From positions 1 to 26,392 of the IMG/VR virus record IMGVR_UViG_3300042868_007432: a stretch of 26,392 nt of DNA; one strand, written 5' to 3'. Origin of the DNA: a virus. The notes beneath the pieces are model-generated. The model worked only from the letters and a program-made list of their open reading frames with translations, had not been told where the DNA came from and made no database searches. Position numbers and translations under genes: made by a program. Positions within the stretch are counted from its first letter, which is position 1. Each line of letters begins with the position of its first letter. This document shows, piece after piece, positions 1 to 26,392 of this stretch.

Positions 1-131
1 TTATAAATGATAAGTTCACCCATATCTACCAAGTTATTGAGGAGAGATTAGCGTCCTTTGTTGGTGATTATAGGGTGATGAACGAAATTAGATATGTCAT
101 TAGAGGAACTAAAATAGAAAGTTATGAGTAA
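1..131 (+). CDS. C-terminal end of a gene cut by the window edge, unknown function
   Basis: An open frame enters from the left edge (first full codon at base 3) and ends with TAA at 129-131, giving about 42 residues that end in IESYE. No family is recognised. Its last codons are built from the sequence motif AATAGAAAGTTATGA, which also holds the start codon of the next gene at 124, so the two genes overlap by 8 bases and are probably translationally coupled. The true start lies outside the window. Confidence 0.6.
   Translation, partial: INDKFTHIYQVIEERLASFVGDYRVMNEIRYVIRGTKIESYE
113..127 (+). promoter_or_regulatory. Start-site motif AATAGAAAGTTATGA, copy 1
   Basis: First of three identical 15-base copies (also 228-242 and 2983-2997). 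Each begins 11 bases before an ATG and includes it. There is no Shine-Dalgarno sequence. It is probably a translation-initiation or coupling signal; its role is inferred from its repeated position. Confidence 0.55.
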
Positions 132-255
132 AAGAAATATAATCCAAATAGATTTAAGTGGTTGTAAAAACTGGAAAGAGTGTGAAAGAGCAATTGCACT
201 AATTACATCAGGTAAAATTAATATTACAATAGAAAGTTATGAATCTGGCAGATAA
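124..255 (+). CDS. Small protein of unknown function, 43 aa
   Basis: The frame starts at ATG 124 inside the first AATAGAAAGTTATGA motif and ends with TAA at 253-255. The product starts MSKRNIIQIDLSGC and ends TIESYESGR. It overlaps the partial upstream gene by 8 bases and the thymidylate synthase start by 17. The ordered overlaps and the conserved start motif support a real gene in one operon with its neighbours. There is no signal peptide or membrane segment, and no family is recognised. Confidence 0.6.
   Translation: MSKRNIIQIDLSGCKNWKECERAIALITSGKINITIESYESGR
228..242 (+). promoter_or_regulatory. Start-site motif AATAGAAAGTTATGA, copy 2
   Basis: An exact copy of the 15-base motif at 113-127. 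It contains the ATG (239) of thymidylate synthase and, in the frame of the upstream gene, encodes part of TIESYE. Confidence 0.55.
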
Positions 256-1069
256 ATACTATATCCAAAACATTCAAAAAATTATGTCAGAAGGTTCTTG
301 GGATGAAAATCCTAGACCAAAATATTCTGACGGAGTACCAGGTCATTCAAAATTTATCACAGGAGTTTTTGAAGAGTATGACATCTCAAAAGGAGACTTT
401 CCCATTCCAACTATAAGAAACACTGCAATTAAAACAGGGATAAAAGAAATATTTTGGATATATCAAGAACAATCATCGTCATTGGATGTTGCTCGTGAGA
501 TGGGAATTAATTGGTGGGATGAGTGGGACATTGGTGATGGAACCATAGGACAACGATATGGAAGAACTATTGCCAAATATCAATTGATGGATAAGTTATT
601 AAGTGGTTTATTAAAAGACCCATTTAGTCGTAGACACATCATTAATATGTACCAGTATTCGGATTTGCAGGAAACAGAGGGACTTCATCCTTGTGCTTAT
701 GAAGTTATGTTCTCTGTAAGGAAGGGGGAAGATGGATTAATACTTGATATGACATTGATTCAGCGTTCGTCAGATTATATTGTTGCAAACCATATAAATA
801 AAACACAATATTTGTCTTTATTATTAATGGTTGCAGGTCATTGCAATTATAAAGTTGGTAAGTTTTGTCATTTGGTTCAGAATCTACACATTTATGATAG
901 ACATTTTGATGCGATTACAGAACTTTTAAATAAAGAACCACTAGATAAGCAACCAAAATTAATTCTAAAAGAAAATAAGAATTTTTATGATTATACCATA
1001 GATGATTTTGAAATAGTTGGAACTGAAGGTATAACTAAAATAAATTCAAAATTAGAGTTAGCAATTTAA
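239..1069 (+). CDS. thyA: Thymidylate synthase (ThyA-type)
   Basis: Makes dTMP from dUMP using methylene-tetrahydrofolate. The 276-residue length fits the ThyA family. Recognisable blocks are WWDEW (about 92-96), GQRYGR (about 104-109), SRRHIINMYQYSDL (130-143), HPC with the likely catalytic Cys152, QRSSD (175-179), the nucleotide-contacting Asn187 and HIYDRH (217-222). The region between Asp179 and Asn187 is unusual (YIVANHI where most ThyA proteins have a LGxPFN-like sequence), so the protein is divergent. Asn at 187 favours dUMP over dCMP, which argues against a T4 gp42-like dCMP hydroxymethylase; a dUMP hydroxymethylase cannot be excluded. The start is set by the motif at 228-242. A homing endonuclease follows 44 bases downstream. 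Confidence 0.9.
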   Translation: MNLADKYYIQNIQKIMSEGSWDENPRPKYSDGVPGHSKFITGVFEEYDISKGDFPIPTIRNTAIKTGIKEIFWIYQEQSSSLDVAREMGINWWDEWDIGDGTIGQRYGRTIAKYQLMDKLLSGLLKDPFSRRHIINMYQYSDLQETEGLHPCAYEVMFSVRKGEDGLILDMTLIQRSSDYIVANHINKTQYLSLLLMVAGHCNYKVGKFCHLVQNLHIYDRHFDAITELLNKEPLDKQPKLILKENKNFYDYTIDDFEIVGTEGITKINSKLELAI

Positions 1070-1079
1070 GATTTCCGTT

Positions 1080-1112
1080 GGTTTCCATATATTTATATAA
1101 TATAAGGAAACC
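1080..1112 (+). promoter_or_regulatory. Hairpin just before the homing endonuclease start
   Basis: GGTTTCC (1080-1086) is perfectly complementary to GGAAACC (1106-1112). The 19-base AT-only loop contains TATTTAT (1090-1096). The stem ends two bases before ATG 1114, so in RNA it would hide the initiation region. No T-run follows, so it is not an intrinsic terminator. T4-type homing endonucleases are known to be restrained by similar hairpins; applying that here is inference. Confidence 0.5.
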
Positions 1113-1113
1113 T

Positions 1114-1869
1114 ATGGATTATTTAAAAATTTATAATAGTTTAGTTGAAAGAGGGAAAAACAGACAACTAACAGGATATACAGAAACTCATCATATTATT
1201 CCTAAATGTGTTGGAGGAACAAATGACAAATGGAATTTAGTTAAACTAACTGCAAAAGAACATTTTATTTGTCATTTATTATTATGTGAGATTTACCCCG
1301 AAAATTCAAAATTAAAATTTGCCTTTTGGAGAATGTGTAATGTTAAGGATAACGAATTTCAAAAAAGAGATTATGTTGTTAGTTCAAGATTATACCAAAG
1401 AGCGAAATTATCAATAATTCCTATAATTTCTGAAATGAGAAAGGGAAAACCGACAACATTAGGGTATAAACATACCGACGAATCAAAAATTAAAATAAAA
1501 GAGATGAGGTCCCATCAAATAATTACCGATGACACCAAAGAAAAGATGTCAATTGCTCATAAAGATAAATTATGGTATTTTAATGATAATGGGCAACATT
1601 TACGAACATTCCCTGATGACCCAAGAATAATTAATGAAGGGTGGAAAAAAGGGAGAATCGGAGGTAAAGAACTATCAAGACTGGCAAATGAAAAAAGAAA
1701 AGAAAAATATTCAGTTATTGAGCCCTCAAAACCAAATTCAAAAAAGTGTGTGGTAGATGATTTAACTTTTGACTCTGCGGTTGAAGCGGCTAAACATTTT
1801 AATATTCCTGATAGTACCGTTAGAGACAGAATTAGGAATAAAAATTTTCCAAATTGGAGATGGGTTTGA
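1114..1869 (+). CDS. HNH homing endonuclease with NUMOD-type DNA-binding repeats
   Basis: A free-standing homing endonuclease, predicted to nick or cut DNA at a specific site so that its gene spreads. ATG 1114 is chosen because the upstream in-frame TTG (1078) lies before the hairpin. The 251-residue product has an N-terminal HNH core, HHIIP (26-30), GGTNDKWNLV with Asn41, and the His50 region (TAKEHF). It continues with NUMOD3-like segments near 105-150 (GYKHTDESKIKIKE and MSIAHKDK), then a GWKKGR segment, and ends with a NUMOD1-like helix-turn-helix (about 210-251, SAVEAAKHFNIPDSTVRDRI). It sits directly after thyA, a frequent insertion site for such elements. No intron is visible in thyA, which appears intact. 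Confidence 0.88.
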   Translation: MDYLKIYNSLVERGKNRQLTGYTETHHIIPKCVGGTNDKWNLVKLTAKEHFICHLLLCEIYPENSKLKFAFWRMCNVKDNEFQKRDYVVSSRLYQRAKLSIIPIISEMRKGKPTTLGYKHTDESKIKIKEMRSHQIITDDTKEKMSIAHKDKLWYFNDNGQHLRTFPDDPRIINEGWKKGRIGGKELSRLANEKRKEKYSVIEPSKPNSKKCVVDDLTFDSAVEAAKHFNIPDSTVRDRIRNKNFPNWRWV

Positions 1870-1900
1870 CAATTACAAATATAAAGATTAAGATTAACCT

Positions 1901-2056
1901 ATGACCGCAACATTAGAACCTGTAACTCATATTGACACATCAGATGTTTTATATGATACAAAAATGAAACATCTATGTGTTTATCCACAAGGTGTGGAGA
2001 CCTTTGACGAGGAGTATATTAAAAATAATTGTTTAAAGATTGTAATCACAGAATAA
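1901..2056 (+). CDS. Small protein of unknown function, 51 aa
   Basis: The frame starts at ATG 1901 and ends TAA 2054-2056, one base before the next ATG (2058). The product begins MTATLEPVTHIDTSDV and is acidic with two Cys. The tight spacing to the next gene and the 31-base gap after the endonuclease suggest it belongs to the same transcription unit. TTTGACAATT at 1865-1874 resembles the -33 part of the promoter at 4845, but no matching TAnnTTTG box follows. Not recognised. Confidence 0.55.
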   Translation: MTATLEPVTHIDTSDVLYDTKMKHLCVYPQGVETFDEEYIKNNCLKIVITE

Positions 2057-2057
2057 T

Positions 2058-2252
2058 ATGGACAATTTCACACACATATTAACTCAAATTTCAGAATCTT
2101 TATCAAAGGTATCATACGACAATGGAGATTTGTCAGATGTTGGAAATGAGATTGGAATTGTCATCGGAAATTATATAACAACCGAACAGGATTTTAAAGA
2201 TTTTGTTCAAGGACTAAGACATGGAATATCCCTCACAAATGGAGAACACTAA
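2058..2252 (+). CDS. Small acidic protein of unknown function, 64 aa
   Basis: Starts one base after the upstream stop and overlaps the start of the following gene by 32 bases. The product is rich in Ser, Asp and Ile, with predicted helices (FTHILTQISESLSKV near the start, TEQDFKDFVQGLRHG near the end). No motif or family is recognised. Its place in a run of same-strand genes with minimal gaps supports it being real. Confidence 0.6.
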   Translation: MDNFTHILTQISESLSKVSYDNGDLSDVGNEIGIVIGNYITTEQDFKDFVQGLRHGISLTNGEH

Positions 2253-2700
2253 CGATTTATGGTGTAATTATTCTGACCTACCAAGTGTAATGAGTTACGA
2301 ACAACCAAAAAAGAAATATCCCGACAATGTTGTATGGAGTGAAGAGCGTGGTTATTACGCTCACCTTCTTCCATATGCGACAAACATTGGAGCACCAGTC
2401 ATAACACCTGACAATGTATCAACTTGGAAGAATGAAAAGATTTTAAAAACCAATCATTACTTCAATAGAAAATACGAGGAGATAAAAGAACAATATGAAA
2501 AACTACTTCAGGAATTTGAGTGGAATAGTATTGTCTATAATGCAACATATAATTTTCAACCAATTATTGGACAAGAATATTATTTGTATCGTAGAAAAAG
2601 TGGAGAATATTTCTTATCATTAATCAAACCAACCGAGTGGAAAGAAAACCACATTGGAACATTTGAATTGGATTCAGATAATAAGTGGAAAAAAATATAA
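2221..2700 (+). CDS. Protein of unknown function, 159 aa
   Basis: The frame from ATG 2221 overlaps the preceding gene by 32 bases. A second in-frame ATG at 2239 would shorten the overlap and is an equally possible start. The protein is rich in Tyr, Trp and charged residues, has no membrane segment, and has a likely helix near the middle (HYFNRKYEEIKEQYEKLL). The C-terminal part reads like a small beta-rich domain (YYLYRRKSGEYFLSLI). The family is not recognised. It ends five bases before the next start and shares that gene's start motif region. Confidence 0.65.
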   Translation: MEYPSQMENTNDLWCNYSDLPSVMSYEQPKKKYPDNVVWSEERGYYAHLLPYATNIGAPVITPDNVSTWKNEKILKTNHYFNRKYEEIKEQYEKLLQEFEWNSIVYNATYNFQPIIGQEYYLYRRKSGEYFLSLIKPTEWKENHIGTFELDSDNKWKKI

Positions 2701-2708
2701 AGTTATGA
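2694..2708 (+). promoter_or_regulatory. Start-site motif variant AATATAAAGTTATGA
   Basis: Matches the repeated AATAGAAAGTTATGA at 14 of 15 positions and includes the ATG at 2705. This decides the start of the following gene in favour of 2705 rather than the longer frame from 2654. Confidence 0.45.
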
Positions 2709-3016
2709 TTTGGTTATTTAAAGTTGATGAAGTTTTTTGGAATAGTACTCCAAAAGTTAATGAACATTATACATTTGATATTGACGATATTGAATTTGAT
2801 ATAACTCAATATGATGTATCACTTTATTTTGAAACGTCTAATTATTATTTACTTAGTAATTCCAATGAGGAAGAGATATACTTTTTGTCGTTCAATGGTA
2901 TTAATATGAACCCAAGAAGAGTATTATTACAAAAAGATGATAAAATTTATAATATAATAAGAGAATTATACAACGATAAAACAATAGAAAGTTATGAAAA
3001 TACAAGAATTAATTAA
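2705..3016 (+). CDS. Protein of unknown function, 103 aa
   Basis: The frame is open from 2654, but ATG 2705 is chosen because it carries the start-site motif variant and lies just after the upstream stop (2700). The product starts MIWLFKVDEVFWN and is acidic with many Tyr and Ile residues, suggesting a small beta-sheet domain. The C-terminus TIESYENTRIN is encoded by the third exact AATAGAAAGTTATGA motif, in which the next gene starts, giving a 23-base overlap. The family is not recognised. Confidence 0.6.
   Translation: MIWLFKVDEVFWNSTPKVNEHYTFDIDDIEFDITQYDVSLYFETSNYYLLSNSNEEEIYFLSFNGINMNPRRVLLQKDDKIYNIIRELYNDKTIESYENTRIN
2983..2997 (+). promoter_or_regulatory. Start-site motif AATAGAAAGTTATGA, copy 3
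   Basis: Third exact copy of the 15-base motif; it contains ATG 2994. In the frame of the upstream gene it again encodes IESYE. Confidence 0.55.
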
Positions 3017-3839
3017 AGAAATTTTAGAATCAGAAGAATTCCAAATAAAAAAAAATAAATCTGGAATTTTTAATGAAACAATTTATGGAGAAGAGCTTGA
3101 GCCATATTTGGAAAGAATCAAACAATGTGAAGAATTTTCAGAGTGTGAAGAATTAATCATTATAAAACTTCCAGTAACCAAATTAGAAAATGGTAAAAAC
3201 GCTATACCTCTTACATATAAACTCGGAGAAGGACTAAAATTCAAAGGTAAGTGTCATTTATTATCATTGGCATTAACTCCTGAAATGTTTGACCCCAAAA
3301 AAATTCACGAACCTGTTTTAGATGGCGCTTGTATTACTCCAACAATCTATGACCCTGAAACATTTGAACCAAAAAAGAAAATTGTTTTGGAATTCTCACC
3401 CGAAATATCACAAGACAAAACAATCTATGCCTATGGAAATCCGAGTATGATTAATGACATAGAAGACACTTACGAACAACAATTAAGAAAACAACTTCAC
3501 GAAACTTTAGATAAAATTTTGGATAATCCTGAAAATTACCAAATCAAAGGTGAAAAAGGTGTTATGGTTAGAGGGGCATTTGAATTGGTTGAAAGCAATT
3601 CGGGTGCCGAGAAAAAAGAACTTTTTGGTTTAAATACAGATAAGATTACACACTCTTCGGTTTTCTTCTTTGAGAAAGATTTAGAAAATTCAAAAGAGGG
3701 TGAAATGAATTTGAAACTATCAAAAATTAATATACCAATTGAACTTAAAGAAAAATATGAAAGTGAATTGGGAGCAAAATCCATACACGTAACAAGAGAA
3801 GAGGTTGAAGAATTTTTGGAAAAAAATTTAGTTAAGTAA
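2994..3839 (+). CDS. Protein of unknown function with capsid-targeting-like N-terminus, 281 aa
   Basis: The protein begins MKIQELIKEILESEEF, an amphipathic helix followed by an (I/L)-x-E site, like the shorter N-terminal peptides of the genes at 20515, 20843 and 21947. The rest is soluble and charged, with a Pro-rich segment (DPKKIHEPVLDGACITPTIYDPETFEPKKK, about 97-126, quoted only as a region marker), a helix around 160-180 (QLRKQLHETLDKILDN), and a later stretch GVMVRGAFELVE. No enzyme motif is recognised. The start is fixed by the motif at 2983-2997. If the N-terminus is a packaging signal, this would be an internal virion protein; that is inference from similarity to T4 internal proteins. 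Confidence 0.7.
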   Translation: MKIQELIKEILESEEFQIKKNKSGIFNETIYGEELEPYLERIKQCEEFSECEELIIIKLPVTKLENGKNAIPLTYKLGEGLKFKGKCHLLSLALTPEMFDPKKIHEPVLDGACITPTIYDPETFEPKKKIVLEFSPEISQDKTIYAYGNPSMINDIEDTYEQQLRKQLHETLDKILDNPENYQIKGEKGVMVRGAFELVESNSGAEKKELFGLNTDKITHSSVFFFEKDLENSKEGEMNLKLSKINIPIELKEKYESELGAKSIHVTREEVEEFLEKNLVK

Positions 3840-3842
3840 TAT

Positions 3843-4190
3843 ATGATGGAAGATTTAAAACATAAGTGGGAACAAATTGACGAGGACGATTATGTTGCCA
3901 AGTATCGTGATATGATGCTCCGAGTTGAAAAGATGGAGGAGCAACAATGGTGGTGGGCGGTTTATAGAGGAAAAGAAGAACTATGTCCCGAGAAACCATT
4001 TGCAAGAAAAAAAGATTATGCGATGAAGATGGCTGAGGAATGTGCCGAAGAAAATAGTAAACCATATGTATCAGATGATTTTCAGATTGGACCAGATGGT
4101 GCGTTTGAATACGCAGATGATATAGCAGATTGGGATAATACATTAATGGATGGACTTGAAGATGAAGAATTTAATGATGAAAATAAGTAA
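3843..4190 (+). CDS. Acidic protein of unknown function, 115 aa
   Basis: Starts three bases after the upstream stop (MMEDLKHKWEQIDEDDY). It is very acidic, with a helical N-terminal half containing the run EEQQWWWAVYRGKEEL (about 33-48) and an acidic, probably disordered tail (DGLEDEEFNDENK). No membrane segment or known motif is present. It lies in a same-strand operon. An open frame on the opposite strand (3832-4143) is a shadow of this gene. Confidence 0.65.
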   Translation: MMEDLKHKWEQIDEDDYVAKYRDMMLRVEKMEEQQWWWAVYRGKEELCPEKPFARKKDYAMKMAEECAEENSKPYVSDDFQIGPDGAFEYADDIADWDNTLMDGLEDEEFNDENK

Positions 4191-4194
4191 TACA

Positions 4195-4395
4195 ATGGGA
4201 AATAATACTGGAACTATTAGTTATATTGACAAACAAGAGTCAATTAAAAGAATTGAATTAATTACAGAAAGATTTAAAAAAGGAAGGATGAAGTCAGAAG
4301 ACTATATTATCCAAGTTAATGAGAGTCTTCAAAAACTTGCTAGTAGAAGAGATTATATAAATTATCTGATGAACATCGGTCAGTTTAACAACTAA
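4195..4395 (+). CDS. Small helical protein of unknown function, 66 aa
   Basis: The frame is open from 4150, but that would overlap the upstream gene by 41 bases. ATG 4195, four bases after the upstream TAA, is the likely start (MGNNTGTISYIDKQESI). The product is charged and helical (IKRIELITERFKKGRMKSEDY) and ends one base before the thioesterase start. The family is not recognised. Confidence 0.55.
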   Translation: MGNNTGTISYIDKQESIKRIELITERFKKGRMKSEDYIIQVNESLQKLASRRDYINYLMNIGQFNN

Positions 4396-4396
4396 A

Positions 4397-4849
4397 ATGG
4401 AATTAATAACGACCTACATTTGTAAAAAAGGAGATATTGGTGTTCACGACAATATGTTCGGGGGACTTTTACTTGGACTTATTGATGATGCTGCAGCATC
4501 TTACGCCTCACAAATTTGTGATACACAAAAAATAGTAACTCTTAAAATTGATGAATTGGTTTTTAAAAAACCTGTTAAGGTTGGTAGTATTTTAAAGGTT
4601 TATGGTGACGTAGTTTCATTCGGTAATACGTCAGTTACTCTTTATATTGAAGTTAGAAAACACAATGTTTATACAGGTGAACAAGATATTGTTACTCATA
4701 CTAAAATGATTTTTGTGAGGATAGATGAGGATGGTAAACCAAGACCTATACACCAACACGTTAAAGAAAGATTTACAGAACGAAAAGAAAAATTCGGAAA
4801 GGGTCTCCTAACCCCTGAAGAAAAATTTAGAATTGGCTCAGAGATTTGA
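4397..4849 (+). CDS. Hot-dog fold acyl-CoA thioesterase-like protein
   Basis: Predicted to hydrolyse an acyl-CoA or related thioester in the cytoplasm. The 150-residue length and layout match the YciA / acyl-CoA hydrolase branch: a HDNMFGGLLLGLIDDAAASY segment (about 19-38) corresponds to the hot-dog helix with its GG and acidic residue. The following strands are TLKIDELVFKKPVKVGS, ILKVYGDVVSFGNTSVTL and IVTHTKMIFVRID. A C-terminal helical extension rich in Lys and Glu follows. The position among phage genes, one base after the upstream stop, marks it as an accessory metabolic gene. The substrate is unknown; a CoA-binding hot-dog protein with another role is possible. Its stop codon overlaps the -33 box of the next promoter. 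Confidence 0.8.
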   Translation: MELITTYICKKGDIGVHDNMFGGLLLGLIDDAAASYASQICDTQKIVTLKIDELVFKKPVKVGSILKVYGDVVSFGNTSVTLYIEVRKHNVYTGEQDIVTHTKMIFVRIDEDGKPRPIHQHVKERFTERKEKFGKGLLTPEEKFRIGSEI

Positions 4850-4876
4850 CAATTTAAAAAATAACATTTATATTTG
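4845..4876 (+). promoter_or_regulatory. Bacteroidota-type promoter for the 4891 operon
   Basis: TTTG at 4845-4848 and TATATTTG at 4869-4876 are separated by 20 bases and match the TTTG / TAnnTTTG consensus. Transcription would start near 4883, about 8 bases before ATG 4891. Confidence 0.6.
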
Positions 4877-4890
4877 TAAAAATACAATTT

Positions 4891-5103
4891 ATGCAAACAC
4901 TAATTTTTAACACAACAGATAAAACCGTAACGGTTTATAACGGACAACCTCCAGTAGGAATTTTAATTTATGAATTTGATAATATCCCAACTGTAAAAGT
5001 ACAAGAAAGATTTTATGAAGTTATGCAAAAAGATGGAAGCGTCTCCTCAATTCCGATTCTACGTCTCCCAATTTGCTCAACCAACATGAGAATTATCAGA
5101 TGA
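4891..5103 (+). CDS. Small protein of unknown function, 70 aa
   Basis: First gene after the promoter at 4845-4876 (MQTLIFNTTDKTVTVYNG). Beta-strand-rich pattern with alternating hydrophobic residues and the phrase GQPPVGILIYEF; the C-terminus holds one Cys. Its TGA (5101-5103) overlaps the next ATG at 5100 as ATGA, so the two are probably coupled. Not recognised. Confidence 0.6.
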   Translation: MQTLIFNTTDKTVTVYNGQPPVGILIYEFDNIPTVKVQERFYEVMQKDGSVSSIPILRLPICSTNMRIIR

Positions 5104-5624
5104 GAAAATATAAAATTACTGTAAGTGGGAAAGGGGCAGAATGTTACGTCCATAGGGTTAATACAGATAAAAGAGTCCGACTAATTGAAGGTAAGGTTGA
5201 AGAGGACAAAATGGAATCCAGCGAAGTTGCTGAAATTTTGGGAATTGATTTTATCACAGACTCTGATGATATTTTTCTTGGACCATACAATGACCCTAAA
5301 CTTTACTATATTACAGTATATGATGAAAACGAGAATGTAGTATGGGAATCAGATAATAAACACAAATTTGATGACGTTCAAATGGAGTTTAAATTTGACA
5401 CCGATGAAGTTCTAATAGTTGAAGACTACACCAAAGGTCAGTTTTATATTTATGAAGTAGAACTTGAAAAAGATTTTAATCCAAGCCTTTTGGTACCAAT
5501 CATAACAGAAATTGGAGAAAGGGTTGAAATCATAACAGACCTTATGTATAATGAAGTTGAACTAAGTTCTTATAAAGAATTCGGAGACTATTGGAGTAAG
5601 GGTATGACTTATTATTTAAATTAA
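5100..5624 (+). CDS. Acidic protein of unknown function, 174 aa
   Basis: The frame extends upstream to 5073, but ATG 5100 overlaps the previous stop as ATGA and is preferred (MRKYKITVSGKGAECYVHRV). The protein is acidic and beta-rich with repeated strand-like segments (YYITVYDENENVVWES, MEFKFDTDEVLIVEDY, GQFYIYEVELE), suggesting one or two small beta-sandwich domains. No enzyme motif or membrane segment is seen. It shares its last base with the next ATG (TAATG). Confidence 0.6.
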   Translation: MRKYKITVSGKGAECYVHRVNTDKRVRLIEGKVEEDKMESSEVAEILGIDFITDSDDIFLGPYNDPKLYYITVYDENENVVWESDNKHKFDDVQMEFKFDTDEVLIVEDYTKGQFYIYEVELEKDFNPSLLVPIITEIGERVEIITDLMYNEVELSSYKEFGDYWSKGMTYYLN

Positions 5625-5818
5625 TGACACTAAACGAATTAAAAGATTGGTTATCAAAAATCCCTGATGAATTTTCAGAATATGAAGTTTTTATTGGTGG
5701 AGAAATGAAAGAAGAGGATAATTATCTTTATAGGATTGATAATCCAGTTACAACTTGTTTAGTTGATAAAGAAAATAATGGTATAGTTTTTTTGTGTGAA
5801 CACTCCAAAGAGACATAG
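5624..5818 (+). CDS. Small acidic protein of unknown function, 64 aa
   Basis: Begins in a TAATG overlap with the previous gene (MTLNELKDWLSKIPDEF). The N-terminal LNELKDWLSKIPDE followed by a short hydrophobic strand (YEVFIGGE) resembles small phage and bacterial proteins that begin LxELxxxLxxxPDDxEV. That family has no firm function. It ends TAG at 5818. Confidence 0.6.
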   Translation: MTLNELKDWLSKIPDEFSEYEVFIGGEMKEEDNYLYRIDNPVTTCLVDKENNGIVFLCEHSKET

Positions 5819-5825
5819 AGTTAAG

Positions 5826-5975
5826 ATGAGGCCTCCCACGGAATCAGATTGGTGGGAGGCTAAACTTATTTTATCTCGTTTAGATATAAGAGAAGAGACT
5901 CGAACTCAAATCACTGGTTGGTATGATGGAAATTACATCACCGTTCTTAAATCCAGTATTGAGGAAATAATTTAG
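5826..5975 (+). CDS. Small protein of unknown function, 49 aa
   Basis: The frame from ATG 5826 to TAG 5973-5975 gives MRPPTESDWWEAKLIL and ends VLKSSIEEII. It starts seven bases after the upstream stop, so it is likely the last gene of the 4891 operon. The first codons lie in a GC-rich perfect hairpin (5831-5860), unusual in this AT-rich DNA. Not recognised. Confidence 0.5.
   Translation: MRPPTESDWWEAKLILSRLDIREETRTQITGWYDGNYITVLKSSIEEII
5831..5860 (+). repeat. GC-rich perfect inverted repeat at a gene start
   Basis: GCCTCCCAC (5831-5839) pairs with GTGGGAGGC (5852-5860) around a 12-base loop. It lies just inside the 5' end of the 49-aa gene, so it could slow translation or stabilise the mRNA. 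No T-run follows, which argues against a terminator. Confidence 0.5.
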
Positions 5976-6014
5976 ATGAATATTAAAATTATTTAGACCG
6001 AAATAACTGTTACT

Positions 6015-6047
6015 TAATTTTGTTTATTAGTTTAACAACTATTTATA
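6015..6047 (+). promoter_or_regulatory. Possible promoter for the nuclease and protease genes
   Basis: TAATTTTG (6015-6022) fits the TAnnTTTG box, but its upstream partner (TTTAG near 5992) is weak. TATTTAT at 6041-6047, the element seen before many other units, is 15 bases from ATG 6063. One of the two probably starts the nuclease transcript. Confidence 0.35.
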
Positions 6048-6062
6048 AACAAATGTTAAAAT

Positions 6063-6641
6063 ATGCGTTATTTGTTATTCACTTTGGTATTCTTACCACT
6101 AGTCTCATTTGCCCAACTTCGGGACTCAGTTTATGTTAAAACTTCTATTTTTGATGTAGTTTATTCTGAAAAACTACAACAACCAAAATGGGTTGAATAT
6201 GCAGTATTATGTACTGATGGGACAATATCTCGTAAAGGTCTTGACTTTTATCCTGTAAAAGGAATAGCCACCTCAACAAACGAGGATTACGAAAATAATA
6301 TATATGACAAAGGTCATTTAGCTCCGGCCGCTGACTTTAACTGTGATAAAGAAAATTTGAAACAAAGTTTCTCATACCTTAACTGCACACTCCAACATGA
6401 AAAATTAAATCGTGGAGTGTGGAGATTATTAGAGGCTCATGAAAGAGAACTTGCTAAAAAGTACACAGTGATAGTAGAAATCAGAATGAACTATTCTGAT
6501 AAATCATTAGTATTAAAAACAGGAGCAACAGTTCCAGATTCCTTTACAAAAACAATTATATACAATAATAAACAAGAAAAATATTTCTTCAAAAACGAAG
6601 AGCCAAAATCGTCTGACTATAACATTTACAAAGTCAAATGA
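6063..6641 (+). CDS. Secreted DNA/RNA non-specific endonuclease
   Basis: Predicted exported metal-dependent nuclease of the beta-beta-alpha-metal (NUC1 / EndA) family. Residues 1-17 form a signal peptide (MRYLLFTLVFLPLVSFAQ, cleavage near Ala17). The active-site motif is YDKGHLAPAADF (81-92) with the general-base His85; the usual DRGH is DKGH here. The metal-ligand region follows as NCTLQHEKLNRGVW (107-120) with Asn107 and Asn116, then a terminal domain. The 192-residue length is near the small end of the family. A signal peptide on a phage nuclease is unusual. The secreted protease gene starts 24 bases downstream, so the two probably form an export cassette. Possible roles are degradation of extracellular or periplasmic nucleic acid or nucleotide scavenging. 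Confidence 0.85.
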   Translation: MRYLLFTLVFLPLVSFAQLRDSVYVKTSIFDVVYSEKLQQPKWVEYAVLCTDGTISRKGLDFYPVKGIATSTNEDYENNIYDKGHLAPAADFNCDKENLKQSFSYLNCTLQHEKLNRGVWRLLEAHERELAKKYTVIVEIRMNYSDKSLVLKTGATVPDSFTKTIIYNNKQEKYFFKNEEPKSSDYNIYKVK

Positions 6642-6665
6642 TAATAAACAATTAAATTTTAATAC

Positions 6666-8924
6666 ATGAAAAATTTACTTTTAACTTTAACACTTGCCTT
6701 TTCTTTTATGTTAGGATATGGTCAATATGACTTATCCAAGAACGTGGAAAGACAAGTAATAGTGGTACCAAATCAAAAAATGGATGATTTAACCACTTCA
6801 TTTATTGAGGCGAATAACGCTGAGATAGTTGCTAAATTTGACCAACTTGGTTGGTATGTTGTGTTGTTACCTGAGAATATAACTCAGGATAAATTTATAT
6901 CAATCTGTAAGGATTTTAGTTTTATTAAGAATGTGTGGAAAGATGAGACAATGACAATGCAAAGACATTACATTCCTAATGATGTTCAATTTGCTACACA
7001 ATGGTTTCTAAGACAATCCAATGATAAAGACATTGATGCTGACGAGGCGTGGGATTTATTACCAAGTAATAATCCTTTTGTTAGTGTTGCAATGTTTGAC
7101 GGGGGATTAGACCTTACACATCCTGATTTAATTGGGAACACCGACAATCCATTTAATGCCGTTAATTTGACTAATTCAGTGCCTTATGTAAATGCGGAAG
7201 ATAAACACGGGACCGCATGTTCAGGTACTATCGCAGCTTTAACCAATAACGGTATTGGTGTTAGTAGTGTCGGTAACAATAAAGTAAAAGTTATGCCTGT
7301 GAATATTATGTCACAAGTATTTGCGGGAGGTAGTTTTAACACAACAAATGTGATTCAAATTGCTGGAGTCAACGCAGCAATGGCTAACCCAAACTGTGTT
7401 GCTATTGCAATGTCTTATGGTGGTAGCGGGGTTTCCTCAGCACTTGAGGCTGCGTTTTTATCCGCAAGAACAACCGCAAGAGGTGGTAAAGGTATGTGTG
7501 TTTTCGCATCTTCAGGTAATAATTTTTCAGGAACTGCAGCTCAATACCCCGCAAACTATACTAATGTTTGGGGAGTAGGGGCCACAACATCATCTGACGT
7601 TAGAGCAAGTTTCTCAAATTATGGTCCAATATGTGATATATCCGCACCTGGCTCAGGTATCGGTACAACAGATAGAATCGGTACCGCAGGATATAATACA
7701 ACAGACTATACGTCAATAAGTGGTACATCATTTTCTTGTCCTATAACGGCCGCAGCCGCAGCGGTTATATTCTATAAGAATTGGACTTTAACGGACGACG
7801 AAGTATTAAATATATTATCCCAAAGCTGTGAAAAAGTAGGAGGATATGTTTATTCAACCGCAAATGGTTATCCATACGGAACGAGAAGTAATGAATTAGG
7901 ATATGGTAGAATTAATCTTAAAAATGCGGTTAACTTAACACCAACACCAGGTGGAACTCCACCACCTCCACCACCAAGTCAACACAATTTTTATGTTCAA
8001 AACGTAACTGTTTCACCGTCATCACTTAATATGGGAGGGACAATTACCATAACTTGTAATCAATCAACTACTGACGGTACATTAAGTGTTGTTAATCCAA
8101 TCTTACAATATCGCTCATCAGTTAATACAATTTGGGGTGATAGTGACGATGTTATTATTGGTACTGACACCACTACTTTAGGAGGTGGAGTTTCTACGGG
8201 AGTAGAAAGTATAACATATGTAACACCGTTGTCTGTTGGTACAAGATACATTCTTATTAAAGCGAATTACAATAATGCAGTTGCGGAATCAAGTCCCTTT
8301 GATAATTCAGGTCAAGCGTCGTATGTTTTAGTAGACCCAAATGTTGCTTTAACTGACCTTGCAATATCATTTGATATACCAACGACATCAGTTGTTAATT
8401 TAACACCAACTCAGATTACATTTACTTATAGACCAAAAATTACAAATACAGGTTCAGCAGTTATTACAAGTTTTTCAATTGGAAGAACTTGGGTAAATTG
8501 TCCTGGAGGAGTAATTAATTGTGAATCATCATCTAATTGGTCAGGAACATTATTACCTGGGCAGTCAGTTTATTTACCTAATGGTATTAACAGCTCATGG
8601 TCAACTCAAGTTTGTTTCAGTCCAACAAGTTGTGCGATTCCTGCCGGTGGTACTAATACATTCAGAATAAGAATGTTATCCATTAATGGAGCTACAACCG
8701 ATATTAATACAACCAATAATGTTGCAACTGTAGTTGTTAATAGATTGGTAACTACGACTAACAATGATGTTGAGTTTGTAGAAGTTAGACAATTTAGTAA
8801 GTTGTATGAAAAACCTGTAAGATATAATAGTATTGACGAGGCGATTTTAGAGAAAGGATTAAATATAATTCACATTCATTATGATGATGGAACCGTTGAG
8901 ATAAGGAAAATCTCAAGAGACTAA
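6666..8924 (+). CDS. Secreted subtilisin-like serine protease (S8) with C-terminal beta domains
   Basis: A 752-residue exported protease. A signal peptide (1-19, ending near GYGQ) is followed by a propeptide-like region (about 20-100), then the S8 catalytic domain with Asp145 (FDGGLD), His181 (DKHGTACSG), the oxyanion Asn285 (SSGNN) and Ser355 (SGTSFSCP). All catalytic residues are present, so it should be active. After the domain comes a Pro-rich linker (about 428-440) and two beta-sandwich segments resembling CARDB-type adhesion domains, each with a pair of Cys. The last 40 residues (GLNIIHIHYDDGTVEIRK near the end) look like the final strands of a Bacteroidota secretion-system (T9SS) sorting domain, but the match is weak. 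It could be secreted by the host or be a virion-attached depolymerase. A strong terminator follows. Confidence 0.9.
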   Translation: MKNLLLTLTLAFSFMLGYGQYDLSKNVERQVIVVPNQKMDDLTTSFIEANNAEIVAKFDQLGWYVVLLPENITQDKFISICKDFSFIKNVWKDETMTMQRHYIPNDVQFATQWFLRQSNDKDIDADEAWDLLPSNNPFVSVAMFDGGLDLTHPDLIGNTDNPFNAVNLTNSVPYVNAEDKHGTACSGTIAALTNNGIGVSSVGNNKVKVMPVNIMSQVFAGGSFNTTNVIQIAGVNAAMANPNCVAIAMSYGGSGVSSALEAAFLSARTTARGGKGMCVFASSGNNFSGTAAQYPANYTNVWGVGATTSSDVRASFSNYGPICDISAPGSGIGTTDRIGTAGYNTTDYTSISGTSFSCPITAAAAAVIFYKNWTLTDDEVLNILSQSCEKVGGYVYSTANGYPYGTRSNELGYGRINLKNAVNLTPTPGGTPPPPPPSQHNFYVQNVTVSPSSLNMGGTITITCNQSTTDGTLSVVNPILQYRSSVNTIWGDSDDVIIGTDTTTLGGGVSTGVESITYVTPLSVGTRYILIKANYNNAVAESSPFDNSGQASYVLVDPNVALTDLAISFDIPTTSVVNLTPTQITFTYRPKITNTGSAVITSFSIGRTWVNCPGGVINCESSSNWSGTLLPGQSVYLPNGINSSWSTQVCFSPTSCAIPAGGTNTFRIRMLSINGATTDINTTNNVATVVVNRLVTTTNNDVEFVEVRQFSKLYEKPVRYNSIDEAILEKGLNIIHIHYDDGTVEIRKISRD

Positions 8925-8926
8925 AT

Positions 8927-8954
8927 AAAAAAGGGAACTTCGGTTCCCTTTTTT
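8927..8954 (+). terminator. Intrinsic terminator after the protease gene
   Basis: AAAAAAGGGAAC, loop TTCG, GTTCCCTTTTTT: a 12-bp perfect stem with a UUCG loop and T-run directly after the protease stop. It is symmetric enough to work in both directions. Confidence 0.9.
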
Positions 8955-8964
8955 ATTTTAATAG

Positions 8965-8971
8965 TATTTAT
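8965..8971 (+). promoter_or_regulatory. TATTTAT element upstream of the transpeptidase-like gene
   Basis: TATTTAT lies 11 bases after the terminator and 19 bases before ATG 8991. It matches the element found just before many transcription units in this window. Confidence 0.35.
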
Positions 8972-8990
8972 TAGAGTAAAACTTTAAATT

Positions 8991-9536
8991 ATGAAAAAAT
9001 ATACAGTTGATGAATTAAAGACAAAATTCGCAGAACTAGGATATACTTGGTATCCATTTATGTTAGTTGGTATTCGCTCACAAGCCAACATCCCAAATGA
9101 ATTTGATGACTTTGTTGGTGTTGTTGAAGGTGAAAAAGTATCTTGGTATACCGCAACAACTAACCCTGGAACACATTGGTTAAAGAATCTTTTAAATACA
9201 AAAGGGGCAGCATTATTAAAACCAGGTCAGTGGGTTGATTCATGGAAAATTGGTATGCACCAAGGTAAATACGAGGCGTTAACTCAGGTTAAACCAATTA
9301 CAGTATTCAGAGATAAAAATAAAGACAATATTGCTGAGGAAACTTCGGTAACTGATACAGGACTTTTTGGTATCAATATTCACAGAGCAAACCCAAAAGG
9401 TATTAGCAAATATATTGATAAGTGGTCAGCAGGTTGCCAAGTATTAAATAATTCGGAAGAATTTGCAGAACTACTTTCTAAGTGTAAAAAGTCAGGTTTA
9501 AAGGCTTTTACATATACTTTACTTAAAGAATTCTAA
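8991..9536 (+). CDS. Putative L,D-transpeptidase (YkuD-like) peptidoglycan enzyme
   Basis: A 181-residue protein between two terminators, so transcribed alone. Near the C-terminus it has a histidine (NIHRA, about residue 131), then 14 residues, then WSAGCQV, matching the H-x14-(S/T)-x-G-C pattern of YkuD L,D-transpeptidases, where the Cys is the nucleophile. Such enzymes form or cut peptide cross-links in the cell wall. No signal peptide or membrane segment is seen, so in a phage it could be a virion-carried or lysis-released wall enzyme. The rest (YTWYPFMLVGIRSQANIPNEF at the start) is typical of a Bacteroidota/phage family seen without a firm function. The family match rests on the motif only. 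Confidence 0.55.
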   Translation: MKKYTVDELKTKFAELGYTWYPFMLVGIRSQANIPNEFDDFVGVVEGEKVSWYTATTNPGTHWLKNLLNTKGAALLKPGQWVDSWKIGMHQGKYEALTQVKPITVFRDKNKDNIAEETSVTDTGLFGINIHRANPKGISKYIDKWSAGCQVLNNSEEFAELLSKCKKSGLKAFTYTLLKEF

Positions 9537-9558
9537 ATTTTATATTTTTTTTTTAATT

Positions 9559-9583
9559 GGGGCTTTTCAGCCCCTTTTTTTTT
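9559..9583 (+). terminator. Intrinsic terminator after the transpeptidase-like gene
   Basis: GGGGC, loop TTTTCA, GCCCC, then nine T residues. It isolates the 8991 gene from the glutamine synthetase operon. Confidence 0.9.
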
Positions 9584-9625
9584 ATTATAATTGTGTTAAA
9601 TAAAATTAATTTATTTAACACAGAG

Positions 9626-9799
9626 ATGGGCTGGTCAAGTGAAGATTATATTGAAGAATTGTTATATGCTGCACACCAAAAAGGAAAAAGTAGTTTACTA
9701 ATGGACATTGCATTAAAAATTCAAATGGATAAAAAAATGGATAAAATAAAATCCTATGAACTTGCGGCAAAAGAATTAAATATTGAAATACCCGATTAA
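9626..9799 (+). CDS. Small helical protein upstream of glutamine synthetase, 57 aa
   Basis: The frame is open from 9557, but that would begin inside the terminator; ATG 9626 (MGWSSEDYIEELLYAAHQKG) is the likely start. The product is entirely helical and charged, with Met-rich middle (MDIALKIQMDKKMDK). It ends two bases before the glutamine synthetase ATG, so it leads that operon. Phage proteins beginning with SSEDYIEELLYEAHSxG-like sequences are common, but no function is known to me. Confidence 0.6.
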   Translation: MGWSSEDYIEELLYAAHQKGKSSLLMDIALKIQMDKKMDKIKSYELAAKELNIEIPD

Positions 9800-9801
9800 T
9801 A

Positions 9802-10824
9802 ATGATATATAAACTTGAATATATTTGGTTAGATGGATACACTCCTGAGCCAAACCTTAGAAGTAAAACTAAAGTAATTAATTTTACAAAAGAAGATATT
9901 ACAATATCTGACTTACCTATTTGGAACTTTGACGGTTCATCAACAAAACAAGCTGAAGGGGTCGACTCAGACTGTCTTTTGAAACCTGTTAAAATGGTTA
10001 AAGACCCCCAAAGAAAGAATGGATATCTTGTATTGTGCGAAGTTTTAAATGTTGATGAAACTCCTCACTCATCAAATATGAGGTCAAAAATTACAGATGA
10101 CTCAAATCTTTGGCTCGGGTTTGAACAGGAGTTCTTTATCTACAAAGATGGATTACCACTTGGGCATAATGGTATGACACCAAAACCACAAGGAGAATAC
10201 TATTGTGGTATTGGTTCAGATAATATTTCAGGAAGAGATATTATTGAACACCACCTTGACCTTTGCTTGGCCTCAGGACTTAACATGACAGGAATAAACG
10301 CTGAAGTTGCCCTCGGACAATGGGAATTCCAGGTTATGGGGAAAGGAGCTCTTGATGCTTGTGACCAACTAACACTTGCAAGATATATCTTAAATAGACT
10401 ATCTGAATCATATAAGGTAACGATTGAATATCACCCAAAACCTCTTGGAAATACAGATTGGAATGGTTCGGGAATGCACACAAATTTCTCAACCAAACAA
10501 ATGAGAGAAGAAGGTGGAAAGGAATTATTTGATGAAATCTTCCGTGTATTCAAAACAAATCACAACAAACATATTTTAGTTTACGGTTCAGATAATGAAC
10601 AAAGACTAACAGGTAAACATGAAACCCAATCGATTGATAAATTCTCTTGGGGTGTAAGTGACAGAGGAGCTTCAATTCGTATTCCACAAACAACGGTTAA
10701 AAATGGATGGAGAGGTTATTTAGAAGATAGGAGACCAGCATCAAATGCTTGTCCTTATATGATTACAAAACAGATTTCTGAATCACTAAAGCAATCTCAA
10801 CAAAATATATTAACTCTTCAATAA
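9802..10824 (+). CDS. glnII: Glutamine synthetase, type II (eukaryote-like)
   Basis: Makes glutamine from glutamate, ammonia and ATP in the cytoplasm. The 340-residue length fits GSII (about 340-370), not the bacterial GlnA (about 470) or GSIII (about 700). Family motifs run in order: LPIWNFDGSSTKQA (38-51), GFEQE with metal ligands Glu108 and Glu110, INAEVALGQWEFQV with Glu168 and Glu175, DWNGSGMHTNFS with His226, NEQRLTGKHE with Arg268, FSWGVSDRGASIR with Arg288 and Arg293, and GYLEDRRPASN with Glu308. No expected catalytic residue is missing, so the enzyme should be active. It is in an operon with small genes on both sides (2-base gap before, TAATG overlap after). A phage-borne GSII is uncommon and is probably an acquired metabolic gene. 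Confidence 0.96.
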   Translation: MIYKLEYIWLDGYTPEPNLRSKTKVINFTKEDITISDLPIWNFDGSSTKQAEGVDSDCLLKPVKMVKDPQRKNGYLVLCEVLNVDETPHSSNMRSKITDDSNLWLGFEQEFFIYKDGLPLGHNGMTPKPQGEYYCGIGSDNISGRDIIEHHLDLCLASGLNMTGINAEVALGQWEFQVMGKGALDACDQLTLARYILNRLSESYKVTIEYHPKPLGNTDWNGSGMHTNFSTKQMREEGGKELFDEIFRVFKTNHNKHILVYGSDNEQRLTGKHETQSIDKFSWGVSDRGASIRIPQTTVKNGWRGYLEDRRPASNACPYMITKQISESLKQSQQNILTLQ

Positions 10825-11108
10825 TGAAACCCGAAGAAATTTATTTCCTTAATTATGTGAAGACCAAGGTACTCCCAAAGCATGGGTTAACAGAGAATGA
10901 TATATCATTTTCAAAGAATGATGAGTACTTCACAATGCAATATCTTATTCAAGGTAGACGTATTGAAGATATAATGGAGTGGTATAATAAAGCTGAAAAG
11001 ATTTATAATGAGATATCGACAATCTGTTACATCACAACAAAAAAGAAACTTGATAATATTATAGTTGAATCAGGAACCAAAACAGAAAATCTTTTAAATC
11101 TTATATGA
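10824..11108 (+). CDS. Small protein of unknown function, 94 aa
   Basis: Starts in a TAATG overlap with glutamine synthetase and ends in an ATGA overlap with the next gene, so all three are likely co-translated. The product (MKPEEIYFLNYVKTKVLPKHGL) is mixed helical, with the middle QYLIQGRRIEDIMEWYNKAEKIYNEI. No catalytic motif is seen. The overlaps suggest a possible link to glutamine synthetase, but no function can be assigned. Confidence 0.6.
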   Translation: MKPEEIYFLNYVKTKVLPKHGLTENDISFSKNDEYFTMQYLIQGRRIEDIMEWYNKAEKIYNEISTICYITTKKKLDNIIVESGTKTENLLNLI

Positions 11109-11473
11109 AACCAATCTATCCTTATTTTGAGGTAAAGTATGCTGTGGATGATTTCGTTGCAACATACGGTGATAAAATGACTAAAGACAAATGGTCAATA
11201 ACATCTAAACCTTGTAAAAAGTGTGATGAAACTTTTAATTCTAAAATTAGAAATGTAGATGAAAGATTTTTTTATACTGCAACTACGGGTAAAATAATCA
11301 AGAATGAGGATTATTTATTTGTCGAAAGAAAAGGACCTGGAAAACTCACAAAGAAGATTTATCAACAACTTGTTGAATATGGGTTTGAAATAGATAAAAA
11401 TGGACTTATATTAGATTTTAAAAAGAATGATACAAACTATATTGATAATGAATCTTTTAATAGTGGTGATTAG
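11105..11473 (+). CDS. Protein of unknown function with one CxxC pair, 122 aa
   Basis: Overlaps the upstream gene by four bases (ATGA). It contains one KPCKKCDETF pair (Cys at about 37 and 40) and no second pair, so zinc binding would need a partner or dimer. The C-terminal part is charged and helical (LTKKIYQQLVEYGFEIDK), ending in a polar tail. The family is not recognised. It is the last clear gene of the glutamine synthetase operon. Confidence 0.6.
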   Translation: MKPIYPYFEVKYAVDDFVATYGDKMTKDKWSITSKPCKKCDETFNSKIRNVDERFFYTATTGKIIKNEDYLFVERKGPGKLTKKIYQQLVEYGFEIDKNGLILDFKKNDTNYIDNESFNSGD

Positions 11474-11603
11474 ATTCTACACCCTATCATTTAAAAACCC
11501 TAAGCCCTCTTTCAAAGAGGAGTTACAAAATTATGGGAACCATTTGGTTAGTTCACATCTTTTGTTTTTTACAATAATGTTTTTATTTTATTTATTTAGT
11601 TAA
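11463..11603 (+). CDS. Possible tiny membrane protein with GTG start, 46 aa
   Basis: An open frame from GTG 11463 (or GTG 11466) to TAA 11601-11603 overlaps the upstream gene end. Its last 17 residues are strongly hydrophobic (SHLLFFTIMFLFYLFS), preceded by a charged segment. Such a layout suits a small single-pass membrane protein, but the start is non-ATG and AT-rich DNA gives hydrophobic frames by chance. Confidence 0.25.
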   Translation: MVIRFYTLSFKNPKPSFKEELQNYGNHLVSSHLLFFTIMFLFYLFS

Positions 11604-11622
11604 ATAATTTATTAAAAATAAA

Positions 11623-11650
11623 AAACCCCTCATTGAGGGGGTTTCTTTTT
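11623..11650. terminator. Bidirectional terminator between convergent operons
   Basis: CCCCTC (11626-11631) and GAGGGG (11635-11640) with A- and T-tracts on both sides form a short GC stem with a three-base loop. It lies between the plus-strand glutamine synthetase operon and the minus-strand DoxX gene and can end both. Confidence 0.85.
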
Positions 11651-11652
11651 AA

Positions 11653-12018
11653 TTAGATAATACTTTTAAGTTCATAGGTTCTTAGACAGTGACCTGACCA
11701 TGCAAGAACTCCAAGTAGAATCGGCATAAAGATACCTACTCCACCAAGAAGAGCAAAATGGACAGCAACTGCTCCAGCCATTGTTAATGACACACCAAGA
11801 GCACCAAACATTGATGTTCGTGGAATCATAAGAAGAATAACTGCCGCAAGTTCAACAAGTCCAACAAATACCATCTGAGGTATCATATTGAAGAATGTGA
11901 AGTTTTTAACCATTTCTTCTGAATGTGTGATTTTGCCAATTGCACCCATCCCGAGCATAATTGCAACAAGAGCTGAAAGAACCCAACCCAAAGTTTTAAG
12001 TGTAAATAAATTTTTCAT
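11653..12018 (-). CDS. DoxX-like small membrane protein
   Basis: A 121-residue inner-membrane protein with four hydrophobic segments (about 9-27, 47-65, 70-88 and 92-108), matching the DoxX / DoxX-like layout, including the early GxGKI-type turn (GMGAIGKITHSEEM). Family members are poorly understood membrane proteins linked to quinone or redox functions. The gene ends at the bidirectional terminator and starts 21 bases after the 12040 gene, so it is probably the last gene of that unit. A membrane protein with a lysis role is an alternative, since the endolysin gene is nearby. Confidence 0.7.
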   Translation of the reverse strand: MKNLFTLKTLGWVLSALVAIMLGMGAIGKITHSEEMVKNFTFFNMIPQMVFVGLVELAAVILLMIPRTSMFGALGVSLTMAGAVAVHFALLGGVGIFMPILLGVLAWSGHCLRTYELKSII

Positions 12019-12039
12019 AATATAATTATAAAAAGAATA

Positions 12040-12558
12040 TTACATATAGTCAACATCTACCTCAACAATCTCCATACCTAAGTCATTGAAGTATCTTTGA
12101 AAAGTATCAAATATTGTTTCTTGAACCTCATTATTTACTTCCCATCCATAATTTTCATTTGCAAGAGCCTCATCTATTGATACCGTTGGTTGATTTTCAT
12201 CAAATATCAAAGTTACAGTTCCACCTGGCTTAACTCTAACATCCAAATAAACATTAAATTCATCTAAAGTAATATAATCTAATATAATATCAAAGTCATA
12301 ACCACCATACTGAATATGGTAAGTTTTTCCTTCATTTTGTTTAATGTGTTCGATAAATTTTTCTTCACCACCAAACCATTCAACCAAATACTCAAGAAAA
12401 TAAGGATGAAGTTTATAAGAATGGAGTAAATCAACCCCAATCAATTTATACGTTTCTCTAGATAACGAAGGACCACGTAGTTTCCAGTACTTAAAAAGTA
12501 TTGGTTTGTATTTTTCGGCTATGGTCTCAAGTTGACTTTCTTTCAGAATAATTTTCAT
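12040..12558 (-). CDS. Acidic protein with MKIILKESQ N-terminus, unknown function, 172 aa
   Basis: Begins MKIILKESQLETIAEKY, matching the N-terminal peptide class of the 21628-26392 genes, with a predicted L-K-E cleavage site before Ser8. The rest is acidic, with a helical first half and a beta-rich second half (YDFDIILDYITLDEFNVYLDVRV is the marker region at about 107-129), ending in an amphipathic helix (TIFDTFQRYFNDLGM). The gene is preceded by TATTTAT five bases before the ATG. Except for the N-terminus it is not recognisably related to its likely relatives. Possibly a capsid-packaged protein (inference). Confidence 0.7.
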   Translation of the reverse strand: MKIILKESQLETIAEKYKPILFKYWKLRGPSLSRETYKLIGVDLLHSYKLHPYFLEYLVEWFGGEEKFIEHIKQNEGKTYHIQYGGYDFDIILDYITLDEFNVYLDVRVKPGGTVTLIFDENQPTVSIDEALANENYGWEVNNEVQETIFDTFQRYFNDLGMEIVEVDVDYM

Positions 12559-12563
12559 TATCT

Positions 12564-12570
12564 ATAAATA
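12564..12570 (-). promoter_or_regulatory. TATTTAT element, five bases before the 12558 start
   Basis: On the minus strand TATTTAT ends five bases before the ATG, as at other units with the N-terminal signal-like peptide. Confidence 0.45.
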
Positions 12571-12618
12571 CATCATAATTCTTTATAGGGAGAGCATGAC
12601 AATCATAACAATAATAAA

Positions 12619-12644
12619 AACACCTTAGTTAATTATCAGGTGTT
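12619..12644 (-). terminator. Terminator for the 12663 gene
   Basis: On the minus strand AACACC (12644-12639) pairs with GGTGTT (12624-12619) and is followed by more T residues, 18 bases after the stop. Confidence 0.65.
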
Positions 12645-12662
12645 ATTATATAGGTTTAATCA

Positions 12663-13022
12663 TTATCTTACAAAATTTACAATTAAGTTCCCTTGGATAA
12701 TTATTGTTTCTTTTTCAGTAATGTTTATCCAAATCTTGTCTCTACATTTATAAATAATTGAACCGTCCTCTATTGATTTACTGTATATAATCGCTTGTTT
12801 ATGAATTAATTTATTATGTAAATAATAATGGTATTTAATATGACCAAGCAATTCTTGTACTTCTACTTTTGATTCTATCTTTGTGAGTTCAGTACACTTT
12901 ATAGTTTGTTCTTTGTTAGGTTCGTAGATATTATCACAAGTTCTCATATAATTGTAGGTAATTGTTTGAGCAATTGATGAATAAAATATAAAAAACCCTA
13001 TTAATAATAAAAATGTTTTCAT
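12663..13022 (-). CDS. Secreted protein of unknown function, 119 aa
   Basis: Residues 1-18 form a signal peptide (MKTFLLLIGFFIFYSSIAQ, cleavage after Ala18). The mature part is about 100 residues, with two Cys (about 29 and 43, CDNIYEPNKEQTIKC) and a third near 93 (KCRDKIW), and alternating strands that suggest a small beta domain. It is transcribed downstream of the endolysin. It could be periplasmic, possibly linked to lysis or superinfection exclusion; neither is shown by the sequence. Confidence 0.65.
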   Translation of the reverse strand: MKTFLLLIGFFIFYSSIAQTITYNYMRTCDNIYEPNKEQTIKCTELTKIESKVEVQELLGHIKYHYYLHNKLIHKQAIIYSKSIEDGSIIYKCRDKIWINITEKETIIIQGNLIVNFVR

Positions 13023-13066
13023 TTTAGTTTGTACCCCCTAAACACTCGGACACCCGAACTTAAATT

Positions 13067-13525
13067 TTATTTACTAAAGTATAAATCTGCTTCACATTGT
13101 CTACGTTCAACCAAACCTTTAAGAACCTTACCTCCCGCTTTTGTCCACCTCATAAATTCATCCCTTATGGTCGGGTCATTTGGATTTTTATTAACCTTTT
13201 TCAAAAGAGTACTACTCTTTAGATTATAAGGACCCAAATTAAAAGCGAAACTAACCAAAGCGTCAAATTGATTTTGATTAATGTCATCACGACAAAACGA
13301 ATCAACGTGTTGCTCAAGATTCTGCAATGAGTTAGACAGTAATTCGGTCGCTCTTTGTTCGGTTATTATCGTATCTTTCAAAGACACTTTTTTACCATTT
13401 TCATATAGAGTATTTCCATAACCAATAGTTGGAACACCCGCTGAACAAAGGTAAGGTTTTAATTTTAGACCCTCAAATTTTTTTATCAAGTCTAAACCTT
13501 TTTTACTAATTTTTGTAATTTTCAT
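13067..13525 (-). CDS. Endolysin, GH24 lysozyme
   Basis: Cleaves the glycan strand of peptidoglycan to release progeny. The 152-residue length is typical for GH24. The catalytic Glu18 (KKFEGLKLKPY), Cys27 and Thr33 (PTIGYGNT) fit the E-8aa-(D/C)-5aa-T pattern, with Cys in place of Asp; that variant is known in active phage lysozymes. The central helical part (QFDALVSFAFNLG) and the C-terminal VERRQCEADLY match the family. No signal peptide or SAR segment is seen, so a holin or other exporter would be needed. It lies directly downstream of the tRNA-like array. Confidence 0.93.
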   Translation of the reverse strand: MKITKISKKGLDLIKKFEGLKLKPYLCSAGVPTIGYGNTLYENGKKVSLKDTIITEQRATELLSNSLQNLEQHVDSFCRDDINQNQFDALVSFAFNLGPYNLKSSTLLKKVNKNPNDPTIRDEFMRWTKAGGKVLKGLVERRQCEADLYFSK

Positions 13526-13570
13526 ATTGATAGTTTTTTATATCTATAATTATCACAAAAAACATAAATG

Positions 13571-13705
13571 TAGTCAGGACAGGATTCGAACCTGTACTCA
13601 AAACAATCATCTAATATGCCTATTAGAGATACGTTTATAGATGCCTCCTCAACCTCGCCTAATTGTTTTGATAGTTGTTAGCGTCTACCATTCCGCCACC
13701 TGACT
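13571..13705 (-). ncRNA. tRNA-like element 7 (135 nt, long insert)
   Basis: The acceptor stem AGTCAGG/CCTGACT is perfect, the D-arm is leucine-like (GCGGAATGGTAGACGC), and the T-arm is canonical (ACAGG TTCGAAT CCTGT). No 7-base anticodon loop is found: the D-arm is followed by CTAA, 15 bases and TTAG. A 10-bp stem (TCAAAACAAT with ATTGTTTTGA) then encloses about 50 bases including the CTAATA-GGCA-TATTAG hairpin. The body is about 50 nt longer than a leucine tRNA. No CCA is encoded. Endolysin starts 46 bases after its 3' end. Confidence 0.6.
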
Positions 13706-13709
13706 ATGT

Positions 13710-13892
13710 TTATTTCACTTCTTTAAATAGTGAAAAAAATTCTTCTTTTGTCCTCACCCATATCCAACCATTTGGATTATTATATAAAGTTTGATAAATG
13801 ATTGAATCAACCCATACACCATTTATTTTTACTTTTGTTTCTGCAAAAATTCTGTAGAGTTTACCCTTATATTCATATACCTTTTCTTCCAT
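13710..13892 (-). CDS. Small protein of unknown function, 60 aa
   Basis: Lies between two tRNA-like elements: its ATG is 17 bases after the 3' end of one and its stop is 5 bases before the next. The product (MEEKVYEYKGKLYRIFAETK) is a small beta-rich protein with Tyr and Trp residues (NGWIWVRTKEEF near the end). It has the look of a short SH3-like domain, but no family is certain. It would be released as a separate mRNA if the flanking RNAs are processed. Confidence 0.6.
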   Translation of the reverse strand: MEEKVYEYKGKLYRIFAETKVKINGVWVDSIIYQTLYNNPNGWIWVRTKEEFFSLFKEVK

Positions 13893-13908
13893 AACTTTTA
13901 TTTATTTG

Positions 13909-13980
13909 TAGTCAGGACAGGATTCGAACCTGTACCTCAAGAGTTACTGACGTGAGTGCTATCAATTACACCACCTGACT
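13909..13980 (-). ncRNA. tRNA-like element 6 (72 nt)
   Basis: This is the only array member of normal tRNA length. Acceptor AGTCAGG/CCTGACT, D-stem GTGT/GCAC and T-arm ACAGG TTCGAAT CCTGT are good, but a regular anticodon arm would be CACGT/TCTTG with two mismatches and without U33 (loop CAGTAAC). The better pairing CTCA/TGAG leaves a 13-base loop. It could be a degenerate tRNA. Confidence 0.6.
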
Positions 13981-14231
13981 ATGTTATCGCCCAATCATTT
14001 CTGACTGTCCCAAATACCGGATTTCAGCGGCAACTCATTTCTACTGTACAATAGAGTGAGAGGTTAGGGCTTGTGTGTTAACTTGCTGTTGTTACTGGTA
14101 CACTAACCAACCGACTTAGGTTCAAGTATCGGCTCAGGTCCCTGTGGCGGTAAAACCACTTCTCATCATACGGGAGCATACTAGGTGGGAACTACCCTCT
14201 TTTGTGTATTTCCGAATACGGAAACCTCGTG
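13981..14231 (-). ncRNA. Structured non-coding RNA unit of about 250 nt within the array
   Basis: No plausible gene lies here. The unit is richer in GC than its surroundings and full of local inverted repeats. On the minus strand these include TTTCCG-TATT-CGGAAA, GTGG-8-CCAC, CCGATACTT-GAACCT-AAGTCGG (with a bulge) and GGTTAG...CTAACC. It fills exactly the space between tRNA-like elements 5 and 6. No tmRNA tag frame was found. It may be a processed regulatory or structural RNA. The strand is inferred from the neighbours. Confidence 0.5.
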
Positions 14232-14327
14232 TAGCCAGGACAGGACTTGAACCTGTGATATGGTACGCTAACATTTGAATCATCATAGTTAGTTCGCCAT
14301 TGACGCAACCAATTCCGTCACCTGACT
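14232..14327 (-). ncRNA. tRNA-like element 5 (96 nt)
   Basis: Acceptor AGTCAGG/CCTGGCT (one T-G pair), D-stem TGACG/CGTCA, T-arm ACAGG TTCAAGT CCTGT. The anticodon position holds an extended arm: ATGG/CCAT, a 4x4 internal loop, then CTAAC/GTTAG closing a 15-base loop. No normal anticodon is seen. Confidence 0.6.
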
Positions 14328-14333
14328 ATTTTA

Positions 14334-14615
14334 TTATCTGCCTTCATATTGCCATAAAACAGCATTACAATAAGCATGTACAGCACCTTCAGTCATATTT
14401 GTTTTATGACAATGTTGAAGATGAACTGGATTTATTAAAAACCCCTCTGGAAACAATCTCCAATTGATTGGTTTATTCGTTATTCTTTCAGGAGCGACCT
14501 CATCTAATGACTCCCCACAATACATACACTTATTGCTCTGTGCTTCTATATATTGTAACCTAACTTCTCTCCTTTGTTTAGGTAAAAGTTTTGTATAATC
14601 TGTTGGTAGTTCCAT
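14334..14615 (-). CDS. Endonuclease VII-like HNH protein, 93 aa
   Basis: The frame continues upstream to 14702 through a tRNA-like element, but ATG 14615 (MELPTDYTKLLPKQR) is the likely start: it is 15 bases after that element's 3' end. Zinc site residues are Cys30 and Cys33 (CMYC) and the HLQHCHKT (65-72) and YCN (82-84) blocks, matching the recombination endonuclease VII pattern CxxC...HxxHCHxT...CN. Family members resolve branched DNA or act as nicking HNH enzymes. It is short, so its role may be limited to nicking. The stop is seven bases before the next tRNA-like element. Confidence 0.75.
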   Translation of the reverse strand: MELPTDYTKLLPKQRREVRLQYIEAQSNKCMYCGESLDEVAPERITNKPINWRLFPEGFLINPVHLQHCHKTNMTEGAVHAYCNAVLWQYEGR

Positions 14616-14629
14616 AATTTTATATTTTG

Positions 14630-14727
14630 CAGTCAGGACAGGACTTGAACCTGTAATGCAGAGAGTAGTCCTCAACGGGTAACGCCTTAACATACCATAC
14701 ATTTGACACCAATTCCGCCACCTGACT
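14630..14727 (-). ncRNA. tRNA-like element 4 (98 nt)
   Basis: Acceptor AGTCAGG/CCTGACT and T-arm ACAGG TTCAAGT CCTGT are perfect; the D-stem (GGC/GTC) is weak. The middle, enclosed by AATG/CATT, holds small hairpins (GGTA/TACC and GAG-GACTA-CTC) rather than one anticodon arm. Confidence 0.6.
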
Positions 14728-14736
14728 ATTTATTTT

Positions 14737-14928
14737 TTACTTTTCAATATATGCCCAAATTGTAATTTCTCTATCATCACAAGATTCATCATATGATGGC
14801 AGATACCATTCATTATTTTTGTAATGACACACTTCAAACTTCGGTGTGTTTTTTAATGATGATTGAATCAAAACCCAACTATCATCTTTTGGGTATGTTT
14901 TGTCTTTTTTGAAATTTATCCACTCCAT
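14737..14928 (-). CDS. DUF551-like small protein, 63 aa
   Basis: Begins MEWINFKKDKTYPKDDSWVL and ends in REITIWAYIEK, similar in length and layout to DUF551 proteins, which start with WI-x-V and have a WxxIP-type end; these are common in phages and have no known function. Two Cys are present. It sits between tRNA-like elements 3 and 4: ATG 17 bases after one, stop 10 bases before the other. Confidence 0.6.
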   Translation of the reverse strand: MEWINFKKDKTYPKDDSWVLIQSSLKNTPKFEVCHYKNNEWYLPSYDESCDDREITIWAYIEK

Positions 14929-14944
14929 ATCTTTTATTATTTAG

Positions 14945-15057
14945 TATCTGAGACAGGATTCGAACCTGTATGAAATCATCTTTGGGTACATAAATGTATT
15001 TCTACATTCAAGTTGACTTCTCACTTTGTTAGCGTCTACCAATTCCGCCACCTGGAT
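14945..15057 (-). ncRNA. tRNA-like element 3 (113 nt)
   Basis: The T-arm (ACAGG TTCGAAT CCTGT) and a leucine-like D-arm (GCGGAATTGGTAGACGC) are good, but the acceptor ATCCAGG/CTCAGAT has two mismatches. The middle holds CAAAGT/ACTTG (one bulged A, 9-base loop) and AATGTA-GAAA-TACATT, where a long variable arm would lie. Confidence 0.55.
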
Positions 15058-15064
15058 ATTTTAT

Positions 15065-15289
15065 TTACTTAACAAATATTTCTGTAAGTGGTAAAGATAC
15101 AAATTTGTAGTTATAAACCTCATTTGGTAATGTTCCATCAATACACTCAACAATATAATATGGCATCAATCCAGAAGAACTTTTACCCACTATTTTACCA
15201 TCAAAGGTTGAATCACCTATTCTAACACTAACTTCAACACCATCGGTCAATTCCGGCGTATTCACAATTTCTTCAAATGTTCTATTCAT
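15065..15289 (-). CDS. Small protein of unknown function, 74 aa
   Basis: Its ATG is 17 bases after tRNA-like element 2 and its stop eight bases before element 3. The product (MNRTFEEIVNTPELTDGVEV) is beta-rich (VSVRIGDSTFDGKIVGKSS), possibly a small SH3 or OB-like domain. Not recognised. Confidence 0.6.
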   Translation of the reverse strand: MNRTFEEIVNTPELTDGVEVSVRIGDSTFDGKIVGKSSSGLMPYYIVECIDGTLPNEVYNYKFVSLPLTEIFVK

Positions 15290-15305
15290 ATCATTTAATT
15301 TTTAG

Positions 15306-15372
15306 TAGTCAAGGCAGGAATCGAACCCGCGCTCTCCCTTATCGGGTGCGTATGCCAACACGCCACTTGACT
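15306..15372 (-). ncRNA. tRNA-like element 2 (67 nt, truncated anticodon arm)
   Basis: Acceptor AGTCAAG/CTTGACT, D-stem GCGT/ACGC and T-arm GCGGG TTCGATT CCTGC are well formed. The anticodon arm is cut to CCC-GATAA-GGG (three pairs, five-base loop), so it cannot decode in the usual way. Confidence 0.6.
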
Positions 15373-15377
15373 ATGTA

Positions 15378-15450
15378 ATACCGATGCCTTTACTTTCACG
15401 AGGACTTGCGTGTCTTTTTCAATATTACTATTTTAGGACCCCATCGGTAT
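15378..15450 (-). ncRNA. Structured RNA unit between tRNA-like elements 1 and 2
   Basis: The ends AATACCGATG and CATCGGTATT form a perfect 10-bp stem that encloses CACG/CGTG and other pairs. On the plus strand the stem runs into six T residues and would look like a terminator, so a plus-strand transcript is possible. If transcribed with its neighbours it is a minus-strand unit released between two processed elements. Confidence 0.5.
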
Positions 15451-15456
15451 TTTTTG

Positions 15457-15537
15457 TAGTCAGGACAGGAACTGATACTGAGTCAACCTCATACCTCATC
15501 AAGTATATTATAGAGATATCAATTCCGTCACCTGACT
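15457..15537 (-). ncRNA. tRNA-like element 1 (81 nt), T-arm lost
   Basis: The acceptor AGTCAGG/CCTGACT is perfect and the D-arm start matches the others (TGACGGAATTG), but the TTCRA T-loop is missing. GGAATTGATA and TATCAGTTCC pair over ten positions with one G-T, giving a long hairpin. First element downstream of the promoter at 15564. Confidence 0.5.
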
Positions 15538-15563
15538 AATATTCCATCTTTAAAGAACTTCTA

Positions 15564-15595
15564 CAAATATACGGAGAATCTTTTATTCTACCAAA
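15564..15595 (-). promoter_or_regulatory. Bacteroidota-type promoter driving the tRNA-like array
   Basis: On the minus strand TTTG (15595-15592), 20 bases, then TATATTTG (15571-15564). Transcription would start near 15557, about 20 bases before tRNA-like element 1. The box and its flank match the promoters at 15904 and 16462. Confidence 0.65.
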
Positions 15596-15888
15596 TCTTT
15601 TTCAATAGTTTCATCCCACCAATCAACTGCAAACATCAATTCAATTGTTTCCTCACCACTTTCATAAGAACGATATCTTACGTGAAACCCTCCTGTTGAA
15701 ATTGACTCTTTTTCTTCCAATGAATCTTTCAACAATCGTCTTGCTTCTTGTTTTAACTCTGGAAGAGTTGGGATACCTTCTTCAGAACCGAACCACCGCC
15801 AATCCAAAAATTCCATTACTTTTTGAACTTTTTCAAACTTGAAATAGTCCATTATTGTATCAATTGCTTCTTGTTGTTTCTGTGTCAT
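15583..15888 (-). CDS. Acidic protein of unknown function, 101 aa
   Basis: Transcribed from the promoter at 15904-15933. The product (MTQKQQEAIDTIMDYFKFEK) is helical in its N-terminal two thirds (PELKQEARRLLKDSLEEKES) and ends in a beta-rich part (FHVRYRSYESGEETIELMFAV). The sequence FLDWRWFGSEEGIPT is a type found in many phage and bacterial small proteins with no firm function. Its stop overlaps the promoter of the tRNA-like array. Confidence 0.65.
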   Translation of the reverse strand: MTQKQQEAIDTIMDYFKFEKVQKVMEFLDWRWFGSEEGIPTLPELKQEARRLLKDSLEEKESISTGGFHVRYRSYESGEETIELMFAVDWWDETIEKDLVE

Positions 15889-15903
15889 AAGTTATAATTT
15901 TCA

Positions 15904-15933
15904 CAAATATACGACAAAATAAGTTATTACAAA
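15904..15933 (-). promoter_or_regulatory. Bacteroidota-type promoter for the 15888 gene
   Basis: On the minus strand TTTG (15933-15930), 18 bases, TATATTTG (15911-15904). The predicted start lies about 8 bases before the ATG. Confidence 0.6.
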
Positions 15934-15974
15934 ATTAAGTTATTAACAATTTTATGTGTTTGTCAAGTTTTTTA

Positions 15975-16457
15975 TTAACAAATTTTGAATGCGGAATTAA
16001 TAACTCGCTTCTTCATTTTTGCGTCAGATGAATTACCAACAACATTACCATCAATGATTGAAAATGCGTGACCGCGAACAACAACAAGATAGTTACCAAC
16101 AGGGTTATTCTTAATGAATGTACCTGTGGTCATATTACGTTTAACAATCTGACCTTTAACTTTAACATCATATTTCATGTTTCCGTCTTGGTCACCCAAA
16201 GTAGAGAATATCTTTCCGTTAATTGGAATTTTATTGTCAACCATATGACGCATACCGATAACAAATTTTTTTGTTCCTTCACGGTTTTTACGGAACCAAA
16301 TCTTCGCAACAAAATTGTGAGCCTCATCATAATTCATTTCAAAAGCTGATGCAATTGCTCTTACGGCACAATCATTTGATTCTGTTTTAGCAATTATTGA
16401 ATCAGAGTAACCAATAATTGCCTCTTTTGTGGGTATGTATTTGATTTCGTTATTCAT
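15975..16457 (-). CDS. Putative papain-like cysteine peptidase, 160 aa
   Basis: The frame is open to 16490, but that start lies in the promoter; ATG 16457 (MNNEIKYIPTKEAII) is preferred and gives a nearly leaderless mRNA. The protein has a NDCAVRAIASAFEMNYDEA block (about 28-46), with Cys as the likely nucleophile followed by a helix, and later LVVVRGHAFSIIDGNVVG, with His and a following Asp/Asn. This Cys...His order resembles small papain-fold (C39/NlpC-like) proteins common in phages. No signal peptide is seen. The substrate is unknown; it could process a phage or host protein or act as a non-enzymatic relative. Confidence 0.5.
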   Translation of the reverse strand: MNNEIKYIPTKEAIIGYSDSIIAKTESNDCAVRAIASAFEMNYDEAHNFVAKIWFRKNREGTKKFVIGMRHMVDNKIPINGKIFSTLGDQDGNMKYDVKVKGQIVKRNMTTGTFIKNNPVGNYLVVVRGHAFSIIDGNVVGNSSDAKMKKRVINSAFKIC

Positions 16458-16461
16458 ACCA

Positions 16462-16493
16462 CAAATATACGGCAGACAATCCGTTCCCACAAA
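16462..16493 (-). promoter_or_regulatory. Bacteroidota-type promoter for the peptidase-like gene
   Basis: On the minus strand TTTG (16493-16490), 20 bases, TATATTTG (16469-16462). It lies right before ATG 16457 and so decides the start. Confidence 0.65.
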
Positions 16494-16519
16494 ATTAACT
16501 TATCAACATATGATAAGTG

Positions 16520-16975
16520 TTAATTTTTGTTAACTTTCCGTGTTTGAATGCTATTTTTCTTTGCAATGTTTAGATTGGACCATTCTTTATTACCAGTAAT
16601 TTCTTCACCACAATAGTCAGGAATATTAACAATCCCAATTTCATACTCTATTTCAGCAGATGTTCTTCCATCAGGATAAACATCAATATCAACCTTATTA
16701 CCTTCAAATGTGGTCTTATATCTTGTTTTTTCAAGTTTTATGTCGGTAGATTGATACAAATGGTGACCGTCCTGTACTGGAATTTGATACTCGTATTCTG
16801 ACTTAGTTGTCTTATCAATTTTTACCTTGTATGCGACCCAAGCTTCATTGTCGTCAATGATTCTAACTCTAAATTGTTTCTTTTTATCAAACATAAGATA
16901 CGCTTGTTTGATGTGAATGGGAGTTAAACCTTCAGGTAGATACTTGAGTCTGAATTTACGTTCTCTTTCAATCAT
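16520..16975 (-). CDS. CYTH-domain phosphatase / triphosphate tunnel enzyme
   Basis: The 151-residue protein starts MIERERKFRL, the E-x-E-x-K signature (Glu3, Glu5, Lys7) of the CYTH superfamily. Further matches are IKQAYLM, FRVRI, YKVKIDKTTKSEYEYQI, LEKTRYKTTF, KVDIDVY and AEIEYEI, which line the tunnel that binds triphosphate. Members hydrolyse tripolyphosphate, thiamine triphosphate or nucleoside triphosphates, or make cAMP. The substrate here cannot be told. It overlaps the tiny lipoprotein gene at its start. A phage-encoded CYTH protein may alter host nucleotide or polyphosphate signalling. Confidence 0.88.
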   Translation of the reverse strand: MIERERKFRLKYLPEGLTPIHIKQAYLMFDKKKQFRVRIIDDNEAWVAYKVKIDKTTKSEYEYQIPVQDGHHLYQSTDIKLEKTRYKTTFEGNKVDIDVYPDGRTSAEIEYEIGIVNIPDYCGEEITGNKEWSNLNIAKKNSIQTRKVNKN

Positions 16976-17141
16976 TGATATTTTTTTGTAAAATTAAAAT
17001 ATTTTTACTACTTGTTCCAACCCATTTAACTCTAGGGTGACTTTTTACTTTTACAGATTTAACTCTATAGTGATTTTTTGTTGTTTTACAAGAGGTCACA
17101 CACAGAATACAAATGAGTATTACTAAAATTTTTCTCATCAT
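16968..17141 (-). CDS. Tiny lipoprotein, 57 aa
   Basis: The frame from ATG 17141 (or ATG 17138) ends TGA at 16970-16968 and overlaps the CYTH gene start by eight bases. The product starts MMRKILVILICILCVTSC: positive start, hydrophobic core and a lipobox VTSC, so Cys18 should be lipid-modified. The mature part is about 40 residues, very basic (YRVKSVKVKSHPRVKW). Size and layout resemble Rz1-type outer-membrane spanin lipoproteins, but no inner-membrane partner with a coiled coil is seen. Other possibilities are an envelope or exclusion protein. Confidence 0.65.
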   Translation of the reverse strand: MMRKILVILICILCVTSCKTTKNHYRVKSVKVKSHPRVKWVGTSSKNILILQKNIND

Positions 17142-17180
17142 TTATTTAAAAAGGTTTATCAAATAATTAAACACTCCAAA

Positions 17181-17276
17181 TCAAGGATTCGGTTTTTTGT
17201 AAAAATCTTTTGTGATTAGATAACACAGGAAAAAACCTGTGAAAATCCCCCCTAATATACACATTAATTCTGTCAT
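17181..17276 (-). CDS. Tiny membrane protein, 31 aa
   Basis: The frame from ATG 17276 to TGA 17183-17181 gives MTELMCILGGIFTGFFLCYL and a short basic tail (KKPNP). The segment from about 4 to 22 is a membrane helix with two Cys. It lies nine bases after the 17285 gene end, in line with the operon. It could be a holin or antiholin-like peptide. The short length makes it uncertain. Confidence 0.4.
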   Translation of the reverse strand: MTELMCILGGIFTGFFLCYLITKDFYKKPNP

Positions 17277-17284
17277 AATATATT

Positions 17285-17479
17285 TTAGTTAGTTTCAACT
17301 AGTAAAGAGTCACACAACGACTCAATTTTGTTAACGATAATGTTTCCAAAACGAGATTGAACTACAATCGTCGGATGTTTAACAAGACTTGCGTTATACA
17401 TATGATACTTTTTGTCATAAGTAATAACTACTTGTCCATACTTTGAATTAACTACTGATGTTTCTTTTGTACTTGTCAT
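17285..17479 (-). CDS. Small protein of unknown function, 64 aa
   Basis: Overlaps the stop of the 17476 gene as ATGA, so co-translated. The product (MTSTKETSVVNSKYGQVVIT) is beta-rich with a Val-rich stretch (GNIIVNKI) and one Cys. No membrane segment or known motif. Confidence 0.55.
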   Translation of the reverse strand: MTSTKETSVVNSKYGQVVITYDKKYHMYNASLVKHPTIVVQSRFGNIIVNKIESLCDSLLVETN

Positions 17480-17661
17480 GGTATTTGTATTTTTTTAAGT
17501 TTTTTTGTTGAAATTTCCCATTTAAACCCTTCAGCATCTTCAACAACTGCGAATAGATTATTATTATTTAATGATAGTATTTTGACTAAACATTCAATTT
17601 CAGTGTTACAGTCTGAAATTACCATATCACCAACCCCAAAATCTAATTTTTTATCAACCAT
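17476..17661 (-). CDS. Small SH3/KOW-like protein of unknown function, 61 aa
   Basis: The frame is open from 17730, but ATG 17661 gives a short eight-base overlap with the upstream gene and is preferred (MVDKKLDFGVGDMVISD). The pattern GVGDMVIS... AVVEDAEGFKWEISTKKLKKI is typical of a small five-stranded SH3/KOW fold, often seen in phage and bacterial regulators. The specific family is not recognised. Confidence 0.55.
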   Translation of the reverse strand: MVDKKLDFGVGDMVISDCNTEIECLVKILSLNNNNLFAVVEDAEGFKWEISTKKLKKIQIP

Positions 17662-17953
17662 GACTCTCAAAATAATTTTTATAAAGTTCCAAAACTTTAG
17701 TCTCCTCATCTTCAAATTCCTCGTTAACATAAGACATCATTTTTCTAATGCCCTCAAGACGACCAATTCTCGTAACAAGTTCTCTTTGATTTGTAAAACT
17801 CTCAACTAGGTTTTGATATATCATTTCCTCTTGTTCCATCAAATCCTGACAAAGATAATACAAATTTTTCAAAGTTTCATCATCAGGACTAATTTGACGC
17901 TCAATTTTTAAAACATCAAATATTTGTTGTAACGGTGCCGTTCTGTTTTCCAT
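17654..17953 (-). CDS. Helical protein of unknown function, 99 aa
   Basis: The product (MENRTAPLQQIFDVLKIERQ) is mainly helical and acidic, with a long likely coiled coil (LYYLCQDLMEQEEMIYQNLVE region). It overlaps the downstream gene by eight bases and starts one base after the upstream stop. Not recognised. Confidence 0.6.
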   Translation of the reverse strand: MENRTAPLQQIFDVLKIERQISPDDETLKNLYYLCQDLMEQEEMIYQNLVESFTNQRELVTRIGRLEGIRKMMSYVNEEFEDEETKVLELYKNYFESHG

Positions 17954-17954
17954 A

Positions 17955-18236
17955 TTACTTGATATTATCTAGTGGATAAGCATTTAGGATTGATTCTTTA
18001 TCAACTGTAATATTTACTCTATCTAAAATTTTTGTACCTGGTTCTAAAGATTGAGCAAACCAAGTTTTATCATACATATTTATACATCTGCTTTCACTAG
18101 CAGCTTTTAATGCGGCTTCTACATGAAGTTTAGCAAACTCTATAAAAGCTTTACATATATCTATATCACTGTCTGTCCAAGTAGTACCTGATGCATCATC
18201 AAGTTTTTTTAAAAATTCTTCAGCAGTTTGTTTCAT
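17955..18236 (-). CDS. Phage protein of unknown function with conserved IEFAKLHVEAALKAAS core, 93 aa
   Basis: The product starts MKQTAEEFLKKLDDASGTTW and includes FIEFAKLHVEAALKAASES, and ends SILNAYPLDNIK. This pairing of an AKLHxEAALKAAS helix and a SILNAYPLxNIK tail recurs, as I recall, in many Bacteroidota phage and prophage proteins of unknown function. It is a soluble helical protein. It lies one base upstream of the 17953 gene in the same operon. Confidence 0.7.
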   Translation of the reverse strand: MKQTAEEFLKKLDDASGTTWTDSDIDICKAFIEFAKLHVEAALKAASESRCINMYDKTWFAQSLEPGTKILDRVNITVDKESILNAYPLDNIK

Positions 18237-18277
18237 ATTATTTCTTTTTTAGTTTGTCAAAATAGTGTCATTAGTAC

Positions 18278-18466
18278 TTATACGCTTAATAGCAATCCAA
18301 AAAACATAACTGCAAAGAGTAGGGTTATTGGATAGTAAGCAAACAACCAGCACAATCCAACTATGGATAGCATTCCCGGTCTTTTATAGAACATTCTAAA
18401 CGCATCAACTAAAGGATGGGTACCTATCTTTAGTAGGTTAATAAAGTATGATTGTATTTTTTTCAT
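18278..18466 (-). CDS. Small membrane protein of unknown function, 62 aa
   Basis: Overlaps the upstream gene stop as ATGA. The product (MKKIQSYFINLLKIGTHPLV) has a basic N-terminus and a long hydrophobic C-terminal part (about 33-62, MLSIVGLCWLFAYYPITLLF), probably two short membrane helices. The family is not recognised. Confidence 0.6.
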   Translation of the reverse strand: MKKIQSYFINLLKIGTHPLVDAFRMFYKRPGMLSIVGLCWLFAYYPITLLFAVMFFGLLLSV

Positions 18467-18822
18467 TTTACGATTTCAATTAATTTAATTAGACAAGCAA
18501 GTTCTGCTTCTTCGTAGGTTTTAAATTCTACTTCATATGGTAAACCAGAACTGTTATTTCTATCTGAAATTTTATACCACCAATCAGTACCTACAATTAA
18601 ATAAGGTTTAATTTCTGCAAATAAACCATATTTCTCTCTAAAAAATCTGAATGATTGGGAGAATGTTGGTGCAAGAATGGCTTCTTTTATTAAGTCAGAT
18701 TTGATTACCATACCTATTTCTACACCATAATCTTTTGATACGTACCAACCAAAACAAGGTTCATCAAACCCAAGTTGTTTTAATTCTAGTGCGATATCAT
18801 ATGGTGTAAATTCTTTGTTCAT
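18463..18822 (-). CDS. Protein of unknown function, 119 aa
   Basis: Begins MNKEFTPYDIALELKQLGFD and contains ECx-like and Tyr-rich stretches (DEPCFGWYVSKDYG, then FSQSFRFFREKYGLFAEI). Proteins of the type ALELKxLGFxEPCFGxY... FSQAFRWFREKYxL...I are, as I recall, frequent in Bacteroidota phages without known function. The C-terminal part reads YEEAELACLIKLIEIV. It is soluble. It starts one base after the 18824 gene stop region. Confidence 0.7.
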   Translation of the reverse strand: MNKEFTPYDIALELKQLGFDEPCFGWYVSKDYGVEIGMVIKSDLIKEAILAPTFSQSFRFFREKYGLFAEIKPYLIVGTDWWYKISDRNNSSGLPYEVEFKTYEEAELACLIKLIEIVK

Positions 18823-18823
18823 T

Positions 18824-19006
18824 TTAATTTTCTTTTAATTGTGATTTAGCACACGCTTTCCCAAAACTAAAACCCCCTTGACTATCGTGACCTTCAGGTA
18901 TTTGATTGTAGTAGTTGCCATCAGTCATTGATAACTCAAGCCAAACTGCGGTTTTAGGATTTAACTTTTCACCACATCTTTCACAGAGTATAATTTGTTC
19001 TTTCAT
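18824..19006 (-). CDS. Small protein with a CxxC pair, 60 aa
   Basis: Transcribed from the promoter at 19011-19040, nearly leaderless. The CERCGEKL pair (Cys8, Cys11) is followed by KPKT-like turns and a third Cys near the end (GKACAKSQL), so a zinc ribbon of the CxxC...HxxxxxxxxxxxC type is possible (His39). The middle part ELSMTDGNYYNQIPEGHDSQ resembles phage-borne small zinc proteins. No function is known. Confidence 0.6.
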   Translation of the reverse strand: MKEQIILCERCGEKLNPKTAVWLELSMTDGNYYNQIPEGHDSQGGFSFGKACAKSQLKEN

Positions 19007-19010
19007 TCAA

Positions 19011-19040
19011 CAAAGGTAAATAAAAAACTAACATCGGCAA
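19011..19040 (-). promoter_or_regulatory. Bacteroidota-type promoter for the 19006 operon
   Basis: On the minus strand TTG (19040-19038), 19 bases, TACCTTTG (19018-19011). The predicted start falls at or next to the ATG. Confidence 0.6.
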
Positions 19041-19067
19041 TTATAGACTTAGCGTTCATTATGTTGG

Positions 19068-19337
19068 TCATCGGTATTTCTCGTAAAGTTTCTCAATAAT
19101 TTCAGAATCCTCAATTGTCATTTGGTAAAATTTGTCAGAAAGTAATGACATTTTGTCACGAAATTCAATTTCGTTTGAAGTCATTTTTGATTCATCCCTA
19201 ATATTAGATTTATCAAGATAACCCACTTCTTGTAGGTATCTGACTAACATTTGTAGTTCTCTTTCGCTGCACGAATCAACAAATTCGTCAATTTCAATGT
19301 CAACATCAACGTCGACGGTAGTGTAAATGCTTGCCAT
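19068..19337 (-). CDS. Acidic protein of unknown function, 89 aa
   Basis: The product starts MASIYTTVDVDVDIEIDEFV, a run of alternating acidic and hydrophobic residues, and continues helical (CSERELQMLVRYLQEVGYLD). The phrase DVDVDIDEF...CSxxEL is, as I recall, common in phage proteins of unknown function. It is preceded by the promoter at 19355. Confidence 0.65.
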   Translation of the reverse strand: MASIYTTVDVDVDIEIDEFVDSCSERELQMLVRYLQEVGYLDKSNIRDESKMTSNEIEFRDKMSLLSDKFYQMTIEDSEIIEKLYEKYR

Positions 19338-19354
19338 ATCTTTATAATTTTAGA

Positions 19355-19386
19355 CAAAGATATAATGGAAAAACAGTAAAAACAAA
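19355..19386 (-). promoter_or_regulatory. Bacteroidota-type promoter for the 19337 gene
   Basis: On the minus strand TTTG (19386-19383), 20 bases, TATCTTTG (19362-19355), with the predicted start about 11 bases before the ATG. Confidence 0.6.
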
Positions 19387-19387
19387 T

Positions 19388-19726
19388 TTAATTTGGACTA
19401 ATATCTGAGCAAAGTTCAAGAAGTCTTGATAAAGTAATACTAATACCTTCAGACTCAAGAATGTTTAACATCCTTCTAAATCTTAAACCAATTATAAAAT
19501 GGTCTAACCCCCCAAGAAAAATGGTTCCAATAAATGCGAAGGACCAAAAAGTAATTGGCCAACTCTGGCCCATAAGAGCAATTGACAATACTGCAACAAA
19601 TGAAATTAAGAAAGAAGCTTTTAGAACTTTCTTATTTCTGTTTAACCATCTGTAAATTCCAAGGTCTTTATAGTTACTTGTAAAGACTTCTCTAATTCTT
19701 TTAATTTCGTTTGAACTTAATTTCAT
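19388..19726 (-). CDS. Small inner-membrane protein of unknown function, 112 aa
   Basis: The product (MKLSSNEIKRIREVFTSNYK) has a polar N-terminus and two hydrophobic segments (about 34-51, SFLISFVAVLSIALMG, and 55-80, including FAFIGTIFLGG), then a soluble C-terminal part (MLNILESEGISITLSRLLEL). The family is not recognised. It lies 17 bases after the 19744 gene, probably in the same unit. Confidence 0.6.
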   Translation of the reverse strand: MKLSSNEIKRIREVFTSNYKDLGIYRWLNRNKKVLKASFLISFVAVLSIALMGQSWPITFWSFAFIGTIFLGGLDHFIIGLRFRRMLNILESEGISITLSRLLELCSDISPN

Positions 19727-19743
19727 AATCTTTAATTTTAATT

Positions 19744-20253
19744 TTAATCTCCATCATCTTCACTTGGGATAATTTCCAAAACTTCAATATCACTTACTCC
19801 ATCTCTTAATAATTCAAATTTCATACCATTTATACTATTGGCGTATACCCAAACCATCTTATCATTTAATTTCCCATCATTGAACCAACCAACCTCAGCT
19901 CCCATATCGGACAAATAATCATCAAGCCAAGTCAATAATATTTGCATATCTTTTTTTTCAGTTAATTCAGGTATGATAATATCAACACTGGCGTTATAAT
20001 GATTTGAGTCATCAATATCAGCATCCTCTAAATCAGTTAAAATAAAATTTAAAGAAAATGGAATCATATCTCCATCTTCATCTTCAGCCGAGCAATTTAA
20101 ATAACCACCAAGTTTTGTTTTAATTAATGCTACCAAATATGGGATACTTTTAGCAATTTCTAAAAGTTTATCAATACCACCGAATAATTTTGCGACCTGA
20201 AGGATATCATTTCCTTCATCAATCATTTTTTTAATTGAATTTGCGTAAGACAT
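19744..20253 (-). CDS. Very acidic protein of unknown function, 169 aa
   Basis: Begins MSYANSIKKMIDEGNDILQV; a hydrophobic helical first part (GGIDKLLEIAKSIPYLVALI) is followed by an acidic beta-rich part (SAEDEDGDMIPFSLNFILTD) and a helix (ILLTWLDDYLSDMGAEVGWF). The C-terminal half resembles in layout the 12040 and 21628 proteins, but the N-terminus lacks the ITESQ-type site. It is preceded by TATTTAT five bases before the ATG, so it may be regulated with that set. The function is unknown. Confidence 0.6.
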   Translation of the reverse strand: MSYANSIKKMIDEGNDILQVAKLFGGIDKLLEIAKSIPYLVALIKTKLGGYLNCSAEDEDGDMIPFSLNFILTDLEDADIDDSNHYNASVDIIIPELTEKKDMQILLTWLDDYLSDMGAEVGWFNDGKLNDKMVWVYANSINGMKFELLRDGVSDIEVLEIIPSEDDGD

Positions 20254-20258
20254 ATTTG

Positions 20259-20265
20259 ATAAATA
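20259..20265 (-). promoter_or_regulatory. TATTTAT element, five bases before the 20253 start
   Basis: On the minus strand TATTTAT ends five bases before the ATG. A divergent copy on the plus strand (20278-20284) lies 12 bases away. Confidence 0.45.
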
Positions 20266-20277
20266 TTAATTTATTCG

Positions 20278-20284
20278 TATTTAT
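20278..20284 (+). promoter_or_regulatory. TATTTAT element upstream of the 20302 gene
   Basis: Plus-strand copy, 17 bases before ATG 20302, forming a divergent pair with 20259-20265. Confidence 0.35.
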
Positions 20285-20301
20285 TATTAAAGAATAAATT
20301 T

Positions 20302-20421
20302 ATGGGAACTGCAAAGAAACAAAGACCAAGGACAAAAAACAAAAAAAACATAAAGAAGAACCTAAAAAGAATTGAAGAAAATAACAGTGTTCTTAAAATG
20401 ATTTTAGAGAACCAAAAATAA
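20302..20421 (+). CDS. Tiny basic protein of unknown function, 39 aa
   Basis: The frame from ATG 20302 (MGTAKKQRPRTKNKKNIKKN) ends TAA 20419-20421. It is very basic at the start, then forms a short coiled coil (LKRIEENNSVLKMILENQ). A basic tail plus heptad-like helix suggests nucleic-acid or assembly binding. It is bounded by divergent TATTTAT elements and a terminator, so it is its own transcription unit. Confidence 0.55.
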   Translation: MGTAKKQRPRTKNKKNIKKNLKRIEENNSVLKMILENQK

Positions 20422-20454
20422 ACGGACTTAGGACCCGTTGTAGTTTCGGCTACA

Positions 20455-20497
20455 GAAAGCCCCGATGAATTCGCTACTCGTCGGGGTTTCATTTTTT
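20455..20497 (+). terminator. Intrinsic terminator with an upstream small hairpin
   Basis: GAAA and CCCCGA (20455-20465, one bulged G) pair with TCGGGG and TTTC (20481-20490), followed by ATTTTTT. A small hairpin, TGTAG/CTACA (20439-20454), lies just upstream. This ends the 20302 unit. Confidence 0.85.
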
Positions 20498-20501
20498 GTT
20501 A

Positions 20502-20508
20502 TATTTAT
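20502..20508 (+). promoter_or_regulatory. TATTTAT element, six bases before the 20515 start
   Basis: TATTTAT ends six bases before ATG 20515 and follows the terminator directly. Confidence 0.45.
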
Positions 20509-20514
20509 ATTAAT

Positions 20515-20859
20515 ATGAAAGAATTAATCAAAAGAATTATCAGGGAAGAATTTTCCGAGCAAGGAGATTTGGATATGAAGATTCTTAATTTTTTAAGAAG
20601 AAGAGTAAGAGTTTATAGACAGAATGTTGCAGACATGGAAGTTGTAAGTGTAATGTTTGACGGAACAGACTATGGATTTAATAGTTTACAATTAAAAAAG
20701 AAAATGGAAAGTATAATTATTGAATTACTATATTCATTTAAACTTTTTCAAGATATGTTTGATATGCCAGCAAATGAATACAATTCATATAGACAAAAAA
20801 TAATAAAAACAATCAGGTATTTCTTAAATGAATTAATGAAAAATGAAAGATTTAGTTAG
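20515..20859 (+). CDS. Protein with MKELIKRIIREE N-terminus, unknown function, 114 aa
   Basis: Starts MKELIKRIIREEFSEQG: an amphipathic helix with an I-R-E site, as in the 2994, 20843 and 21947 proteins. The remainder is helical and basic (MKILNFLRRRVRVYRQNV) with a short acidic stretch (MFDGTDYGF) and ends in another helix (IRYFLNELMKNERF). It overlaps the next gene by 17 bases. It might be a packaged internal protein (inference). Confidence 0.65.
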   Translation: MKELIKRIIREEFSEQGDLDMKILNFLRRRVRVYRQNVADMEVVSVMFDGTDYGFNSLQLKKKMESIIIELLYSFKLFQDMFDMPANEYNSYRQKIIKTIRYFLNELMKNERFS

Positions 20860-21274
20860 AAAAGTTCTTAAAGAAGAAATTAAAAACAAAATTGAAAGTC
20901 AGATTGACAATCTTGGATTATTTCAGTTTATGAAAATATCAAAGATAAGTTTTGCTAAGATATTTTCAGTTGCAGGTATGGACTTTATTACAAATAAAGT
21001 CATGATTGATTTTATTAAAGATATTATAAGAGAATATGGTTCGTTTTCAGTTTACGATATAGATGAGGACCCGATTCAATATAAAAAGGTGGGAGATGAA
21101 TATGGTGAAATAACCTTTTTTGGTAGTATAAAAGTCACAATTGATGTGTATGAGGGTAATAATAGTTTAGGTGATTTTCATGTTATGTATGAAAGTATGA
21201 GAGATAATATATTGATGGAAGTGTTTGACTTAGTTATGAACGCATATGAAGATGGTAAATTAGAAAATATATGA
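20843..21274 (+). CDS. Protein with MKDLVRKVLKEE N-terminus, unknown function, 143 aa
   Basis: Starts MKDLVRKVLKEEIKNKIES with an L-K-E site. After a helical stretch the middle is beta-rich (EYGEITFFGSIKVTIDVYEG), and a C-terminal helix follows (LMEVFDLVMNAYEDGKLEN). The layout is similar to the 12040 and 21628 proteins, a beta-sheet followed by one helix, and may be a shared fold. It overlaps both neighbours (17 and 4 bases). Confidence 0.65.
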   Translation: MKDLVRKVLKEEIKNKIESQIDNLGLFQFMKISKISFAKIFSVAGMDFITNKVMIDFIKDIIREYGSFSVYDIDEDPIQYKKVGDEYGEITFFGSIKVTIDVYEGNNSLGDFHVMYESMRDNILMEVFDLVMNAYEDGKLENI

Positions 21275-21600
21275 TATTAAACAATAACATATTACATAAA
21301 CTTCTGAACTCGGATTATATCAAAAATATATATCCAATGGTCGACAATATTGAAACAAGAATGAATTGGGATGGAGACGATGAATTTCCATTTTATGATG
21401 TTGAATTAATTGTGCATTTAAATGACCCTGATATTACAACTTTCAATATGTATGAAAAAGGTTTTGACCCACATTATTTGATTGACAATCATATGATATT
21501 CTTATTTAAAATGGTGGGAATTAACAGAAATACGGCAATAATAGACCAAGTTTATATTAAGGTAGTAGGACCCGATGGAGAATTGATTTATGGAAATTAA
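21271..21600 (+). CDS. Protein of unknown function, 109 aa
   Basis: Overlaps the upstream gene as ATGA. Starts MILNNNILHKLLNSDYIKNI and lacks an obvious (I/L)-x-E site. It is acidic, with beta-rich parts (FPFYDVELIVHLNDPDI, QVYIKVVGPDGELIY). Its layout again resembles the 20843 protein without its N-terminal peptide. Not recognised. Confidence 0.6.
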   Translation: MILNNNILHKLLNSDYIKNIYPMVDNIETRMNWDGDDEFPFYDVELIVHLNDPDITTFNMYEKGFDPHYLIDNHMIFLFKMVGINRNTAIIDQVYIKVVGPDGELIYGN

Positions 21601-21614
21601 TAAAGATATATAGG

Positions 21615-21621
21615 TATTTAT
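21615..21621 (+). promoter_or_regulatory. TATTTAT element, six bases before the 21628 start
   Basis: TATTTAT ends six bases before ATG 21628 in the 27-base gap after the 21271 gene, suggesting a fresh transcription start. Confidence 0.45.
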
Positions 21622-21627
21622 TATCAT

Positions 21628-21945
21628 ATGAAATACATCATTACTGAATCACAGATTGAAATATACAACAACTATTTAAATACAATATTTGACAGAGTGT
21701 TTAATGTTGATAATCTTATGTATGGCAACTCAGAAGAGGACGAAGATTTATGGGATTTCTACACAGAAGAAAAGGATGGAAAAAATATGGTGTTCACTTG
21801 GGTTGATGATGAGGCTCCAATAGTTAAAATATATGGAAGAATTGCCAGTGAGCTTGATGAAGAGTTTGGACAGATATGGAAAAGTGCATTCAAGGATTGG
21901 TTCCAAGATGCATTTGGAAAACAAGTTGTTAGAATAAAATATTGA
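21628..21945 (+). CDS. Protein with MKYIITESQ N-terminus, unknown function, 105 aa
   Basis: Starts MKYIITESQIEIYNNYL with an I-T-E site before Ser8, as in the minus-strand paralogs, but the rest is different: acidic, with two beta strands (NMVFTWVDDEAPIVKIYG) and a helix (IWKSAFKDWFQDAFG). The shared N-terminus on an unrelated body supports a separable signal peptide. It is followed after one base by the 21947 gene. Confidence 0.7.
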   Translation: MKYIITESQIEIYNNYLNTIFDRVFNVDNLMYGNSEEDEDLWDFYTEEKDGKNMVFTWVDDEAPIVKIYGRIASELDEEFGQIWKSAFKDWFQDAFGKQVVRIKY

Positions 21946-21946
21946 T

Positions 21947-22297
21947 ATGAACCTACAAGAAACCATTAAAAGAGTATTGAGAGAGGAAGCAAGTCCAATT
22001 TTTAGAAGAATAATTAGGAGAGCCGACCTTGAAAAAATAAATAAGTTTTTCAGAGATGGTCTTGGGGTAATGACAACAAGATATTTTCAAAACAAACATA
22101 ACTGGCACAATATGGACCTTAATAGGTTTAAGCAAGGAATCGTATCATATGTTATTGTGGACATTTGTATAAAATATAGTGATATATGTTATGGAGATGG
22201 AGATTACTATAACCAAGTGTTTGATTTCATATGGAATAACTACTCAGATGAAATGGAAGAAAGGTGGAATGAGATTACTTCAGGTAAGTTTGATTAA
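21947..22297 (+). CDS. Protein with MNLQETIKRVLREE N-terminus, unknown function, 116 aa
   Basis: Starts MNLQETIKRVLREEASPIFR with an L-R-E site; an Ala follows at +2. The body is helical and basic near the start (RRIIRRADLEKINKFFRDG), then aromatic and acidic (CYGDGDYYNQVFDFIWNNY). Its stop overlaps the stop of the minus-strand 22294 gene (TTAA), so the two units converge tail to tail. Confidence 0.65.
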   Translation: MNLQETIKRVLREEASPIFRRIIRRADLEKINKFFRDGLGVMTTRYFQNKHNWHNMDLNRFKQGIVSYVIVDICIKYSDICYGDGDYYNQVFDFIWNNYSDEMEERWNEITSGKFD

Positions 22298-22611
22298 TCA
22301 GCACCGTAATCTGAGTAAGCGTAACCAGTCTTAAAACCAAGTTTATTCTCAACCCAATTTTCAATTACATTCAAAGATGTATTTAAATCCAAAGAAAAGA
22401 ATCCCGTAATTTCGGTTAGAATACTTGAACTTATAAAACAATCGTCATCTTTTTTATGATAGGCGATTATTGCAAATTCACCACGACTCCAAGATAGCTT
22501 TGAGGTATAAAAATAATAATCCCCTTCATCTTCAATCATATGTAAGTCCTGATTGTCAAGATACTTAAAGATAATTTTATTAATTTGTGATTCATTTATA
22601 ATGTATTTCAT
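22294..22611 (-). CDS. Paralog of the MKYLITESQ family, 105 aa
   Basis: Starts MKYIINESQINKIIFKYLDN and shares the family body (LDNQDL..., a YYFYTSK-type strand, then EITGFFSLDLNTSLNVIENW and VENKL). It is the last gene of a three-gene unit (23321 to 22294), four bases after the 22616 gene. Function unknown. The body differs strongly from sister copies at the C-terminus, so it is diverging. Confidence 0.7.
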   Translation of the reverse strand: MKYIINESQINKIIFKYLDNQDLHMIEDEGDYYFYTSKLSWSRGEFAIIAYHKKDDDCFISSSILTEITGFFSLDLNTSLNVIENWVENKLGFKTGYAYSDYGAD

Positions 22612-22615
22612 ATCT

Positions 22616-22927
22616 TTAAAAGTAATATACGATTATTTCTGATTGAGCGTCAACCGCTCCGTAACTAGTTCCAGTTTTACTCTCAACCCATTTAGCAATA
22701 GCGGAAAGGGAATCTACATTCTCCAAAGAAAAGAAAGAAGCAATCTCAGTCATTAATTTTCTATCAATCGTACACCAATAACTATTGAATTTAACTTGAG
22801 CATATTCATCTTTCTCTGAGTTAAGGAAGTAACCGTTTATTCCATATTCCATATAAACAAAGTCCTGATTGTCAAGATACTTGGATACTATTTTATTAAT
22901 TTGGGTTTCGTTTATAATGTATTTCAT
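22616..22927 (-). CDS. Paralog of the MKYLITESQ family, 103 aa
   Basis: Starts MKYIINETQINKIVSKYLDN and continues with the family pattern (LDNQDFVYMEY, YFLNSEKDEYAQVKF, EIASFFSLENVDSLSAIAKW). The family consensus is an N-terminal peptide, a helix, a beta hairpin (YFLNSE-DEYAQIRY), and a C-terminal helix with RWVEN. It starts one base after the 22929 gene stop. Function unknown. Confidence 0.7.
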   Translation of the reverse strand: MKYIINETQINKIVSKYLDNQDFVYMEYGINGYFLNSEKDEYAQVKFNSYWCTIDRKLMTEIASFFSLENVDSLSAIAKWVESKTGTSYGAVDAQSEIIVYYF

Positions 22928-22928
22928 A

Positions 22929-23321
22929 TTAAAACATATATCCTGTTCTTACATCCAGTACTTTATAGTCGGGGAATAAAACATTAAAAGCGTCCGATAC
23001 TAGATACTTACCATGGACCATCCAAAAAGGGTGGGGAAATCTCTTCTCAAGCAAATTATCATGGTCTCTACTAAAATATAATTCTCCTCTTGTCCCCTCA
23101 TCATCTTCATCATAGAAATGAAACTTTGCAATCAATTTCTTATCAGAATCATATAGATAAAGGTCCTCTCCCTCAAAATCATAAAAATCAAATTGATTAA
23201 CAATATAAGAGATAACTTTATCCTTTATCTTATTATACTCTTCTTCATATTCAAAATCTCTCCAAGTTCTTTCAATCTCGGAGATAAGTTTAAGTTGTGA
23301 TTCAGTGATAAGGTATTTCAT
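22929..23321 (-). CDS. Acidic protein with MKYLITESQ N-terminus, unknown function, 130 aa
   Basis: Starts MKYLITESQLKLISEIERTW, but the body has no similarity to its neighbours: a helix rich in Glu and Lys (YEEEYNKIKDKVISYIV), then acidic beta segments (FDFYDFEGEDLYLYDSDKKL). It is another case of the same N-terminal peptide on a different protein. It is the first gene of the unit that includes 22616 and 22294, with TATTTAT six bases before the ATG. Confidence 0.7.
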   Translation of the reverse strand: MKYLITESQLKLISEIERTWRDFEYEEEYNKIKDKVISYIVNQFDFYDFEGEDLYLYDSDKKLIAKFHFYDEDDEGTRGELYFSRDHDNLLEKRFPHPFWMVHGKYLVSDAFNVLFPDYKVLDVRTGYMF

Positions 23322-23327
23322 ATGATT

Positions 23328-23334
23328 ATAAATA
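23328..23334 (-). promoter_or_regulatory. TATTTAT element, six bases before the 23321 start
   Basis: TATTTAT on the minus strand ends six bases before the ATG of the first gene in the three-gene unit; the two internal genes lack it. Confidence 0.45.
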
Positions 23335-23344
23335 TAAGGTATAT

Positions 23345-23662
23345 CTATCTAACGTGTACTTCCCCAACTCTCGTATCCAATTTATTTCCAACCCATCTAC
23401 CAATAATATATTTAGAATCATTAAAGTCCAATGAAAAGAATTTGGCAATCTCATCAACCAATTCAAAATTTATCCAACACTCACCATTCTTATAGAAATT
23501 AATTAATGAATCTGATATCAAGTCTCCACTTGAATTAAGGAAGTAAGTTATATTGCTAACCCCAAAAGACGTTTTAGCTGATTTTCTTAAAATAAAGTCC
23601 TGATTATCCAAATACTTAAATACTACTTTATCAATCTGTGATTCTTTAATTAGGTATTTCAT
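23345..23662 (-). CDS. Paralog of the MKYLITESQ family, 105 aa
   Basis: Starts MKYLIKESQIDKVVFKYLDN and follows the family pattern (NQDFILRKSAK, ITYFLNSSGDLISDS, EIAKFFSLDFNDSKYIIGRW). The N-terminus has I-K-E before Ser8. A separate unit with its own TATTTAT. Function unknown. Confidence 0.7.
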   Translation of the reverse strand: MKYLIKESQIDKVVFKYLDNQDFILRKSAKTSFGVSNITYFLNSSGDLISDSLINFYKNGECWINFELVDEIAKFFSLDFNDSKYIIGRWVGNKLDTRVGEVHVR

Positions 23663-23668
23663 ATAATT

Positions 23669-23675
23669 ATAAATA
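23669..23675 (-). promoter_or_regulatory. TATTTAT element, six bases before the 23662 start
   Basis: TATTTAT on the minus strand ends six bases before the ATG. Confidence 0.45.
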
Positions 23676-23689
23676 TTAGTAGGGTATCC

Positions 23690-24007
23690 TCAATTTTTGG
23701 GTCGTAACAGATATCTTAACCTTTCGGTGTTTTTCACCTCCATTTGTAGGGTATTCTCAACCCATCTACCTATAACTAATTGAGAATTAAACTCTTGTAT
23801 AGAAAAGAAGGTAGAAATCTCTTCAACCAACTTTTTATTTATGTAACACCAACCACTATCTTCATCGTATCTAATTTGTGCATATTCATCTCCCTCAGAA
23901 TTAACAAAGTATATTTTATTATCTTTTTCAATCCGAATAAAGTCTTGGTTATCCAAGTACTTAAAGATTACTTTATCAAATTGAGATTCTGTTATGAGAT
24001 ATTTCAT
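23690..24007 (-). CDS. Paralog of the MKYLITESQ family, 105 aa
   Basis: The frame is open upstream to 24070, but the family N-terminus MKYLITESQFDKVIFKYLDN begins at ATG 24007. The body follows the family pattern (DNQDFIRIEKDNKIYFVNSE, DEYAQIRYDE, EEISTFFSIQEFNSQLVIGR, WVENTLQM). The extra 21 upstream codons lie in the promoter region and may include a remnant of another copy. Function unknown. Confidence 0.7.
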   Translation of the reverse strand: MKYLITESQFDKVIFKYLDNQDFIRIEKDNKIYFVNSEGDEYAQIRYDEDSGWCYINKKLVEEISTFFSIQEFNSQLVIGRWVENTLQMEVKNTERLRYLLRPKN

Positions 24008-24012
24008 ATGAT

Positions 24013-24019
24013 ATAAATA
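24013..24019 (-). promoter_or_regulatory. TATTTAT element, five bases before the 24007 start
   Basis: TATTTAT on the minus strand ends five bases before the ATG and directly adjoins the box of a Bacteroidota-type promoter. Confidence 0.45.
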
Positions 24020-24049
24020 CAAAGATAGAACAAAATAACCACTTAACAA
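24020..24049 (-). promoter_or_regulatory. Bacteroidota-type promoter for the 24007 gene
   Basis: On the minus strand TTG (24049-24047), 19 bases, TATCTTTG (24027-24020). The predicted start would fall inside the adjoining TATTTAT, giving a very short leader. Confidence 0.5.
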
Positions 24050-24080
24050 TTCGGTAATCTCAACAACCATTCACCTTTGA

Positions 24081-24087
24081 TATTTAT
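24081..24087 (+). promoter_or_regulatory. TATTTAT element, four bases before the 24092 start
   Basis: TATTTAT on the plus strand, four bases before the glycosyltransferase ATG, in the divergent region next to the 24007 promoter. Confidence 0.45.
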
Positions 24088-24091
24088 TATT

Positions 24092-24796
24092 ATGGAACTA
24101 TCAAGATTTCTTACAATAGTTATTCCGTGCAAGAATGAATCCAAAATCATAGACACGACATTATCGTTATTAAACTTTCAAACAGATATAGAAAGGGTTA
24201 CGGTAATTGTTGCTGATTCATCAGATGATGGAACCAAAGAAATGCTTGACTCAAGACGAAATGATAAGTTTAATTTAAACATTATCAAAGGAGGATTGCC
24301 AGGTAAGGCAAGAAACAGGGGAGCAAAACGTGTAACAACGCCATATATTTTATTTATGGATGCTGATATGTTTATCCTTGACCCAAATATTTTAAGGGAT
24401 TGTATCAGAATGATGAGAAGGAAGAACCTTGATTTATTAACAACAAAGGTTAGAACCACAAATGGAAAATACAATTATGTATTTAGGTCATTTGATATCA
24501 TACAGAAATTAATCAAACCATTCACACCATTTTGTTTGGGCGGGTTTATGTTATTTAACACGGAAACATTTATGAACTTAGGTGGATTTGATGAAGACGC
24601 ACAAGTTGCTGAGGATTACCTACTATCAAAAAAAGTATTCAGTGATAAGTTTAAAATACTAAACAGAACCATATTCACACCACCAAGAAGATTTGAGAAT
24701 AAAGGACTTTGGTATATGACAAAACTAATGGTTAAATCCTATTTCAACAGGAACAATAAGAAGTTCTTTTCAAATCATAATACATATTGGAAATGA
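24092..24796 (+). CDS. Family 2 glycosyltransferase
   Basis: Transfers a sugar from a nucleotide sugar, probably onto a lipid or surface glycan. ATG 24092 (MELSRFLTIVIPCKNESK) is preferred to the upstream in-frame ATG 24077, given the TATTTAT element. The 234-residue protein has a GT-A fold start (TIVIPCKNE), nucleotide-binding VTVIVADSSDDGT (36-48), the DxD metal motif as DAD (90-92) in YILFMDADMF, a GGFMLFNTETF segment and the likely catalytic base region AEDYLL (Glu174-Asp175). No transmembrane segment is evident. It forms an ATGA-coupled pair with the LpxH-like phosphatase, which suggests a role in modifying a lipid-linked surface molecule. Confidence 0.9.
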   Translation: MELSRFLTIVIPCKNESKIIDTTLSLLNFQTDIERVTVIVADSSDDGTKEMLDSRRNDKFNLNIIKGGLPGKARNRGAKRVTTPYILFMDADMFILDPNILRDCIRMMRRKNLDLLTTKVRTTNGKYNYVFRSFDIIQKLIKPFTPFCLGGFMLFNTETFMNLGGFDEDAQVAEDYLLSKKVFSDKFKILNRTIFTPPRRFENKGLWYMTKLMVKSYFNRNNKKFFSNHNTYWK

Positions 24797-25503
24797 GATA
24801 TAGGACAATTATAATGAGTGATTTACATTTGGGTGCAAGACAATCACAGATAGATAAGATATTAAAGTTTTTAGAAGAGAACCAATCAGATAAACTAATT
24901 CTTAACGGAGATATAATTGATGGTTGGGCATTAAAGAATGGTGGAAAGTGGAAGAAGGAACATACAAAGATATTCAGGAAGTTTATGAAGAGGTCAGAGA
25001 AGGGAACAGAGGTTATATACATAAGAGGAAACCACGATGACTTTCTAAAACCATTTATTCCTTTCACATTAAACAATATTAGAATCGTAAGAAAGTATGT
25101 TCACTATGGTATTGATGGAAGAACGTATTTTTGTTTTCACGGGGATGTATTGGATTTTGTGGTTATGAAAGCAAGATGGCTTGCGGTAATTGGTGGATGG
25201 TCGTATGATTTTGTCATTAAGTTAAACACGATATACAACTACATAAGAAAGAAGTTTAATCTACCATATCATTCACTGGCAAATACGATAAAACAATCTG
25301 TAAAAGGAGCGATTAACTTTGTATCTGATTTTGAGGAAAACGCAAAGGGTCTAACAAAACAGAAGGGATATGATGTTGCTGTGTGTGGTCATATTCATCA
25401 TCCGAAATTAGAAAGTGATTATATGAATTCAGGTGACTTTTGTGAGAACTCCACTTGTCTTGTGGAGAATTATAATGGGGAGTGGAAAATAGTGGTGGTG
25501 TAA
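24793..25503 (+). CDS. LpxH-like metallophosphoesterase (UDP-2,3-diacylglucosamine diphosphatase family)
   Basis: ATG 24793 overlaps the glycosyltransferase stop as ATGA; an upstream TTG (24787) is less likely. The 236-residue protein has all calcineurin-type motifs: SDLHLG (Asp10, His12), NGDIIDGW (Asp40), RGNHDD (Asn80, His81), FHGDVLD (His116) and CGHIHHP (His200, His202). The FHGD and LGG-free insert are typical of LpxH and related UDP-diacylglucosamine hydrolases, which release UMP in lipid A synthesis. The actual substrate may be another UDP- or lipid-linked pyrophosphate. With the glycosyltransferase it forms a likely envelope-modifying cassette within the array of small paralogs. Confidence 0.85.
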   Translation: MRYRTIIMSDLHLGARQSQIDKILKFLEENQSDKLILNGDIIDGWALKNGGKWKKEHTKIFRKFMKRSEKGTEVIYIRGNHDDFLKPFIPFTLNNIRIVRKYVHYGIDGRTYFCFHGDVLDFVVMKARWLAVIGGWSYDFVIKLNTIYNYIRKKFNLPYHSLANTIKQSVKGAINFVSDFEENAKGLTKQKGYDVAVCGHIHHPKLESDYMNSGDFCENSTCLVENYNGEWKIVVV

Positions 25504-25529
25504 GATATTAGTTAGGTATTCTCAACACG

Positions 25530-25835
25530 TTAGTCAATTGGAAATTGTGTCCATTCGATGTTTGTGACCTTCATTTGTAAGGTATTCTCAACCCATCTAC
25601 CTATAACTTGTTTAGAGTCAGATTTTTCTATAGAAAAGAAAGATGAAATTTCCTTAATAAAATTATAATAAATTACACACCATCCATCTTTATCATATCT
25701 AATTTGAGCATATTTATCTTCCTCAGAATTAAGAAAGTATATACTATCATCTTTTTCAATTTGAATAAAGTCCTGACTATCCAAGTACTTAAAGATAACA
25801 TTATAAATTTGTGATTCTGTGATTAGGTATTTCAT
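25530..25835 (-). CDS. Paralog of the MKYLITESQ family, 101 aa
   Basis: Starts MKYLITESQIYNVIFKYLDS and follows the family (QDFIQIEKDDSIYFLNSEED, YAQIRYDKDGWCVIYY, FIKEISSFFSIEKSDSKQVI, GRWVENTLQMKV). It is most similar to the 25877 and 26193 copies. A variant of the TATTTAT element (TATCTAT) lies four bases before the ATG. Function unknown. Confidence 0.7.
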   Translation of the reverse strand: MKYLITESQIYNVIFKYLDSQDFIQIEKDDSIYFLNSEEDKYAQIRYDKDGWCVIYYNFIKEISSFFSIEKSDSKQVIGRWVENTLQMKVTNIEWTQFPID

Positions 25836-25839
25836 ATGG

Positions 25840-25846
25840 ATAGATA
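25840..25846 (-). promoter_or_regulatory. TATCTAT variant, four bases before the 25835 start
   Basis: One-base variant of the TATTTAT element at the usual distance from the ATG. Confidence 0.35.
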
Positions 25847-25876
25847 TGTTAGTTAGGTATTCTCAACTTAACTGAG

Positions 25877-26179
25877 TCAATGAATCTCATTCCTGATGGT
25901 GTTTATGACTCTCATTTGCAAAGTATTCTCAACCCATCTACTGATAACTTCTTTAGAATCAGAATCTTCAATAGAAAAGAAAATAGATATTTCGTTAATT
26001 AATTTATAATAAATTCCACACCAACCACCCTGTTTATGAAATCTAATTTGAGCGTATTTATCTCCCTCAGAATTAAGAAAGTATATACTATCATTTTTTT
26101 CAATTTGAATAAAATCCTGATTATCCAAGTACTTAAAGATTACTTTATCAATCTGAGATTCGGTTATTAGGTATTTCAT
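25877..26179 (-). CDS. Paralog of the MKYLITESQ family, 100 aa
   Basis: Starts MKYLITESQIDKVIFKYLDN and shares nearly the whole body with the 25530 copy (QDFIQIEKNDSIYFLNSEGD, KYAQIRFHKQGGWCGIYYK, NEISIFFSIEDSDSKEVISR, WVENTLQMRV). Divergence is highest at the C-terminus, as if the end has been exchanged. Function unknown. Confidence 0.7.
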   Translation of the reverse strand: MKYLITESQIDKVIFKYLDNQDFIQIEKNDSIYFLNSEGDKYAQIRFHKQGGWCGIYYKLINEISIFFSIEDSDSKEVISRWVENTLQMRVINTIRNEIH

Positions 26180-26183
26180 ATAG

Positions 26184-26190
26184 ATAAATA
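26184..26190 (-). promoter_or_regulatory. TATTTAT element, four bases before the 26179 start
   Basis: TATTTAT on the minus strand ends four bases before the ATG; it lies just beyond the end of the next paralog (stop 26193-26195). Confidence 0.45.
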
Positions 26191-26192
26191 TA

Positions 26193-26392
26193 CTAGTTAG
26201 GTATTCTCAACGGCAAGAGGGTCGTGGCATTGGTTTGGTCGGTGATAGTAACCTTCATTTGTAGGGTATTCTCAATCCACCTACCTATAACTTCTTGAGA
26301 ATCAGATTCTTTTATAGAAAAGAAGGCGGAAATTTCGTCAATTAATTTATAATATATTGCACACCAACCATCATGTTTATCAAATCTAATCT
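26193..26392 (-). CDS. Paralog of the MKYLITESQ family, C-terminal part, cut by the window edge
   Basis: The minus-strand frame from the right edge gives a family-like body (IRFDKHDGWCAIYYKLIDEI, SAFFSIKESDSQEVIGRW, IENTLQMKV) and ends in LRIPN with TAG at 26195-26193. The last codons come from the second copy of the GGTATTCTCAAC repeat. The N-terminus is outside the window. The array therefore continues to the right. Confidence 0.65.
   Translation of the reverse strand, partial: IRFDKHDGWCAIYYKLIDEISAFFSIKESDSQEVIGRWIENTLQMKVTITDQTNATTLLPLRIPN

What the first reader, a model, noticed from the sequence alone, without database searches (positions are those of the whole stretch)
13571..15537. 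Seven tRNA-like RNAs punctuate a polycistronic array with near-constant spacing
Seen: order from the promoter is element 1, structured RNA, element 2, 74-aa gene, element 3, 63-aa gene, element 4, endonuclease VII-like gene, element 5, 250-nt RNA, element 6, 60-aa gene, element 7, endolysin. The ATG is 15-17 bases after each preceding 3' end (four cases; 46 for endolysin) and the next 5' end is 5-10 bases after each stop. Leaders are A-rich and alike. Known: in mitochondria, tRNAs between genes are cut out by RNase P and RNase Z and free the mRNAs. Inference: the same punctuation here would give separate short-leader mRNAs and two free RNAs. I know of no phage array described with this regularity.
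Basis: partly seen in the sequence, partly recalled or inferred. Interest (0 to 1): 0.87.

Follow-up and report, generated by a model that had tools for sequence, protein, structure and literature searches.

The report
Phage tRNA scaffolds carrying swappable RNAs
This piece of phage DNA belongs to a large, apparently undescribed family of tRNA-shaped RNAs in viruses (probably of Bacteroidota bacteria) that cannot decode codons but carry hundreds of different structured RNA inserts where the anticodon should be, inserts that seem to move between phages as units.

Summary
The array is real. Six of the seven minus-strand elements keep the tRNA acceptor, D-arm and T-arm signature; the first folds as a rod. 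Start codons lie 14-16 nt after four elements (45 nt before the endolysin), and stops lie 4-9 nt before the next. The pattern is not local. TLEs share a near-invariant UAGUCAGG...CCUGACUAC acceptor stem, but only 1 of 336 has a canonical anticodon arm. In its place sits a structured payload (element length 67-191 nt, 256 payload clusters), with compensatory base changes in some families. Payloads recur at 90-100% identity between contigs whose flanks are unrelated; window elements 3 and 4 do this. The scaffold diverges faster than the payload in close pairs, suggesting payload exchange through scaffold recombination. The 13-18 nt element-to-ATG spacing is family-wide and stronger than after ordinary tRNAs, but 40% of TLEs have no gene nearby. 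RNase P/Z punctuation is therefore plausible, but probably a by-product of an exchangeable, tRNA-scaffolded RNA system. No RNA data exist; payload function is unknown. I found no published description.

The parts
15564..15594 (-). Bacteroidota-type promoter-like site (TTG-N20-TATATTTG), 26 bases upstream of E1; a second one at 15904-15932 precedes the 101-aa gene
   Evidence: regex scan; consensus recalled from own knowledge, and 13 loose matches occur in the window against 5.3 expected, so suggestive only
15457..15537 (-). E1: keeps acceptor AGTCAGG/CCTGACTA but no T-loop; folds as one long rod
   Evidence: z -4.2
15373..15456 (-). 84-nt structured RNA between E1 and E2: 10-bp terminal helix, GUAA-capped hairpin, CACG/CGUG hairpin
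   Evidence: terminal-helix scan; fold; relative in L223 (281-kb phage), also just 5' of a TLE, with a compensatory U-A to C-G change in the GUAA hairpin
15306..15372 (-). E2: 67-nt tRNA-like element, compensated acceptor AGTCAAG/CTTGACT, 3-bp mini anticodon arm, not decoding
   Evidence: Rfam tRNA 39.7 bits; fold
15065..15289 (-). 74-aa ORF, ATG 16 nt after E2
   Evidence: no Pfam hit
14945..15057 (-). E3: 113-nt TLE; payload shared with L012, L088, L228, L229, L230, L231; acceptor has two mismatches here
   Evidence: Rfam tRNA 24.9 bits, below cut-off
14737..14928 (-). 63-aa ORF, ATG 16 nt after E3
   Evidence: no Pfam hit
14630..14727 (-). E4: 98-nt TLE; payload identical in L225 while scaffold bases differ
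   Evidence: Rfam tRNA 28.3 bits, just below cut-off
14334..14615 (-). 93-aa endonuclease VII-like ORF, ATG 14 nt after E4
   Evidence: PF02945 E=3e-4, below its curated cut-off
14232..14327 (-). E5: 96-nt TLE, cloverleaf-like fold with extended payload arm
   Evidence: z -2.6; no Rfam hit
13981..14231 (-). 251-nt structured RNA between E5 and E6; its 5' part shares a core with RNAs that follow a TLE in L021, L061, L089, L098 and L100
   Evidence: gap clustering; alignment A5 with compensatory pairs; no Rfam family
13909..13980 (-). E6: 72-nt TLE called tRNA-Tyr(GTA) by ARAGORN, but without a canonical anticodon arm
13710..13892 (-). 60-aa DUF1653-like ORF, ATG 16 nt after E6
   Evidence: PF07866 at its cut-off
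13571..13705 (-). E7: 135-nt TLE with long payload helix
   Evidence: Rfam tRNA 42.4 bits; fold z -2.5
13067..13525 (-). 152-aa endolysin (phage lysozyme), ATG 45 nt after E7
   Evidence: PF00959 E=4e-43

Best explanation
The array is a local example of a widespread phage system of tRNA-scaffolded, exchangeable RNAs. Each TLE is a non-decoding tRNA mimic: acceptor stem, D-arm and T-arm (the parts read by RNase P, RNase Z and probably the CCA-adding enzyme) are kept almost invariant, while the anticodon arm is replaced by one of hundreds of structured RNA payloads. The host's tRNA-processing enzymes most likely cut each TLE out of the polycistronic transcript as a stable, end-protected RNA. The same cuts release neighbouring mRNAs with short A-rich leaders and neighbouring stem-closed ncRNAs, so punctuation is a useful by-product. 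Payloads move between phages, most simply by homologous recombination in the shared scaffold, like cassettes. Payload function is unknown; the diversity, turnover and location in phage tRNA arrays suggest arms-race RNAs (decoys or inhibitors of host factors, tRNA-reading defences included). Shown: scaffold conservation, loss of the anticodon arm, payload covariation in some families, recurrence in unrelated contexts, spacing. Inferred: processing, stability, recombination route, function.
For: 352 elements, 336 unique; acceptor and T-stem positions paired in 96-100%; U-1 88%, C74 96%. Only 1 of 336 has a canonical 5-bp/7-nt U33 anticodon arm. 256 payload clusters. Compensatory pairs inside payloads: several in the L015 and L039 families, one in L041. 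Payload MFE below shuffles, mean z -0.52. Most close payload pairs have unrelated 400-nt flanks; L086/L124, L026/L071, L113/L115 and L155/L160 share nothing by blastn beyond the TLE and a few tens of bases. In 25 close pairs the payload differs at 2.7% of sites and the scaffold at 5.7% (P 3e-4; random pairs 10%). Window E4 payload is identical in L225 with a different scaffold. C74 ending shared with real tRNAs; ATG spacing peak; terminal helices in gap RNAs.
Against: No transcript, end-mapping or processing data exist here; all processing statements are inferred. Payload folding signal is modest on average (z -0.52; antisense -0.34). The closing-helix excess over shuffles is small (5.9 against 5.3). 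Family 1 (7 aligned sequences) shows no double compensations. In the window E1 has lost the T-arm and E3 has a damaged acceptor, so not every element looks processable. Faster scaffold divergence could also reflect loop-position variation rather than recombination. The loci were collected with scaffold patterns, so scaffold invariance is partly ascertained; elements with other acceptors were missed.
Confidence: 0.6

Rival explanations
1. Punctuation only: TLEs are RNase P/RNase Z signals that cut the polycistronic transcript into short-leader mRNAs and free RNAs; the insert is neutral filler.
For: 13-18 nt spacing to ATG in 66 of 148 unique TLEs, stronger than for tRNAs or gene pairs; terminal helices in gap RNAs; short stop-to-TLE distances.
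Against: Payloads are conserved between unrelated contexts with compensatory changes; 135 of 336 TLEs have no gene within 70 nt; ordinary tRNAs would serve as well. A minimal 10-20 nt leader also follows from compaction: gene-gene distances show a weaker bump there.
Confidence: 0.15
2. DNA-level cassettes: the TLE is mainly a recombination site (an attC-like or tRNA attachment-site-like folded sequence) at which small genes and RNAs are exchanged; its RNA form matters little.
For: Payload and flanks reassort; scaffold is about 50 nt of near-identical sequence; scaffold more mosaic than payload; array genes are small and variable.
Against: The payload inside the element is what is conserved, not the gene between elements (downstream proteins unrelated in most pairs); RNA-type compensatory changes; orientation consistent with genes (44% sense against 10% antisense); no protein family, hence no shared recombinase, in more than 19 of 214 loci.
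Confidence: 0.12
3. Decaying or intron-bearing tRNAs: ordinary phage tRNA genes that picked up insertions in the anticodon arm.
For: Rfam and ARAGORN call some of them tRNAs; they sit among real tRNAs.
Against: One shared acceptor across 336 elements, payloads conserved across genomes, 96-100% paired scaffold: not decay. Removing an insert would leave one acceptor identity with many anticodons, and no common splice boundary was seen in the alignments inspected (not tested formally).
Confidence: 0.05
4. Selfish RNA modules: TLEs persist because they copy themselves between phages (for instance by template switching or reverse transcription of the processed RNA) without benefit to the carrier.
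For: Element-sized homology blocks in otherwise unrelated loci; two TLEs with the same payload within one locus, L087.
Against: No protein family of any kind recurs in more than 19 of 214 loci, so no linked reverse transcriptase or recombinase is general; payload diversity is larger than expected of a spreading selfish element.
Confidence: 0.08

Closest known systems
tRNA punctuation of mitochondrial transcripts and plant mitochondrial t-elements (own knowledge; a review of mitochondrial tRNA biology, PMC4394434, was listed but not read)
   Same: tRNA or tRNA-like structures between genes, expected to be cut by RNase P and RNase Z so that mRNAs are freed
   Different: Here the elements are not decoding tRNAs, carry diverse conserved payloads, move between genomes, and often have no gene next to them; cleavage not shown
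Transfer-messenger RNA (tmRNA)
   Same: tRNA acceptor and T-arm with a long insert in place of the anticodon arm
   Different: TLEs keep a D-arm, have U3:A70 rather than the AlaRS identity G3:U70, and none matched an Rfam tmRNA model while a tmRNA was found in L181
MHV68 TMERs, viral tRNA-like/microRNA precursors (own knowledge)
   Same: array of viral non-decoding tRNA-like units, each joined to a variable RNA
   Different: TMER hairpins lie 3' of the tRNA-like part; here the payload is inside the cloverleaf; unrelated viruses
Phage tRNA operons (T4 tRNAs and dimeric precursors; phage C4 and M3 RNAs as RNase P substrates, PMC11143913)
   Same: phage polycistronic tRNA transcripts processed by host RNase P, some phage non-tRNA RNAs cut too
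   Different: no known case found of a shared tRNA scaffold with hundreds of exchangeable inserts
Engineered tRNA scaffold for recombinant RNA (own knowledge)
   Same: RNA of interest placed in the anticodon arm of a tRNA to gain processing and stability
   Different: man-made; here it appears natural and diversified

Membership tests
canonical elongator tRNA | 5-bp anticodon stem with 7-nt loop and U33 | tested here: not met
   1 of 336 unique TLEs; none of the window's seven
canonical elongator tRNA | 7-bp acceptor stem, T-arm with TTCRA loop, D-arm | tested here: met
   acceptor 96-100% paired, TTCRA near-invariant; in the window met by E2-E7 except E3's two acceptor mismatches; not by E1
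tRNA punctuation system | tRNA-like elements directly between genes at short spacing on the same strand | tested here: met
   window 4-9 nt upstream and 14-16 nt downstream; family-wide peak 13-18 nt
tRNA punctuation system | cleavage by RNase P and RNase Z frees the mRNAs | not testable with these tools
   no RNA data; only indirect support (C74 end, terminal helices of gap RNAs)
tmRNA | match to a tmRNA covariance model | tested here: not met
   no TLE matched in 16 loci or the window; L181 5724-6218 did
tmRNA | G3:U70 alanine identity in the acceptor stem | tested here: not met
   pair 3:70 is U-A in 321, U-G in 11 and C-G in 4 of 336
integron/attC-type cassette array | a tyrosine integrase gene linked to the array | tested here: inconclusive
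   no protein family occurs in more than 19 of 214 loci, but loci are only a few kb long and proteins were not individually annotated
known Rfam structured RNAs (GOLLD, ROOL and others) | Rfam match for payloads or gap RNAs | tested here: not met
   16 loci, 132 kb: only tRNA and one tmRNA at gathering score; window: only tRNA

The most novel reading that the evidence does not exclude
Large phages of Bacteroidota carry a natural tRNA-scaffold RNA platform: a shared tRNA mimic, read by host RNase P, RNase Z and the CCA enzyme, whose anticodon arm is a socket for hundreds of exchangeable structured RNAs that act in the phage-host arms race, and whose excision also releases mRNAs and further new ncRNA families from the same transcript.
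Probability: 0.4. Interest if true: 0.93.

Novelty: categorically new. Interest (0 to 1): 0.85.

Why it matters
If right, hundreds of phage 'tRNAs' that gene finders call or discard as odd are a separate class of RNA: a natural counterpart of the engineered tRNA scaffold, with a large library of evolved RNA payloads. It would give a new way by which viruses make, protect and exchange small RNAs, add a punctuation-like step to phage gene expression, and offer many unstudied structured RNAs (the payloads and the stem-closed RNAs between elements) for function screens.

Tried and rejected
Ordinary tRNA array: rejected, canonical anticodon arm absent in 335 of 336. tmRNA: rejected. Cis-regulator of the next gene: rejected as a general reading, since the same TLE precedes unrelated proteins in most pairs. 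Isolated phages: a TLE query against 50,697 phage records found no record matching both scaffold halves among the best-covered hits, and in two dense arrays the best hits in isolates that I saw lay at tRNA genes or in a coding region. Flavobacterium phage immuto has an array with stem-closed RNAs and an 86-nt 'tRNA-Cys' that ARAGORN did not call, possibly a TLE with another acceptor; not resolved. A shared partner protein near TLEs: none found. An exact-word scan for the E7 payload gave nothing. Three of the four hits of the E4 word were coding-sequence coincidences; only L225 is a TLE. Ten literature searches gave no description; only open-licence PMC papers are held, so a subscription paper or preprint could have been missed.
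Full report
WHAT IS IN THE WINDOW. The window is a 26,392-base IMG/VR virus fragment. On its minus strand, 15537 to 13571, seven copies of a repeat share the acceptor halves AGTCAGG and CCTGACTA. E6, E7 and E2 pass Rfam's tRNA cut-off, E4 and E3 fall just below it, E1 and E5 are not seen. ARAGORN names only E6. Folding gives cloverleaf-like shapes with an 8-bp acceptor stem for E2, E5, E6 and E7. E1 folds as a single long rod, because its T-arm has been replaced by a helix with the D-arm strand. Between E1 and E2 lies an 84-nt RNA with a 10-bp terminal helix; between E5 and E6 a 251-nt RNA. A Bacteroidota-type promoter lies just upstream of E1. The proteins are an endolysin, a DUF1653-like protein, an endonuclease VII-like protein below its cut-off, and two without a family.

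IT IS A LARGE FAMILY. A paired-half-site finder gave 352 elements, 336 unique, in 214 records searched, and none in an equal length of sequence simulated from dinucleotide composition. Lengths run from 67 to 191 nt, median 106. The U before the first acceptor base (88%), base A73 (92%) and the following C (96%) are conserved, giving an 8-bp stem. Ordinary tRNAs in the same loci also end in this lone C (89%), so both classes carry the same 3' end signal. Acceptor and T-stem positions are paired in 96-100% of elements, including rare compensated variants; window E2 has one.

THEY ARE NOT DECODING tRNAs. Only one of 336 has a canonical anticodon arm, and ARAGORN's calls scatter over many isotypes and impossible anticodons. 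In place of the anticodon arm is a payload. Payloads fall into 256 clusters, 200 of them single. Families with enough divergence show compensatory changes in payload helices: three double-change pairs in the L015 family's longest payload helix and six in the L039 family. The L041 family shows one, and the largest family none. Payload folding energy is lower than in shuffles, but modestly (mean z -0.52).

PAYLOADS MOVE. In most payload families, members about 75-100% alike over the whole element have unrelated 400-nt flanks on both sides and unrelated downstream proteins. Whole loci of several kb can share nothing detectable by blastn but the TLE and a few tens of bases: L086/L124, L026/L071, L113/L115, L155/L160. 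The window's E3 payload is found in six other contigs and its E4 payload, identical, in L225, each time with different scaffold bases. In 25 close pairs the payload differs at 2.7% of sites but the scaffold at 5.7% (P 3e-4), against 10% for random scaffold pairs. The part that is most conserved across the family is thus the more mosaic part within payload families. I read this as payload exchange through recombination in the scaffold; it is an inference. No protein family is present in more than 19 of 214 loci, so carriers appear diverse.

PUNCTUATION. Of unique TLEs with an ORF start 8-69 nt downstream, 66 of 148 lie at 13-18 nt, against 18 of 93 for ordinary tRNAs and 137 of 938 for gene pairs. 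ORF starts near TLEs are in the sense direction (44%, antisense 10%, random 21%). Gaps without ORFs between tRNA or TLE elements have strong terminal helices in 31% of cases against 6% in shuffles, with the helix starting a few bases from the expected cut sites; gaps with ORFs are near background. The 84-nt window RNA is of this type, and its relative in a 281-kb phage carries a compensatory change in its GUAA hairpin. The 251-nt RNA shares its 5' core with RNAs that follow TLEs in five other contigs, with compensatory pairs. None of these is in Rfam. Release of mRNAs and ncRNAs by tRNA-processing enzymes is therefore plausible. But 135 of 336 TLEs have no gene within 70 nt on either side, and punctuation does not explain payload conservation.

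MECHANISM. Most likely (0.6): TLEs are RNAs in their own right, with a tRNA mimic as carrier and an exchangeable payload, excised by host RNase P and RNase Z. Steps shown: scaffold, loss of decoding, payload covariation in some families, recurrence in unrelated contexts, spacing. Steps inferred: cleavage, stability, recombination route, payload function. Rivals are punctuation only (0.15), DNA cassette sites (0.12), selfish modules (0.08) and decayed or intron-bearing tRNAs (0.05).

KNOWN OR NEW. The nearest known things are mitochondrial tRNA punctuation, tmRNA, MHV68 TMERs, phage tRNA operons and the engineered tRNA scaffold. TLEs fail the defining tests of decoding tRNA and tmRNA, and cleavage, the defining test of punctuation, could not be run. 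Ten searches of open-licence papers found no description. I rate it categorically new, with the caution that no RNA evidence exists and that preprints and subscription papers were not searchable.

Noticed in passing
window 15457-15537 (-): E1 keeps the shared acceptor stem but D- and T-arm strands pair with each other into a rod (z -4.2); perhaps a second form of the element.
   Followed up: partly
L181 5724-6218 (+): A phage-contig tmRNA (RF00023, 68.5 bits) sits in the same array as TLEs and about 20 tRNAs.
   Followed up: no
L181 12117-12336, L017 5206-5429, L038 3110-3326, L083 2803-3020, L142 4194-4413 and others: A recurring ~220-nt RNA family (CAATGAGTAAGAG...TAATCTC), usually right after a TLE; no Rfam match in the loci scanned.
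   Followed up: partly
L095 4678-4786 (oriented -), L050 4578-4668 (+), L181 11820-11915 (+): A second recurring RNA (GTGTTGTTCCCTTGAGAAAGGAAT...ACAACACAGAGGACTTCTCATCCTC) between tRNA/TLE elements.
   Followed up: no
L228 about 10923-11050 (-): A copy of the window's E3 payload whose D-loop has a long insertion, so inserts may also enter the D-arm.
   Followed up: no
L221 8247-8332 (Flavobacterium phage immuto, MW353175): An 86-nt 'tRNA-Cys' not called by ARAGORN, acceptor AATCGGT/ACCGATT, may be a TLE with another scaffold in an isolated phage; neighbouring tRNAs are separated by stem-closed RNAs.
   Followed up: partly
L012 4590 (oriented -): The first bases of a TLE (UAG of UAGUCAGG) can serve as the stop codon of the upstream ORF.
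   Followed up: no
window 22294-26179: Several paralogous ~100-aa ORFs starting MKYLITESQ/MKYIINESQ on the minus strand.
   Followed up: no
window 6666-8924 and 9802-10824 (+): A phage-borne subtilase (PF00082) and a glutamine synthetase (PF00120).
   Followed up: partly
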